Shown: positions 1 to 64,000 of the stretch, one piece after another | Position numbering within the stretch: the stretch's first letter is position 1 | Layout of the letters: every line of letters begins with the position of its first letter | DNA from: Natronococcus amylolyticus DSM 10524 | Lineage (GTDB): Archaea; Halobacteriota; Halobacteria; Halobacteriales; Natrialbaceae | Assembly: GCF_000337675.1 (NCBI RefSeq) | Contig: NZ_AOIB01000021.1 | Location: forward strand, 42,150 to 106,149 | Direction of reading: 5' to 3' | Length of the DNA stretch: 64,000 nucleotides | Position numbers and translations under genes: made by a program | The notes under the pieces: model-generated | What the model was told of the DNA's origin: nothing | The model's input: only the letters and a program-made list of their open reading frames with translations | Databases searched by the model: none

Positions 1-1270
1 TTTCGCCGTAGGCGTCGTCGAGGACCTTTCCGATGTTGATACGGATGTCCTTCGAGCGACCCGCGAGGAAGATCGTCTCGTCGGCGATGCCGAAGACGGC
101 GGTCGTCGTCACGCCCTCGAGGTCGAGCAGGTGGCCCGCGGCCTGGGTCAGCGCCTCGCGGTCGCGAACGAAGCCGGCGTTCGAGACGAGGTGACTGCCC
201 TGGACGTCCCGGTTGGTGATCGCCTCCGCGAGGACATCGAGCGTCTCGGGAGACATCGACGGCGACTCCACCTGCTCTAACGTGTCGTGGTTCGCGAAGG
301 GGTAGAGGTAGGCGGCGGCGGTGAGGTCGGCGGGGGTCGTGTCGCGTTTGAAATCCAGGGTCTCCGCGCGGATCCCGTACAGCAAGGCAGTAGCGACCTC
401 CTCGGAGACGTTCATATCGAACTCCTGGATGTACTTCGTCATGATCGTCGACGTCGAGGACATGTTCGGGCGGATGTCGACGAACTCGGGGTCGTAGGTC
501 TCCTCGGCCTCGTGGTGGTCGATGACGATGTCGATATCGAGGTTCATCTCGGAGGAGGTCGCGTGATCGACCAGCGCGACCGTGTCGTACACCCCGGTGT
601 CGTCGATCTCGTCCCACTGGACCAGATCGATCCCCAGCAGGTTGACGAACGCCCTGTTCTCCTGGTGGCCGACGTCGCCGAGATAGACGATGTCGGCCTC
701 GACCTCGAGGTGGTCGGCGATCGCCTGCAGGGCGGCGGCGCTGGCGATCGAATCCGGATCCGGGCTGTCCTGCGTGAGGATCGCCATCCGCGAGTCGGTC
801 TCCTCGACCAGCCGGGCGAGTTTCCCCGCGTTGTACTCGAGCTCGCCCGACTCGAGCGCCCGCAGGGCGGACTCGGCGATCACCGACGAGGGATTGATGA
901 CGATGTCGGCACCGAGCTCGGAGAGCTCGTCGCCCGAAACGGGGTCGCTCGCGCGTGCGACGAGGAACTGACTCTCATCGTTTTTCGTGCGGATATGCTC
1001 GACGGCCTCCTTGTTCGCCTCGACGTCGGAGGCGAGAATCAGGACGACGTCTCGCTCGGCGACGAGGTCGGCGGCCTCGGGTTCGCGGATGTCGGCGGTG
1101 CGGGCGTCCAGATCCTGGTCGCGCAGGGATTCGACGCGGCTCTCGTCGCGATCGATGATCACGACGTCCTTCCCCTGCTCGACGAGTTCTTCGGCGACGG
1201 CGTAGCCGACGCTCCCGCAGCCGAGAATCGCATAGTCCGAGATCGACGAAATAGTAACCCCCGTGCTCAT
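1..1270 (-). CDS. TrkA-N (Rossmann) + DHH phosphoesterase protein, 3' part cut by window edge
   Basis: Reads leftward from the ATG at 1268-1270 and runs off the window start, so about 423 residues are visible. The N-terminus is a TrkA-N/RCK-type nucleotide-binding fold: GxGxxG at residues 17-22, followed by an acidic strand end (IIDRDE). A DHH phosphoesterase domain follows, with a DSPDPDS metal motif near residue 168 and a DHHEAEE motif near residue 251. Family knowledge: DHH proteins cleave phosphodiesters such as cyclic dinucleotides or short oligoribonucleotides, and haloarchaea carry several with a fused NAD-binding domain. Which substrate this one uses, and whether the Rossmann part senses NAD or c-di-AMP, cannot be told. 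It is transcribed divergently from tRNA-Lys. The C-terminal DHHA1 end is not in view. Confidence 0.88.
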   Translation of the reverse strand, partial: MSTGVTISSISDYAILGCGSVGYAVAEELVEQGKDVVIIDRDESRVESLRDQDLDARTADIREPEAADLVAERDVVLILASDVEANKEAVEHIRTKNDESQFLVARASDPVSGDELSELGADIVINPSSVIAESALRALESGELEYNAGKLARLVEETDSRMAILTQDSPDPDSIASAAALQAIADHLEVEADIVYLGDVGHQENRAFVNLLGIDLVQWDEIDDTGVYDTVALVDHATSSEMNLDIDIVIDHHEAEETYDPEFVDIRPNMSSTSTIMTKYIQEFDMNVSEEVATALLYGIRAETLDFKRDTTPADLTAAAYLYPFANHDTLEQVESPSMSPETLDVLAEAITNRDVQGSHLVSNAGFVRDREALTQAAGHLLDLEGVTTTAVFGIADETIFLAGRSKDIRINIGKVLDDAYGE

Positions 1271-1384
1271 GTGAGAGTGTGGTCGAACCGACCGTACTTA
1301 ACGGTCCCGAAGATTGGAACGTCGGCGCACGCTCGAGAAGAAGCCGTTTGGAGACGCCTGACACGGCGCCTCCCAAGGGAAACG

Positions 1385-1393
1385 TATATTTAT
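1385..1393 (+). promoter_or_regulatory. TATA box of tRNA-Lys
   Basis: The A/T run TATATTTAT lies about 28 bases upstream of the first tRNA base, the usual spacing for an archaeal TATA box, inside otherwise GC-rich DNA. Confidence 0.6.
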
Positions 1394-1417
1394 CCAGGTC
1401 CGAAACTCGGAGGTACA

Positions 1418-1491
1418 GGGCCGGTAGCTCAGTCCGGCAGAGCGTCTGACTCTTAATCAGACGGTCGCGTGTTCAAATCGCGCCCGGCCCG
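1418..1491 (+). tRNA. tRNA-Lys (anticodon CTT)
   Basis: The 74-nt cloverleaf folds cleanly. The acceptor stem GGGCCGG (1418-1424) pairs with CCGGCCC (1484-1490), with discriminator G at 1491. A 5-bp anticodon stem TCTGA/TCAGA encloses the loop CTCTTAA, placing CTT at positions 34-36. The T arm carries the GTTCAAATC signature. No CCA is encoded and no intron is seen. A T4 run at 1493-1496 could end transcription. The last 15 bases are copied twice downstream (see the repeat array). Confidence 0.95.
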
Positions 1492-1751
1492 CTTTTGCTC
1501 CGAGCAATTACGCGAGGAGCAAAGCGGCTAGAGCGATTTGAAGTAGACGAGTCGCAGCCCGTGAGCGAGCGCAGCGAGCGAACTGGAACGTCTCGGCGTA
1601 GTTCATAATCGCGCCCGGCCCGCTTTTACGGCGAACAATGTCATGAGGAGCAAAGCGGCCAGCGCGGTTTGAAGTAGACGAGTCGCAGCCCGTGAGCGAA
1701 CGCAGCGAGCGAACTGGAACGTCTCGGCGTAGTTCACAATCGCGTCCGACC
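1477..1751 (+). repeat. 131-bp tandem repeat built on the tRNA-Lys 3' end
   Basis: Starting from the last 15 bases of tRNA-Lys, two imperfect direct copies follow with a period of exactly 131 bp (starts 1477, 1608 and 1739), the third copy being only a short, slightly mutated stub. Each full unit contains the tRNA tail, a T-run, and a segment ending in TCTCGGCGTAGTTC just before the next tRNA tail. There is no convincing ORF. Duplication of a tRNA 3' end is the usual footprint of site-specific integrase recombination, but no integrase is present in this window. Confidence 0.85.
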
Positions 1752-1835
1752 CCCTCCCCTCGAGCCCCATCCCTCGAGCCCCATCCCTCGAGCGCTCCGC
1801 AAGAGCGATATCGGTTCCGGCGGAGTAACGGACGA

Positions 1836-2498
1836 ATGAGTATCATCGCGGAGTTTACCGTCCCGTCCTCGGAGTTCGTCTTCGGTGACGTCTTCACCGA
1901 GGCGCCAGACACCACCATCGAACTCGAGCGCATCGTCCCGGCGACGGGGTCGATGATGCCGTACTTCTGGGTTCGGTGTGACGACCCGGAGGAGGTCGAG
2001 CGGGCGATCAGAACGCATCCGGCGGTCCACGATCTGACGCGGCTGGATTCGGTCGACGACTACGCGCTCTACCGGGCGACCTGGGACGGCGACGTCCACG
2101 ACCTGCTGTACGGGATCGGCGAGGCCGACGGGGTGATCCTCGAGGCCTACAGCACCGATAGCTGGTTCTTTCGCCTTCGGTTCCCGAACCACGACGCGCT
2201 CGCGGGCTTTTACAACTTCTGTACGGATCACGAGATTTCGGTTCACCTCGAGCGCGTGTACTCGCTGTCCGAACACGTCAACTCGGGGCGACAGCTGGGG
2301 CTGACGCCCGAACAGCGCACCGCGCTCGTGCTCGCACTCAACCGGGGGTACTTCGACACACCGAGCGAGGCCTCCCTGTCGGAGCTCGGTGCCGAACTCG
2401 GCATCACCCAGCAGGCGATGTCCAAACGGATCCGGGGTGGGACCAGGCAGGTTCTCACGACGGTGTTGCTCGATTCGGTCGATCGGGCCCCGAGATAG
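1836..2498 (+). CDS. HTH_10 (Bat-type) transcriptional regulator
   Basis: A 220-aa protein with the haloarchaeal HTH_10 fold at the C-terminus. LTPEQRTALVLALNRGYFDTP begins the domain near residue 150, and the recognition segment LGITQQAMSKRIR follows. The N-terminal 140 residues are a ligand/ACT-like sensor region with no obvious cofactor motif. The ATG at 1836 is chosen because the open frame upstream lies in the repeat array and is not protein-like. Related regulators (bacterio-opsin activator family) control haloarchaeal metabolic and stress genes. Target unknown. A paralogue of the same layout lies at 4679-5347, with a kinase chimera and mobB between them. Confidence 0.88.
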   Translation: MSIIAEFTVPSSEFVFGDVFTEAPDTTIELERIVPATGSMMPYFWVRCDDPEEVERAIRTHPAVHDLTRLDSVDDYALYRATWDGDVHDLLYGIGEADGVILEAYSTDSWFFRLRFPNHDALAGFYNFCTDHEISVHLERVYSLSEHVNSGRQLGLTPEQRTALVLALNRGYFDTPSEASLSELGAELGITQQAMSKRIRGGTRQVLTTVLLDSVDRAPR

Positions 2499-2572
2499 CC
2501 CCCCGGTTATAGTTCCGTTGTTCGGACTACCCCTCGTACTATTTCGGTTTGTGCCGGACGCGTTCGTACGGA

Positions 2573-3805
2573 ATGAGTGGTACCCACCCCGCCGATGTCG
2601 GCGTCGAACCGCCCGTCTCCCACCCTCGCCGACGGATACTCCGACTCCTTCGCTCGAGGGACGAACCGCTGTCCGTGACCGATCTCGCAACGCGTCTCGC
2701 CACGAGGACTCCATCGTGCGAACTCGAGGACAGGATATGCGAGCGGATGCGAGTCGCCCTCGTTCACGTTTACCTCCCGAAGCTGGCGGATTCCGGGCTC
2801 GTGGAGTGGAACCGCGAACGTCGGGTGGTCCGGGCGACGGACGCTCGAGAGTGCAACGACGATACCGGATACGACACGGATCGAGACCACGGGCAGTCCT
2901 GCGACGGGCGCCGGCTCGGGGCGTGGCTGTGCTGTCCGAGCTGCGGCCGCCGCAACGTGACCCGCGGTCGCGTGGACGCCGGCCTCGAACTCGAGTGTCA
3001 CGACTGCGGACGCGGTGAGACGCTCTCGCTCGAGCGACGGCCCGAGGGACAGTCCGGCGATTCCGAGTCGAACCCGTCCATGGGTGACGACAAGAACGCT
3101 CGCGAGCGGGCGCTCGAGGCGTCGAACGAGCGCTTGGAGCAGTTTGCCTACGCCGCCAGTCACGACCTCCAGGAGCCCCTGCGGATGGTCTCGGGGTACC
3201 TGCAGCTGATCGAGGGGCGCTACGAGGGCGAACTCGACGCCGACGGCGAGGAGTTCCTCGCGTACGCGGTCGACGGCGCCGATCGGATGCGCGAGATGAT
3301 CGACGGCCTGCTCGCGTACTCGAGGATCGAGACGCAAGGAACCGCGTTCGAACCGGTCGCCCTCGAGGCGGTGCTCGAGGACGTGTGCAAGGACCTGGAG
3401 GTTCGAATCGAGGAGACCGACGCGGACGTGACAATCGGATCGTTGCCCCGCGTCGAGGGCGACGAGACGCAGCTGCGCCAGCTCTTTCAGAACCTCGTCT
3501 CGAACGCCCTCGAGTACAGCGGCGACGACCGACCGATCGTTCGCATTGAGGCCGAACGCGACGGCTCCGAGTGGCTCGTCGCCGTTCGCGACGAGGGGAT
3601 CGGGATCGAACCGACGAACCAGGAGCGGATCTTCGACGTCTTCGAGCGTCTTCACGGCTACCACGAACGGCGGGGGACGGGGATCGGGCTCGCGATCTGC
3701 GAACGGATCGCCGAGCGCCACGGCGGCGAGATTCGGGTCGACTCCGAGCCCGGCGAAGGATCGGCGTTCGTACTGACGCTGCCGGCACCCGGGTGTCGCC
3801 CGTGA
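2573..3805 (+). CDS. Winged-helix (DUF7344-like) / zinc ribbon / histidine kinase chimera
   Basis: A 410-aa protein with three parts. Residues ~10-100 resemble the haloarchaeal DUF7344 winged helix (HPRRRILRLLRS, LVHVYLPKLADSGLVEW, then a basic wing). Residues ~120-147 hold two Cys pairs (CPSC and CHDC), a zinc ribbon. From ~180 to the end is a HisKA/HATPase_c kinase with the phospho-acceptor His in YAASHDLQEPLR near residue 196, N-box QNLVSNALEY, G1 DEGIGIEP and G2 GTGIGLAI. There is no transmembrane segment, PAS or GAF domain, so it is cytosolic. No receiver-domain gene is adjacent. The parts are in one frame without a stop. DNA binding by a kinase is inference from the first domain. Confidence 0.85.
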   Translation: MSGTHPADVGVEPPVSHPRRRILRLLRSRDEPLSVTDLATRLATRTPSCELEDRICERMRVALVHVYLPKLADSGLVEWNRERRVVRATDARECNDDTGYDTDRDHGQSCDGRRLGAWLCCPSCGRRNVTRGRVDAGLELECHDCGRGETLSLERRPEGQSGDSESNPSMGDDKNARERALEASNERLEQFAYAASHDLQEPLRMVSGYLQLIEGRYEGELDADGEEFLAYAVDGADRMREMIDGLLAYSRIETQGTAFEPVALEAVLEDVCKDLEVRIEETDADVTIGSLPRVEGDETQLRQLFQNLVSNALEYSGDDRPIVRIEAERDGSEWLVAVRDEGIGIEPTNQERIFDVFERLHGYHERRGTGIGLAICERIAERHGGEIRVDSEPGEGSAFVLTLPAPGCRP

Positions 3806-3925
3806 TCGTCTCCTCGACCGAACCGCGATCGAGGAGGATCGAACCCGAACGGCTATTGTCGAACGGTGACCACGTCCGCGCGTGAACGCTGTCACCCACG
3901 AACGACTCCCACCGAGGAGACGGCT

Positions 3926-4450
3926 ATGAGAGTCGTCTCTCTCGCGGGACCGAGCGACTCGGGGAAGACGACGCTCGTCGAGAAGCTCGTTCCACGACTG
4001 GCCGAGGGAGGTCGAGTCGCGACCGTCAAGTCGATCCACCACGACGTCGAGATCGACACGCCGGGTGCCGACACCCACCGCCATCGAACCGCGGGCGCCG
4101 AGGCGGTCGTCGGCGTGACGCCCGAGCTCACCTTCGACATCACCGCTCGAGGGAAACGCGATCCGCCCGACGAACCCGACGGGGAGTACTTTCGGACGGA
4201 CGACCCCGAACTCCGGGCGCTCTCGAGTACCCTCGGCCGACTCGAGCGCCGCGGCTACGACATCGTCGTCGTTGAGGGGTTCTCGGCGGCGCCGCTGCCG
4301 ACGATCCTCGTCGGCGATCGGGATCCCGAAGCGGTCGGCGGTGAGGTCGTCGGCAGGGGAAGCGAGGATCTCGCCGATCTCGTCGAGACGATACTGGGAC
4401 TCGACCCCCTCGCGACGCGTGTGGAGTCCTCGGACGCGGACGAGTCCTGA
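3926..4450 (+). CDS. mobB: Molybdopterin-guanine dinucleotide biosynthesis protein MobB
   Basis: A 174-aa P-loop GTPase-like protein: Walker A GPSDSGKTT at residues 8-16, and the MobB signature VATVKSIHHD followed by D-T-PGADTHRHRTAGA. VVEGFS forms the Walker B/metal region. MobB helps attach GMP to molybdopterin for DMSO-reductase-type enzymes. The ATG at 3926 is used; a longer reading from a GTG at 3866 would add 20 residues unlike the family. No other molybdenum cofactor gene lies nearby. Confidence 0.9.
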   Translation: MRVVSLAGPSDSGKTTLVEKLVPRLAEGGRVATVKSIHHDVEIDTPGADTHRHRTAGAEAVVGVTPELTFDITARGKRDPPDEPDGEYFRTDDPELRALSSTLGRLERRGYDIVVVEGFSAAPLPTILVGDRDPEAVGGEVVGRGSEDLADLVETILGLDPLATRVESSDADES

Positions 4451-4678
4451 TTCGCCTGGTCGTCGATCCCGAAAATGGTACTGTGGCACGTCCCAACGCC
4501 GCTGTTGGCTTTCATGGACCGCCATGCTCGCAGCCGTCGTCGATCGGCTTCGTTCGTTCTGTCCTGCAACCTATAGATAAATCAGACTCTTCCTTATAGT
4601 TGATTTTCACTACAGTAGATGCTGATAAATTTGGAAGTGCGGTTATTGTGTTTCCTCCTGTATTCGTGAGTGAGAACA

Positions 4679-5347
4679 ATGACATCCATTGCGGACCTCG
4701 AGATTCCGGGCGACGGAACCGGACTGGCCGAGCTGTTCGACGCCGTCCCATCGCTCACCTGCGAGATGGAGCAGGTCATCGCTTCGAGCGGCCACGGACT
4801 GTGGCTGTCCGGTCCCTCGAAGGAGGAGATCGAAGCCGCGATGACCGGCGCCGGCGCGATCGAGAACTACTCGCTGATCAGCAGCGACGACGACCGCTGG
4901 CTGTACGACATCGAGTTCGACCCCGAGACGGTCGACCCCCTCGAGCTCGTCCTCGAGGAGGACGGCACCGTCCTCAGCGCGTCGGCCTCGGGCGGCTCCT
5001 GGCTTCTGAGCGTCCGCGTCCTCGAACGCGAGGACGTGAGCTCGCTGTACGATCGCCTCGTCGACAACGACGTGACGCCGACGATCGTCCGCCTGTTCGA
5101 CGTCGCCGACGAGAGCCACTCCCAGTGTGGTCTCACCCAGCGCCAGTACGAGACACTGGTCGCGGCGATCGACCACGGCTACTTCGAGATCCCCCGCGAG
5201 GTCTCGATGCAGGAGCTCTCCGAGGAGCTCGGCATCTCCCACCAGGCGCTCTCCGAGCGCCTGCGCCGGGCCTACCGGGCACTGGTCACCTCCGAACTCA
5301 ACGTCGCCGAGGAGGAGGCGACCGCCCCGCCGGTCCCGTCCGACTGA
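4679..5347 (+). CDS. HTH_10 (Bat-type) transcriptional regulator, paralogue of 1836-2498
   Basis: A 222-aa protein with an N-terminal sensor-like half and a C-terminal HTH_10: LTQRQYETLVAAIDHGYFEIPRE, then LGISHQALSERLRRAYRAL. The upstream ~100 bases (4573-4675) are clearly AT-rich, with a probable TATA element, unlike the rest of the area, so the gene likely has its own promoter. The start at 4679 fits the ATG; a GTG nine bases upstream is possible. Ligand and target unknown. Confidence 0.88.
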   Translation: MTSIADLEIPGDGTGLAELFDAVPSLTCEMEQVIASSGHGLWLSGPSKEEIEAAMTGAGAIENYSLISSDDDRWLYDIEFDPETVDPLELVLEEDGTVLSASASGGSWLLSVRVLEREDVSSLYDRLVDNDVTPTIVRLFDVADESHSQCGLTQRQYETLVAAIDHGYFEIPREVSMQELSEELGISHQALSERLRRAYRALVTSELNVAEEEATAPPVPSD

Positions 5348-5480
5348 CGACAGCACCGTCCCCGGCCCGCTCTCGAGTTCTACTCCTCGCGTTTTGTCTA
5401 ACGGCCGCGCAACTGACCACGCCGCGTACCGAACCGACCACACCGCGTACTGTTATTAGCCGTCCGCGACGTGTTGGCGT

Positions 5481-6248
5481 ATGCACGTCGATACCGACGA
5501 CGGCGTCCTCGAGATCAGGTTCGATCGACCCGGCGTCCTCAACGCGATGAGTCAGGCGGTCGCCACGGAACTGGCCGAAACGATCGAGCGGGCCGATCCC
5601 GACGATTACCACGCGATCGTTATCACCGGCGAGGGCGACGCCTTCAGCGCCGGCGGGGATATCGAGGCGATGGCCGAACCGCCCAGCCCACCTCGTGAGT
5701 CCTACGAGGAGGTCACCGAGACGTTCGGTCGGGTCGTCGAGGCGATGCTCGAGTCGCCGGTGCCGATCGTCGCGAAGGTAAACGGCGACGCCATCGGGGC
5801 CGGGCTGGCCGTCGTCGCCCTCTCGGATATCGCCTACGCCAGCGAGGACGCTACCTTCTCCTGTGCGTTCGTCAGGGTCGGGCTCATCCCCGACACCGGC
5901 GGGACGTTCATACTTCCCCACATCGTCGGCCTGCGAGCCGCCAAGAAGCTCGCGTTCACCGGGGAGTTCTTCGACGCCGACAGAGCGGCCGACCTCGAGC
6001 TGGTCAACGAGGCCGTTCCCGCGGACGAGCTCGACGAGCGGGTTCGGGAGACGGTGGACCGACTCGGGCGCCGACCGACCGACGTGATCGGGATGACCAA
6101 GCAGGCCCTCCACGAGAACATGGCCCGCCACTGGCGGGAGGCCGCCGACTACGAGAACACCCTCCAGGTTCAGGCCCGGGGGTCGGACTCCCACGAGGAG
6201 GGGGTCGCGGCCTTCCTCGAGGGGCGTGAACCGGAGTTCAACGAATGA
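5481..6248 (+). CDS. Enoyl-CoA hydratase/isomerase family protein
   Basis: A 255-aa crotonase-fold protein. The oxyanion-hole motifs are present: AFSAGGDIEAM near residues 54-64, and the segment NGDAIGAGLAVVALSDIAYA. The catalytic-Glu region reads VGLIPDTGGTFILP: the first acidic position seen in classical hydratases is not obvious and an Asp sits in PDTGGT, so isomerase, hydrolase or another crotonase activity is as likely as hydration. It would act on acyl-CoA in the cytosol. Its stop codon directly abuts the right end of the IS element, so the insertion left the coding sequence intact but removed the native 3' flank. Confidence 0.88.
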   Translation: MHVDTDDGVLEIRFDRPGVLNAMSQAVATELAETIERADPDDYHAIVITGEGDAFSAGGDIEAMAEPPSPPRESYEEVTETFGRVVEAMLESPVPIVAKVNGDAIGAGLAVVALSDIAYASEDATFSCAFVRVGLIPDTGGTFILPHIVGLRAAKKLAFTGEFFDADRAADLELVNEAVPADELDERVRETVDRLGRRPTDVIGMTKQALHENMARHWREAADYENTLQVQARGSDSHEEGVAAFLEGREPEFNE

Positions 6249-6254
6249 CATCCT

Positions 6255-6274
6255 CCCCGCCGTGAACGGCGGGG
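6255..6274 (-). repeat. Right-end hairpin of the IS element (probable end of the tnpB guide RNA scaffold)
   Basis: Perfect 8-bp stem CCCCGCCG (6255-6262) / CGGCGGGG (6267-6274) with a 4-base loop, directly downstream of tnpB on its own strand. In this family the transcript over the tnpB 3' end and this hairpin is the omega (re) RNA that guides TnpB, with the guide taken from the flanking DNA. Here that flank would be the end of the enoyl-CoA hydratase gene. Confidence 0.7.
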
Positions 6275-6298
6275 TTTCCTCGCGCTGGGGGGTATCGA

Positions 6299-7576
6299 CT
6301 ACCGGCCCACGGAGGCAACTTGCGGGTTCGTATGCTCCTCGTTGGGACGGGGGGAGCGTGATGACTCCAACCATTCGTGGTTGTCCCACTTGAGGCATAC
6401 AGGCCGTGCCATCGACCGTGTTACCGCTGTCTGCCGTCTCAAGAACGTCTCTGACGCCACGAGGTCGGCGTGCCCCTCGAAGCCACACGGACACGTCAGA
6501 GTGTCTCTGTGACGTGTCGTGTCCTCTGTCGAACCGCAGTTCGGACACTCCTGACTCGTCCACGCCTCAGACCGTACTTCTACCGAGATACCGTATTCCT
6601 CAGCGGTACACGCCAGTCGATTCACGAACGCTCTAAACGCCCAGAAATTGTGCGTCTTGGCGTTCGTCTCTACCGACCAGTGCGTCTCAAGCACGTCCGT
6701 CAGCGCCCCGACGTACACTGTCGAAACACCCTCGTCGTACAGACGTTCGATGAGGTCACGCGCGAGTGCGTCTTGAGCGTGGTCACGTCGCTTGGTGCGC
6801 CGGTCGTACAGGCGTCGGATTCGGTGACTGCTGTATCGACCGTCTTCCAAGAGTGATTGGAGGCGGGCAATTTCTCGCGTGGTTTCGCGGAATCGTTTGA
6901 ACAGGTCTCGTCCTTCGTACAGGTATTGCTGGCCGGTTGTGGTTGTGCAGGCGACGAGGGTGTTTGCACCGATGTCCAGAGCGGCTTCTTCCGAAGCCAG
7001 TGGTTGTGCCAGTCGAGAATCATCGACGGTGACTGGCTGAAAGGCCCTGAATGCCTGTGCTTGCTCGTCGTAGAACAACTCCAACCGGCCCTGCTTCTCG
7101 TACTCCTTCCAATTGGGGTCGCCTCAAACTTCAAGGCGGAGACGTTCGCGGTGTCCCAACCCGTATTCGTCTTTCAGGTCTTGACCGACGAGAATTTCGA
7201 GGCGGGAGTATTCACCCCATTCGACAGAGTACGATGTGTTTCGGATATACGTGCGGAGTTCTCGCCCCTCATCTGCGTTACCCCAGAATCCGGGCTTACC
7301 GTTGGCTTCACCCGTCTTCTTGAGGCTGAAGAACGATTTCCACGCTTCGCGGTTCTTGCGTTCGATTTGCTGAACCGTGGACGCGCCGAGAACCCCGCCA
7401 TAGCGACCGCGATACTCGCTGATTTCCCACACGTCGGCGTCTGGGTCTTCATAGTTCTCGCGGCGCTCGTAGTTGAGTTCGTTCCAGAGAGCGGCAGAAG
7501 CGTCCAACAGGCGTCGAAGAAACTCCTCGTCCTCGTCGGACTGCGGAATCACCTCGAACGTGTTGGCTCGCTTCAT
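6299..7576 (-). pseudogene. tnpB: tnpB (RNA-guided endonuclease) interrupted by one in-frame TGA
   Basis: The frame from the ATG at 7576 codes 150 residues to a TGA at 7126-7124, then continues in the same frame for 274 more residues to 6299. Without the stop it is a complete ~425-aa TnpB. N-terminal part: [16 protein letters not shown]-terminal part: the RuvC-I motif [12 protein letters not shown]; the zinc finger CPNCG...CPCGFE; and Ruv[13 protein letters not shown]. The stop falls at LEV*GDPNW, where CGA (Arg) would restore the frame, so a single substitution explains it. The usual RuvC-II Glu position reads VYVGAL, so that acid seems to be missing or moved. Confidence 0.9.
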
Positions 7577-7629
7577 CGGCTACTGTTTGTATCGGAACAC
7601 ACATAAAAATGTGGTTTATGTGTTACTGT

Positions 7630-7767
7630 ATGGTCGAAGTTCGCATCGAGTTCGATGACGATGAACAGTACGAGCGGTTGAAAGAACTGAAGACGCACCG
7701 TGGATTAACGTGGAAGGGATTGCTCCTTGAGGGCGAAAAGAAAGTCCGAGAGGATACCCCGGAGTAA
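7630..7767 (+). CDS. 45-aa ribbon-helix-helix-like protein of the IS element
   Basis: A divergent ORF of 45 residues (MVEVRIEFDDDEQYERL...), 53 bp from tnpB. It has the beta-helix-helix order of a MetJ/Arc-type ribbon-helix-helix: a strand VEVRIEF, helix EQYERLKELKTHRG, helix TWKGLLLEGEKKV. Similar tiny ORFs sit head-to-head with tnpB in other haloarchaeal IS1341-type elements (from memory of the family). The role is unknown; repression of the shared tnpB promoter region (AT-rich, 7577-7629) is the natural guess. Confidence 0.7.
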   Translation: MVEVRIEFDDDEQYERLKELKTHRGLTWKGLLLEGEKKVREDTPE

Positions 7768-7805
7768 TCGTCGAGCGTGGATTGTGAAGTGGAGTGTCGG
7801 ATTCA

Positions 7806-7823
7806 CGCCCGACCTAAAGGGCG
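7806..7823 (-). repeat. Left-end hairpin of the IS element
   Basis: CGCCC (7806-7810) pairs with GGGCG (7819-7823) across an 8-base loop, placed just outside the small ORF. IS200/IS605 transposases recognise such subterminal hairpins. Confidence 0.55.
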
Positions 7824-7942
7824 GGACTCTCTCCTTGAGTCAGGTAGTTGACCGACGCCCGATTTCGCCCGCGAGAACACTCGAGTCGCAAGCCACCGCA
7901 AGCAACACCATTGTACGGTTCTTCGTCGTGTTTCAAATCGCA

Positions 7943-8770
7943 ATGTCCCCAGAGTTTACCGACGACGACATCGGAAAGACCGTAATCAACGCCGACGGCG
8001 AGGAGGTCGGTCTCGTCGCCGACGTCGAACACGGCACCGCACACGTCGAACCGGACCCCGGAATCACGGACACGATCAAGGCGAAACTTGGCTGGGGCGA
8101 CACCGACGAGAACGCCTACCCCCTCCAGGAGCCCGCGGTCGCCGAGGTAACCGACGACGAGATTCACCTCGAGCGCGACCTCGAATCCAGCTCCGGAGCC
8201 GACACCGGCGCGGCCAGTGCCGGGACGACGGCGGGTGCCGAATCGACGACTGGCGCTACCGACACGGCGGATCGAGGCGACGACGACCTCATCGGCGACG
8301 ACGACGACGAGTTCGTCGATGACGATGACGATCTGATTGGCGATGACGACGACGACCTCATCGGTGACGACGACGATGACGACCTCGTTGGCGATGATGA
8401 CGACGACCTCGTTGGCGATGATGACGACGACCTCATCGGCGATGATGACGATGACGACCTCATCGGTGACGACGACGATGACGATCTGATTGGCGACGAC
8501 GATGATGATGATCTCATCGGCGACGACGACGATGACGATCTGATTGGCGACGACGATGATGATGATCTCATCGGCGACGACGACGATGACGGCCTAATCG
8601 GCGATGATGACGACGACGACCTCATCGGTGACGACGATGATGACGATCTGATTGGTGACGACGACGATGACGACCTCATCGGCGATGATGACGACGACGA
8701 CCTCATCGGCGATGATGACGACGACGACCTCATCGGCGACGACGATGATGGCGCCCGCGACACGCGATAG
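7943..8770 (+). CDS. PRC-barrel protein with long (D)nLIG acidic repeat tail
   Basis: A 275-aa protein. Residues 1-80 are a PRC-barrel-like domain (MSPEFTDDDIGKTVINADGE, EVGLVADVEHGTAHVEPD). A Ser/Thr/Ala/Gly linker (~85-110) leads into a repeat region from ~112 to ~270 of about 17 units, consensus DDDDDDLIG, closed by GARDTR. The tail carries roughly 100 Asp residues and almost nothing basic, so it is a polyanion with a regularly spaced Leu-Ile/Val pair. There is no signal peptide. Function unknown: a calcium/magnesium buffer, a stability tail in high salt, or a scaffold. The ATG at 7943 is used, since the longer frame upstream runs into the IS element. Confidence 0.85.
   Translation: MSPEFTDDDIGKTVINADGEEVGLVADVEHGTAHVEPDPGITDTIKAKLGWGDTDENAYPLQEPAVAEVTDDEIHLERDLESSSGADTGAASAGTTAGAESTTGATDTADRGDDDLIGDDDDEFVDDDDDLIGDDDDDLIGDDDDDDLVGDDDDDLVGDDDDDLIGDDDDDDLIGDDDDDDLIGDDDDDDLIGDDDDDDLIGDDDDDDLIGDDDDDGLIGDDDDDDLIGDDDDDDLIGDDDDDDLIGDDDDDDLIGDDDDDDLIGDDDDGARDTR
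8278..8752 (+). repeat. 27-bp coding tandem repeats with a 54-bp higher-order unit
   Basis: The tail of the PRC-barrel gene is made of 27-bp units (some 24 bp) coding DDDDDDLIG or DDDDDLIG. Synonymous GAC/GAT, CTC/CTG and ATC/ATT choices show that two neighbouring units were copied together: positions 8468-8521 and 8522-8575 are identical 54-bp blocks. This points to recent slippage or unequal recombination rather than old divergence. Confidence 0.9.
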
Positions 8771-8898
8771 CGCCGCTGGCCGACTCTTCGCTCGAGCGAA
8801 GACTCGACTTTCCCGATCTCTCGCCGTTCGGAGTATCGATCAGTAGTAGAGGGGACGTTTCGAACTCGAGAACCGCGTTCCGGGGACGGATAGCCGTC

Positions 8899-9381
8899 TC
8901 ACGCCTCGAGGCGGTGTCGAACCGTCAACACCGGGACGTCAGAGAGCCGAACGACTTTCTCCGTAACACTCCCGACCAGGTATCGGTCCAGCCCCGTTCG
9001 ACCGTGCGTCCCCATCACGATCAGATCGATGTCGTGGTTCTTCGCGTAGGAAAGAATGCCGTCGTGGGGGCGGCCGTGGACGACCGCGCCGACGGTCCGT
9101 TCGTGGCCCCGCTCGCGGAGTCGCTCGACGAGGGTATCGACGGTTGCCGACCCGGTTCGCTCGGCCTGCTCGAGCGCGGGTCCCGTCTCGACGTCCGCGG
9201 AGACCCTCGTCGTGCCGACGACGGTGAGGACGTGGAGTTCCGCGTCGTACCGTTCGGCGATGTCGAGTGCGGCCTCGAGCGCCCGCTCCGGGGGTTCGCC
9301 GACGTCGGTCGGGAACAACACGCGCTCGTACACAGACTCGGGTTCGATTCCCAGGACCAAAAGTCGTGTGTTAGTTGTCAT
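8899..9381 (-). CDS. Universal stress protein (UspA family)
   Basis: A 160-aa single Usp domain: strand YERVLFPTDVGEPPERALEAAL, and the ATP-binding motif GTHGRTGLDRYLVGS (G-x2-G-x9-G-S) near the end, followed by VPVLTV. An ATP-binding Usp is expected. The ATG at 9381 is used. Homologues usually begin at the residue before YERVLF, here Val coded by GTG at 9333, so a start 16 codons later is plausible. Monocistronic, on the opposite strand from the PRC-barrel gene. Confidence 0.9.
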   Translation of the reverse strand: MTTNTRLLVLGIEPESVYERVLFPTDVGEPPERALEAALDIAERYDAELHVLTVVGTTRVSADVETGPALEQAERTGSATVDTLVERLRERGHERTVGAVVHGRPHDGILSYAKNHDIDLIVMGTHGRTGLDRYLVGSVTEKVVRLSDVPVLTVRHRLEA

Positions 9382-9445
9382 CACTGTACGGTCTCGAAAT
9401 CGGACGTCGGCTTCCGTCGCCGGGTGTCGATTCCCCGGAGTCCGA

Positions 9446-10282
9446 TCAGGTGCCGTCGGGATCCCCGTGGGTGACGCCGTCGCGTTCGTCCGCGCTGCGG
9501 CGGCGCAACGCGGCCCGGGCGTTCGACGCCTGATAGCCGAAGAAGACGTTCTCTCCGTAGGCCTCGGCGACCTCCGTCGCGTGGATCAGGTTGTCGACGT
9601 CGACGTCGACGGCGTACAGCTCGATGCTAAACGGCGTCTCGAGCGCGCTCTCGAACCCCTTCGCGATCGTCTCGAGCCAGTAGGTCGTCCCGTAGGCGGT
9701 GTCGTACAGGGGGACGACGAACTCGTCGACGTACTCCTCGAGGGCCTCGAGGTCGATCCCGGCCCGCTCGTAGAGGTGGCCTGGGTAGGGATCCGGATAC
9801 AGCGTCATGTAGACCCGACCGGGGACGTGCTCGACCGCCTCCGCGACGAACTCGGTAATGACGCTGGCGCGCCACTCGAGGCGATCGTCGTACTCGCTCT
9901 CCTGAAAGTTCTGTTCGCAGACGCCACAGCGACAGTACTCCTCCCGTGGGAAGCCGATGTCGTCTAACCGTACGTCCTCGTTGGCCGCGGCGCAGTCGTC
10001 GATGATCTCGAGCAGCCCCTCGCGGTAGTCCTCGCGGGAGGGACAGACGTACGCCCAGTCGAAGTACTTCCGGTCGCGTGTGGCCGGCCGACCGAGGTCG
10101 TCGACGGGGACGAGCGAGGGATCCGCGTCGGCCGCGGCGTTGTCGCCGAAACAGGAGACCATGTTCACCGCGTCTTCGATCGGTTCGGCGGACCTCCCGG
10201 TGACGTCTTTGACCTCGTAGAAGCCGCGGTCGAACTCCGGCCACCGTACCTCCTCCTTGTTTCGGGTGACGACGCCGTGCAT
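9446..10282 (-). CDS. Conserved haloarchaeal protein, TIM-barrel glycosidase-like
   Basis: A 278-aa soluble protein. It shows a Cys cluster EEYCRCGVCEQNF near residues 108-120, like the CxC/CxxC-F motif found in several uncharacterised glycoside-hydrolase-like TIM barrels. Alternating strand/acid patterns also appear (RVYMTLYPDPYP, FVVPLYDTAYGTTYW, SIELYAVDVDV). No assigned catalytic pair is evident and I do not recognise a named family. No signal peptide, so cytosolic. The C-terminal 25 residues look disordered. Confidence 0.75.
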   Translation of the reverse strand: MHGVVTRNKEEVRWPEFDRGFYEVKDVTGRSAEPIEDAVNMVSCFGDNAAADADPSLVPVDDLGRPATRDRKYFDWAYVCPSREDYREGLLEIIDDCAAANEDVRLDDIGFPREEYCRCGVCEQNFQESEYDDRLEWRASVITEFVAEAVEHVPGRVYMTLYPDPYPGHLYERAGIDLEALEEYVDEFVVPLYDTAYGTTYWLETIAKGFESALETPFSIELYAVDVDVDNLIHATEVAEAYGENVFFGYQASNARAALRRRSADERDGVTHGDPDGT

Positions 10283-10325
10283 ACGAACGGTGTACGGCTA
10301 CGGGGCCGTAAGCCGTTCGGATCGA

Positions 10326-10436
10326 CTACCGCTCCGGTTCGTACTCGTACTCGACGTCCGAGGAGCCGCCGAGGGCGACCTTCCAGACGAGCGCGGCGAC
10401 GAACGTGGCAATCAGGATGGTGCGTACGCGGGACAT
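10326..10436 (-). CDS. 36-aa single-span membrane microprotein
   Basis: A short ORF reading MSRVRTILIATFVAALVWKV then an acidic tail ending VEYEYEPER. Residues 6-24 form one hydrophobic segment after a basic N-terminus, so an N-in, C-out anchored microprotein is likely. Codon use matches the neighbours and the reading frame fills most of the space between flanking genes. I recall similar small proteins in haloarchaea but no function. Confidence 0.6.
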   Translation of the reverse strand: MSRVRTILIATFVAALVWKVALGGSSDVEYEYEPER

Positions 10437-10589
10437 GTTCACCCCAAGGGTCGAACGGTGCTCACTTATCGATTTCGGGCGTTCGGCTCGTGATCCATCA
10501 ACCGTCTCGGCCGGCCTGCTATCAGTCGGTACCGACGCGCCCGGGAGCGGTCCGTCGGGTGCGCCGGTAACCGGTTACAGCGGACCGTC

Positions 10590-11069
10590 TCAGTGTTCGA
10601 TCAGGGACGCGATCCCCTCGCGGACGATCGTTCCGCAGTACGAACACCGGACGCCGTCGTCGACGACCTCGAACCGCGAGTCGACGGGCTCGTCGCCGGT
10701 CGAGATACAGCCGTCGTTCGGACAGGAGAGGACGCCCACGACGACCTCGGGGCGCTCGACCCGATGTTTCTCGACGACGTCGTACTCCCGGACGATGTTG
10801 ATCGTCGCGTCGGGCGCGATCAGCGAGAGCACGTCGACCTCGTCCTGGCTCAGCTCCCGCCCCTCGACCTTGACGATGTCCTTGCGCGCGAGCCGATCGG
10901 AGGGGACGTTCATCCCGACCGAGATCTCCTCGCCCTGGCTGCCGTCGATCCCGAGGATCGCGAGGACGTTCAGCGCCTGTCCCCCGTTGATGTGGTCGAT
11001 GACGGTTCCATTGTGAATCTTGCTGACTCGCAGTTCGTGCTCGCTGCGGTCGTCACCACTGTTACTCAT
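10590..11069 (-). CDS. pyrI: Aspartate carbamoyltransferase regulatory subunit
   Basis: A 159-aa PyrI. The N-terminal allosteric domain includes [20 protein letters not shown]. The C-terminal zinc domain has four Cys (CPNDGC and CSYC) that bind Zn and contact PyrB. The protein gives nucleotide feedback control to the first committed step of pyrimidine synthesis. Its ATG overlaps the end of pyrB by 8 bases, indicating translational coupling. Confidence 0.97.
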
Positions 11070-11997
11070 CGCTCACACCTCCCTCGCTCAGCAGGAGATC
11101 GAGCAGCGCCATCCGGACCGGGACCCCGTTGTGGGCCTGCTCGAAGTAGGCCGCGTACTCCGTGTCGTCGACCTCGGGCGCGATCTCGTCGACCCGCGGC
11201 AGCGGGTGCATCACCGTCAGGTCGTCGCTCGCGGCCTCGAGCGTCTCCCTGTCGATCTGATACTCGCCTGCAACCTTTCGGTACTCCGATTCGTCGGGGA
11301 ACCGCTCGCGCTGGATCCGGGTCACGTAGAGGACGTCCAGGTCGCCGAGCACCGCCTCGAGGCGCTGGTGTTCGCGGATTCCCGTCCGACCGCCCTGTTG
11401 CTGGTGGAGGTCGTAGACGACCTCCCGGGGAAGCTGCAGGCTCTCCGGACTGATGAAGTGCTGGCGGGTGTCGAAGTTTGACAGCGCGTAGGCAAGCGAG
11501 TGGACGGTTCGGCCATACTTTAGATCGCCCATGATTCCGATCGTGAGGTCGTCGAGGCCGGCGTTCTCCCGGATCGTGTACAGATCGAGTAGGGTCTGTG
11601 TCGGATGCTGTCCGGCCCCGTCGCCGGCGTTCAGCAACGGGACGTCGACGAACTCGCTGGCCATCGTCGCGGCGCCCTCCTTGGGGTGGCGCAGGACGAG
11701 CGCGTCTGTGTAGCCTTCGATCACTCGAACGGTGTCAGCGAGGGTTTCGCCCTTCGTGACGCTCGAGGACTCGACCGAACCCATGTCGACGACGTCCCCG
11801 CCCAGACGTTTCATCGCCGTCTCGAAGCTCAGCTTCGTTCGCGTGCTCGGCTCGAAAAAGAGCAGGCCGAGCAACGCCCCGGCGTGGCGATCTGCGACGG
11901 CCGACGGATCGGCGGCGATCTCGGCCGCTCGGTCGAGAACGGTCTCGACGTCCGCCCGCGAGAGGTGTTTGCTCGTGATCACGTGGTCGTGGCGCAT
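11062..11997 (-). CDS. pyrB: Aspartate carbamoyltransferase catalytic subunit
   Basis: A 311-aa PyrB, normal length. It contains the carbamoyl-phosphate motif [15 protein letters not shown], the segment [12 protein letters not shown], and [14 protein letters not shown]. It makes carbamoyl-aspartate from carbamoyl phosphate and aspartate in the cytosol, in complex with PyrI encoded directly downstream. Starts divergently from the RAD55-like gene, with a 108-bp shared promoter region. Confidence 0.98.
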
Positions 11998-12105
11998 CTC
12001 GTTGGATACGGGGCCTGCAACCCCCTTGAATCTCCCTGTTCGCCGAAGGTGGGTTCGTCAGCGGATAAAGAGTTATGCCGTGGCTGTGACAACGTCGCCG
12101 ATCGT

Positions 12106-12726
12106 ATGGTCGATCGGCTTCGGACCGGAATCGACGCGCTGGATCGCAGACTCGAGGGCGGCCTTCCGAGGGGAGCGCTCGTCGCCTACACCGCCGAGCC
12201 GGCCAGCCAGTCCGAACGCCTGCTGTACGAACTGACGGCTGCGTGCGAGACACGGTACCTCTCCACCGAACGGTCGATCCGGGCCGTCCGGTCGTCGCTC
12301 GAGGCCGCCCCCGCAACGGTCTCCGAGACGCAGGTCGAGCGGCTCTCGGCCGAACGACTCGAGGACGCGACCCGAACCGTCGCCGACCTGGACGAGGAGC
12401 GGCTCCTGATCGTCGACACGGCCGATCGCCTCGAGCGATCGAATCCGGACGACTACGTCGTCTTCCTGAACGAACTCAAGGAAACCCTGCTCGAGACCGA
12501 CGGGGTCGCCGTCCTCCACTGCCTGCGCGGCGCGAAACCCCGAAACCGGACCAGAACCCTCCACGCCGCCGACGCGGTCTTCGAGCTTCGTACCGATCGC
12601 GCGGGGGGCCGCCTCGAGACCACCCTCGCGATACCGAAGTTTCGCTACGACGGCCAGCCCGTCGAGGCGATCACGCTCGAGCTGACCGACGGAGTCGCGA
12701 TCGACACCAGCCGGGACATCGCCTGA
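12106..12726 (+). CDS. RAD55/RecA-like protein with lost P-loop
   Basis: A 206-aa protein that starts exactly like archaeal RAD55/KaiC-family ATPases (RTGIDALDRRLEGGLPRGALV), but where the Walker A GxxGxGKT should follow it has YTAEPASQSERLLYEL, with no Gly-Lys-Thr. A Walker B-like strand remains (ERLLIVDTADRL near residue 100). A second strand (GVAVLHCLRG) and a C-terminal beta region follow. It is therefore probably a non-hydrolysing RecA-fold protein, a scaffold or regulator. Haloarchaeal genomes contain other such proteins, often annotated HTR-like. Divergent from pyrB. Confidence 0.75.
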   Translation: MVDRLRTGIDALDRRLEGGLPRGALVAYTAEPASQSERLLYELTAACETRYLSTERSIRAVRSSLEAAPATVSETQVERLSAERLEDATRTVADLDEERLLIVDTADRLERSNPDDYVVFLNELKETLLETDGVAVLHCLRGAKPRNRTRTLHAADAVFELRTDRAGGRLETTLAIPKFRYDGQPVEAITLELTDGVAIDTSRDIA

Positions 12727-12931
12727 CCGACCGCCGACGCACCCGCTTGCTCACTCTCGACAGGACCGTCACCGATCCCGGCCGCGGCTCGCGGCCCTCT
12801 CCGGAAAATAACTCGATCGGTGGAGACTGGAACCAGTCGGTTCGGAAAACGGTCACGCGTGTACGGTTGTTCAACGAACGAACGTACCCGGAAACGTGGA
12901 TTTATCACCCCTCTCGTACAGGCACGGTAAC

Positions 12932-14032
12932 ATGGACCGAAGGGTGGTGACCCGACGCGCCACGCTCGCGGCGATCGGGGGAACTGCAATCGGACTGACA
13001 GCCGGCTGTCTCGGCGGAGCCGACGACGAGGACGTCCTCGGGGATCCGGAGTACGTGGAGGGACGTTCGGACCCCGGTGGGGTATCGATGGAGGACCTAC
13101 CCGACCTGAGCGGCGAGCTGACGGTGTACTCCGGTCGGAGCGAGCCCCGAATCGGCGAACTGATGGAGTATATCGAGTCGGAGTACGACGAGTTCTCGCT
13201 CGAGGTGCGCTACGACGATACCGCCGACCTCGTCGGCGCGATCGAGGCCGAGGCCGAGACGCCGGCGGACGTCTTCTACGGGAGCGAGAGCCAGTCGATG
13301 ACCGACCTCAAGAACGACGGGTACACGGTCGAACTCTCCGACGACGTCCTCGATCGTGTCGACGACGGCTCCAAGGATCCCGACGGCCACTGGATCGGGT
13401 TCACGAGGCGGTACCGGGCGATCGCCCATAACACGGAGGCGTACGACGCCGACGACCTCCCGGACGATATCTTCGCCTACGCCGAGGACGACCGGTTCGC
13501 CGGCGACGTCATGTGGGCTCCCGATCAGGGGTCGACGCAGGCGTTCCTCACGGCGATGATCGGTATTCACGGCGAGGACGAGACCCGGGAGTGGATCGAG
13601 GCCCTGATGAACGAACAGGACGCCGAGATCTCCCCCGGTGGCGACAGCGGGCTGGCGCAGGCGGTCACCGACGGCGAGGTCAGCGTCGGGCTCACCAACC
13701 ACTACACGCTCGCGGATAGCCCGGGTGAGACCTACGACATCACGTTCACGAGCGGCGACGCCGGGGCGATGTACAACGTCACCGGCGGGGCCGTCATGGC
13801 CGACAGCGACGACCAGTCGACGGCCGAGGCGTTCGTCGAACACCTCGTCTCGGCGGAGGCCCAGGAGTACTTCGCGACGACGACCTGGGAGTATCCGACG
13901 ATCGACGGCGTCGAGCCGATCGAGGAGGTGCCGGGAACCGACGAGTTCGAACCCCCGGAGTTCGACCTCAACGAGCTGGCCGACCCCGAACCGGCCCAGG
14001 AGATCCTGCGGGACGTGGGCGTGCCGTTCTGA
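12932..14032 (+). CDS. Iron(III)-type ABC transporter substrate-binding lipoprotein
   Basis: A 366-aa protein. Twin Arg (R8-R9) and a lipobox ending at C26 (GLTAGC) make it a Tat-exported lipoprotein held on the outer face of the membrane. The mature part matches the Fbp/FutA ferric-binding family: LTVYSGRSEPRIGELMEYIE, then ADVFYGSESQSM, and HYTLADSPGETYD. The paired Tyr typical of ferric binding may correspond to the Tyr residues near 260-300, but metal identity is inference. A TATA-like element at about 12899 places transcription close to the ATG. The fused permease/ATPase follows 15 bp later. Confidence 0.92.
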   Translation: MDRRVVTRRATLAAIGGTAIGLTAGCLGGADDEDVLGDPEYVEGRSDPGGVSMEDLPDLSGELTVYSGRSEPRIGELMEYIESEYDEFSLEVRYDDTADLVGAIEAEAETPADVFYGSESQSMTDLKNDGYTVELSDDVLDRVDDGSKDPDGHWIGFTRRYRAIAHNTEAYDADDLPDDIFAYAEDDRFAGDVMWAPDQGSTQAFLTAMIGIHGEDETREWIEALMNEQDAEISPGGDSGLAQAVTDGEVSVGLTNHYTLADSPGETYDITFTSGDAGAMYNVTGGAVMADSDDQSTAEAFVEHLVSAEAQEYFATTTWEYPTIDGVEPIEEVPGTDEFEPPEFDLNELADPEPAQEILRDVGVPF

Positions 14033-14047
14033 GCACCGTCGCCTCCC

Positions 14048-16921
14048 ATGTCCTCGCTTTCCCCCTTCGAGACCGTCGACGACTACCCGGACGAAGAGCA
14101 CCGGCGACGCGAGGACGGCCCCGACGAGGACGACGACGAGCGGACGCCGGTCGGACTCACGCTTCTGGCCGGCGCGGTCGCCGCGACGGTCGTGATCCCG
14201 GTAGTCTGGATCGGCGTCGTCGCCCTGAGCGTCGACCTCGATCGAGCCGCCTCCATCGTCCTCCGACGAGGGATGCTCGACGTGTTGCTCAACACGGTCG
14301 TCCTGATCGTCGCGGTGACGACGCTGTCGGTGCTGATCGCGGTGCCGCTTGCCTTCCTCACCGTCCTCACCGACCTGCCGTTCAAGCGGTTCTGGATCGT
14401 CGCGCTCTCCCTGCCACTCGTGGTCCCCAGCTTCGTCTCCGCGTTCTCGTTCGTCTCCGTCTGGGGGCCCCAGGGCCGGCTGCAGTCGGTTCTCGCACCC
14501 CTCGGCGTCGAATCCCTCCCTGAAATATACGGGATGCCGGGGACCGTGTTCGTCCTCACGCTGTACAACTACCCGTTCGTCTACCTCACGACGATTGCGG
14601 GGCTCCGGGCGCTGGACAAGACCTACGTCGACGCCGCCCGCAGCCTCGAGACCGGGATCCGTGGCGTGTTCGTCCGAATCGTTCTCCCGATGGTGAAACC
14701 GGCTATCGCGGCCGGTGCGTTGCTCACCGCCCTCGAGACCGCCGGCGACTTCGGCGTTCCGGCGATCCTCCGGCTCAGCGTGTTCACCCGACAGATCTAC
14801 CTCGAGTACAACGCGCTTGCCCACGACTACGCGGCGATGCTCTCCCTACATCTCGTGGCCATTACGCTCGTGATCCTCCTCGTCGAGTCCCAGGTTCGCA
14901 GCCACGAGCGGATCCACGGCAGCGCTCGCGGGAACTCGGGGCCGTACACGATCCGGCTCGGCCGCTGGCGCTGGCCCGCGTTGATCGTCCCCGCCGCGAT
15001 CGTCGCACTCGCGATCCTCGTTCCGGTCGGGTTTCTGTTCTCCTGGCTGGTTACCGGGCCCGACGCCTACGCCGGCAGCTTCGGGTTCGAGCCGGGGTAC
15101 GCGATCAACTCCGTCTACGTCTCCGCGCTGGCCGCGGCCGTCGCCGCCTGCCTCGCGCTCCCGGTGGCGTACCTCGCCGCGCGACACCCCGCTCCGCTCT
15201 CGGGAACCCTCGAGCGGGCGACGTACGTCGGCTTCGCCGTCCCCGGCGTCGTCATCGGGCTCAGCCTCGTCTACTTCGCCACCCGCTATCTCCCCTCGGT
15301 TTACCAGACGGTGCCGCTCGTGGTCTTCGCCTACGTCGTGCTCTACCTGCCGCTGGCCGTCGGCTCGACCCGGGCGGCGATCCTCTACGTCAACCCGCAG
15401 TTCGTCGAGGCCGCCCGATCGCTCGGGAACACGCCGTTCCAGGCGTTCCGCCGGATCACGCTCCCGCTCGTGTTTCCGGGGGTGGTCGCCGGCGCGGCGC
15501 TGGTCTTCCTGCACGGGATGAAGGAGCTGCCCGCAACGCTGTTGCTTCGCCCGATCGGGTTCGACACGCTCGCGACGTTCATCTGGGCCGCGGAACGAAA
15601 CGCCTACTACGGCTACGCCGCCGTGCCGGCGCTGGTGCTCGTCTTCATCTCCGGGCTCTCGATCCTCGGAGTGGTTTCCCGGGAGTACCCAGACACGCTG
15701 GCGGCCCTCCGCAAGTGGCGTCGCAATCGCGGCGACGCCGCGGACGTCGGAGAGGAGCCGTTCCCCGGTCCGGACGGGACGGGTGACCGGGCCGTGATGG
15801 ACGGCGGGACGACCGTCGACGCCGCGAGAACGGGCTCGAGGGCGGGCAGTGCGGATAACGAGGGCTCTGGGGAGCGGGAGGTCGTCCTCGAGCTCGAGGA
15901 CGTTCGCAAGCGCTACGACGGCCGCCCCGCGGTCGACGGGATCTCGCTGTCGGTGCGTCGCGGCGAGATCCTCACCCTCCTCGGGCCGTCGGGCTGCGGG
16001 AAGACGACGACGCTGCGGCTGATCGACGGGCTCGAGCGCCCCGGCGGCGGGACGATCCGAATCGACGGGGAGACGGTCGCGGACGGGGAGACCTACCGCC
16101 CCGCCGAGGAGCGCGACGTCGGCATCGTCTTCCAGGAGTTCGCGCTCTTTCCACACAAGACGATCGCGGAGAACGTCGCTTTCGGACTCGAGGACGCTGG
16201 CAACGAGGAGCGGGCCGACACGGTCGCGGAGCTGCTCGAGCTGGTCGGCCTCTCGGCGTACCGCGACAGCTACCCCAACGAGCTCTCGGGCGGGCAGAAA
16301 CAGCGGGTCGCGCTGGCCCGGTCGCTCGCGCCCCGCCCCGAGGTGCTGTTGCTCGACGAGCCGCTCTCGAACCTCGACGCCGGGCTCCGGGCCCGAATGC
16401 GAAATAGCGTTCAGCGGATCTTAGAGGAGGTCGACGTCACCGCGGTCTGGGTCACGCACAACCAGGAGGAGGCCCTCTCGGTCGGCGACCGGACGGCCGT
16501 GATGAACGCCGGGCGGATCGAACAGCTCGCGTCGCCCCGGGCGCTGTACATGGAGCCGGCCTCGCGGATGGTCGCTGACTTCCTCGGTCGGGGCGACTAC
16601 CTTCACGGGCGGCTCGAGAACGGGGTCGTCGAGACGCCTCTCGGCGCGTTCGACGCCGACCGCGTCTCCCTGCCCGAGAACGAACAAGCCCTCGAGGTTC
16701 TCGTCCGTCCCGACGACGTCGCGATAACGCCGTCGTCGACCGGCGACGGACGGGTCGTCGGCCGCCAGTTCAACGGAGAGACGGTTCGCTACCGGATTGA
16801 GGTCGAGGGCGGCGAGCGCGTCTCGAGTCGCCAGTCCCACGACGACTGGTACGACGTGGGGACGTCGGTCGACGTCTCGGTGACGGCGACTCACGCGCTG
16901 CCGGCGTTTCCCAGGGCGTAG
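14048..16921 (+). CDS. Fused ABC importer: duplicated permease plus ATPase in one chain (iron type)
   Basis: A 957-aa single frame. Residues ~35-560 hold two SfuB/FbpB-type permease halves (each with an EAA-like loop, e.g. AARSLETGIRGVFVRIVLP and AARSLGNTPFQAFRRITLP). A polar linker ~565-608 follows, and ~610-957 is an FbpC-type ATPase: Walker A GPSGCGKTT near 646, signature LSGGQKQR, Walker B LLLDEP near 766, His switch WVTHNQ, and a C-terminal TOBE region. Permease and ATPase are normally separate genes; here no stop or start separates them. Working with the upstream lipoprotein it should import ferric iron. A dimer would give four permease halves, so assembly must be considered. Confidence 0.92.
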   Translation: MSSLSPFETVDDYPDEEHRRREDGPDEDDDERTPVGLTLLAGAVAATVVIPVVWIGVVALSVDLDRAASIVLRRGMLDVLLNTVVLIVAVTTLSVLIAVPLAFLTVLTDLPFKRFWIVALSLPLVVPSFVSAFSFVSVWGPQGRLQSVLAPLGVESLPEIYGMPGTVFVLTLYNYPFVYLTTIAGLRALDKTYVDAARSLETGIRGVFVRIVLPMVKPAIAAGALLTALETAGDFGVPAILRLSVFTRQIYLEYNALAHDYAAMLSLHLVAITLVILLVESQVRSHERIHGSARGNSGPYTIRLGRWRWPALIVPAAIVALAILVPVGFLFSWLVTGPDAYAGSFGFEPGYAINSVYVSALAAAVAACLALPVAYLAARHPAPLSGTLERATYVGFAVPGVVIGLSLVYFATRYLPSVYQTVPLVVFAYVVLYLPLAVGSTRAAILYVNPQFVEAARSLGNTPFQAFRRITLPLVFPGVVAGAALVFLHGMKELPATLLLRPIGFDTLATFIWAAERNAYYGYAAVPALVLVFISGLSILGVVSREYPDTLAALRKWRRNRGDAADVGEEPFPGPDGTGDRAVMDGGTTVDAARTGSRAGSADNEGSGEREVVLELEDVRKRYDGRPAVDGISLSVRRGEILTLLGPSGCGKTTTLRLIDGLERPGGGTIRIDGETVADGETYRPAEERDVGIVFQEFALFPHKTIAENVAFGLEDAGNEERADTVAELLELVGLSAYRDSYPNELSGGQKQRVALARSLAPRPEVLLLDEPLSNLDAGLRARMRNSVQRILEEVDVTAVWVTHNQEEALSVGDRTAVMNAGRIEQLASPRALYMEPASRMVADFLGRGDYLHGRLENGVVETPLGAFDADRVSLPENEQALEVLVRPDDVAITPSSTGDGRVVGRQFNGETVRYRIEVEGGERVSSRQSHDDWYDVGTSVDVSVTATHALPAFPRA

Positions 16922-17341
16922 CCACAGTATCGGACGACCCGATCGGAGAACTGGCGATCGTTTCAGTAGTTGGTAATATGGTCTCCTTATTCAGTTTGGT
17001 CTGTGAATCTGAACTGGGCGAATCGTTACGTAAATGCCGTCTCTTCCATCAACTAATAGAGGTTTTGAGGAAGTCGTGCTGAATACAGAGCGCGTGTCAT
17101 GTATTTGCAAAAGCTGCTCTCTCAATCGGCAATGCCCAGTTCGCCGACAGCGACTACCGCTCGCCCGATGATTGCCTCCTATCCTGAGCAATAGAGAATA
17201 CTCCAACCCGAGCGGAACCTCATACCCCTCGCGGAGCTACGGATCGGCCAGCCTTACTGACAGTTTGCGATGGCATCGAGGAGATGGAAACCGCTTGTGA
17301 CAGCTAATATTAATAACTATGTTCATTTTGGTGATAGCCGA
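16922..17341. other. Gene-free, AT-richer stretch; probable IS debris
   Basis: No credible gene is seen in these 420 bases. Composition drops from GC-rich to nearly balanced at about 16975. The stretch includes an IS-terminus-like segment (17076-17096) that recurs inverted beyond selO. A 71-aa minus-strand frame (16991-17206) has no recognisable features and odd composition, and I do not call it a gene. Confidence 0.5.
17076..17096 (-). repeat. IS-end-like segment, left of selO (inverted partner at 18837-18855)
   Basis: The reverse complement of these 21 bases matches 18837-18855 over 19 positions, with one small gap and one mismatch, ending in ATTCAGCA on both. The two copies face each other around the selO pseudogene. 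Confidence 0.4.
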
Positions 17342-18735
17342 TCAAGTATTACAGTACGTTGTATACTCTGCATCGAATTCTCGTGGCGGTGGTTGCTGGA
17401 ATTGTGAACCCATATCCTTCGATGTATAGGGGTTTTCCAATACGGTCAATAACTCCTTGAACTTGGATAGATCCTCAGTTTCGAGATACTCATCCAGTGC
17501 CTCTTCAACCAGGTAGTTGCGGGGGATATACCGCGGATTGGATTCCTGCATCAACTCCTCATCTAGGCCGACAGCAGCCAATTTCTCCCGAAGCTGTTCG
17601 AATTCTGCAGTTGCAAACACTGGGTCATCAAACGTACCAGGCGTCTCTAATTCGAGGAACGTATTGGTATAATCTGCGTTCGATTTGCGAAGCCACCCCA
17701 GGAATTCATCGACGAGTTCTTCCTCGCCATCTGCGTTGATCCCCAGTTTCTTCCGCATCATCGTGTAGTATTGCGCATCAAATCGATCCTCGAATTCGTT
17801 TAGTTTGGCTTCGAGTTCATCGTACGTGAGCGCCGATTGCGTACACAGCGGTTGGAGTGCCTCTGCGAACCGTTCAAGATTCCACCGCAAGATGGGTCGC
17901 TGGTTTCCGAATGCATATCGCCCGTGCTTATCGATTGAACTGAAGACCGTCTCCTCATCATAGTAATTGATGAAGGCACAGGGTCCGTAATCAAACGTTT
18001 CTCCATCGATACTCATGTTGTCCGTATTCATGACGCCATGGATGAATCCGACACGCAGCCAGTCAACAACCATCTCGATCGACGACTGCATGACTCCATC
18101 GAAGAACTCTAGGTATGTGCGATCCTTTGCATTTAGCTGCGGGTAATGCCTGTCGATAACATAGTCAGTGAATCGCTGTAGTTCGTCGGATGCGTGGCCT
18201 GCAACATACTGGAAGGTCCCGTATCGAATGTGGCTGTTCATCACTCGGACAAGGATGGCCCCAGGTTCTGTCCGCCGTCGTTCGACTGCTTCGTCAGTTT
18301 CGACGACCGCCAGAGTTCTCGACGTTTTGATATTTAGATTCTGCATCGCATACGAGTACAGATACTCTCTGAGCATCGAGCTGACAGTTGCGTTGCCATC
18401 GCCTCTTCTGGAGTACGGCGTTCGACAGACCCTTTCAGTTGAATATCGTATCTATTACCATCGTGAACATGTTCGCCGAGTATCATCGCTCTCCCATCGC
18501 CCAGGACGGTAAAACTTCCATACTGGTGGCCTGCATATGCCTGGGCGATTGGTTTTTCCAGGAGATCCTGACCGGCTAGAATCTCAGCATCGAGCTCCGC
18601 CGTATCCAGTCCAAGATCAGCACACAGCCCGTCATTAAGAAACAGAATTTCAGGGTTAGAGATACTTTCGGGCGTTACCCTCGAATAAAGGTTTGAGTCT
18701 ACATTTTTGTAAGTGGTATCAAATGAAAAGGGCAT
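17342..18735 (-). pseudogene. selO: selO (protein adenylyltransferase/AMPylator), frameshifted
   Basis: The N-terminal frame (18735 to ~18427) codes MPFSFDTTYKN..., AYAGHQYGSFTVLGDGRA and YDIQLKGS. The sequence then needs a shift: another frame reads TPYSRRGDG...SMLREYL and continues to 17342. The family has GSGRTPYSRRGDG here, so one missing G in the GGTCG context (about 18424-18429) accounts for it. The rest is intact, including HGVMNTDNMSIDG and FDYGPCAF (kinase-fold metal/ATP residues) and the conserved Cys three residues from the C-terminus. Full length would be ~465 aa. Codon use and GC are clearly lower than in neighbouring genes, suggesting recent transfer. Confidence 0.9.
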
Positions 18736-19045
18736 TTAGTTTCGTACGGTGTTATCTTGCTTGCTTTATTAACCTTATCTTTGAAAATGCTAAGAGCTGA
18801 TCGATTAGAGAGGTTCAAATGGGCGTGTGCTGCATACACGCTCTCTATTCAGCAGACCTCTCTTGGCAGCTATCGGAGAACTCGATTGCTGCTCCGTTGC
18901 CTGCTCGACCTGTACGGAACGCGAGTTTCATACCCCACTCTGAATAACGAAATTATGCTTACTGGTATAGACGGCTCGAGTCGCCCGAACCGAACGAACA
19001 GCGATGCGTCTGGACGGGATTACGAAAACCGCAAGAACGGAACCG
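18736..19045. other. Gene-free stretch between selO and the FKBP gene
   Basis: About 310 bases, AT-richer than the surroundings up to about 18960, with the second IS-end-like segment at 18837-18855. No ORF with gene-like composition. The first 30 bases probably hold the old selO promoter. Confidence 0.45.
18837..18855 (+). repeat. IS-end-like segment, right of selO (inverted partner at 17076-17096)
   Basis: Near-identical, inverted relative to the left copy (one indel, one mismatch), and followed by diverging sequence. With the left copy it brackets the low-GC island. Confidence 0.4.
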
Positions 19046-20014
19046 TTACTCCTCGGCGCCTTCGAGCTCCTCGACGATTTCGTCGGCGTCGACGTCGGCC
19101 TCCTCGAGGGCTTCCTCGATGTCGGCCTCGCCGCCGGCACCGCCGCCCATGCCGCCCATCATGCCGGGCATGCCCATGCCGCCCATGCCGTCGATGACCT
19201 CCTGGACGATGACGCGGTCGACGCCCAGCTTGTCGATGACGTCCTGGCCGATCTGCTGTTTGCCCATCATCCACTGCTGGTTCATCGTCATCTGGGGCGT
19301 GGCCTCGAGGTAGAGCGTCTCCTTCTCGACGACCTCGGTCTCGAACTCGGGCTCGCTGTCCTCGTCTTCGTCGTCCTCGTCGGACTCGACGGGGACCTCC
19401 TCCTCGACCTCGTCGGTTTCGATCCAGAGGTCGGGCTCCATTCCGAGGTACATCTCGAACAGGCCGGCGGCCTGCTGTTCGATGTCGTCGACCTCCTCGA
19501 CGACCTCGTACTCGTACTCGACGTCCTCACCCGCGAGCGGGTGGTTGAAGTCGACGCGGGCGCGGCCGCCGACGATCGTGCTGATGTAGCCCTGCTTGCC
19601 GTCGATCTGGACGTTCGCGCCGGGGTAGCGGTCGTCCTCGTCGATCTTCTCGGCGCTGACGGTCTGGACGTCGTCCGGATCGTACTCGCCGAAGGCCTCC
19701 GCGGCCTCGATCGTGACGGTGCCGGAGTCGCCGACATCGCCGCCGATGATGGCGTCCTCGACCTCGTCGAAAATGTGGCCCTCGCCGAGGACGAGCGTCC
19801 GCGGCTCGAACTCCTCGGCCTGGTCGGCGACGCCCTCCTCCTCGGCGACCTCGGGGTCGGTCGTGTCGACCAGCTGGTCGTCCTCGGTGGTGTAGGCGGT
19901 GTAGGCGAGCGTTACGAAGTCGCCGGCCTGAAGCCCCTCGGCTTCGTTGGCGTCTTCGTTCTCGTCGACGTCATCGGCCTGCGCTTCGGCTTCGGCTTCC
20001 TCTTCCTCGGTCAT
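19046..20014 (-). CDS. FKBP-type peptidyl-prolyl isomerase (SlyD-like), long archaeal form
   Basis: A 322-aa protein. A Glu/Ala-rich leader (1-25) precedes an FKBP domain (~27-160: GDFVTLAYTAYT, LVLGEGHIFDEVEDAIIG, YDPDDVQTVS). The IF insert carries DGKQGYISTIVGGRARVDFNHPLAG, the chaperone-like SlyD signature. A further ~150-residue C-terminal domain follows. It ends with a Gly/Met tract (GGMGMPGMMGGMGGG) and an acidic helix. It should speed proline isomerisation and hold folding proteins in the cytosol. The ATG at 20014 is preferred over an upstream frame that reads into the promoter. Confidence 0.93.
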   Translation of the reverse strand: MTEEEEAEAEAQADDVDENEDANEAEGLQAGDFVTLAYTAYTTEDDQLVDTTDPEVAEEEGVADQAEEFEPRTLVLGEGHIFDEVEDAIIGGDVGDSGTVTIEAAEAFGEYDPDDVQTVSAEKIDEDDRYPGANVQIDGKQGYISTIVGGRARVDFNHPLAGEDVEYEYEVVEEVDDIEQQAAGLFEMYLGMEPDLWIETDEVEEEVPVESDEDDEDEDSEPEFETEVVEKETLYLEATPQMTMNQQWMMGKQQIGQDVIDKLGVDRVIVQEVIDGMGGMGMPGMMGGMGGGAGGEADIEEALEEADVDADEIVEELEGAEE

Positions 20015-20102
20015 ACGTTGTACGTCCGCCCGTCCACATTTAAGTACGACGTTTTCTCCCGAGAGCAACTGTTACTTAGGACCCGTCCGCCTTTTCCGAC
20101 GT

Positions 20103-20648
20103 ATGTACGAGGTCGAGGTCAAAGTGCCCGCCGATCTCGAGGTCGTCCGCACTCGGCTGGACGAACTCGAGGCGACGCCGACGGGCGCCGTCGTCCAGGC
20201 GGACACCTACTACGACGCGCCCCATCGTTCGTTTCCCGAGACCGACGAGGCGCTGCGCATCCGCACGGAACGACTCGAGGACGGTCCCGACGAGAACCGC
20301 CTCACCTACAAGGGACCCCTCGTCGACGACGCCTCGAAGAGCCGCGAGGAGGTCGAGACCGCCGTCGGCGACGGGGAGAAGGTCGACGCCGTCCTGACGA
20401 AGCTCGGGTTCGAACCCGCCGCGACGGTCCGCAAAGAGCGCGAACGGTTCGCCCTCGAGGGGTACACGATCACCCTCGATTCGGTCGAGGACGTCGGCGA
20501 GTACGTCGAAGTCGAGACGGAGGTCGACGACGAGAGCGCCCTCGAGGACGCCCGCGAGGGCGTATTCGACGTCCTCGAGCGACTCGGGCTCGATCCCGAC
20601 GATCAGCTTCGGACGTCGTATCTGGAGCTGTTGCTCGAGTCCGGATAG
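20103..20648 (+). CDS. CYTH domain protein (class IV adenylate cyclase / thiamine-triphosphatase-like)
   Basis: A 181-aa CYTH fold: N-terminal EVEVK (the ExExK motif) at residues 3-7, DTYYDAP, LRIRTE, LTYKGP, and a final acidic strand pair (EYVEVETEVDDE). The family binds triphosphate groups in a beta-barrel tunnel; members are CyaB-type cyclases, triphosphatases or polyphosphatases. The exact activity cannot be told. It shares an 88-bp divergent promoter region with the FKBP gene, which contains two TATA-like runs. Confidence 0.88.
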   Translation: MYEVEVKVPADLEVVRTRLDELEATPTGAVVQADTYYDAPHRSFPETDEALRIRTERLEDGPDENRLTYKGPLVDDASKSREEVETAVGDGEKVDAVLTKLGFEPAATVRKERERFALEGYTITLDSVEDVGEYVEVETEVDDESALEDAREGVFDVLERLGLDPDDQLRTSYLELLLESG

Positions 20649-20800
20649 GTGACTCGCTGAACATCACGTTGGAGGATCACCCGTCGCGCCCGCCAGGATC
20701 GATCATCGGTGTACAGCATCCGACAGTATTACCCCTCGGCATTTTCTGGTCGGAATCTGTTTCCGCAAGTTATAGAACCACGCTCGGTTAACTCCCAGTA

Positions 20801-22006
20801 ATGAGTCAGCGGAATATCCGGGTCGAACCGATCGACCGCCAGGCAGTAGAGGACCAGGAGGTCGAAATCGTCGAGCGAAAGGGGATCGGTCACCCCGACT
20901 CGATCTGTGACGGCGTTGCCGAGAGCGTCGCCGGGGCGCTCGCCCGCGAGTACATCGACCGCGTCGGCGAAGTGCTCCACTTCAACACCGACGAAACCCA
21001 GCTGGTCGCCGGCGAGGCCGCGCCCGCTTTCGGCGGTGGCGAGGTCGTCGATCCCATCTACCTGCTGATCGTCGGCCGCGCGACCAAACGCTACGAGGGG
21101 CAGGCGATCCCCGCCGAGACGATCGCGCTGCGGGCCGCCCGCGAGTATCTCGAGGAGACGATCCCGCAGCTCACCTACGGCGAGGACATCGTCGTCGACG
21201 TCAAGCTCGGCGAGGGCAGCGGCGACCTCCAGGAGGTCTTCGGCGAGGACGAGGTCAGCGTTCCGATGGCCAACGACACCAGCTTCGGCGTCGGCCACGC
21301 ACCGCTCACGGAAACCGAACAAATCGTCCTCGAGGCCGAGCGCCGGCTCAACGGCGAGTACGCGAGCACCCACCCCGAACTCGGTCCCGACGTGAAGATC
21401 ATGGGCAAACGCGAGGGCGACCGGATCGACGTCACCGTCGCCGCAGCGATGGTCGACGAGTACATTGCTGACATCGACGAGTACGCCGACGCGGTCGAGT
21501 CAGTTCGCGAGTTCGTTGGCGAGGTCGCGGACGACCACACCGACCGCGAGGTCGACGTCCACGTCAACACCGCCGACGACTACGAGGAGGGGTCGATCTA
21601 TCTGACCGTCACCGGCACCTCCGCCGAACAGGGCGACGACGGCTCCGTCGGTCGAGGTAACCGCGCGAACGGCCTCATCACCCCCAACCGGTCGATGTCG
21701 ATGGAGGCGACCAGCGGGAAGAACCCCGTCAACCACATCGGGAAGATCTACAACCTGCTCTCAACGTCGATCGCCGAGTCGGTCGTCGACGACGTCGACG
21801 GGATCCGCGACCTGCGCGTTCGGCTGCTCTCCCAGATCGGTCGCCCGATCGACGAACCCCACGTCGCCGACGTCCACGTCGTCACCAACGAGGGCGTCGC
21901 CCTCGAGGACGTCGAGGAAGACGTCGAGACGATCGTCGACGCCGAACTTGGCGACGTCACCGAGATCACCCGCCAGGTCATCGACGGCGAGCTGACCACG
22001 TTCTAG
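20801..22006 (+). CDS. mat: Archaeal-type S-adenosylmethionine synthetase
   Basis: A 401-aa protein of the archaeal MAT family, distinct from bacterial MetK. It carries [17 protein letters not shown] near the N-terminus, [12 protein letters not shown], and [35 protein letters not shown] in the catalytic centre (cited here as position ~285-320). It makes AdoMet from methionine and ATP. A TATA-like TTATA about 30 bases before the ATG suggests a leaderless transcript. Monocistronic. Confidence 0.97.
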
Positions 22007-22119
22007 CGCTGTTTCGCGTTCGGCCGTCGTTTTCGGCCACCCGGTACCGGCACGATCTCCGTCGTTCGGAATAATCAAGATCGGGTCCGGCCTATCGAGT
22101 TACGAATCGAAACACTGGC

Positions 22120-23424
22120 ATGTCCGAAGCGTCCCCGGACTCGAGCGAACCGCTCGACGTCTCCCCTCGTTCGGTCGTCCTCGCCGTCGTCGTGAGCACC
22201 TTCTTCGTCGGCTTCGGCGGCGGCGTCATCTTCCCGATCCTGCCGAATCTCGGGGAAGTGCTGGGAATCTCCGCGTTTATGGTCGGAGCGATCCTCGCGG
22301 CCAACCGCTGGACCAGGCTGGTCGCGAACGCGCCCGCGGGCGTGCTCGTCGACCGGATCGGCACCCGGAAACCGTTCATCGCGGGGCTGGCGATCGAGGG
22401 CGTCGCGACCTTTGGCTACGTCGTCGCCCTGTTCGCCGCCCATCCGTCACTGTGGTTCCTGCCGGACGTCCCCGAAGCCTGGTTCATGGTCGCTCGAGTC
22501 ATGTGGGGCGTCGGCAGCGCGCTCGTGTTCGCGACGGCGTACACGATCACGGCCGACGTCAGTGACTCTGGTTCGCGAGGAACGAGCATGGGCATCGTCC
22601 GCGCGGGGATCACGTTCGGCTTCCCCGCGGGACTCGTGCTCGGCGGAGTCGTCAGCGAGAGCTACGGCAACGCCGAGGCGTTCGTCCTCGCGGCCGCCTT
22701 CGCCGGGCTGGCGAGCGTTATTGCCTACTTCGTCGTCCCCGAGACTCACGTCGAGGAGCGCGACTCCTCGGTCAAACCGTGGGACCTCGAGCTAACCGTC
22801 CCCGCGCTCACCGTCGGGCTGGTCAACTTCGGGCTCTACTTCGCGTACGTCGGCGTCCTGTTCTCGACGCTGGTGATCTACCTGCAGGTCGAGGCGCTGA
22901 CGATCTCGACGACGGCGTTCGGCTACGATCTCGAGTACGGCGCCCAGGGGACGTCGGGGATGCTGATGGCGGTCTCCGTGCTGGCCGGAGCGGTGTTTAC
23001 GATCGTCGGGGGCGCGCTGAGCGACTCCGTCGGCGCACGGGTTCCGATTCTCGTCGTCTTCCTGGTTACGGCCTGTGTCGGCTTTGCAGTCCTGACGGTG
23101 GCGCCCTCGCTACCCGCCGTCGTGCTCGCCTGTGCGCTGATCGGGGCGGGGCAAGGCGGCGTCGGCGGTCCGCTGACCGCCTTGCTAGCGGATCTCACAG
23201 AAGAGGATCGGATGGGACGGGCGATGGGGACGAACAACGTCCTCGGCGACGTCGGCGGCGGACTCGGTCCGATGATCGCGGTGCCGTTCGCCGAGACGAT
23301 CGGGTTCGAGGTGATGTACGCGGTGAGCACCGTCGTTCCTCTGCTGGCCGGGGTCGTCCTCGTCGCCGGCGTCTACAGCCACACCGGGAGCCTGAGCCCG
23401 ACCGTCGAGGAGTCGGCGGCCTGA
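22120..23424 (+). CDS. MFS transporter
   Basis: A 434-aa protein with about 12 hydrophobic segments. The first MFS loop motif is visible as ANRWTRLVANAPAGVLVDRIGTRKP between TM2 and TM3. The second half has an equivalent loop (GGALSDSVGARVP). Typical length for the family. Substrate unknown; the drug/sugar exporter subclass is the nearest impression. Stands alone, 58 bp before the DapA-family gene on the same strand. Confidence 0.88.
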   Translation: MSEASPDSSEPLDVSPRSVVLAVVVSTFFVGFGGGVIFPILPNLGEVLGISAFMVGAILAANRWTRLVANAPAGVLVDRIGTRKPFIAGLAIEGVATFGYVVALFAAHPSLWFLPDVPEAWFMVARVMWGVGSALVFATAYTITADVSDSGSRGTSMGIVRAGITFGFPAGLVLGGVVSESYGNAEAFVLAAAFAGLASVIAYFVVPETHVEERDSSVKPWDLELTVPALTVGLVNFGLYFAYVGVLFSTLVIYLQVEALTISTTAFGYDLEYGAQGTSGMLMAVSVLAGAVFTIVGGALSDSVGARVPILVVFLVTACVGFAVLTVAPSLPAVVLACALIGAGQGGVGGPLTALLADLTEEDRMGRAMGTNNVLGDVGGGLGPMIAVPFAETIGFEVMYAVSTVVPLLAGVVLVAGVYSHTGSLSPTVEESAA

Positions 23425-23482
23425 TCCCCCGCGGTATCGCCGCGACAGCAACGATTTTCACGCGAGCGATACTGCCCCTACC

Positions 23483-24373
23483 ATGGACCTTCACGACGCA
23501 CTCAGCGGGATTGCCTGTCCGACCATCACGCCGTTCGACGACGGCGAGGTCGACGAGGCCGCGCTCGTCGACCTGCTCGCACACCTCCGGGAGGGCGGGG
23601 TCGATAGCGTCTTCGCCTGCGGCACGTCCGGGGAGTTTCCGAGTCTCGGCCCCGAGGAACGCCGCCGCGTGATCGAGCTAACCGTCGACCACGCCGACGG
23701 CCCGGTGATCGCCTGCTCGGGCGCGACGAGCGTCGGCGAGGCCGTCGACCACGTCGACAACGCCGCCGACGCCGGCGCGGACGCGGCCGCGCTGGTCCCG
23801 CCGTACTTCACCCCGGCGAACGCCCCTCAGGGGAACGAGCGGTTCTTCGAGCGGGTGGCCGAGGAGACGACCCTGCCGATCGTGCTGTACAACATCCCCC
23901 AGTACACGGGCCAGCGGATCGAGCCCGAGACGGTCTCGGCTCTCGCCGAACGGGACGAGTTCGTCGGAATCAAGGACTCGAGCGGCGATCTCACCTACTT
24001 CCAGTCGCTCGTCCGGGAGACCCCCGAGGCGTTCCGCTGTCTGATGGGCTACGACTCCCTGCTCGTGCCGTCGATCCGGCTGGGCGGCGACGGCGGAATC
24101 AACGCGCTGTCGAACGTCGTTCCGCGGACGTTCCGCGAGGCGGTCGACGCGGCCGAAACCGAGCGCGGACAGGAACTGCAGTCGGAAGCGATCGCCCCGC
24201 TGTTCGAGACCTGCGCGAGCCACGGCTTCGCCCAGGCGACGAAGACGGGGCTCGTCCACCGCGACGTGATCCCCTCCGACGAGGTCCGTCCGCCACTGGT
24301 CTCGACCGACGACGCCGCGGCCGACGAGATCCGGACGGTGCTCGAGGAGAGCCTCGCGGTCGCCGAGCGTTGA
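23483..24373 (+). CDS. Dihydrodipicolinate synthase (DapA)/KDG-aldolase family protein
   Basis: A 296-aa class I aldolase: CPTITPFDDGEVDEAAL at the start, the GTSGEFPSL phosphate-site motif, Tyr in LYNIPQYTG, and the Schiff-base Lys in GIKDSSGD near residue 159. The family includes DHDPS, 2-keto-3-deoxygluconate aldolase and N-acetylneuraminate lyase. No lysine-pathway neighbours are present, so keto-sugar-acid aldolase is at least as likely as DapA. Confidence 0.85.
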   Translation: MDLHDALSGIACPTITPFDDGEVDEAALVDLLAHLREGGVDSVFACGTSGEFPSLGPEERRRVIELTVDHADGPVIACSGATSVGEAVDHVDNAADAGADAAALVPPYFTPANAPQGNERFFERVAEETTLPIVLYNIPQYTGQRIEPETVSALAERDEFVGIKDSSGDLTYFQSLVRETPEAFRCLMGYDSLLVPSIRLGGDGGINALSNVVPRTFREAVDAAETERGQELQSEAIAPLFETCASHGFAQATKTGLVHRDVIPSDEVRPPLVSTDDAAADEIRTVLEESLAVAER

Positions 24374-24422
24374 CGCTCGCCCCTCGTAATCCCCTTATAC
24401 TCCCACCCGGCTACGATTCGGT

Positions 24423-25601
24423 ATGCACCCGCCGGGAGCCGACACCGTCCTCGTCCGCCACGGGGACATCAACACCAAGAGCAACACCGTCAGGCGGTAC
24501 ATGGAGGACCTCCTCGCTGAGAACCTCGAGGCGGTCCTCGACGACCGTTCGGTTCCCGGGGAGGTCGAGCGCCGGTGGAGCCGACTCCTGATCCACACGA
24601 CTGAGGAGGCGGTCGAAGACGCGACGGCCGCAGCGGCCGACACGTTCGGCGTCGTCTCTGCCAGTCCGTGTCTGACGGTCAGCACCGAAAAGGAACTGAT
24701 CCTCGACGCGCTCGAGGAGGTCGCACGCGCCCGCTACGACGGCGGCAGCTTCGCCGTCGACGCGCGACGAGCCGACAAGGAGTTGCCCTACGACAGCGAG
24801 GACCTCGCCCGGGAGGGCGGATCGACCATCTGGGAGACCGTCGCAGACGAGTTCGAGCCCGAGGTCGACCTCGACGACCCTGATCTCACCTTCGGCGTCG
24901 AGGTTCGCCGGGAGGGTACCTTCCTCTCCCTCGAGAAGCGATCCGGTCCGGGCGGACTTCCGCTCGGCGCCCAGGAGCCCGTAATCGCGATGGTCAGCGG
25001 CGGGATCGACTCGCCCGTCGCGGCCTACGAGATGATGAAGCGCGGGAGTCCGATCGTCCCGGTGTACGTCGATCTGGGCCCGTTCGGCGGGATCGATCAC
25101 GAGGCCCGCGCGATGGAGACGGTTCGAGTACTCTCGCGGTACGCCCCGAACTTCGACATGCAGGTCTACAAGGTTCCCGGCGGAGAGACCATCTCCGTCC
25201 TCGTCGAGGAGATGGAGGAGGGGCGGATGCTCTCGATGCGACGCTTCTTCTACCGGGCCGCGGAGGTGCTGGCCGAGCGCGTCGACGCCCACGGGATCGT
25301 CACCGGCGAGGCCGCGGGTCAGAAGTCGAGCCAGACGGTCCAGAACCTCGGCGTCACGAGCCGCGCGACCCGCCTGCCGATCCACCGGCCGCTTCTGACT
25401 CGAGACAAAAACGAGATCGTCGCCCAGGCCCGCGAGATCGGAACCTTCGCCGAGTCGACGATCGACGCCGGCTGCAACCGCGTCGCGCCCGACAGGGCCG
25501 AGACCAACGCCCGGCTGAAACCGCTGCTCAAGGCCGAACCGGACGACCTCTTCGAGCGAGCCGAGGCGGCCGCGCGGAACGCGACGCTCGTCGAGCCATA
25601 A
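24423..25601 (+). CDS. thiI: tRNA 4-thiouridine synthase ThiI
   Basis: A 392-aa protein: N-terminal ferredoxin-like/THUMP part (VLVRHGDINTKSNTVRRYME...), then a PP-loop ATPase domain with SGGIDSPVAAYEMMKRG near residues 193-209 and GEAAGQKSSQT. The C-terminal rhodanese domain of E. coli ThiI is absent, as in other archaea, where sulfur must come another way. It adenylates U8 of tRNA for sulfur insertion and may also serve thiamine synthesis. Confidence 0.95.
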   Translation: MHPPGADTVLVRHGDINTKSNTVRRYMEDLLAENLEAVLDDRSVPGEVERRWSRLLIHTTEEAVEDATAAAADTFGVVSASPCLTVSTEKELILDALEEVARARYDGGSFAVDARRADKELPYDSEDLAREGGSTIWETVADEFEPEVDLDDPDLTFGVEVRREGTFLSLEKRSGPGGLPLGAQEPVIAMVSGGIDSPVAAYEMMKRGSPIVPVYVDLGPFGGIDHEARAMETVRVLSRYAPNFDMQVYKVPGGETISVLVEEMEEGRMLSMRRFFYRAAEVLAERVDAHGIVTGEAAGQKSSQTVQNLGVTSRATRLPIHRPLLTRDKNEIVAQAREIGTFAESTIDAGCNRVAPDRAETNARLKPLLKAEPDDLFERAEAAARNATLVEP

Positions 25602-25674
25602 GCACACCCGCGGGTACGGCAACCCACGATCATTCAGGAGGGATCGTTTTCCCTCGAGGAACGCAAATCGGCAT

Positions 25675-26112
25675 ATGTACGAGCGGGTTCTCTGTCCGAC
25701 CGACGGCAGCGACAACGCCGAGCTGGCCGCGAAGCGAGCCCTGCGGATGGCAAAGCAGTACGACGCCGAGTTGCACGTGCTCTACGTCGTTGAGAAGTCT
25801 CGCGATGAGCCGGAGCAGAAGGGACTGGAGGAGAAGATCGCCGAGGAGCGAAAAGCGGCCCGGAGCGTCATCGAACGGATCGAACGCGACGCGGCCGACG
25901 CCGGGATCACGGTCGAATCGACCGTGACGACCGGGATCCCGCGAACGACGATCGAAACTTACGCCGACGACCACGATATCGACGCGATCGTCATCGGCTC
26001 GACCGGCGCGGACGGCGTGTCGGAGAAGCTCCTCGGCACTGCCTCGAAGTACGTCGTCAACGAAGCGCCCGCTGACGTACTGGTCGTCAGACGCGACTCC
26101 GAGATCGAGTGA
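25675..26112 (+). CDS. Universal stress protein (UspA family)
   Basis: A 145-aa single-domain Usp starting MYERVLCPTDGSDNAELAAKRAL, with the ATP motif GSTGADGVSEKLLGT (G-x2-G-x9-G-T) near residue 104 and the closing strand ADVLVVRR. An ATP-binding Usp is expected. The gene lies 73 bp after thiI on the same strand. Confidence 0.93.
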   Translation: MYERVLCPTDGSDNAELAAKRALRMAKQYDAELHVLYVVEKSRDEPEQKGLEEKIAEERKAARSVIERIERDAADAGITVESTVTTGIPRTTIETYADDHDIDAIVIGSTGADGVSEKLLGTASKYVVNEAPADVLVVRRDSEIE

Positions 26113-26166
26113 CGGCTCCGTCGGGAGACGAAACGCCCATTATTGCGATCCGCCAACACCCCGGCA

Positions 26167-26685
26167 GTGACCCGCGTCTGTCTCGTCGGCGATCCCGAGG
26201 TGAACCTCCAGTACGAACTGCTCTCGAGGGAAACCTCCCGCGAGGCGCTCGCGACGTACGACCTCGAGCGGCCGTTCGAGAACGCCCTCGCCGTTCGAAC
26301 CGTCAGTATCGGCGCGGCGGTCTCGCTACTGAACGATCTCGACTGGTACCTCACCCGATTCGTCGACGAGGCGCTCGTCCAGGAGCCCTCGGTCAGCGAG
26401 ACGGAGTGGCTCTCGCGGTCGCTGGCGACCGAGCTTCGAAATGGCGACCTCGAGGCCGGCGACACCGGGGAGTTCTGCAAGATCTACGGGCTCGAGCGCC
26501 CGGAGGAACCCGACGTCGATCAGGGTGACGAGACGGCAGACGGTCCCGAGAACGCCCCGACGAGACCGCGGCTCGTCGAGCCGCTGTACGTTCGTCGCAC
26601 CGACGGCGAACTCCCCGAGTACGACCTCCGGGACGTCGCGGACACGCTGATCGTCCGACTGACCGAAGCGGAACACTCGCCGTAG
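26167..26685 (+). CDS. Haloarchaeal conserved protein (DUF5804-like)
   Basis: A 172-aa soluble protein that I associate with DUF5804: TRVCLVGDPEVNLQYELLSRETSREALATYDL, SLLNDLDWYLTRFVDEALV. The GTG at 26167 is chosen as start because similarity begins at VTRVCLVG; the frame extends 8 codons further. No catalytic motif is visible. A 20-residue acidic linker near residue 115 splits two ordered parts. Function unknown. Confidence 0.72.
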   Translation: MTRVCLVGDPEVNLQYELLSRETSREALATYDLERPFENALAVRTVSIGAAVSLLNDLDWYLTRFVDEALVQEPSVSETEWLSRSLATELRNGDLEAGDTGEFCKIYGLERPEEPDVDQGDETADGPENAPTRPRLVEPLYVRRTDGELPEYDLRDVADTLIVRLTEAEHSP

Positions 26686-26712
26686 CCGACGGTCTCGAGC
26701 CCCGATCGCTCC

Positions 26713-27390
26713 TCACTCGTCGGCGCCGAGTTCGAACTCGTGGGCGTCTCCGGAGCGGTCAGCGATCGTCGCGGACCCCTCATCGACCGGATCACCGCCG
26801 TCGGAGATTCGAACCAGCCGACCTACCGTCACCTCCTGTTGTGCGCAGCTGTCGGCGTCGTCGCCGTCGTCGGCGACCGCCTCGAGCCGGATCGCTCCCG
26901 CCTCGAGTGTCGCCGCCTCGAGAGCGAGTTCGTAACAGAGGTTCGGCCCACGGGCCTCGAGCGCGACGAGCGAGGCCTCGTCGAACATGGTCTCCTCGAG
27001 GAACGTCTCGGCTTCCTCGCCGACGTTTCGGTCCTCGAGCCACGCGTCGGCATCCTCCCGGTCGGCCAGCAGTGTCGCGGCCGGCTCCGAGCGCGGCTCC
27101 GTGGTGGTAAACGGCGCGTCCTCGATCGACGGACTCTCATCCCCGTTCCCGCCCTTGTCCTCGTCCTCGTCGTCGGTCTCCGCACTATCGTCCGCCTCGG
27201 TATCTTCGTTCTCGCTGTCGTCTGCACTGTCATCGCTCTCCTCGTCGTCGGTCGACGTCTCGTCGTCCGTGGGTCCGTCGTCGTTCGTCCCGCCGTCAGC
27301 GCCCGACGGGTCGTCGCCGATGCAGCCGGCGAGGAGGGCGATTGCGCCAGCCGTCCCGGTCAGCAGCCCGCGTCTCGAGTGACGGTTCAT
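26713..27390 (-). CDS. Tat lipoprotein with acidic linker, unknown function
   Basis: A 225-aa protein: twin Arg at residues 6-7 (HSRRGLL), lipobox LLAGC with Cys23, then a 70-residue Asp/Glu/Ser/Thr linker. The ordered C-terminal domain (~95-225) has PFTTTEPRSEPAATLLADREDADAWLEDRN and two Cys (NLCYEL and DSCAQQ) that could form a disulfide outside the cell. Anchored on the outer membrane face. Function unknown. Convergent with the preceding gene, 27 bp apart. Confidence 0.8.
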   Translation of the reverse strand: MNRHSRRGLLTGTAGAIALLAGCIGDDPSGADGGTNDDGPTDDETSTDDEESDDSADDSENEDTEADDSAETDDEDEDKGGNGDESPSIEDAPFTTTEPRSEPAATLLADREDADAWLEDRNVGEEAETFLEETMFDEASLVALEARGPNLCYELALEAATLEAGAIRLEAVADDGDDADSCAQQEVTVGRLVRISDGGDPVDEGSATIADRSGDAHEFELGADE

Positions 27391-27452
27391 ACATCAGACC
27401 GATGAGGTGTGATATAAAGAGCGTTCGGCAAGGTGAAAGAGCGACTGTACCC

Positions 27453-28430
<978 letters not shown>

Positions 28431-28525
28431 TGCGAGCGCGTAGGAAGCCGAGACGTAAACCCGTACTGGCCCTCGCAGGACGTGCCGGTGTCGGCGACCG
28501 GAAGCGAGCGAACCGGCTCGACGGA

Positions 28526-29584
28526 CTACGGCCGCGGCACCGACCGCGACTCGCCGTCGGCGCCCGCGATCCGGTCCTTGGCGTAAGCTTCGGCCGCCTC
28601 GAGGACGGTCGTCCCCTCGTCGTCGGCGCGCTCGATCATCCCGCGCAGCCGTCCCTCGATCGCCTCGGCTTCCGCGTAGGCCTCCTCGTAGCTACCCCCG
28701 AAGTGGTCCTTGGCCACGGTCACGAGGCCGCCGGCGTTGATCACGTAGTCGGGCGCGTACAGGATCTCCCGCTCGTGAAGCGCCTCGGCGTGGCGGCGTT
28801 CGGCCAGCACGTTGTTCGCCGCGCCCGCGACGATCTCACACTCGAGCGTGGGGATCGTCTCGTCGTTCAGGATTCCGCCGATCGCACACGGAGCGAAGAC
28901 GTCGCAGGGCTGCTCGTACACCACGTCAGGCGCGACGGTGTCGGCGCCGTGTTCGGCCGCGAACGCCTCTGTCGCTTCCCGGTCGACGTCCGAAACCGTC
29001 ACCGCGGCGCCGGCCTCGAGCAGCTCCTCGGCCAGCGACCGCCCGACCTTGCCGAGTCCCTGAACGACGACCTCGAGCCCCTCGAGGTCGTCCTCGCCGT
29101 AGACGTGGTCGACGCAGGCTCGGATCCCGCAGAATACCCCGTGTGCGGTCACGCCCGACGGGTTCTCCAGGCCGTCGCTCGCGCCGACGACGTGGTCGGT
29201 CCGGCGGGCGACGACGTCCATCTCCGCGGCGCTCGAGTTGATGTCGACCGACGTGATGTACCGTCCGCCCAGGCGGTCGACCGCGCGGCCGTAGGCCTCG
29301 AGGGTCGCCTCGGTTCTGACCTCGTCGGGGTCGCCGAGGATGACCGCTTTCCCGCCACCCAGCGGGAGGTCGGCCGCGGCCGCCTTGTACGTCATCGCCT
29401 GAGAGAGTCGAAGCACGTCCTCGAGGGCCGCCTCCTCGGAGTCGTAGTCGAGGATCCGCGTGCCCCCCAGTGAGGGCCCGAGCGTCGTGTCGTGGATCGC
29501 GACGATCGCTCGCAACCCCGTCTCCGGATCAGTGAAGTACGATACCTGTTCGTGGCCGGCGTCGCCGATCGCGTCGAATACCAT
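28526..29584 (-). CDS. Glu/Leu/Val dehydrogenase family protein (leucine-dehydrogenase-like)
   Basis: A 352-aa protein, shorter than typical glutamate dehydrogenases (~420), fitting the Leu/Phe/Val branch. Substrate Lys is in DLPLGGGKAVI, and an N-terminal pair sits in GPSLGGTRI. The Rossmann motif is VQGLGKVGRSLAEELLEAG, and the C-terminal part has NDETIPTLECEIVAGAANNVL. It should interconvert a branched-chain amino acid and its keto acid with NAD(P). The ATG at 29584 is used; the frame running further upstream is antisense to the next gene. Confidence 0.9.
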   Translation of the reverse strand: MVFDAIGDAGHEQVSYFTDPETGLRAIVAIHDTTLGPSLGGTRILDYDSEEAALEDVLRLSQAMTYKAAAADLPLGGGKAVILGDPDEVRTEATLEAYGRAVDRLGGRYITSVDINSSAAEMDVVARRTDHVVGASDGLENPSGVTAHGVFCGIRACVDHVYGEDDLEGLEVVVQGLGKVGRSLAEELLEAGAAVTVSDVDREATEAFAAEHGADTVAPDVVYEQPCDVFAPCAIGGILNDETIPTLECEIVAGAANNVLAERRHAEALHEREILYAPDYVINAGGLVTVAKDHFGGSYEEAYAEAEAIEGRLRGMIERADDEGTTVLEAAEAYAKDRIAGADGESRSVPRP

Positions 29585-29674
29585 GACTAATATCTCTTTT
29601 GCTTCCCGTAAAAATGTCACCGATCCGTTCGCCGAAGCGCGGCGGTTAAGCCCCCGGAGCCGAAACTCGAGGGT

Positions 29675-30061
29675 ATGAGCCTCGAGACCATGCGACCGAA
29701 CCCGACGTGGGACGCCGCCTCCTACGAAGACGCCGTCGATACGCTGGCGGCCCACCGCGACGAGGTGACCTACCGAGTCTGGGCCGGCGACTGGTGTAAG
29801 GACTGCCGAGCGCTGCTGCCCGACTTCGCCGCGGCGCTCGAGGCCGCCGACGTGCCCGACGACCGGATCGAGGAGATCAGCCTCGACGAAAACAAGGAGG
29901 GACCGAAGGTCGACGCCTACGACGTCGAGTACATTCCGACGATCGTCGTCGAGGACGACGATGGCAAGGAGATCACCCGATTCGTCGAGGAAGAACGCAT
30001 CCCGCCCGCCGTCTGGCTCGCACAACAGCTCGAGTCCGAACTCGAGACTGAAACGGTCTGA
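29675..30061 (+). CDS. Thioredoxin family protein
   Basis: A 128-aa thioredoxin fold with the WCKDC redox motif near residues 39-43 and the cis-Pro loop EYIPTIVV. No signal peptide, so cytosolic. The motif differs from WCGPC, implying a specialised partner. It converges on the DUF255 protein with only 4 bp between the stops. Confidence 0.88.
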   Translation: MSLETMRPNPTWDAASYEDAVDTLAAHRDEVTYRVWAGDWCKDCRALLPDFAAALEAADVPDDRIEEISLDENKEGPKVDAYDVEYIPTIVVEDDDGKEITRFVEEERIPPAVWLAQQLESELETETV

Positions 30062-30065
30062 GTCC

Positions 30066-32240
30066 CTAGAAGGGGACGTCGTCGGCGTCGTCGCCCAGTT
30101 CTCCGCTCGTCTCCGACGCCTCGAGCCAGTCGAGCGCCTCGTCGGCGTCGTGGGTCGGCGGCGAGCAGGTTCGATTTCTGCAGACGTACAGCGTCGGCTC
30201 GCCGTCGCGAGCCTCGCGGCCGGCCCAGATCGGGGGTGCGTCCGCGAGCTCCAGTTCGTCGAGCCACTCCTCGAGCCCCGCCTCGGTCGGCGGTCGGAGC
30301 GCGAACTGCCGATCGGGCAGGTACTGCGAGCCGAACGCCTCGCGCCACTCGTCGGGAAGCTCGTTGGCGGCAACCGTGATCTCGAGCGCTCCCGACTCGA
30401 GGCGGTCGGCGGCCAGACACAGCGTCACGTGCTGAAGCGCGTTCGACTCGAGGCGACCGGCATGGGTTCCCAGGACCGACGCCGCGATCCCCTCGAACTC
30501 GTCGTCCTCGTCGGCAAAGCCCTCGAGCGCGAGCAGGGTCTCGACCGCGACCCCCGCGGCGGCGGGCGTCGACTGGTCGGTCAGCTCCTGGGGCCGGGTC
30601 ACGAGCGACTCGCCGCTCTCGGGCGTGAAGTACAGCGTCTCGCGCTCAGCGTCGTAGAACTCGGCCTCGATCCCGCGAGCCAGCTCGAGCGCAAAGGCGA
30701 GGTGGTCGACCTCACCGGTGGCCTCGTAGCAGCCGAGCGCCCCGCGAGCGAGGAAGGCGTAATCCTCGAGGTTTCCCTGTACGGCGACGTCTCCGTCCTT
30801 GTACCGCCGTGAGAGCCGCCCCTCGTCGGCGTCCCAGAGCCGATCCCGAACGAACTCGAGGGCGTCTGTCGCCATCTCGGCGTACCGATCCTCGCCCAGC
30901 GCGAGGGCGGCCTCGGCGCAGGTCGAGATCATCAGGCCGTTCCAGCCCGCCAGCACCTTTTCGTCTCTATTGGGTCGCGGGCGCTCCTCGCGTGCCTCGA
31001 ACAGTTTTTGGCGTGCGCTTTCAAGACGCTCCTCGACCTCGCGCTCCTCGAGATCGAACCGGTCGGCGAGTTCGGAAATCGAGGCCGCGAGGTTGGGCTG
31101 GCTCTGCCCCTCGAAGTTGCCCGACTCCGTGATGTCGTACCGGGCACAGAAGAGGTCGGCGTCGGTTTCGTCCCCGAGGACCTCCCGGACCTCCGCGGGC
31201 GTCCAGACGAAGAAGGCGCCCTCCTCGCGCTCGCCGGTTTCGGGGTCCTCGCTCTGGGCGTCCAGGGTCGAGAAGAAGCCGCCCTCGTCGTGGGTCAGCT
31301 CCCGGGAGACGAACTCGAGGGTTTCCCGGACGTAGCCGGCGTAGCGCTCGTCGCCGGTGAGCCGGTAACCCGCGAGCAGCGCCCGCGGAATCTCGGCGTT
31401 ATCGTACAGCATCTTCTCGAAGTGGGGGACCGTCCAGTCGGCGTCGACGCAGTACCGGTGGAAGCCGCCGCCGACGTGGTCGTACAGTCCGCCCTCGATC
31501 ATCGCGGTGAGCGAGCCCTCGAGGACCTCGCGGTACTCGTCGCGTCCGGTGCGGTCGTACGCCCGGGCGAGGACCCGCAGTCGGGCGGGCTGGGGGAACT
31601 TCGGCCCGCCGGAGCCGAAGCCGCCGTTCTGGCGGTCCGCGCTGCGCAGCGCGGCGTCGGCCGCTCGCTCGAGGACGTCGCTCGAGGGTGGTTCGGCGGC
31701 GCCGATCGAGTCGGGCGTTTCCTCGAGCTGATCCCTTGCAGCCGCGGTCCACTCGTCGGCCCGGCTCTCGATCTCCTCGCGGTCGGTCTCCCAGGAGTCC
31801 GCCAGCCCCTCGAGCAGGTCGAGAAAGCCCGGCTGGCCCCGTTTCGAGCGCTTCGGGAAGTACGTGCCGACGTAGAACGGTTTTCCTTCCGGCGTGAGCC
31901 AGGCCGACAGCGGCCAGCCGCCCCCGCCGCTGACGAGCTGGCAGACGGTCATGTAGATGCTGTCGACGTCGGGGCGCTCCTCGCGGTCGACCTTGATCGG
32001 GATGAACTCCTCGTTGAGGAGGTCAGCGACCTCCTCGTCGGCGAAGCTCTCCTCCTCCATGACGTGACACCAGTGACACGCCGAGTAACCGATCGAGAGG
32101 AAGATCGGCTTGTCCTGTTCGCGCGCGCTCTCGAGGGCCCGCTCGTCCCAGGGCTGCCAGTTGACGGGGTTGTCCGCGTGCTGGCGCAGATAGGGGCTCT
32201 CCTCCTCGTCGAGCCGATTGCGCTCGGTCGGGGTACTCAT
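30066..32240 (-). CDS. DUF255 / YyaL-type thioredoxin-domain protein
   Basis: A 724-aa protein of the spermatogenesis-associated-20/YyaL family. The N-terminal thioredoxin-like domain contains NPVNWQPW, SIGYSACHWCHVMEEESF and EFIPIKVDREERPDVD. The rest is an (alpha/alpha)6 barrel resembling cellobiose/GlcNAc 2-epimerases. Full length for the family. Biochemical role is poorly defined even in model organisms. Confidence 0.93.
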   Translation of the reverse strand: MSTPTERNRLDEEESPYLRQHADNPVNWQPWDERALESAREQDKPIFLSIGYSACHWCHVMEEESFADEEVADLLNEEFIPIKVDREERPDVDSIYMTVCQLVSGGGGWPLSAWLTPEGKPFYVGTYFPKRSKRGQPGFLDLLEGLADSWETDREEIESRADEWTAAARDQLEETPDSIGAAEPPSSDVLERAADAALRSADRQNGGFGSGGPKFPQPARLRVLARAYDRTGRDEYREVLEGSLTAMIEGGLYDHVGGGFHRYCVDADWTVPHFEKMLYDNAEIPRALLAGYRLTGDERYAGYVRETLEFVSRELTHDEGGFFSTLDAQSEDPETGEREEGAFFVWTPAEVREVLGDETDADLFCARYDITESGNFEGQSQPNLAASISELADRFDLEEREVEERLESARQKLFEAREERPRPNRDEKVLAGWNGLMISTCAEAALALGEDRYAEMATDALEFVRDRLWDADEGRLSRRYKDGDVAVQGNLEDYAFLARGALGCYEATGEVDHLAFALELARGIEAEFYDAERETLYFTPESGESLVTRPQELTDQSTPAAAGVAVETLLALEGFADEDDEFEGIAASVLGTHAGRLESNALQHVTLCLAADRLESGALEITVAANELPDEWREAFGSQYLPDRQFALRPPTEAGLEEWLDELELADAPPIWAGREARDGEPTLYVCRNRTCSPPTHDADEALDWLEASETSGELGDDADDVPF

Positions 32241-32352
32241 GAGATACCGTAGGGTCGGACGCCGGAAAAGCTCGGCGTACCCGTGAACGCGACGATGGGG
32301 GTGACGACGCGCTCGAGCCCCCGCTCCTTGTGACCGGAACGCGAGCCGTCAC

Positions 32353-33081
32353 TCAGGCCGGCTCCTCGAGCTCGAACTCGATTCGCTCGGTGTTCTCGCC
32401 CTTCGAAACGTGGTCGGTGACGGTTAGCCGCCCGATCTCGCCGAGCCGGGAGACGTGGGTACCGCCACAGGGACAGAGATCGAACGCCTCGATCTCGACC
32501 ACGCGAAGCGGGTCGACGGAGTCGGGGATTAGATCCAACAGTGCGCGACCCTCGTCGACCGACTCCTCGACGGCCGGCCGCGGACGGTTTTTCTTAGCAA
32601 CTTGGAGGTCGCGCTCGACGACCTCGTTCGACCGCCGCTCGATGAGCTCGAGATCCTCCTCGCCGAACGACGCGGGCTCGAAGTCGATCCGCGACCGATT
32701 CGGGTATATTTGGTTGCCGGCGGTGCCCGCCCCGTACTCATCGAGGACGACGCGGGAGACGACGTGCTGGGCAGTGTGCATCCGGCTCAGTTTCCGCCGA
32801 CGGTCTTCGTCGATCCGACCCTCGACCGTCGTCCCCTCGGTCGGAAGCTCCCCCGTTCGGAGTTCGACGTCGTGGCGCACGTCGCCGTGATCCTTCCGGA
32901 CGTCGACCACGTCCGCGCGGCCGCCGTCCCACTCGAGGACGCCGCGGTCGGCGGGCTGGCCGCCGCCCTCGGGGTAAAAGTACGTCCCGTCGAGGAAGAC
33001 GCTGTCCTGGCCCGTCTCCGTGATCGTTGCGGTGAACGCGGTCACGTCGTCCGCGTCGGGGAGGTATCGCAGGTCGGTCAT
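32353..33081 (-). CDS. alaX: AlaX-type alanyl-tRNA editing hydrolase
   Basis: A 242-aa protein with the editing-site metal ligands HTAQH near residues 107-111 and CPCGGTHV near 195-202. It also has the N-terminal GTYFYPEGGGQPADRG segment that marks the longer AlaX-M class. It removes mischarged Ser or Gly from tRNA-Ala in trans. The ATG at 33081 fits; the long upstream extension is a shadow of aconitase on the same strand. Confidence 0.93.
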   Translation of the reverse strand: MTDLRYLPDADDVTAFTATITETGQDSVFLDGTYFYPEGGGQPADRGVLEWDGGRADVVDVRKDHGDVRHDVELRTGELPTEGTTVEGRIDEDRRRKLSRMHTAQHVVSRVVLDEYGAGTAGNQIYPNRSRIDFEPASFGEEDLELIERRSNEVVERDLQVAKKNRPRPAVEESVDEGRALLDLIPDSVDPLRVVEIEAFDLCPCGGTHVSRLGEIGRLTVTDHVSKGENTERIEFELEEPA

Positions 33082-33200
33082 CGCTCGACGTTGTGTCCGG
33101 AACCCCAAAGACGCTGGCGCTCGCTCTCCGGCGGGACGCTTCTCTACCTCGCGCTCGCCGGGTTCGGGCGAGCCACGAAAAGAGTCGGTGTCGCTCGGGA

Positions 33201-35963
<2,763 letters not shown>

Positions 35964-36132
35964 ATTCGAGCTGCGAACCCGTGGTATTTGAATCCCTCGA
36001 GAATATTCCCTAGAGAACATATACTCCCTATATTTGGCGGTCAGGGGGTGTGTTTCAGTAGCTCGAGGGGTCCGGAGTAAGCGGGCGGGACTCGAGAGTC
36101 GCTCGAGGAGTTCGTTCCCTCCCGGGTCGAAG

Positions 36133-36981
36133 TTAGTACCCCAATCGCTCGAGCGTCGCCTCGAGTCGTCCGGGATACCGACCGCCGAAGAGGTGAACGT
36201 GGACGAGCAGCGGATAGAGCCGGTAGACGTGCCGCCGGCGCTCGAAGAAGCCCGCCTCGATTCCGCGGCGCTCCCGGTAGCGCTCGAAGAACTCCTCGCC
36301 GAAGGTTCCAGTCCAGTCGATATAGGCGAGTTCGATTTCAGGATGGGCGTAGTACGTCGCGGGGTCGAGAAACGCCGTCACCTCGCCGTCCCGAGAGAGG
36401 ACGTTCGTGGTCCAGACGTCGCCGTGGATCAGCGCGGGCGCTGCGGGCTCGGAGAGCAGGTCCTCGAGTTCCGAGGAGAGGGTCTCGAGGCGCTCCGCGA
36501 GCGAGGGCGACAGCGACCCCGACTCGAGCGCGAGTTCGGCGGCGTGTGCGAGGCGCTGGTCGCGGTAGAACGCGATCCAGGAGTCGGTCCACGGGTTCGG
36601 CTGACGAACCGGACCGGTGAGGGTGTCCCGTTCGAACCCGAACGCCTCGGCCCCGACGTTGTGCAGCCGGGCCAGGTGGTCCGCCGCGTCCCGCGCAGCG
36701 GCCGGGCCGTGGTCGGTCGTCCCGGGAACGTACTCGAGCACCAGCAGGTCGGAATCGGTGTGGTAGACCTCCGGCACCGGGAGTTCGCTCTCGCTCGCAA
36801 GCGCCTCGAGCATGAACGTCTCGACCTCGAGGGGCGTCTCGCCCGTCTTCGCGACGACCGACGAGCCGTCGGCCAGGTCGACGCGGTGGACCGAACCGAT
36901 CTGGCCGCCCTCGAGCGCGGCTGTCCCGACGACGTCGGTCCCGATCGCGCGGGCGACCGCGTCGGCGATCGACTCGGCCAT
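36133..36981 (-). CDS. Fructosamine/ketosamine-3-kinase family protein
   Basis: A 282-aa aminoglycoside-phosphotransferase-like kinase: SVVAKTG for the ATP-contacting Lys, catalytic loop LIHGDVWTTNVL (HGD near residue 188) and the metal motif FLDPATYYAHPEIELAY. Family members phosphorylate protein-bound fructosamine so that the sugar comes off. Its ATG overlaps the folA stop (ATGA), making it the third gene of the thyA-folA unit. Why a deglycation kinase sits there is unclear. Confidence 0.9.
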   Translation of the reverse strand: MAESIADAVARAIGTDVVGTAALEGGQIGSVHRVDLADGSSVVAKTGETPLEVETFMLEALASESELPVPEVYHTDSDLLVLEYVPGTTDHGPAAARDAADHLARLHNVGAEAFGFERDTLTGPVRQPNPWTDSWIAFYRDQRLAHAAELALESGSLSPSLAERLETLSSELEDLLSEPAAPALIHGDVWTTNVLSRDGEVTAFLDPATYYAHPEIELAYIDWTGTFGEEFFERYRERRGIEAGFFERRRHVYRLYPLLVHVHLFGGRYPGRLEATLERLGY

Positions 36982-37511
36982 CACTCCTCGCAGACGTACT
37001 CCACGAACGCGAACCCGTCGCGCTCGTCGCGGTCGACCTCGGTCCACTCGTCGCGCTCCCAGTCGGGGAACTCGGTGTCGCCGTCGGGAGCATCGTGAAT
37101 CTCGGTGACGATCAGCCGATCGAGGACGGGCAGGAACTGTTCGTAAACCGTCGCCCCGCCCGCGACGAAGGCAGTGTCGGCGCCGTCGTGGCGCACCTCT
37201 GCCGCGCGCTCGGCTTCCTCGAGAGCCGTCTCGAGATCGTTCGCGACGACGGCGTTCTCGGGCGTCTCGAGCTCTCGGCTCGTCAGCACGACCGTCGTCC
37301 GTCCCGGCAGCGGTTCGCCCAGCGCCTCAAGGATCCCCTCGTAGGTCACCCTCCCCATGATCACCGGGTGGTCCATGGTGGTCTGCTTAAAGTGTTCCAG
37401 ATCCGCCGGGAGGTGCCACGGCATCTCGCCGTCCCTCCCGATGACGCCGTTGTCGGCGACGGCGACGATGGCGGCGAGTTCGAGGTCGGTCTCGAGTTCG
37501 GGAGCGGTCAT
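36981..37511 (-). CDS. folA: Dihydrofolate reductase
   Basis: A 176-aa DHFR: IVAVADNGVIGRDGEMPWHLPADLEHFK, the PVIMGRVTYEGI segment, TVVLTSREL and FVAGGATVYEQFLP. The catalytic acid is in LPADLEHFK. It regenerates tetrahydrofolate after thymidylate synthase, encoded directly upstream with an ATGA overlap. The stop likewise overlaps the start of the kinase gene, so all three are translationally coupled. Confidence 0.97.
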   Translation of the reverse strand: MTAPELETDLELAAIVAVADNGVIGRDGEMPWHLPADLEHFKQTTMDHPVIMGRVTYEGILEALGEPLPGRTTVVLTSRELETPENAVVANDLETALEEAERAAEVRHDGADTAFVAGGATVYEQFLPVLDRLIVTEIHDAPDGDTEFPDWERDEWTEVDRDERDGFAFVEYVCEE

Positions 37512-38521
37512 TCGGCCACCGCGAACCGAAGCCCCTCGTGGGAGTCGTACCCACGCAGCTCGAGGTCCGCCACCGAGAGGTCGTCGATCGAGGCGTCGCC
37601 GATCTCGAGGATCGGCCGCTCGAGCGGTTCTCGGGAGCACTGCTCGAGCAGGCCGGGAACGTGATCGAGCCGTTCGTCGCCGTCGGCCTCGGCGGGCGCT
37701 TCGCTCTCGAGCCACTCGCGGATCTCGAGGTACTCCTCGCGGTCGTCGACGTCTGCGAGCCGGGACTGGAGGGCCTCGAGGTTGTCGGCGTACCACTCGC
37801 CGCGCTCGCCGCGTCCGCAGTAGACGTGGGCGTCGACGACGGTGTGGGCGAAGGTGCCGGGCTCGAACCCGGTCTGTCTGGCGACGACCTTCGTCAGAAG
37901 TGCGTAGGCCGCGATGTTAAACGGGATTCCGAGCGCGACGTCGCCCGAGCGCTGCGTGAGGTGGCAGTTCAGCCGATCGCCCTGAACGTTGAAGACGAAC
38001 GAGTAGTGACAGGGCGGCAGCGTCGAGACGGCCGCGTTCGCGGGGTGCCAGGCGTTGACGACGAGTCGTCGGGAGTTCGGCGAGTCCGAGAGCGTGTCGA
38101 CGACGTACTGGAGCTGATCGAACGTTCTTCGATTACCCTCCTCGGTGACCCAGCGGTGACTCTCGTCGGGCCAGGACTCGCCATCGAGCTGGCTCTCGTC
38201 GGCGGGAACCGGATACCGCCGCCAGAACCGGCCGTAGGCGGTGTCGAGGTGCCCCTCGTCGTCGGCCCACGCGTCCCAGATCTTCGTCTCCTCGCGCAGC
38301 TCCCGGATGTGCTCCTCGCCCGAGAGGTACCAGGCGACCTCGTGGAGCATCGAGTTCCAGCGGTAGCCGTCCATCTTTTTGGTCGTCAACAGCGGAAACC
38401 CCTCCTGCAGGTCGACCTCGTAGTGTTCACTGAACGACGAGATCGTGTCAACCCCGGTCCGATTGGGTTTGTGGGTCCCGTCCGAGAGTACCGAGTCGAC
38501 GAGCTCGAGGTACTGGTGCAT
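37508..38521 (-). CDS. thyA: Thymidylate synthase
   Basis: A 337-aa ThyA with the nucleophile Cys in LPPCHYSF near residue 171, RSGDVALGIPFNIA, and the dUMP/folate contacts VVDAHVYC. Compared with the 264-aa E. coli enzyme it has an added ~70-residue segment (ADVDDREEYLEIREWLESEAP...) before the C-terminal strands, partly acidic. It converts dUMP to dTMP using methylene-THF; GlyA and FolD elsewhere in the window supply and interconvert that cofactor. Starts 52 bp after vapC. Confidence 0.97.
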   Translation of the reverse strand: MHQYLELVDSVLSDGTHKPNRTGVDTISSFSEHYEVDLQEGFPLLTTKKMDGYRWNSMLHEVAWYLSGEEHIRELREETKIWDAWADDEGHLDTAYGRFWRRYPVPADESQLDGESWPDESHRWVTEEGNRRTFDQLQYVVDTLSDSPNSRRLVVNAWHPANAAVSTLPPCHYSFVFNVQGDRLNCHLTQRSGDVALGIPFNIAAYALLTKVVARQTGFEPGTFAHTVVDAHVYCGRGERGEWYADNLEALQSRLADVDDREEYLEIREWLESEAPAEADGDERLDHVPGLLEQCSREPLERPILEIGDASIDDLSVADLELRGYDSHEGLRFAVAE

Positions 38522-38572
38522 TGTACCTGCGTTTCGGACGCTCGGTCTTGTGGGTTCCGAGATGGTCTCGGC

Positions 38573-38965
38573 TCAGTAAGAGTCGACATCGAGCCCGTCG
38601 ATGCGCTCGAAGTGTGCGACGTTTCTCGTAAGGACGGGCTCTTCGTGGACGAGCGCGGTCGCCCCGATGATCGTATCGCCGATGCCGATCGCCCGTCCCG
38701 CAGAGGCGAGTCGGCCGTCAATTCTCCCCGCCTTCTTCATGATTGCGCTGTCGGCAGGGTACACCGTCCGCGTGTCGAGAACGAGTTCGATCTGCCGACG
38801 ACGTTCGCCGGCGTTCTCGACGCGCTCGAGGCTGTGGTAGAGCTCGAACTGCGACACCGCCGAGATGCGAAGCGGAACGCCGCGTTCCTCGAGGGACGCG
38901 ATCTTCCGTTTCGCCACATCGCGGTCCTGCATCACGTCGATGAGGACGTCGGTGTCGACGATCAC
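38573..38965 (-). CDS. vapC: VapC-type PIN-domain toxin
   Basis: A 130-aa PIN ribonuclease: MIVDTDVLIDVM (first acids D4 and D6), SQFELYHSLER with the conserved Glu, and GIGDTIIGATALVHEEPVLTRNVAHFERIDGL with the last acids. It would cleave a specific RNA (often tRNA or rRNA) when free. Its ATG overlaps the vapB stop by 4 bases. Same strand as, and directly upstream of, the thyA-folA operon. Confidence 0.93.
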   Translation of the reverse strand: MIVDTDVLIDVMQDRDVAKRKIASLEERGVPLRISAVSQFELYHSLERVENAGERRRQIELVLDTRTVYPADSAIMKKAGRIDGRLASAGRAIGIGDTIIGATALVHEEPVLTRNVAHFERIDGLDVDSY

Positions 38966-39207
38966 GAGTCCAGATCGTCGACGAGGCGATCGAGTTCCTC
39001 GCGGGACCGATCGTCGCGTTCGTGGATCGCCTCGCGCATCTCCTCGGCTTCGTTCTCGGTGAGAATCCCCGACAGGTCGAGCAGCGACCGCTCACCGGCA
39101 ATCCGTTCGACGGTGTCCGAGAACGACTCGCCCGCTCGCTTGTGGCTCTCGAGCCGTCGGTACGCCTCCTCGGTGAGCCGAACGTTTCGGTACTCCGTGT
39201 CGGCCAT
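38962..39207 (-). CDS. vapB: VapB-type antitoxin
   Basis: An 81-aa protein with an N-terminal DNA-binding fold (YRNVRLTEEAYRRLESHKRAGESFSDTVERI, ribbon-helix-helix-like) and an acidic C-terminal helix (REAIHERDDRSREELDRLVDDLDS) suited to wrap VapC. The ATG at 39207 follows an AT-containing promoter. Expected to repress its own operon with VapC. Confidence 0.9.
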   Translation of the reverse strand: MADTEYRNVRLTEEAYRRLESHKRAGESFSDTVERIAGERSLLDLSGILTENEAEEMREAIHERDDRSREELDRLVDDLDS

Positions 39208-39320
39208 GTATACACGTGTGTGCAGCCAGCGGTTAACCGTTGCGGCGCCGAACGCCGACATCGTCCACTTTCACCGTGCTGCCCAAACCCTCTTTGTCCG
39301 TCCATCCGTCTCTCCGTCCG

Positions 39321-40871
39321 ATGACAAATCGCGACGGCGCCCGCCTGCTCGCCCTGCCGCCGTCAGCCGTTCTCGGGCGTCCGACCGAGACCCTCGCAGA
39401 TGTCGATACGACCCTCGAGCCCGACGCGGTCTGGCTGCTCGGCCCCGAACGCGAGGCGCGGGCATTCGCGCGGACACGACAGATGTTCGACGCGCCGGCG
39501 TTTCACCCACCCCTCGAGACGGACGGGGAAGTCGTCTCCCGTCAGCCCATCGGAACGGAACTTGAGATTGCGGTCGTTCGGAGTCTTCGCGCGCTTCGGG
39601 CGTCTCCCGCGGACGTCTCGAGTGCGCTGTCCGACTCGCGTTCGACCCCGATCGCGGTCGTCTGTGACGACGTGACGACGACGACGCGACCGACGGCGCT
39701 CGAGACGGGCCTCGAGGGGGCGGCCGAACTCGCGGCCGCACTGCCGCCCGGCCGCGTGACGACCGTCCTGACTAGCGGTGTCCCCGCCGGCTACGACGAG
39801 CTGTGGCACCTCGCAGCCGAGACGGGCGCGATTCGGGCCGTTGAGCACGAGCCGCAACTCGAGTGTGAACCCGCGGGGGACGACTGCGTCTCCGTTCGGG
39901 TTCGAGGTGCCGGTCCCGTCGAGGGCTACGGCGGCTCGGCGTCGCTGTCCGTCCTCGAACTCGACGAAACCGGTGTCACGGCCGTCGACACCTACGAGCG
40001 TTCGGACTTCGGCCTCGAGGCGGTTGCCGGAATCGGACCGAAAACGGCCGAGCGACTCGCCGACGCCGAGGTGACGACCAGAGCCGAACTGCTCGAGACG
40101 CCGATCGACAAACTCGCGGGCTACCCTGGCGTCGGTCGGGACAGCGCACACCGGATGCACCGCCATGCGACCGTCCTCGAGGCAGGCGAACCCCGACGGC
40201 TCACCGACGAGTCGCTGCCGGCCGAGAGCGGTCGACCGCCGCTGTGTCTCGACATCGAGACCGACGGGCTCTCGCCGACGATCCTCTGGCAGATCGGGGT
40301 CTACGACCCGGCCGACGACTCCTACCGGGCGTTCGTCGAGCGCGACGATCCGGACGATCCCGCGCCGGTGCTCGAGGCCCTCTGTGACTGGCTGTTCGCC
40401 AGCCACCCCGACAGAGCGCTGCTCACCTGGAACGGCTGGCGCTTCGACTACCGCCACCTCGGAGCGTTCGTCGCACGCCACGTGCCGTACTACGTCGAGG
40501 AGTGGGAGTCGGTGCCGAAGTTCGACCTCTACGACTGGGCCGTCCGCGAGGGGCATGCGCTCCTCCCGGGTCGGACGAACAAACTCGAGGACGTCGCCGG
40601 CGCGCTCGGGTACGAGGGTGCGGAGACGGGCCTCGACGGCGCGCAGACCGCGGCGGCCTACCAGCGGTTTCTGCGAACCGGCGAGGAGTTCGACTGGGGT
40701 CGCCACGAGGCCTACTGCGAGGACGACTGTCGAGCGTTGTGGCACGTCTACGAGCGACTTCGGGACGCGCCGCGGGCGACGGACTCGAGCGACACGTCCC
40801 CGGCGGAGGCCGAGGGAGCGACCCCGAGCGGAACGACGGGAGGCGAACAGACCGGACTGGGTGATTTTTGA
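39321..40871 (+). CDS. DEDD-type RNase H-like exonuclease with HhH, MrfB/YprB-like
   Basis: A 516-aa protein. Residues ~1-215 are an unassigned alpha/beta domain. Residues ~225-290 hold two helix-hairpin-helix motifs (VAGIGPKTAERLA, YPGVGRDSAHRM). From ~305 is a RNase H-like 3'-5' exonuclease: CLDIETDG, LLTWNGWRFDYRHL, KLEDVAGALGYEG and HEAYCEDDCRALW give the DEDD acids. The C-terminus is disordered. The stop lies 3 bp before the helicase ATG (a TTG start would even overlap). The gene pair matches the bacterial order yprB/mrfB plus yprA/mrfA; the N-terminal domain is not part of the bacterial protein as I know it. Confidence 0.85.
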   Translation: MTNRDGARLLALPPSAVLGRPTETLADVDTTLEPDAVWLLGPEREARAFARTRQMFDAPAFHPPLETDGEVVSRQPIGTELEIAVVRSLRALRASPADVSSALSDSRSTPIAVVCDDVTTTTRPTALETGLEGAAELAAALPPGRVTTVLTSGVPAGYDELWHLAAETGAIRAVEHEPQLECEPAGDDCVSVRVRGAGPVEGYGGSASLSVLELDETGVTAVDTYERSDFGLEAVAGIGPKTAERLADAEVTTRAELLETPIDKLAGYPGVGRDSAHRMHRHATVLEAGEPRRLTDESLPAESGRPPLCLDIETDGLSPTILWQIGVYDPADDSYRAFVERDDPDDPAPVLEALCDWLFASHPDRALLTWNGWRFDYRHLGAFVARHVPYYVEEWESVPKFDLYDWAVREGHALLPGRTNKLEDVAGALGYEGAETGLDGAQTAAAYQRFLRTGEEFDWGRHEAYCEDDCRALWHVYERLRDAPRATDSSDTSPAEAEGATPSGTTGGEQTGLGDF

Positions 40872-40873
40872 GC

Positions 40874-43597
40874 ATGGATACGGACGACGCCGCGGACGAA
40901 GACGGGACCGAGCCGACCGACGGGAGCCGAGAGGACGTGCCGGTCACCGGCGACGAGCTGCTCGAGACGTTCCCCCGCTACCGCGACGAGGAAGACGTCT
41001 CCGTCCTCGAGATCCCCGGCCGCGAGGCGTCGACGGTGCCGAACGACGAGGTCCTGCGGCCCGAACTCGCCGGCCCCCTCGAGTACGACCTGTACGCCCA
41101 CCAGGCCGAGGCGCTCGCCGCGCTCGAGCACGACGAGAACATCTGCGTCGCGACGAGCACGTCGTCGGGCAAGACCCGGATCTACGCCCTCCAGATCGCC
41201 CGGAACGTCCTCGAGGCGCGCGCTCGCGGCGAGCGTTCGACCGCGTACGTGCTGTACCCGACGAAGGCGCTCTCGCGGGATCAGGAGCGGGAGCTGAACG
41301 ACTTCTTCGATGTGCTCGGACTCGATATCTCGGTCCGGGTCTACGACGGCGACACGGACCCCGGCGAGACCCGACGGCAGATCCGCGAGGGGGCCGACGT
41401 GATTATCTCGAACTTCGCGGGCGTAAACACGTACCTGCACGATCACGACCGCTGGGCGCGCTTTCTCTCGACCTGCGACCTCGTCGTGGTCGACGAATCC
41501 CACACCTACACCGGCGTCCACGGTATGCACGTCGCCTGGGTGATTCGTCGGCTGAAGCGGGTGCTCGAGTACTACGGCGCCGACCCGCAGTTCGCGCTCA
41601 CGAGCGCGACGATCGGCAACCCAGGCGAGCACTCGAGCGCCCTGATCGCCGAATCTGTTACCGTCGTCGACGAGGACGGCTCTCCGACTGGACCGCGGGA
41701 ACTGGTGCTCTGGAACCCGCCGGCTCGAGCGCGAGCGGACGGTTCGGACGGCGATTCGGCGACTGCCGGCGGGAGCGAGGACGAAGCTGACAACGCCGTC
41801 GTCGAACGCGTCCCCGCGAGCGTCGAGGCGCCGAAGCTCCTCTCGCACCTGTGTTACCACGACGCCCAGACGCTGCTGTTTACGCCCTCGAGGAAGCTCG
41901 CCGAGCTGTCGGTCAAGCGGGCGTCGACCCACCGCCGCGACCGAAGCCGGTACTACGCGAACCCCGATCGGGGGAGCGAAATCGAACCCTACCACGCCGG
42001 CCACTCCCGAACGAAACGCCACGGGACCGAACACCGACTCAAGACCGGCGCGCTCGACGGCGTCGCCTCGACGAACGCCCTCGAGCTGGGGATCAACGTC
42101 GGCGAGATGGACACGACGGTCCAGCTCGGCTACCCGGGGCAGCGCCAGTCGTTCTGGCAGCAGATCGGCCGCGCGGGCCGCGGGACCAGGCGGGCGCTCT
42201 CGGTGCTCGTGGCGGGACATCGAACCCTCGATCAGTACGTCGCGAACAACCCCGACTACCTGCTCGAGACCGACGTCGAGGACGCGGTCGTCGACGTCGA
42301 CAACGACGCAGTGTTCGCCCGGCACCTCCTGTGTGCGGCGGACGAACTCGCCCTCAAGGGAGCCGACGCGGGCGCGTTCGCCGAGCGCGAGCGACTCGAG
42401 CGCGCCGTCGAGATGTGGTGCCGCGCGGGCCGGTTGGCGGGCCACCTCGAGACCGGGATCTCCTACGTCGGCCCGCCCCGCCCCCAGGGGTCGATCTCGC
42501 TGTACGCGACGTCGGGCGAGGAGTACGCGGTCGAACTCGCCGACGGCGTCGACGAGCGACACGATCCCGAGATGGAGCCCCTCGCGGAGGAGCGAGTCCT
42601 GCGGGACTTTCACGAGGGCGCGGTCAGGCTCCACGAGGGCCGACAGTACGAGGTGTGCGCGGTCGACCACGACTCGCCCCGACCCACGGTGACGCTCCGG
42701 CCGACGGACGCCGACTGCTACACTCGAACCCGAACCGACGTGACCGTTCTCGACGCAGTCTCGGAGGAATCCCGCGAGATCGGCGACTTCACGCTGCACT
42801 TCGGGCGCGGACAGGTGTTGGTCTACCACGGCACCTACGACCGGGTCGACGTCGACAACGGCGATCCGAAGGAACAGGGACTCCCGACGGAGAACCCGCC
42901 GCTGTCGATCGAGACTCAGCTCTGCTGGCTCGAGGTACCCGACGCTCTCGAGCGGGCGCTCGTCGAGCGTTACCGCGAGTTCTCGCTCGAGGACGAGGAC
43001 GGGGACGGAGACGAAGACGGAATCGCGGAGACCGCCCACCTCGGCTACGCGGGCGGCCTCCACGCCGCCGAACACGCGACCATCGGCGTCGCGCCGCTCG
43101 AGCTAATGGTCGACAAGCGCGATCTGGGCGGACTCGCGACGCTGTCGATCGATTCGCACCTCGAGCGGGAACGAGGCGAGAACGGGACGACGGGCAAGGG
43201 CGGGACGTCGGGCGAGGCCCCGCGCAACGTCGCCGCGGCCGAGGCGACCGTCAGGCAAATCGCCGACGGGCTCGAGCACGAGCCGAAGAGCGGCTGGTTC
43301 ATCTACGACGGAATCGACGGCGGCCTCGGCTTCTCGCGGGCGATCTACGAGAACTTCGAGGCCGTCGCCGAGCGGGCCCGAGAGCTGATCGCGGACTGCG
43401 ACTGTGGCCGCGTCGACGGCTGTCCGGCCTGCGTGATGGACGACCAGTGTGGCAACGACAACCAGCCGTTACACCGCGAGGCGGCCGTCGACGTGCTGGA
43501 TCGGTTGCTCGGAAACGAGAGTGGAGAGGCGCTTGAGGCCGACGCCGCCGAGAGCGAATCCGGCAGCGATCGGCGGCCCCCGCTGTTCTACTCTTGA
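40874..43597 (+). CDS. DEAD/DEAH helicase with DUF1998 zinc domain, MrfA/YprA-like
   Basis: A 907-aa superfamily 2 helicase: Q-like DLYAHQAEAL, Walker A variant ATSTSSGKTRIY, LYPTKALSRDQ, motif II DESH, motif III TSATIGNP, motif VI QQIGRAGRG. The C-terminus carries the DUF1998/MZB zinc cluster (CDCG...CPACVMDDQCGN), the mark of MrfA. In Bacillus MrfA unwinds DNA 3'-5' and with MrfB removes mitomycin C adducts outside the UvrABC route. An acidic insert (~DGDEDG) and a spacer (~290-310) are haloarchaeal adaptations. It acts with the exonuclease upstream by coupling (inference). Confidence 0.9.
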   Translation: MDTDDAADEDGTEPTDGSREDVPVTGDELLETFPRYRDEEDVSVLEIPGREASTVPNDEVLRPELAGPLEYDLYAHQAEALAALEHDENICVATSTSSGKTRIYALQIARNVLEARARGERSTAYVLYPTKALSRDQERELNDFFDVLGLDISVRVYDGDTDPGETRRQIREGADVIISNFAGVNTYLHDHDRWARFLSTCDLVVVDESHTYTGVHGMHVAWVIRRLKRVLEYYGADPQFALTSATIGNPGEHSSALIAESVTVVDEDGSPTGPRELVLWNPPARARADGSDGDSATAGGSEDEADNAVVERVPASVEAPKLLSHLCYHDAQTLLFTPSRKLAELSVKRASTHRRDRSRYYANPDRGSEIEPYHAGHSRTKRHGTEHRLKTGALDGVASTNALELGINVGEMDTTVQLGYPGQRQSFWQQIGRAGRGTRRALSVLVAGHRTLDQYVANNPDYLLETDVEDAVVDVDNDAVFARHLLCAADELALKGADAGAFAERERLERAVEMWCRAGRLAGHLETGISYVGPPRPQGSISLYATSGEEYAVELADGVDERHDPEMEPLAEERVLRDFHEGAVRLHEGRQYEVCAVDHDSPRPTVTLRPTDADCYTRTRTDVTVLDAVSEESREIGDFTLHFGRGQVLVYHGTYDRVDVDNGDPKEQGLPTENPPLSIETQLCWLEVPDALERALVERYREFSLEDEDGDGDEDGIAETAHLGYAGGLHAAEHATIGVAPLELMVDKRDLGGLATLSIDSHLERERGENGTTGKGGTSGEAPRNVAAAEATVRQIADGLEHEPKSGWFIYDGIDGGLGFSRAIYENFEAVAERARELIADCDCGRVDGCPACVMDDQCGNDNQPLHREAAVDVLDRLLGNESGEALEADAAESESGSDRRPPLFYS

Positions 43598-43621
43598 TTC
43601 GCGGCACAGAATCCATGGCGA

Positions 43622-45670
43622 CTACGGTTCAACGTACTCGACCTCGAGTCGGTCGAAGCAAAACGACCAGAGGTCGAGCTGTTCCTCGACGACCATCCAG
43701 GTCGGCTTGCCCGTCCCGTGGCCGGTGTCGCGGTTCGTCTTGCAGAGGAACGGGCCGCCGTCGGCGACGGCCTGCATGCGGGCGGCCATCTTCCAGGCGT
43801 GGACCGGGTGGACGCGCGTGTCGCTCTCGGCGGTCTCGAAGAGGACGGCGGGATACTCCGGGCCACCCTCCTCGGACGGCTCGAGGTTGTGGTACGGCGA
43901 GTACTCCTTGATCCACTCGTACGCGTCGGGATCGTCCGGTGACCCGTACTCGCTCGTCCAGGACGCGCCGAGCAGGAACGTGTGGAACCGGAGCATGTCG
44001 AGTAGGGGGACCTGACAGCAGACTGCCGCCACCAGATCCGGCCGCTGGGTCAACACGGCACCGACGGTCAGCCCGCCGTTCGAGCCGCCCCGGATCGCCA
44101 GTCGGTCGCTCGAGGTGTACCCTTCCTCGATCAGGTACTCGGCGGCGGCGATCATATCGTCGAACGTGTTCTGTTTGTTCTCGTGGCGAGCCGCCTCGTG
44201 CCACTCCGTGCCGAACTCGCCGCCACCTCGGAGGTTCGCCTGGGCGTAGACCCCGCCCGAACGGAGGAACTCCCGTCCGAACCTCTGAAAGGTCGGCGGC
44301 AGGCTGTTCTCGAAGCCGCCGTAGCCGTACAGCAGCGTCGGACTGTCGCCGTCGCGCGCGAGGTCGGCGCGGTGGACGACGAACATCGGAACCTCGGTGC
44401 CGTCGGCGGACTCGTACCGAACCTGTTCGATGGTCACGTCGAAGCCCAGCGAGACGTCGGGGCGGTCGAGTTCCGCGACGTCGCCCGCCTCGAAATCGTA
44501 CCGAAACACCGTCGACGGCTGATCGAACGACTGGTAGCTGAAGAACGCCTCGGGGGCGTCGCGGTTGCCGCTCAGCCCGGCGACCGTTCCCGTTCCGGGC
44601 AGCTCGACGGATCGTAGATGATCGCCGTCGAGGTCGAACACCTCGAGGTCGGAGACGGCCGCGCGCTCGTACTGGATCAGCAGGCGGTCGTCCGCGACGG
44701 TCGCGCCTTTGACGATCCCGTCGCGTTCGGGAACGACCTCCGGTAGCTCGGCGGGATCGACCTCGTCGACGTCGCTGGAGAGATCGAGCTCGAGGAATCG
44801 GTAGAAGGGTGCCTCGAGGTCGGTTCGCAGGTAGGCCGTCTCGTCGTGAATCAGCGGCGTGTAGAAGTGGTCGGCGTCGGTGATGACGGGCGTCAGCTCC
44901 GTGTCGCCGACGTCAGCGTAGAACAGATCGCTTCGCTCCCAGCCGGTCACGAGCGCGACGAGCAGGTGGCGCCCGCTCCTGTCGGTGGTGAGCAGCGGCC
45001 AGGTCGCGGGATCGTCGACCTCGCGGACGAGCTCGTCCGCGTCGAGGGCGTCGCCGTGCTCGTGGTAGCGAATCTCCTTCTCGAGCTGGCTCTCGTTCTC
45101 GAGACCCGTGCGGCCGTAGTAGAATCCCTCGGGCGTCCACGCAAACATCCCCGGGTTCACCCGGCCGAGGGCGGTGAGTTCCTCGAGGACGGGTCCGTCG
45201 GGCACCTCGAGAACCGTCACGTCGTACAGCTCGTCGCCGCCCTCGTGGACGCCGTAGGCGAGTCGTTTGCCGTCGGGAGAGACGGTCCACCAGCCCATCG
45301 ACTTCGTCCCGTCGTCGCTGAACTCGTTGGGATCGACGAGGATCGCCCGGTCAGACTCGAATGACTCCCGGAAGTACAGAATCGGTTGGTCGTCCTCCGG
45401 TCGCTCGACCTCCTGGAAGTACCCCGTCGGTGCGGCCGTCACCGTCCCGTAGTCGGTCGTCCGCGCGAGCGATTCGAAGCGCGGCCGTAACTCCTCGCGA
45501 GCGTCGACCGACTCGAGGAACGCGTCGGCGTACTCGTTCTGGCGGTCGACCCAGTCGTCGACCGCCTCGCCCTCGTCCTCGAGCCAGAGATAGGGATCGT
45601 CTACGAGGTCGCCGTGTCGTTCGTAGCTCGTGATCTCGCGTTTCGTCCGAGGCGGCCCACCCGAGTTCAT
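43622..45670 (-). CDS. Prolyl oligopeptidase family serine peptidase (S9A)
   Basis: A 682-aa protein. The N-terminal seven-blade propeller starts at DDPYLWLEDEGEAVDDWVDRQN. The C-terminal alpha/beta hydrolase has nucleophile Ser in RGGSNGGLTVG (~530), Asp in DTRVHPVHAW and His in DTGHGTG. No signal peptide, so it cleaves short peptides after Pro in the cytosol. The ATG at 45670 fits the family; the longer frame enters the divergent promoter region. Confidence 0.95.
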   Translation of the reverse strand: MNSGGPPRTKREITSYERHGDLVDDPYLWLEDEGEAVDDWVDRQNEYADAFLESVDAREELRPRFESLARTTDYGTVTAAPTGYFQEVERPEDDQPILYFRESFESDRAILVDPNEFSDDGTKSMGWWTVSPDGKRLAYGVHEGGDELYDVTVLEVPDGPVLEELTALGRVNPGMFAWTPEGFYYGRTGLENESQLEKEIRYHEHGDALDADELVREVDDPATWPLLTTDRSGRHLLVALVTGWERSDLFYADVGDTELTPVITDADHFYTPLIHDETAYLRTDLEAPFYRFLELDLSSDVDEVDPAELPEVVPERDGIVKGATVADDRLLIQYERAAVSDLEVFDLDGDHLRSVELPGTGTVAGLSGNRDAPEAFFSYQSFDQPSTVFRYDFEAGDVAELDRPDVSLGFDVTIEQVRYESADGTEVPMFVVHRADLARDGDSPTLLYGYGGFENSLPPTFQRFGREFLRSGGVYAQANLRGGGEFGTEWHEAARHENKQNTFDDMIAAAEYLIEEGYTSSDRLAIRGGSNGGLTVGAVLTQRPDLVAAVCCQVPLLDMLRFHTFLLGASWTSEYGSPDDPDAYEWIKEYSPYHNLEPSEEGGPEYPAVLFETAESDTRVHPVHAWKMAARMQAVADGGPFLCKTNRDTGHGTGKPTWMVVEEQLDLWSFCFDRLEVEYVEP

Positions 45671-45999
45671 ACCGACAGTGTCCAACGCTGACACCTTGAA
45701 GCGACCGGTTGCGGAACCTCGTCTCCGGTCCGGAAGCGACTGTGACGACGCAAGCGCCGCGTCCCGACGCCACCCGGATCGGTGTGCCGTACGCGGTCCG
45801 GGCAACTCACTCGAACCGGGCCAGCCCCTCTCCGGCGGAACCGACCCCGTTCGACCCGCCGTTTCCGACAGCTGCGCCGCTCGAGGTCTCGCCGAAACAG
45901 CAGCTGTCGATACCGTATTCGTCGATCGACGGCAGTTTGATAGAAAAAGATGAGTTATACGTCTGGACCGAAGTTGGGCAAGTAGCGGCCACCATAACA
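45671..45999. other. Divergent promoter region, no gene
   Basis: 329 bases between two divergent starts. The last ~60 (from 45935) are AT-rich with GATGAGTTATAC, probably the promoter of the Mqo-like gene. Plus-strand frames here (for example 45709 onward) are only extensions with non-protein-like composition. Confidence 0.5.
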
Positions 46000-47409
46000 A
46001 TGTCTGGCAAGTACGACCTCGTTATCGTCGGCGGCGGTATCAGTGGCGCCTCGTTGCTGTACACGACCGCGACGTTCACCGATATCGACTCTATCGCACT
46101 GATCGAGAAGGAAGACGAGATCGCGGCGATCAACTCCAATCACACGAACAACTCCCAAACGCTGCATTTCGGGGATATCGAGACCAACTACACCCTCGAG
46201 AAGGCCCGGGAGGTGAAGGAGGGCGCGGAGATGCTCGCGGGTTACCTCGAGAACCGCGATCCCGACCGGGAGATGCACGACAAACGCAGCAAGATGGTGC
46301 TGGGCGTGGGTCGCGAGGAGGTCGCGGAGCTCGAGCGACGCTACGAGGGCGACGGCTTCGGCGACCTGTTCCCGAAGCTGCGCTCGATCGGCCGCGAGGA
46401 GATCGCCGAGATCGAGCCGAAGGTCGTCGAGGGCCGGGATCCTGATACGGAGCTGCGCGCGCTCCAGACACCCGACGGCTACGTCGTCGACTACGGCGCG
46501 ACGACCCAGTCGTTCGTCGAACTCGCGCGCGAGGAGGCGGGCGTCGACGTCTACACCGGGACGAAGGTCGAGGACATCACGCCGACGCTCGACGGCTACA
46601 CCATCGAGACGACCGACGGCCGCTTCGACTGCGAGGCGACCGTCGTCGCCGCCGGCTCCCACAGCCTCCAGATCGCCAAGGAGCTGGGCTACGGCGAGAA
46701 CAAGGTCCTGCTCCCGGTCGCGGGCAGCTTCTTCCTCGGGGACGACCTGCTCAACGGGAAGGTCTACACCCTCCAGATGAAGAAGCTCCCCTTCGCCGCG
46801 GTCCACGGCGACGCGGACGTCCACGATCCCTCGATCACGCGCTTTGGTCCGACCGCGAAGCTCGTCCCGACCCTCGAGCGGGGACGCATCTCCACCGTCA
46901 CCGACTTCTTCGACGTCTTCGGGCTCAACGCTGCGGCGTTTCTCAGCTACGCGAACGTCCTCTCGGATCGGATCCTCCTGCCGTACGTGCTCCGAAACCT
47001 CCTCTACGACGTGCCGAACGTCGGTCCGAAACAGTTCCTGCCCCACGTTCAGAAGGTCGTTCCCAGCGTCGAACTCGACGACATCGAGCGCGCGAAGGGG
47101 TACGGCGGCGTTCGCCCCCAGATCGTCGACACCGAGCGGAAGTCCCTCGACATGGGCGAGGCCAAGATCGTCGGCGACGACATCATCTTCAACATCACGC
47201 CCTCGCCGGGCGCCTCGACCTGCCTGAAGAACGCGCGGCGTGACACCCTCGAGGTGCTCGAGTTCCTCGAGGGCGAGTACGAGTTCGACGAGGAGGCGTT
47301 CCGCGAGCGGACGATCGAGCAGTTTCCGCGTCCGGAGGGTATCGAGGAGGGCGACACCGACGAGGACGCCGGCGCGCCCCTCGAGCCCTCGCCCGCCGAC
47401 GACGACTGA
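46000..47409 (+). CDS. FAD-dependent oxidoreductase, malate:quinone-oxidoreductase-like
   Basis: A 469-aa flavoprotein: FAD motif VIVGGGISGASLLY at residues 7-20, then the Mqo-type segment NSNHTNNSQTLHFGDIETNYTLEKA, and ATVVAAGSHSLQIAKELGYG. The C-terminal 25 residues are an acidic Pro-rich tail. Mqo oxidises malate and passes electrons to quinone at the membrane. The family match is good, but close relatives act on other 2-hydroxy acids (2-hydroxyglutarate), so the substrate is open. Confidence 0.85.
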   Translation: MSGKYDLVIVGGGISGASLLYTTATFTDIDSIALIEKEDEIAAINSNHTNNSQTLHFGDIETNYTLEKAREVKEGAEMLAGYLENRDPDREMHDKRSKMVLGVGREEVAELERRYEGDGFGDLFPKLRSIGREEIAEIEPKVVEGRDPDTELRALQTPDGYVVDYGATTQSFVELAREEAGVDVYTGTKVEDITPTLDGYTIETTDGRFDCEATVVAAGSHSLQIAKELGYGENKVLLPVAGSFFLGDDLLNGKVYTLQMKKLPFAAVHGDADVHDPSITRFGPTAKLVPTLERGRISTVTDFFDVFGLNAAAFLSYANVLSDRILLPYVLRNLLYDVPNVGPKQFLPHVQKVVPSVELDDIERAKGYGGVRPQIVDTERKSLDMGEAKIVGDDIIFNITPSPGASTCLKNARRDTLEVLEFLEGEYEFDEEAFRERTIEQFPRPEGIEEGDTDEDAGAPLEPSPADDD

Positions 47410-47497
47410 CGCTCGAGCGAGGTATACCCGTACTCATGCATACTTCTCGCTCGCTCGAAGGGTAACACTTACAGGTTCGTGCGTTTCGCTATCGAGC

Positions 47498-48802
47498 ATG
47501 GCAGAGCACGTGCTCCTGATCGGCGGCGGCGGGCGCGAACACGCGATCGCGCGGGCGCTCGAGAACGGGTCCGACGACGAGGTCGACCTCTACGCCTGCG
47601 CCGGCAACCGAAACCCGGGGATCGCCCGGCTCGCGACCGAGTTCGAGACGCTCGAGACGACCAACCCGAAGGCCGTCCGCGAGTACGCCGAGGACGTCGG
47701 GGCGACGCTGGCGGTCGTCGGCCCCGAGGCGCCCCTCGAGGCCGGCGTCGTCGACGAGCTCGAGGACGCGGGAATCTACGCCTTCGGCCCGAAAGCCGAG
47801 GAGGCCCGCATCGAGACGGACAAGGCCTTCCAGCGCCGGTTCATGGCCGAACACGACGTCCCCGGCTGTCCGGAGTTCGAGACGTTCGACGACATGGACG
47901 CGGCCTGTGACTTTATCGACGAGTACGACGGCGACCTCGCGATCAAGCCCGCCGGGCTCACGGGCGGAAAGGGCGTGAAGGTCATCGGCGACCAGGTCAC
48001 CGCCGAGGAGGGGAAGGCGTACATCCGCGATTCGGACTACGACCGGATCGTCCTCGAGGAGCGGCTGGTCGGCGAGGAGTTCACCGTCCAGGCGTTCGTC
48101 GCCGACGGCGAAGTTCGGACCGCCCCCGCGGTCCAGGATCACAAGCGGGCCTACGAGGGCGACGAGGGGCCCAATACCGGCGGAATGGGCAGCTACTCGG
48201 ACGCCACGCTCGAGCTTCCGTTCATGACCGAGGCCGACTACGAGGAGGCCGTTTCGGTCATCGAGGCGACGGTCGACGCCCTCGAGGGGTATCGCGGGAT
48301 CCTCTACGGCCAGTTCATGCTCACCAGCGAGGGACCGAAGGTGATCGAGTTCAACGCCCGCTTCGGCGATCCCGAGGCAATGAACACCCTGCCCGTGCTC
48401 GAGACGCCGTTCCTCGACGTCCTCACGGCCGCCCGCGACGGCGACGAGCTACCCGAACTCGAGTTTGCCTCGCAGGCGACGGTCTGTAAGTACGCTGTTC
48501 CGGAGGGGTACCCGACGGATCCGAAGGCGGGTGCGAAGGTGCAGGTTGACGAGGAAAGTGCTGGCGACGCCTTACTGTACTACGCCAGTGTAGACGAGCG
48601 CGACGACGGCATCTACACGACGACCTCGCGGGCGTTCGCCGTCGTCGGCGTCGACGACTCGATCACCGCAGCCGAGGAGATCGCCGAGGACGCCCTCGAG
48701 GTCGCCGGCGAGGAGGGACTGCACGTCCGCCACGATATCGGCAAACCCGACCTGGTCCAGCAGCGGATCGACCACGTCGCGGAGCTGCGAGGGGATCAGT
48801 AA
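47498..48802 (+). CDS. purD: Phosphoribosylamine-glycine ligase
   Basis: A 434-aa ATP-grasp enzyme: HVLLIGGGGREHAIARAL, GPEAPLEAGVVDELE, KPAGLTGGKGVKVI, GMGSYSDATLELPFM, and EFNARFGDPEAMN with the metal ligands. It makes GAR in purine synthesis. Here PurD stands alone. The ATG at 47498 fits; the frame extending upstream overlaps the preceding gene. Confidence 0.97.
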   Translation: MAEHVLLIGGGGREHAIARALENGSDDEVDLYACAGNRNPGIARLATEFETLETTNPKAVREYAEDVGATLAVVGPEAPLEAGVVDELEDAGIYAFGPKAEEARIETDKAFQRRFMAEHDVPGCPEFETFDDMDAACDFIDEYDGDLAIKPAGLTGGKGVKVIGDQVTAEEGKAYIRDSDYDRIVLEERLVGEEFTVQAFVADGEVRTAPAVQDHKRAYEGDEGPNTGGMGSYSDATLELPFMTEADYEEAVSVIEATVDALEGYRGILYGQFMLTSEGPKVIEFNARFGDPEAMNTLPVLETPFLDVLTAARDGDELPELEFASQATVCKYAVPEGYPTDPKAGAKVQVDEESAGDALLYYASVDERDDGIYTTTSRAFAVVGVDDSITAAEEIAEDALEVAGEEGLHVRHDIGKPDLVQQRIDHVAELRGDQ

Positions 48803-48875
48803 ACCGGGTTCAGTATTCGAACTCGGAACGGACACTGGAGCACTACTCCTTGAGGTCGGCGTAGAGCTGCGTCAG

Positions 48876-49046
48876 TCAGCAGTCGGGACAGAGAACCGCG
48901 TCGAGAGCTGTTCTCTCACCGATACCGAGCCGTTTGAGTATTCCGCCCTCCCGTTCAGTTTTGACGTAGAGACCTCCGGTCTCCGCCGTAGTCACGGCAG
49001 TTGCCTCCATCTCGACGTCACACTTCGGGCAGTACCGGCGGGACAT
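48876..49046 (-). CDS. Small zinc-ribbon protein, probably truncated by an in-frame TGA
   Basis: A 56-aa protein MSRRYCPKCDVEMEATAV...LDAVLCPDC ending right after the second CxxC. The stop is TGA at 48878-48876; reading through in frame gives LTQLYADLKE and then a TAG at 48845-48843. Zinc ribbons of this kind normally continue CPDCG-x-T after the last Cys, and GGA (Gly) to TGA is one change, so the 67-codon version is likely ancestral. Both Cys pairs survive, so the short form may still fold. The ATG at 49046 is chosen to start at the ribbon. Role unknown. Confidence 0.7.
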   Translation of the reverse strand: MSRRYCPKCDVEMEATAVTTAETGGLYVKTEREGGILKRLGIGERTALDAVLCPDC

Positions 49047-49136
49047 AGCACGGACGAGACCGTCCACCCGCATGATAGTTTCCGCCGAACGGGCGATTCC
49101 GCATCCGGTTCGCACGCGGACGTCGCGGTGCCGCTG

Positions 49137-51383
49137 CTATCCGTCGGTAGGTGGTGCCCCACCGGTCGCGAGCGACTCCCGAACCCGTTCCCGGAACGCC
49201 GCCTCGAGTTCCGTTCGCACCGTCGCACGAATATCCCGCGAGGACCGACCGATCTCGAGGGCGTACTCGCCCGGATCGACCGTCCACCCGTCTTCGTCGT
49301 AGCGAGCGAACGCGAGCTCCTCGAGGTCGATCGCCACGGAGACACGTTCGCCGGCCGGGATCGCGACGCTCTCGAAGCCCGCGAGTTCGCGAACGGGTCG
49401 GTCGACATCCGCGACTGACGGCGGGCGGACGTAAACCTGGACGACCTCTCGGCCGTCTCGATCAACCGTGTTCTCGACTGTGACGTGGACTGTTCCGTCC
49501 TCGAGGTCCAGGTTGGCGTCGACGTAGTCGTAGTCGGCATAGCTGCGGCCGTGGCCGAAGGGGTAGGTCGGCTCCTGCTCGGCCGAATCGAAGTGGCGGT
49601 AGCCGACGAAGACGCCCTCGTCGTAGCGGGCCGTTCCGTCGACGCCAGGATAGCGACGCTCGTCGGCCGTCGGATAGGCGTCCCCGGGGGCGAACGTCAC
49701 CGGCAGCCGCCCGCCCGGATCGGCGTCGCCGTAGAGAACCGACGCAACTGCGTCGCCGTGGCTCTGGCCGGGGTACCAGTTCTCGAGGACGGCCGCGACG
49801 TCCTCGCGCCAGGGGCACTCGATCGGCCCGCTCGAGTTGACGACGACGACCGTACGGTCGTTGGCCGCGGCGACCGTCTCGATCAGCTCCTCCTGGCGGT
49901 CGGGCAGGCGCAGGTTTTCGCGATCGATCGCCTCGCTCGCGGTGTCGCGAACGAAGACGACTACGACGTCGGCTTCGCGTGCGGCCGCCGCGGCGCCCTC
50001 GAGGTCGGGCTCCCGACTCGGGTCCGCGGGTTCGTCCTCGCCGCCGCCGGTGAACTCCTCGAGCATCGACACCGCCTCGACTCGCGGAAGGCCGTACGCG
50101 ACCGTCATCTCTCCCTCGGCGCGCTCGTCGATCCCGGTTCGCGGATCGGTCTCGACGACGGGCGTCGTCTCCGAGGAGCCCCCGCCGCCGAGGACGGGTT
50201 CGTCGACGTTCGGGCCGATAACGGCCACGTCCGCGTCGTCCGAGATCGGCAGGATTCCGTCGTTCTCGAGCATGACCGTCCCCCGCGTCGCGACGCGAGT
50301 CGCGAGCTCGCGATGAGCGGGCGTATCGACCGCACTATCGTCGGACTCCGTCCGACTGCTCGAGGCGCGTCGGACCTCGCTACCCTCGAGCAGGCCCACA
50401 GTGTCCATCGCTCCGAGCACTCGAGCGACCATGTCGTCGAGTCGCTCCTCCGAGACGGCGCCCGACTCGACGGCCTCGACCAGCGAGTCGGCGAACCGCT
50501 CGCAGCTCTCGGGATCGGGCATTCCCTCGGCGATGGCGTCCGGGAGTTCGCCCGCTTCGTCGTCGCCGTCTCCATTCGTGGCGTCGGGCGCGTCGGCGTC
50601 GTCGCCCGCCATCGCGGACTGCATCTCCGCCATTGAGATGCCTGGCATCTCGACGTCGAGCCCCCCGTTCGCTGCGGCAGCCGTACCCTCGGTGCCGAAC
50701 CAGTCCGAGACGACGTACCCCTCGAACCCCCACTCGCCTTTCAGCACGTCCCGAACCAGCCGCTCGTGGTCGCTCATGCGCGTCCCGTTGACGTCGTTGT
50801 AGGCGGTCATGACCGAGCCCGCCCCGGCCTCGACGGCCGAGCGGAACGACGGAAGATAGAGTTCGCGCAGCGGGCGCTCGTCGATCTCGGCGTCGACGGC
50901 GGCGCGGGCGGTCTCCTGGCTGTTCGCGACGTAGTGTTTCGGCGTCGCGACGACGTCCTGGGACTGAATCCCCGCGACGACCGCGCCCGCGAACGACGCC
51001 GAGAGGACGGGGTCCTCGGCGAAGTACTCGAAGTTTCGTCCGTTATGAGGGACTCGAATGAGGTTGGCGCCGGGCGCGAGCAGGACGTCCTGGCCCTTGC
51101 TTCGGGTCTCCCGTCCGAGCGCCTCTCCGTGCTCGCGTGCGAGTTCCACGTCGAAGGTCGCGGCGAGCGCGATCGATGCGGGAAACGCCGTCGCGGACTC
51201 GTCCGGAATCCGCACACCGAGGGGGCCGTCGGCCATCCGAAGCGGGGGTATTCCGAGTCTGTCGACACCCGCCACGTAGCCCGTCGCTCGTCCCTCGGGG
51301 TCGTTCGCGCCGTGAGTGAGCCGAACCTTCTCCTCGAGCGAGAGCTCCTCGACGAGTCGTCGGATCCGCGGTTCCTGTGACAT
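49137..51383 (-). CDS. Glycoside hydrolase family 3 (beta-glucosidase-like)
   Basis: A 748-aa GH3 protein. The TIM barrel has RMADGPLGVR, KHYVANSQETAR, and the nucleophile Asp in YVVSDWFG near residue 227. The alpha/beta sandwich has VAVIGPNVDEPVLGGGGSS and VVVVNSSGPIECPW. A fibronectin-III-like end follows (VTVENTVDRDGREVVQVYVRPP). An acidic insert (~255-280) sits after the nucleophile loop. No signal peptide, so it hydrolyses imported beta-glucosides in the cytosol. No sugar transporter is adjacent. Confidence 0.95.
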   Translation of the reverse strand: MSQEPRIRRLVEELSLEEKVRLTHGANDPEGRATGYVAGVDRLGIPPLRMADGPLGVRIPDESATAFPASIALAATFDVELAREHGEALGRETRSKGQDVLLAPGANLIRVPHNGRNFEYFAEDPVLSASFAGAVVAGIQSQDVVATPKHYVANSQETARAAVDAEIDERPLRELYLPSFRSAVEAGAGSVMTAYNDVNGTRMSDHERLVRDVLKGEWGFEGYVVSDWFGTEGTAAAANGGLDVEMPGISMAEMQSAMAGDDADAPDATNGDGDDEAGELPDAIAEGMPDPESCERFADSLVEAVESGAVSEERLDDMVARVLGAMDTVGLLEGSEVRRASSSRTESDDSAVDTPAHRELATRVATRGTVMLENDGILPISDDADVAVIGPNVDEPVLGGGGSSETTPVVETDPRTGIDERAEGEMTVAYGLPRVEAVSMLEEFTGGGEDEPADPSREPDLEGAAAAAREADVVVVFVRDTASEAIDRENLRLPDRQEELIETVAAANDRTVVVVNSSGPIECPWREDVAAVLENWYPGQSHGDAVASVLYGDADPGGRLPVTFAPGDAYPTADERRYPGVDGTARYDEGVFVGYRHFDSAEQEPTYPFGHGRSYADYDYVDANLDLEDGTVHVTVENTVDRDGREVVQVYVRPPSVADVDRPVRELAGFESVAIPAGERVSVAIDLEELAFARYDEDGWTVDPGEYALEIGRSSRDIRATVRTELEAAFRERVRESLATGGAPPTDG

Positions 51384-51447
51384 CTACCGGCGCTTTGCAG
51401 CGACTGCAGGATACTGTTGCGGTCGTCGGGGCGACCGACCGCGGTCG

Positions 51448-51702
51448 TTAGTTCGACGCGCTCGAGTCGTCCGGCGAGTCGTCGAGATCGGAGTCGTCGC
51501 TCTCGTCGGTTGGACCCAGTTCGGCCTCGAGGGCCTCGTCGAGGGAGTCGGCGTTCGCGCCGCCGCTCAGCGCCCGGCGAACGGCGACGTAGCCGGCCAC
51601 GAAGATTGCGCCGGAGACGATCGCCCCCGGAACCCCGTAGCGTTTGTACCCGAACAGTAGCATCTTCTTACCGACGGTGAAAGCACCGATCATCGTACGC
51701 AT
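51448..51702 (-). CDS. 84-aa membrane protein with acidic tail
   Basis: Starts MRTMIGAFTVGKKMLLFGYKRYG, has one hydrophobic segment (VPGAIVSGAIFVAGYVAVR, residues ~25-43) and ends in a 30-residue Asp/Ser tail. Likely a single-span membrane protein. The start at 51702 is the first ATG; MIGAF three codons later is possible. Function unknown, found between GH3 and the aminotransferase genes. Confidence 0.75.
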   Translation of the reverse strand: MRTMIGAFTVGKKMLLFGYKRYGVPGAIVSGAIFVAGYVAVRRALSGGANADSLDEALEAELGPTDESDDSDLDDSPDDSSASN

Positions 51703-51751
51703 AGTAGGCGAGACGGCGGTATGAACGTGGGGCTTTCGTATGAGTCGCCCA

Positions 51752-53086
51752 CTACGTCGAGGCGGCTTTGCTCGCCTCGAGCAGCAGTTCGACGCCGAGG
51801 TCGATCTCGCGTTCGGTGACATCGAGCGGCGGCAGCAGTCGCAGCGACTTGTGGCCACAGCCGAGGGTGAGCAGGCCGCGCTCGAAGGCGGCCTTGACAA
51901 CGGCCTCCCGTCGCGCTTTGGTGTCGAACTCGACGGCGAGCATCAGGCCGCGTCCGCGGACGTCGATCGCTCCCGGCAGTTCGGCTCGCTCGAGTCGACT
52001 TCGGAGCTGTTCGCCGCGTTCACGGGCGTTCTCGAGCAGGTTCTCTTCGTGGATCGCGTCGATCGTCAGGACCCCCTGCATCGCGGCGGTCACGTCGCCG
52101 GCACCCCAGGTCGAGGAGATCCGGCCCGTCTCCTCGGGGAAGACGTCCGACCGCGAGATCGTCGCGCCGACGCGCAGCCCCTTCGCGGCGGTGATGACGT
52201 CCGGTGTCAGCCCGAGGTGGTCGACGCCCCACAGCTCGCCCGTGCGCCCGAGTCCGGTCTGGATCTCGTCGGCGACGATCTTCAGGTCGTAGCGCTCGCG
52301 CAACTCCTCGAGGTCCCGGGCGAACGCCGGATGGGCGACGCGGTAGCCGCCCTCGCCCTGAATCGGTTCGAGGATGAGGAAGGCGACCTCGTCGGGATCG
52401 ATCACGCCCCGGTCGGGATGGAGCTTGTCGGCGACGACGTTCCCGCCGGGACCGTCGGTCAGCCAGTCGGTCTCGTACGTTTCCTGACTCGAGGGGTAGG
52501 GGACGCTGACCACGCCGGGAATCTCGGGATACCCCGTCCGGTGGACGGCCTTCGAGCGGTTGAGCGAGAGCGCCCCCAGAGTGCGGCCGTGGAACGCGCC
52601 GTCGAAGGTGAACGCGCGGTGGCCGCCCGAGGCGTAACAGATCTTGATGGCGTTCTCGATGGCTTCAGCGCCGGAGTTCGAGAGAAACACCCGGTCCATA
52701 TCGTAGTGGTCGGTCATCGCGATCAGTCTGTCCTGAAGCTGGGTCGGGCTGGGGAACTCGGGGTCCTCCGGCGGCCAGCCGCCGCTCGCGTAGAAGTCCT
52801 GACCGGCGATCTTCAGCGGGTCGACGAGGTCGAACGCCTCGAGCTTCTCGCGGATGACGGGATTGTTGTATCCGAGCGGGGCGGCGGCGACATGGCTCGT
52901 AAAATCGAGCAGGATGTTGCCGTCGACATCGGTACAGAACGGGCCGACGGCGTCGGCCTGCGTGTCCCAGACGAACTCGTAGACGTACGTACTCGGCGCG
53001 GCGTAGCGGTGGTGGTACTCGGCCCAGCGTTTCGCCCGCTCGCCGGGAATCGTCCCTCCCTTCGGTTCGACCGTATCGCGGTCCAT
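51752..53086 (-). CDS. Class III PLP aminotransferase (GABA/ornithine-type)
   Basis: A 444-aa protein with FLSNSGAEAIENAIKICY, FDGAFHGRTLGALSL, EPIQGEGGY, VADEIQTGLGRTG and the PLP Lys in TAAKGLRVGA near residue 295. The match is strongest to the 4-aminobutyrate/acetylornithine aminotransferase group. Substrate cannot be fixed from the sequence. The ATG at 53086 starts MDRDTVEPKGG. Confidence 0.93.
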   Translation of the reverse strand: MDRDTVEPKGGTIPGERAKRWAEYHHRYAAPSTYVYEFVWDTQADAVGPFCTDVDGNILLDFTSHVAAAPLGYNNPVIREKLEAFDLVDPLKIAGQDFYASGGWPPEDPEFPSPTQLQDRLIAMTDHYDMDRVFLSNSGAEAIENAIKICYASGGHRAFTFDGAFHGRTLGALSLNRSKAVHRTGYPEIPGVVSVPYPSSQETYETDWLTDGPGGNVVADKLHPDRGVIDPDEVAFLILEPIQGEGGYRVAHPAFARDLEELRERYDLKIVADEIQTGLGRTGELWGVDHLGLTPDVITAAKGLRVGATISRSDVFPEETGRISSTWGAGDVTAAMQGVLTIDAIHEENLLENARERGEQLRSRLERAELPGAIDVRGRGLMLAVEFDTKARREAVVKAAFERGLLTLGCGHKSLRLLPPLDVTEREIDLGVELLLEASKAAST

Positions 53087-53457
53087 GCGGGCGATTGGGA
53101 TGCCGACGAGTTAAAGAGATACTCCTCGCCTCGCGGGAGACGGAACGATTGACGTCTCGAAGCCACCGGTGAACAGGAGGGCCACGCCGTAGAGCGCGAC
53201 CCAGTAGTGAAACGGGCGTTCGGGGACGACTCCGCGAGCACGATTCGAGCACGGCGGCGTCGCGTCGGCTCTATCGGAACCGCTCGGCGCCGTTCACGTG
53301 ACACCGCTGCGACGGGTGAACGCAAACGACCTGTCGACGGCGACCCGCCCCCGAAACGTGTCGTCTCGGCGCGACGCCCGCTCGAGGACGGCAGTGCTCG
53401 GGCGACCGACAGGAGCGAACCGCGATGGGAACTGGCGGAGTGAACGAGATGAAACCG
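53087..53457. other. Gene-poor stretch with a possible remnant of a membrane-protein gene
   Basis: 371 bases without a convincing ORF. On the minus strand, 53230-53111, a frame reads RPFHYWVALYGVALLFTGGF... and ends in TAA. It looks like a transmembrane segment but has no ATG, and a stop lies ~100 bases upstream. It may be debris or chance. Confidence 0.3.
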
Positions 53458-53733
53458 TTAGAGATCGACGTACTGCGCCTCCCACTCCCGGCGGGCCTCG
53501 AGTTCCCGGCGGCCCCGGCGAGTGACCGTATAGAAGTTGGTCCGCCGGTCGCGGCTCCCCTTCTCGACGAGCCCCTTGTCGACGAGGGTATCGAGGTTCG
53601 GATACAGCCGGCCGTGGTGGATCTCCTTCTCGTAGTACTCCTCGAGTTCCTCCTTGATCGCCAGTCCGTGTGGCTCATCCTCGCCAGCGATGACGTAGAG
53701 TAGATCCCGCTGGAATCCTGTCAGGTCGTACAT
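53458..53733 (-). CDS. PadR family transcriptional repressor
   Basis: A 91-aa single winged-helix protein: MYDLTGFQRDLLYVIAGEDEPHGLAIKEELEEYYEKEIHHGRLYPNLDTLVDKGLVEKG, then the wing RRTNFYTVTRRGRRELEARREWE. The HGRLYPNL motif is the PadR signature. Short, without the C-terminal dimer extension of classical PadR. A perfect palindrome lies just upstream of its start, consistent with self-repression. A regulated partner gene is not obvious nearby. Confidence 0.92.
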   Translation of the reverse strand: MYDLTGFQRDLLYVIAGEDEPHGLAIKEELEEYYEKEIHHGRLYPNLDTLVDKGLVEKGSRDRRTNFYTVTRRGRRELEARREWEAQYVDL

Positions 53734-53738
53734 TGGGA

Positions 53739-53755
53739 AAGTACCACCGGTACTT
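53739..53755. promoter_or_regulatory. Operator-like palindrome before the PadR gene
   Basis: AAGTACC (53739-53745), a 3-base spacer, then GGTACTT (53749-53755), a perfect 7-bp inverted repeat 6 bases from the ATG. It lies between a TATA-like run (TTATTAAAA on the minus strand, about 53767-53775) and the start codon, covering the expected transcription start. Confidence 0.65.
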
Positions 53756-53794
53756 ACTGTCGAATTTTAATAAGGCTATCGGGTCGTTTCGAGT

Positions 53795-54078
53795 GAAACA
53801 GCCATATTACCATCGAAGATAGCTGTTTCGCCGAGTTTCAAATGATAACGGGAGCGAGGGGACGCCCGGTCGCCGACCGTAACTCCGCTTTCATGTCTCC
53901 GATCGTCCAGTTCGAACTGTCGGTTACGTCGGTGTTCGGCTCACCGACCGCTCACGTGGCGGTCGCTCGACGGTAGTAGTAAACAGGAAAGCGAGCCGCG
54001 CGACGGAAAACTGTCGCGCGGCCGCTTGCCGCCCTGAATTGGTCCCCGCTGACGCTTCGGCCCTCCAAGCGAAGCGTC
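53795..54078. other. Cluster of perfect stem-loops in gene-free DNA
   Basis: The gap 53734-54157 holds no credible gene but several perfect stems. GAAACAGC/GCTGTTTC at 53795-53802/53822-53829 competes with GTTTC/GAAAC at 53786-53790/53795-53799. CGACCGC/GCGGTCG lies at 53945-53951/53959-53965. CCGCGCGAC/GTCGCGCGG (9 bp) lies at 53996-54004/54013-54021. GACGCTTCG/CGAAGCGTC (9 bp) lies at 54051-54059/54070-54078. This may be a structured RNA or relics of mobile DNA; strand unknown. Confidence 0.45.
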
Positions 54079-54157
54079 ACTCGAAAGATTCCGTTCTCCG
54101 TACTTAACTCTGTCGCAAACGGGACGAGTAGTGATAGGTTCCGATCCGTGAGACTCT

Positions 54158-54304
54158 TCAGATGTGTTCTTCCTCGAGTACCCACCCGAGTGCGCGTTTG
54201 TAGTAGGTAAACATCTCCCTGACGCCGTCGTGGCGCATCTCCTCGCTCTCGAGGTGCTCTTCGAGGAACTCGTACTGCTCTCGGATTTCTTCCTCGTCTC
54301 GCAT
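54158..54304 (-). CDS. 48-aa conserved haloarchaeal microprotein
   Basis: A short ORF MRDEEEIREQYEFLEEHLES...YYKRALGWVLEEEHI, an amphipathic helix pair rich in Glu. Codon use is typical and the frame is clean. I recall near-identical small proteins (ending KRALGWVLEE) across haloarchaea, without a known function. Rather than a shadow, it is the only protein-like frame in this stretch. Confidence 0.75.
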   Translation of the reverse strand: MRDEEEIREQYEFLEEHLESEEMRHDGVREMFTYYKRALGWVLEEEHI

Positions 54305-54440
54305 ACCCACAGTTAGCGAAGCGGACGCAAAAAAGGTCGCGTGGAAACGCTAATTTGCTATTGGCACTCTCCGCGACCGGCGACGCGTCGCGGCGACGGT
54401 CCGTTTCACGAGTAAGCGGTGGTTTTCCAGCCACCAATCT

Positions 54441-54482
54441 CCCCCCCCCCGTGACTGAAGTCGTGGGCCTTCGCGCTGTAGT
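54441..54482. mobile_element. Orphan IS200/IS605-like right end with C10 tract
   Basis: A hairpin CCCGTGACT (54448-54456) / AGTCGTGGG (54459-54467), paired with two G-U wobbles, is followed by CCTTCGCGCTG. The same arrangement (C-run, hairpin, then TTCCTCGCGCTG) ends the complete element at 6255-6287. No tnpB or left end is found next to it, so this is a remnant. A run of 10 C (54441-54450) forms its edge. Confidence 0.5.
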
Positions 54483-54525
54483 CGTCTACCGGTGAGCTCC
54501 CACCGTCGCGGGCGGTGATCCGTGT

Positions 54526-55299
54526 TTACTCCTCTTCGTCGTCCTCGTCGTCCTCCACCGCGTCTTCGTCGTCCTGCAGCTCGTTGTCGTCCTCGTCCAT
54601 CCGCGCGTCGCCCTCGTCGGATATCTCGCCGTCCTCGGCGAAGTCCAGCGTGATCTCTTCGTCGTCGCCGTCGATCTCGACCTCGTCTTCGGCTTCCTGG
54701 TCCTCGTACATGGCGGCAACCGTGTACTCCCCGTCGTGGAGGTCCTCGAACTCGACTTCGCCGTCCTCGTCGGTTTCGTCCTCCCAGTCGTCCTCGTCGG
54801 CCGTGTCATCCTCCTCGTCGTCCACGACGTCGTCGTCTTCGTCATCCTCGAGATCGTCGTCCTCGTCATCCATGGCCTCATCGTCGTCCTCGAGGTCATC
54901 ATCTTCGTCGTCCATGATGTCCTCGTCGTCCATGGCCTCGTCATCGTCCTCGAGGTCGTCGTCTTCCTCGTCCTCGTCGTCCATGACGTCCTCGTCGTCC
55001 AGACCCTCACCTTCTTCGATACCCTCGTCCTCGAGGAAAACGGTCGCACCCTCGACCGGCTCGCCGTCGTCCTCGAGGGTTACCGTCAGCGTGTACGTCT
55101 CGTCATCGTCTTCGTCGTCCTCCGGTTCTTCGTCCGCCACGTCGTCCTCGCCGTCCATCGGATCCTCGTCGTCTTCAAGGCCGTCGTCCTCGTCGTCTTC
55201 GTCTCCGGGCCCTTCGTCGGCACAGCCGGCCAGGACGAGTGCGCTCGTGGTACCCGCTGCGGCGACGAACTTCCGTCGGTTGAGTCGTTCTTGGGACAT
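54526..55299 (-). CDS. Tat lipoprotein: Ig-like/CNA-B domain split by acidic repeats
   Basis: A 257-aa protein. Twin Arg R8-R9 (NRRKFV), lipobox ending at Cys26 (VLAGC), then an acidic leader. A carboxypeptidase-regulatory/CNA-B-like beta domain begins (YTLTVTLEDDGEPVEGATVFLEDEG). It is interrupted by ~75 residues of DDEDVMDDEDEEDDDLEDDDEAM-type repeats, then resumes (TDEDGEVEFEDLHDGEYTVAAMYEDQEAEDEVEI) and ends in an acidic tail. The insert would be a surface loop outside the cell. The ATG at 55299 is used. Function unknown; the acidic insert may bind divalent cations. Confidence 0.82.
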   Translation of the reverse strand: MSQERLNRRKFVAAAGTTSALVLAGCADEGPGDEDDEDDGLEDDEDPMDGEDDVADEEPEDDEDDDETYTLTVTLEDDGEPVEGATVFLEDEGIEEGEGLDDEDVMDDEDEEDDDLEDDDEAMDDEDIMDDEDDDLEDDDEAMDDEDDDLEDDEDDDVVDDEEDDTADEDDWEDETDEDGEVEFEDLHDGEYTVAAMYEDQEAEDEVEIDGDDEEITLDFAEDGEISDEGDARMDEDDNELQDDEDAVEDDEDDEEE

Positions 55300-55549
55300 A
55301 CACACCGATAATAGCTTCGCGCTGGTGGTGATGTGGCCTGCAACTGCCGTACGTTAATGACCTATTAGCAATCGGACACGTTCTGATGACGGTCATCGGT
55401 TCCGGAGTATTTGCGGGTTAAAACTACAGCGGCGAGAATTAGTTCGGCGGGAGCCAATCGACGTCGGGTCGGCGGTCGACCGGTCGCGCCCCGGATCCGG
55501 CACGCGCCGATCCACAACGTAATTGAACACCTGCTGTGATGGTATATTT

Positions 55550-56560
55550 ATGAAACGGCGGATCGTCGTCGGGTTCGTATTCGCCGTCTTCCTGCTGGCG
55601 ATTCTGATCTACACCGTCGGTAGCGACGACCTCATCGCGGAGCTGTTCTCGGCTAATCCCGCGATGCTCACGCTCGGTGTCCTTTCGGGACTTCTCGCGC
55701 TGACCTTCCGCGGAGTGGTGTGGGAGCAGTTTCTCTCGCTGGTCGACGAGGGGCTCTCCCGGACCCAGATCGGTGGGCTGTTCCTGACAGCGATGTTTCT
55801 CAAGTACATCACCCCGTACGGGCAGATCGCGACGGAGCCCCTCGTCGCCTACCTCGTCTCGAAGGACGAGTCGATGGCCTACGAGGACGGCCTTGCGAGC
55901 GTCCTCTCGGCCGATCTGTTGAACTACGTCCCGTACTACACGTTCGGGTTCGTCGCGCTCGGGCTGTTGACCGTCGGCGACGCGCTCGGAGACGGGCTGA
56001 TCGACCAGTTCGTCGCCTTCGGCGCCCTCTTTTTCACCCTCGTCGGAATCGTTTCCCTGGTCGTCTATCGGCCCTCGGTCGTCTACGCCGTCGTCGTCAG
56101 CCTCACGAGTGTCATCCGACGACTCGTCGGTCGGTTCAGTAGCCGACTCGACGACCCCCTCGCTCCGGAGTCGGTACGGGATCGCCTCGACGGCTTCTAC
56201 CGGACCGTCGAGACGATCTCCGCCGACAGGCGGACGCTGCTGATCGCCGTCGCCGCCGCTCACGTCGGAATGGTGTTTCTCATGCTCCCGGTCTACATCG
56301 GGGCGGTCGCGCTCGGCTATCAGCTCTCGTTCGCGGTCGTCGCGGTAGCCGTCGCGTTCGGGAAGCTCGGATCCGTCGTCCCCGCTCCCGGGGGCACCGG
56401 CGGCGTCGAGGCGATGGTCACCGCGACGCTGACGACCTTGGGCGGGCTCGATCCGGCGGCCGCGTTGACGATCGCACTGATCTACCGGCTCTGTACGTAC
56501 TGGCTCACGGTGACAATCGGCGGGGCTGCCGCGGGAGTGCTCCTGATGGGGGAGTCGTAG
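55550..56560 (+). CDS. Lysylphosphatidylglycerol-synthase-TM / UPF0104 family membrane protein
   Basis: A 336-aa integral membrane protein with about 8 hydrophobic segments. It shows the family pattern in FRGVVWEQFLSLVDEGLSRTQIGGLFLTAMFLKYITPYGQIATEPLVAYL and the closing VPAPGGTGGVEAMVTATL. The family covers flippase-like proteins related to the MprF membrane half; an activity on lipids or polyprenol carriers is possible but unproven. A TATA-like ATATTTAT overlaps the start codon, so the transcription start is unclear. Confidence 0.9.
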   Translation: MKRRIVVGFVFAVFLLAILIYTVGSDDLIAELFSANPAMLTLGVLSGLLALTFRGVVWEQFLSLVDEGLSRTQIGGLFLTAMFLKYITPYGQIATEPLVAYLVSKDESMAYEDGLASVLSADLLNYVPYYTFGFVALGLLTVGDALGDGLIDQFVAFGALFFTLVGIVSLVVYRPSVVYAVVVSLTSVIRRLVGRFSSRLDDPLAPESVRDRLDGFYRTVETISADRRTLLIAVAAAHVGMVFLMLPVYIGAVALGYQLSFAVVAVAVAFGKLGSVVPAPGGTGGVEAMVTATLTTLGGLDPAAALTIALIYRLCTYWLTVTIGGAAAGVLLMGES

Positions 56561-56605
56561 TCGGTCCGGTGGATCTTTTTGCCGCTCCGATCGTAGTCGC
56601 CGCGT

Positions 56606-57328
56606 ATGAAGATCAGGGGCGAGCGCGAGTGCACGGCGTGTGGAACTCGGTGGTCGTACTACGAGACGGGAAGCGTCGGCTGTCCGGGCTGCGGAAGCCT
56701 GCGCAGCGTCGGTCTCGACGACCGAACCGAGCACACGGATCTCGCCGTCGAGTTCGATCTCACCCCGGTCAGAAACGACATCGACGAGGTCTCGGTCGAC
56801 GACCTCGCGAAACGCGCGCGCGATCGCGCGAGGGAACACACGAAGCGACGAGGATTTATCAACGCCGGCGACCTCCGCGACCTCGACGATCGCTACCTCG
56901 CGGCAGCCGAACTGCGCCACGTCGCCGACGTTGTCGGCCGCAGACGCGATCTCGAGGACCGCGAGGAGCTGTACTTCCTCTCGTTGCTCCGGGGGGCCGA
57001 CGCGGGGGAACGACCCACGACCGACGAGGTGCCTCCCACGCTGCGAGGGGCTCGCGGGCTCGCGTACGCGAACGCAGTTCGAGAGTACCGGCGGGACGTT
57101 CGAAACTGGACTCAGGACCGGGAGCTGACCGATGCCGAACGGGGCGCCCTCGAGACACTGGGCGATCACGTCAAGCGAATCCGGATGCTCGACGGCGACG
57201 TCGACTCGGAGACGGCCGAGCGTCTGCTCGAGGCGACTCGCGACCTCGCGAACGGACTCCGGGGGGACGAACTGGCGTTTACGCAGGCCCAGGACCGACT
57301 CGAGGAGCTCGAGCCGGGTGCGTACTGA
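56606..57328 (+). CDS. Haloarchaeal zinc-ribbon (TFIIB-type) helical protein
   Basis: A 240-aa protein. The zinc ribbon CTACG...CPGCG at residues 9-30 opens the chain, followed by ~200 residues of charged helices (VDDLAKRARDRAREHTKRR, YLAAAELRHVADVVGRRRD, YANAVREYRRDVRNW). I link it loosely to DUF7117. Function unknown; a nucleic-acid or protein-binding adaptor is plausible. It starts 46 bp after the membrane protein gene on the same strand. Confidence 0.78.
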   Translation: MKIRGERECTACGTRWSYYETGSVGCPGCGSLRSVGLDDRTEHTDLAVEFDLTPVRNDIDEVSVDDLAKRARDRAREHTKRRGFINAGDLRDLDDRYLAAAELRHVADVVGRRRDLEDREELYFLSLLRGADAGERPTTDEVPPTLRGARGLAYANAVREYRRDVRNWTQDRELTDAERGALETLGDHVKRIRMLDGDVDSETAERLLEATRDLANGLRGDELAFTQAQDRLEELEPGAY

Positions 57329-57337
57329 CCGGTATCG

Positions 57338-58231
57338 TCAGGGCAGGTCGACGTCCACGTCCGCCTGCAGACTCACGGCCCTGACGGTGTTGTACAGCAA
57401 CATCGCGCGGGTCATCGGGCCGACGCCACCGGGAACGGGCGTTATCGCGCTCGCGTGTTCCCTCGCGCTCTCGAACTCGACGTCGCCGACGAGCTCGTAC
57501 CCCTTCTCGGTGTCCGCATCTACTCGGTTGACGCCGACGTCGATCACGACTGTACCCTCGCCGATCATCGAGCCGTCGATCAGCTCGGGAGCACCCGCGG
57601 CCGCGACGACGATATCGGCTCGACGGGTTTTCTCCGCGAGGTTATCGGTCCGGGAGTGACAGACCGTCACCGTAGCGTTGCCGTCGTCGGCCTTCTGGAT
57701 CAGCAGGTTCGCCAGCGGTTTGCCGACGATGTCCGATCGGCCGACGATGGTCACGTCGGCGCCCTCGAGGTCGACCCCCGCGTGGGCGAGCAGCTTCTGG
57801 ACGCCGTGGGGGGTACACGGCCGAAATCGGGCGTCGCCCGCGACGAGTCGACCGACGTTCTCCGGGTGGAAACCGTCGACGTCCTTCGCGGGGTCGACTC
57901 GACGGATCACCTCGCGGTAGTCGACGTGGTCGGGAACCGGCGCCTGGACGATGTAGCCGTGGATCTCGGGGTCGTCGTTGAGATCGGCGATCGCGTCGTA
58001 CAGCGCCTCGGCTGGAGCGTCGCCGTCGACGTCGACGTGCGTACTCTCGATGCCGACCTCCTCGCAGTCGCGCTGTTTCATGTTCACGTAGGTCTGGCTC
58101 GCGGGATCGTCGCCCATCAACACCGTCGCCAGTCCCGGCCGTGCGTCCGCGTCGGCCAGTCGTTCGATCGCGTCCGTCAGGTCGTCGCGGATCTCGCTCG
58201 CGACGGCCTTCCCGTCGATGATCTCGGTCAT
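57338..58231 (-). CDS. folD: Bifunctional methylenetetrahydrofolate dehydrogenase/cyclohydrolase FolD
   Basis: A 297-aa FolD: catalytic Lys in YVNMKQRDCEEVGI near residue 56, IHGYIVQAPVPDHVD, and DVDGFHPENVGRL. The NADP motif GRSDIVGKPLANLL and the closing TPVPGGVGPMTRAML are also present. It interconverts methylene-, methenyl- and formyl-THF, linking GlyA to purine and thymidylate synthesis. The ATG at 58231 fits; the stop is 9 bp from that of the zinc-ribbon gene (convergent). Confidence 0.97.
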   Translation of the reverse strand: MTEIIDGKAVASEIRDDLTDAIERLADADARPGLATVLMGDDPASQTYVNMKQRDCEEVGIESTHVDVDGDAPAEALYDAIADLNDDPEIHGYIVQAPVPDHVDYREVIRRVDPAKDVDGFHPENVGRLVAGDARFRPCTPHGVQKLLAHAGVDLEGADVTIVGRSDIVGKPLANLLIQKADDGNATVTVCHSRTDNLAEKTRRADIVVAAAGAPELIDGSMIGEGTVVIDVGVNRVDADTEKGYELVGDVEFESAREHASAITPVPGGVGPMTRAMLLYNTVRAVSLQADVDVDLP

Positions 58232-58329
58232 ACTCGAGAGGGCGGCCGCGAGGCTAATCAACGCTCGGATCCATGGCATCGTTCCGTCACGGAGAAGCTC
58301 GATACCTACGATCGTGGACAGCTCGAGGA

Positions 58330-59598
58330 TCAGCGACTCTCGGCTCGAGCCGTCTCGCCCATCGTCGCCATCCGAACGTCGTGCTCGTAGGCGTCCCGGA
58401 TCCCGTTGGTGACGTACGCGAACGCGAGTCCGTCCTCGGGATCCGCCCAGGAGATGCTGCTGCCGAGTCCGGCGTGGCCGTAGGTGGCTGCGGGATCGGG
58501 GACGCCGTGACGGTCCGGGACGGTGCCGCCGAGCTGGAACCCCAGCCCGTACCGCTGTGCGGTGCCGACGCCGCCCTCGGGTCCGACCTCGGCCTGGGGC
58601 GCGGCCGCCTCGTCGACCGTTTCCGTCTCGAGCAGCCGGGTTCCCTCGAGTTCGCCCCCGTTGACGTAGCAGGCGTAGAAGCGGGCCAGGTCGCCCGCAG
58701 TTCCGACCCCGGTTGCGCCGGGAACGACGCTTCGCTGGACGTCCTCCCGGTTGAACTCCGCGGCGGCTTCCTCGGTGGTGTAGCCGACGATCGGCTCCGG
58801 TTCGCCGACGCGGTCGAACGGCTCGAATCCGACGAGCGTCGCGACGTCGTCGGGCTCGTCCTCGGGGAGTCCGATGTGGGTTCGGTCCATCCCCAGCGGC
58901 TCGAACACCTCCTCGCGCGCGAACCGGTCGATTCGCCGACCGTCGATTCGCCGGACGAGCCCGGCGATGATCCACCCGAAGCTGAAGACGTGGTACTGGG
59001 CCGTCTCGCCGGGCTCGAAGGCGAGGTCGGCCTCCTCGACCGCACAGTCGATCTCACGCGGATCATCCCACAGCTCCGGCGTCTCGTCGACGTCGACCGC
59101 CGGGATTCCGGCCTGGTGGCTCAGGACGTGTCGGATCGTCGTCTCGGCTTTCGGCGACCCCGACTCGGCGTACTCGGGCCAGTAATCGACCACGCGGTCG
59201 TCGAAGCCGATCTCCCCGTGGTCGGCAAGCACGTGGAGACACGCCGCGGCGTACGGTTTCGTACACGAGAACAGCAGAAACCGGGAGTCGTCGGTTACCT
59301 CGTCGCCATCAGGCCCGTCGACGCCGTCCGCGAGATCGGCGACGAGCTCGCCATCCTCCCACACCGAGAGCTGCGCACCGTGGTGCAGTCCCAGCTCGAG
59401 GTGGTACTCGAAGGTCCGACCGATCCGTTCGACACCGTCGGGAACGATCGCCGGTTCGTCGCTTCCCGCTCCGGGCTCGTCACCGCGAGCCAGCGACCCT
59501 CGTGTCGCTCCGCCCTTTCCGGTGAGGCCGGCGATTCCTGCGGTTCCCACGGCCGAGAGCACTGTTCGACGACCGACAGCCGTTCGATCGAATGGCAT
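58330..59598 (-). CDS. Serine hydrolase (class C beta-lactamase/DD-peptidase fold), Tat-exported
   Basis: A 422-aa protein. A Tat signal begins VGRRTVLSAVGTAGIAGL, without a lipobox Cys, so it is probably secreted. The active-site SxxK reads FSCTKPYAA near residue 113, and the Tyr motif is in YHVFSFG (YxN-like, altered). The third motif region HAGLGSS lies near the C-terminus. Family members are esterases, peptidases or lactamases. In an archaeon without peptidoglycan an esterase/peptidase role is more likely. Confidence 0.88.
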   Translation of the reverse strand: MPFDRTAVGRRTVLSAVGTAGIAGLTGKGGATRGSLARGDEPGAGSDEPAIVPDGVERIGRTFEYHLELGLHHGAQLSVWEDGELVADLADGVDGPDGDEVTDDSRFLLFSCTKPYAAACLHVLADHGEIGFDDRVVDYWPEYAESGSPKAETTIRHVLSHQAGIPAVDVDETPELWDDPREIDCAVEEADLAFEPGETAQYHVFSFGWIIAGLVRRIDGRRIDRFAREEVFEPLGMDRTHIGLPEDEPDDVATLVGFEPFDRVGEPEPIVGYTTEEAAAEFNREDVQRSVVPGATGVGTAGDLARFYACYVNGGELEGTRLLETETVDEAAAPQAEVGPEGGVGTAQRYGLGFQLGGTVPDRHGVPDPAATYGHAGLGSSISWADPEDGLAFAYVTNGIRDAYEHDVRMATMGETARAESR

Positions 59599-60008
59599 GT
59601 GTTCCCGACCGTCACGCTCGTCTATAAGTTATCTGCATGCAACGACTCGTCGCGTCGCTCGAGGCCCACTTGGGTGGCGGCTACGAGACCAATTAATACT
59701 CGTATTCGTTCTATGACCACCACCTTTGAATCTAATAAGCCCATTTGTAGGCAGTTTCTCGTGAAATCGACCGATTTCGCGACCGGTAACCGGACAGTCG
59801 AAGGGTAGTCACCGATCCGTCATCGACCAATATCTCCCATCGAAGTTGACGGGGGACTCTCATAGCAGAGCCAACCAGTATTCGTTACCAGCACGTGCTC
59901 TGTACAGTATCAGGCTAACTCGGTTTCACCCTTCCGATCCCCACTAGTGATCGGCGTATAAACAACAATGTTAATGTTTGACTGCCTGGTATTGTCTTGC
60001 ATACTTCG
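59599..60008. promoter_or_regulatory. Promoter region of the amino-acid permease, rich in palindromes
   Basis: 410 bases without a credible gene. It holds several perfect palindromes: GAAATCG/CGATTTC (59763-59778), CCGGT/ACCGG (59783-59793), AGCACGTGCT (59890-59899), CTGTACAG (59900-59907) and CCGATC/GATCGG (59934-59954). The last is followed by a TATA-like GTATAAAC near 59956. These could be operator sites. Confidence 0.45.
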
Positions 60009-61460
60009 ATGTCTGGGGACGAGTTCAAGCTGATCAACGAGCGGGTCGGCCCGATCGCCGCAGTAGCGTTGCTCATCGGGACGGCGGTGGGAATGAGCAT
60101 CTTCATCGTACCGACACAGATGGCGGCCGTCGCGGGGCCGAGCATCGTCGTCGCAATCCTGCTATCGGTGATTCCGATGGTACTGGGGATCCTCCTGTTG
60201 TTGCAACTCGGCGGGGCGATCCCGGTCGCCGGCGGTACGTACGTTTACGCTTCGCGGCTGGTCGGTCCGTACTGGGGATTCCTGGGAGTCGCGGTTCCGG
60301 TGATGGCGGTCTGGGCGTATCTGCTGTTCGCCGCGCTCGGATTCGCCGAGTACGTCCCCGTGTTCGTCGAGCTCCCGACGGTGGTCTCGGTCTACTTGCT
60401 GTTGGGTGTCTTCCTGACGTTCAACTACGTCGGCGTGCGACTGGCCGCGAACGTCCAGATCCTTCTGGTCTGTTTCCTGATGGCGGCGATGCTGACGTTC
60501 ATCGCCGGCGGACTCACCTCCTTCGAGGCGTCGAACGTCACGCCGCTGTTCCCGGCGGGCGAGGGCGAACCGTTCGCCGACGGCTACGCGCCCTTCTTCC
60601 TGGCCGCCGTGACGCTGTACATCCCCTTCCAGGGCTTCGCCATGATCATCGAGATCGGCGAGGAACTCGAGAATCCGGCGAAGAACATCCCGCGTGTGCT
60701 AGCTGCCGGGATGGCGCTCGTCGCCGTCCTGACGATCGGAACCGTCGTGGCGCTCGTCGGTGCGGTTCCGTGGGAGTCGATCGTCGGTGAGGATGGACAG
60801 GCCGTCGAGGGCGGTCTCGCGGCCGTTGCAGATGGCGTCATGCCTGACTGGGCGATCGCGTTTGTCGCGCTCGGCGCGCTCGTCGCCGCGGCGACGACGA
60901 CCAATACGCTGTACACCTCCTACTCGCGAACGATCATGCGTGCGGCCCGTGACGACGTCGTCCCCGGCTTCTTCGCGGGAATCCACGATCGGTACAATAC
61001 CCCACATCGCGCGCTCCTGTTGCTCAGTCTCCCGCCGCTGCTCGCTACGCCGCTAATGGGGCCCCTAGACGGGATCCTCACAGTCGACGTCCTCGACTGG
61101 CTCGTCACCGTGACGGTCACCGGCATCTTCATCAGCTTCATGATCAGCGCCGTCGCGCTGTGGAACCTGCCGAAGACGTTCCCCCAGCGCTACCAGTACT
61201 CGTTCTACAAGCTCCCGCTGTGGCTGCTGAAGGTCGTCGCCGTCGGCAACGTCGCCGTCTCGGGTGCGTTCATGATCTTCGTCGCCCTCGGTGCTCCGTC
61301 GGCGCTCGTACTACAGGCCGTCTGGATCGGACTGGTATCGCTGTTGTACGTCTATCGTGTGCGAACCTACGGCGAGGAAGGCGAAGACCTCCGCGAGAGG
61401 ATGACCCTGCTCCACAAACACGAGGCCATCGACGAAAACAGCGGTGGCAACGACGACTAG
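60009..61460 (+). CDS. APC-family amino acid permease
   Basis: A 483-aa transporter with about 12 hydrophobic segments. The APC signature is GPIAAVALLIGTAVGMSIFIVP in TM1 and GEELENPAKNIPRVL after TM6. The C-terminus is a short charged tail without a Usp domain. It imports amino acids or organic cations with H+ or Na+. The ATG at 60009 is used; a TTG four codons upstream is in frame. Long palindrome-rich leader suggests tight regulation. Confidence 0.92.
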   Translation: MSGDEFKLINERVGPIAAVALLIGTAVGMSIFIVPTQMAAVAGPSIVVAILLSVIPMVLGILLLLQLGGAIPVAGGTYVYASRLVGPYWGFLGVAVPVMAVWAYLLFAALGFAEYVPVFVELPTVVSVYLLLGVFLTFNYVGVRLAANVQILLVCFLMAAMLTFIAGGLTSFEASNVTPLFPAGEGEPFADGYAPFFLAAVTLYIPFQGFAMIIEIGEELENPAKNIPRVLAAGMALVAVLTIGTVVALVGAVPWESIVGEDGQAVEGGLAAVADGVMPDWAIAFVALGALVAAATTTNTLYTSYSRTIMRAARDDVVPGFFAGIHDRYNTPHRALLLLSLPPLLATPLMGPLDGILTVDVLDWLVTVTVTGIFISFMISAVALWNLPKTFPQRYQYSFYKLPLWLLKVVAVGNVAVSGAFMIFVALGAPSALVLQAVWIGLVSLLYVYRVRTYGEEGEDLRERMTLLHKHEAIDENSGGNDD

Positions 61461-61567
61461 GACGCCACCGCGCGCCACAGGAGACCGTGCCGGGTGCACA
61501 TTTGGACACGAGTCACCGGTGGAAACAAACGCGAAAAGCCGAACACAACCGGTCCGAATCGGCCCGA

Positions 61568-62815
61568 CTACTCATACAGCGGGTTCTCCGTACACAGCGT
61601 CTCGACGTCCTCACGGACCTCGGCGATGACGTCCTCGTCATCGGGGGCGTCGACGACGCGAGCGATCAGGTCGGCGACCTCGCGGCAGTCGTCCTCGTCG
61701 AACCCTCGGGTCGTCAGTCCGGCCGTGCCGGCGCGGATCCCCGAGGGGTCGAACGGCGAGCGGGTCTCGCCGGGAACCGTATTCCCGTTGAGGACGATGC
61801 CGGCGTCCTCGAGGGCCTCCTCGGCGTCGCCGCCGGAGGTGTCGGGATGGCTCTCACGGAGGTCGACCAGCACGAGGTGGTTGTCGGTTCCGCCCGAGAC
61901 CAGCGAGAAGCCGTGCTCCGAGAGTCCCTCGCCGAGGGCCTTCGCGTTGGCGACGGTCTGAGAGGCGTACTCTTCGAACTCCGACTCGAGGGCCTCCTTG
62001 AAGCCGACAGCCTTGCCGGCGACGTTGTGCATCAGTGGGCCGCCCTGGCCGCCGGGGAAGACGGCGGCGTCGATGTCGTCGGCGTACTCCTCGTCGCACA
62101 TCACGATACCACCCCGACCCGAGCGAATCGTCTTGTGCGTACTGCCGGTGACGAAGTCGGCGACGCCGACCGGCGACTCGTGGACCCCAGCGGCGACGAG
62201 TCCGGTGATGTGGGCGATGTCCGCGAGGTGGTAGGCGCCGACGTCGTCGGCGGCCTCTTGGATGCGCTCCCACTCGACCTCCCGGGGGTACGCCGAGTAC
62301 CCCGAGACGATGACGTCGGGTTCGAACTCGGCGGCGTGCTCGGCAAGCCCCTCGTAGTCGAGGTAGCCGGTTTCGGGGTCGACCTCGTACTGCTCGACGT
62401 CGTAGAGCTGACCGACGAAGTTCGCGGGGTGGCCGTGGCTCAGGTGGCCGCCGTGGTTCAGATCGAGCGAGAGGATCTTATCACCGGGCTCGAGCATCGC
62501 AAAGTAGACGGCCTGGTTGGCCTGGGTGCCCGAATGGGGCTGGACGTTGACGTGCTCGGCGCCGAACAGCTCCGTGGCGCGGTCGATCGCCAGCTCCTCG
62601 ACCTCGTCGGCGTACTCGCAGCCGCCGTAGTAGCGCTCGCCGGGGTAGCCCTCGGCGTACTTGTTCGTCAGGGCGCTTCCCTGGGCGTCGATGACGGCGC
62701 GACTGACGTGGTTTTCGCTGGCGATCATCTGGAGCGACTCCCGCTGTCGATCGACCTCTCCCTCGAGTGCGTCGGCGACGGCGGGGTCGACGTCCCGGAC
62801 GTGCTCGTGATCCAT
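61568..62815 (-). CDS. glyA: Serine hydroxymethyltransferase
   Basis: A 415-aa PLP enzyme: SLQMIASENHVSRAV, TNKYAEGYPGERYYGGCEYADEVEELA, NVQPHSGTQANQAVYF, the PLP Lys in VTGSTHKTIRSGRGG near residue 228, and SGIRAGTAGLTTRG. It makes glycine and methylene-THF from serine. The ATG at 62815 fits the family; an in-frame ATG nine codons upstream is less likely. Confidence 0.97.
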   Translation of the reverse strand: MDHEHVRDVDPAVADALEGEVDRQRESLQMIASENHVSRAVIDAQGSALTNKYAEGYPGERYYGGCEYADEVEELAIDRATELFGAEHVNVQPHSGTQANQAVYFAMLEPGDKILSLDLNHGGHLSHGHPANFVGQLYDVEQYEVDPETGYLDYEGLAEHAAEFEPDVIVSGYSAYPREVEWERIQEAADDVGAYHLADIAHITGLVAAGVHESPVGVADFVTGSTHKTIRSGRGGIVMCDEEYADDIDAAVFPGGQGGPLMHNVAGKAVGFKEALESEFEEYASQTVANAKALGEGLSEHGFSLVSGGTDNHLVLVDLRESHPDTSGGDAEEALEDAGIVLNGNTVPGETRSPFDPSGIRAGTAGLTTRGFDEDDCREVADLIARVVDAPDDEDVIAEVREDVETLCTENPLYE

Positions 62816-62955
62816 ATCTGGTGTGCGGTTCGGTGGGCGCATAAGTGTACCCGTCTACGGCAAGTCGAGCCAGTAGCTCTCGTCCGGCGAAACGTTCCGG
62901 ATCGGAGGACACGTCCGATACACCTAACTAATCGGGCGGGTATTGAGCATACCGA

Positions 62956-64000
62956 ATGATCGAGTGGGCGACGGCCGGGGAAACGCTCCACGTGATGGAC
63001 ACGGATAACGCCGAACTCACCGTCGTCGGGAGCGACCTCTCCGTCGTTGGCTCCGGCCAGGAGATACCGCGCCCGGTCGACGAGACGATCACCGTCACGA
63101 CCGAAGAGCTTCGGTTCCCGAACGCCGTCGTCTACGCGTTCGCGCTCGGCTCGAGCGCGCGGTACGAGCTCGATCCGGGCGGCAAACCCCTCTCCCTGCC
63201 GCCTGACGAGTACGTGATCGACGTGGACACGGAGATCAAGAGCTACCTCCGCTTTTCCGGGCGCGCGACGATCCGGAAGACCGACGACTTCGAGTCGATC
63301 GTGGTCTCCTTTCCGGAGCCGATTCGTGTCATCGTCGGCCTTCGAAGTCGCCACGAGCGTCCCGCCGGAACGATTACCGTCCCCGACTCCCCGTCCGAAA
63401 TCGCGACGGCTATCTCCCATCTCGCCTCCTCGTACAAGACAACCAGCCCCGACCGCACGTATCCGACGCTGCGCGGTCATCCACCGCTGATCGAGTTCGG
63501 CGACGAACTGGAGATCCCCGAGGGGATCCGATCCGAGCACCGAGAGAGCGGCATCGAGTTCGTCGTCCCGCCCAACTACGAGGCGCTGTACGCTACCGCG
63601 TCGCTCGCGTACTACCTCCAGGCGACGGTGCGAACGACAAACAGCGACGACATCGTCGGAACGCGCCCGCGGCTTCGCGTTCCCGACCAGGGCGTCGAAC
63701 GAGAGCTGGCACCCATGCCGGGTCTCGAACGAGACGTCGAACGGCTCCTCCGGAAGACGTTCTTTCTGGACTGTCTGGCCCGCAACGTCGGCCCGTACGG
63801 GACCCAACTCGCCGAGTCCAGTCTGCTCGACGTCCTCGAACTCGACGCCGAGCGGCTCTACGAGGCGCCACCCTCGACGCGGCTCGCGACCTACCTCGAC
63901 GTTCCCTACGAGGCGGTCGAGCACCGCCTTCCGGAGTGGCACCTCGCGACGTACGTCGCTCCCGAGTACGAAACCGTCGAGACGCTGCCGTTCCTGCTCG
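62956..64000 (+). CDS. Large haloarchaeal protein of unknown function, cut by window end
   Basis: About 348 residues are visible from the ATG at 62956. It opens MIEWATAGETLHVMDTDNAELTVVG, then reads as beta-rich sequence to ~130. A more helical region follows with GLERDVERLLRKTFFLDCLARNVGPYG and RLYEAPPSTRLATYLDVPYEAVEHRLPEWHLATYVAPE. I recall this pattern from large haloarchaeal proteins of which some end in a CHAT-type peptidase domain, but that part would lie outside the window, so no function is claimed. Soluble; no signal peptide. Confidence 0.72.
   Translation, partial: MIEWATAGETLHVMDTDNAELTVVGSDLSVVGSGQEIPRPVDETITVTTEELRFPNAVVYAFALGSSARYELDPGGKPLSLPPDEYVIDVDTEIKSYLRFSGRATIRKTDDFESIVVSFPEPIRVIVGLRSRHERPAGTITVPDSPSEIATAISHLASSYKTTSPDRTYPTLRGHPPLIEFGDELEIPEGIRSEHRESGIEFVVPPNYEALYATASLAYYLQATVRTTNSDDIVGTRPRLRVPDQGVERELAPMPGLERDVERLLRKTFFLDCLARNVGPYGTQLAESSLLDVLELDAERLYEAPPSTRLATYLDVPYEAVEHRLPEWHLATYVAPEYETVETLPFLL

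Follow-up and report, generated by a model that had tools for sequence, protein, structure and literature searches.

A probable clamp-anchored nuclease-helicase pair of the MrfAB type in Halobacteriales

A gene pair encoding a multidomain exonuclease and a YprA/MrfA-family helicase, located in a window of Natronococcus amylolyticus DSM 10524 DNA (the whole stretch analysed, 64,000 nucleotides), is probably a variant of the bacterial mitomycin-repair pair that is anchored to the clamp and has other add-on parts. It is reasonably likely to constitute a DNA-repair module in which a helicase and an exonuclease act in the manner of MrfAB while tethered to the sliding clamp. New here are the predicted metallophosphoesterase fold of the N-terminal domain of the nuclease, its putative PIP box and a clade of paired helicases restricted to the Halobacteriales. 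If this reading is true, MrfAB-type repair would extend to archaea and the YprA-nuclease partnership would gain a second, possibly independent, origin. A PCNA anchor is not described for MrfB in the literature examined, and an uncharacterised haloarchaeal gene pair becomes directly testable. The locus comprises the following features:

39321..40871, + strand: nuclease gene, 516 aa, with a putative pseudo-metallophosphoesterase domain, helix-hairpin-helix (HHH), DEDDy exonuclease and predicted PIP box
39321..40004, + strand: N-terminal domain, residues 1-228, predicted metallophosphoesterase fold, metal ligands apparently lost
40011..40190, + strand: helix-hairpin-helix region, residues 231-290, HHH_5, all-helical in the model
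40230..40772, + strand: DEDDy 3'-5' exonuclease domain, residues 304-484, with invariant D311, E313, L317, D376, Y465 and D469
40785..40847, + strand: linker, residues 489-509, disordered (pLDDT < 50) and unconserved (0.19)
40848..40868, + strand: predicted PIP box QTGLGDF, residues 510-516, C-terminal motif, consensus QxxLxxFx
40874..43597, + strand: YprA/MrfA-family helicase, 907 aa, with TSTSSGKT, DESH, QQIGRAGR and four-Cys MZB motifs CDCGRVDGCPAC

The gene pair and its conservation

The two genes lie head to tail, the nuclease extending from the ATG at 39321 to a stop at 40871 and the helicase from the ATG at 40874 to a stop at 43597. Only 2 nt separate the nuclease stop from the helicase ATG, and an alternative helicase start (TTG, 40868) overlaps the nuclease stop; this gap or overlap, together with the Pfam domains found, bears out the coupled DEDD/HHH nuclease and DUF1998 helicase described in an earlier note on this DNA. 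A sigma-70 promoter scan of the locus was uninformative, the host being an archaeon.

The full-length nuclease was identified in 57 of 100 relatives (a raw count that ignores kinship), with the helicase downstream on the same strand in all 57; the exceptions to the regular arrangement are one nuclease copy with an internal stop codon and one genome with about 1.4 kb between the genes. Among the named loci, a scripted adjacency test was passed by 77, and since the three failures consist of two overlaps of a few bases and one gap of about 0.9 kb, the helicase lies 3' of the nuclease in 80 of 80. The pairing in these genomes and loci is thus not due to chance, and the co-conservation whose absence the earlier note had named as a refutation holds in both samples. 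When 393 genomes from the whole phylum were scanned, full-length members turned up only inside the order Halobacteriales, and the viral contigs searched yielded no match. The distribution is patchy, with some copies plasmid-borne and many chromosomal, and the pair is evidently dispensable, being missing from 43 of the 100 relatives.

A VapB-type antitoxin and PIN-domain toxin pair lies immediately 5' of the nuclease gene, in the opposite orientation (38573-39261, - strand). The same genome encodes a second PF13482 exonuclease outside the window, 35 kb from the pair (L103 7381-8160; G000 contig C21); this form is short, may begin with an HHH-like region and lacks a PIP box. In Salinibaculum sp. 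KK48 (L212 1-8485), a divergent nuclease-helicase pair lies directly 3' of DnaJ-domain and Hsp70-family genes, and the nuclease tail is the non-canonical NLTLDEF.

Domain organisation of the nuclease

Pfam searches identified RNase_H_2 at residues 308-480 (4e-29) and HHH_5 at 232-281 (5e-10). The residues D311, E313, L317, D376, Y465 and D469 are identical in 62 of the 62 nucleases aligned. The active site of MrfB comprises D107, E109, D172, H258 and D262, with Leu113 as the wedge (PMC11194089), and the spacing 107-109-113-172-258-262 in MrfB corresponds closely to 311-313-317-376-465-469 in the nuclease, the first and third acidic residues being 65 residues apart, and Tyr/His and the last Asp 4 apart, in both proteins. 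The two sites are therefore of one type, the nuclease having Tyr where MrfB has His, and the earlier assignment as an MrfB-type DEDD exonuclease agrees with the catalytic spacing and the wedge leucine. The exonuclease model comes closest in fold to the proofreading domains found in family-B polymerases (Z 14.5-16), which are likewise the closest folds of MrfB itself; MrfB (8un9) is not among the 50 VIA-align matches listed, which bears neither way. With the nuclease by itself as query, phmmer gave no match among PDB sequences, and in a profile search of the same sequences the best nuclease matches fall on the HHH region.

The N-terminal extension of about 215 residues noted earlier is present (about 215-230 residues), and its fold, then described as unknown, is predicted to be that of a metallophosphoesterase. 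AlphaFold gave a pLDDT of 88.9 for the whole nuclease and 92.3 for the N-terminal domain alone, from an input alignment without metallophosphoesterase-bearing relatives. The top Foldseek matches of the domain model are metallophosphoesterases (5'-nucleotidase, TT1561, SapH, SbcD, Vps29, YfcE), metallophosphoesterase folds dominate the 50 VIA-align matches listed for residues 1-230 (Z 7.9-10.6), and the fold match spans the whole of the predicted domain. An hhalign comparison of the domain with a metallophosphoesterase-bearing relative, whose profile consisted of five near-identical sequences, gave no signal, so the assignment to the Mre11/SbcD/Vps29 class is one supported by structure prediction. 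An alternative assignment as PD-(D/E)XK, by analogy with TM0106, was ruled out by the fold matches, which are metallophosphoesterases.

No His reaches at least 75% conservation in residues 1-228 and a Pfam scan of 62 N-terminal domains returned neither Metallophos nor any other Pfam match; metal catalysis has therefore very probably been lost, and judged from these sequences the domain is probably a pseudo-enzyme. Among the folded parts of the nuclease it is the least conserved, with only Y158, G196 and G218 reaching 95% weighted conservation and L131, W162, D27 and L150 near 90%. The suggestion of the earlier note that the domain is a damage-recognition module would accord with this low conservation and with a fold class that includes DNA-binding enzymes. 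However, the suggestion appears improbable, as few residues are conserved and no conserved DNA-binding surface emerged, and as Vps29 and other dead metallophosphoesterases are mostly known for scaffolding proteins.

The C-terminal PIP box of the nuclease was missed in the earlier note. Nearly all the nucleases finish with Q-x-x-L-x-D-F, and Q510, L513, D515 and F516 are conserved at 95-100% despite the unconserved 489-509 linker. The strict terminal pattern is found in 60 of 62 nucleases, the remaining two ending in W, and in 106 of 107 further loci, a set that overlaps in part with the genomes of the first count; its background among other long ORFs is about 1%. The Haloferax volcanii PIP consensus is QxxLxxFx and occurs in Fen1, RNase H2 and RFC-B (PMC7776575). 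In the genome analysed here, the PCNA clients FEN1 and RNase HII end in QTGLDRWT and EQTGLEQF, respectively, and hence share the C-terminal Q-x-x-L-x-x-F/W peptide with the nuclease, whereas their catalytic domains are unrelated to its own. A terminal QxxLxxF in a disordered tail, as expected of a PCNA client, points to the nuclease being one through its predicted PIP box, and such tethering suggests that the pair acts at replication or repair forks. The PIP box common to the nuclease, FEN1 and RNase HII might also indicate replication-associated 3' end processing or fork restart at PCNA in place of lesion repair, but this is unlikely for a helicase family that is repair-linked in bacteria and a pair that so many relatives do without.

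The helicase and its genomic contexts

The helicase carries the Pfam domains DEAD, Helicase_C and MZB (formerly DUF1998), and its Walker A (TSTSSGKT), DESH, motif VI (QQIGRAGR) and four-Cys MZB motif are all intact. This combination of an SF2 core with a C-terminal MZB four-Cys zinc domain characterises the MrfA/YprA family, and the best solved relative is B. subtilis YprA/MrfA (E 1.6e-94), in agreement with the family membership claimed earlier. In the helicase tree, the paired helicases, including that of the divergent Salinibaculum pair, form a single Halobacteriales-restricted clade (support 100/100) apart from the nuclease-less haloarchaeal YprA helicases and from MrfA and its Nocardia homologue. 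L216 and the defence-type L219 enter at the fork of the paired clade, with few defence sequences and long branches, and the tree does not fix the order of its deepest forks and long branches.

The C-terminal tail RRPxL(F/Y)Y is conserved in the window-clade paired helicases (43530-43597 and homologues); the plasmid ones finish with RPPASIS. A solo chromosomal YprA helicase occurs in 12 relatives (L104-L115) and the pair in the 57 mentioned above, with no genome carrying both (naive p 1.5e-5, kinship ignored); functional replacement of one by the other is possible.

On two haloarchaeal plasmids (L125 10080-24629, L213 9175-22931), a second YprA helicase lies directly 5' of the nuclease-helicase pair and is itself preceded by UvrD-like, PD-(D/E)XK and TDP-like genes; on L125 an annotated DNA repair exonuclease and an SMC-type ATPase come after the pair. 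The cluster is a repair or defence island.

The patchy, partly plasmid-borne distribution means that a defence or plasmid-maintenance role fits too, in which the pair would degrade invading DNA like other YprA-containing systems, related YprA clades being defensive and one plasmid type having the second YprA helicase, TDP-like protein, more helicases, a nuclease and ATPases nearby. An antiviral or plasmid-conflict role is nevertheless less likely and is given a low probability here: the PADLOC matches are weak for the helicase (about 114 bits vs 469 for TIGR03817) and absent for the nuclease, the annotated loci examined show beside the pair no methyltransferase or BrxH partner as in DISARM, Druantia, ARMADA or BRIGADE, many copies are chromosomal, and the PIP box suggests a part in the replication and repair of the host.

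Relationship to known systems and probable mode of action

The haloarchaeal pair resembles MrfA-MrfB (YprA-YprB) of B. subtilis in that a YprA/MZB helicase gene adjoins a gene for a PF13482-type 3'-5' exonuclease, the DEDD domain of MrfB (COG3359), with common catalytic spacing and wedge leucine. Direct descent of both genes from an ancestral mrfA-mrfB pair, with repair of mitomycin adducts, could account for these likenesses and for the MrfA-family helicase. Such descent is nonetheless doubtful, since several features set the two systems apart. MrfAB operons place the nuclease gene 3' of the helicase gene (PMC12458937), whereas it lies 5' in all the haloarchaeal loci, so that the yprB/yprA-like gene order claimed in the earlier note does not hold. 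His258 of MrfB is replaced by Tyr465 in 62 of 62 haloarchaeal nucleases (DEDDh vs DEDDy), and the C-terminal TPR of MrfB is missing, Pfam detecting no TPR in the nuclease, which past residue 488 has only the disordered tail. The haloarchaeal nuclease adds the predicted N-terminal metallophosphoesterase fold, the HHH and the PIP box, and its HHH and exonuclease regions align with TM0106/COG2251, which argues against orthology with MrfB. The tree, moreover, does not join the paired helicases with MrfA to the exclusion of the solo YprA helicases.

Within PF13482, COG3359 (often with TPR) is kept apart from COG2251 (with DUF83) (PMC3985635). TM0106/COG2251 (TIGR03491) likewise has an extra N-terminal domain, followed by a region that aligns colinearly with HHH and PF13482 over nuclease residues 232-478 (E 1.5e-13), but its N-terminal domain is PD-(D/E)XK-like (DUF83) and the nuclease scores 50.5 bits against TIGR03491, under the family cut-off of 97.45.

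The pair is thus probably a Halobacteriales assembly in which a YprA helicase and a PF13482 nuclease were joined separately, not a direct descendant of bacterial MrfAB; with the His and TPR of MrfB lacking and the operon order reversed, it is best named a haloarchaeal variant, which may have been assembled independently. Mitomycin specificity of the pair cannot be inferred. In the mode of action proposed for this clamp-anchored repair module, the nuclease would dock on PCNA by its C-terminal PIP box on a flexible linker of about 20 residues, and its HHH domain, as in the family, would hold DNA. The YprA-type helicase, moving 3'-5' like MrfA/SftH, may unwind the damaged or blocked strand, and the DEDDy domain, with its active-site residues present, would shorten the released 3' end beyond the lesion. 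The putatively dead metallophosphoesterase domain could be a platform whose likeliest ligand is the helicase or DNA. A bolder version, tentatively put forward, is that Halobacteriales independently built a clamp-anchored repair complex from a YprA helicase and an exonuclease, coupled to PCNA, and retained in it a dead Mre11-class phosphoesterase onto which the helicase docks. Vps29 and the Pol alpha B-subunit are inactive metallophosphoesterases with the same fold and lost catalysis, but they belong to other pathways and have no fused exonuclease.

A colinear metallophosphoesterase-HHH-DEDD arrangement is seen in a plasmid protein with 29% identity to the nuclease over HHH and DEDD (L099/L100), in which Pfam recognises a metallophosphoesterase at the same position (3e-9). 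It differs from the nuclease in largely keeping the metallophosphoesterase motifs and in having no PIP box, and no adjoining YprA helicase was found for it. This fusion protein (L099 7738-9183, L100 6573-8018) is 84-100% identical across ten haloarchaeal plasmids, and in two annotated plasmids a protein of this type is encoded beside an SOS-response-associated peptidase gene.
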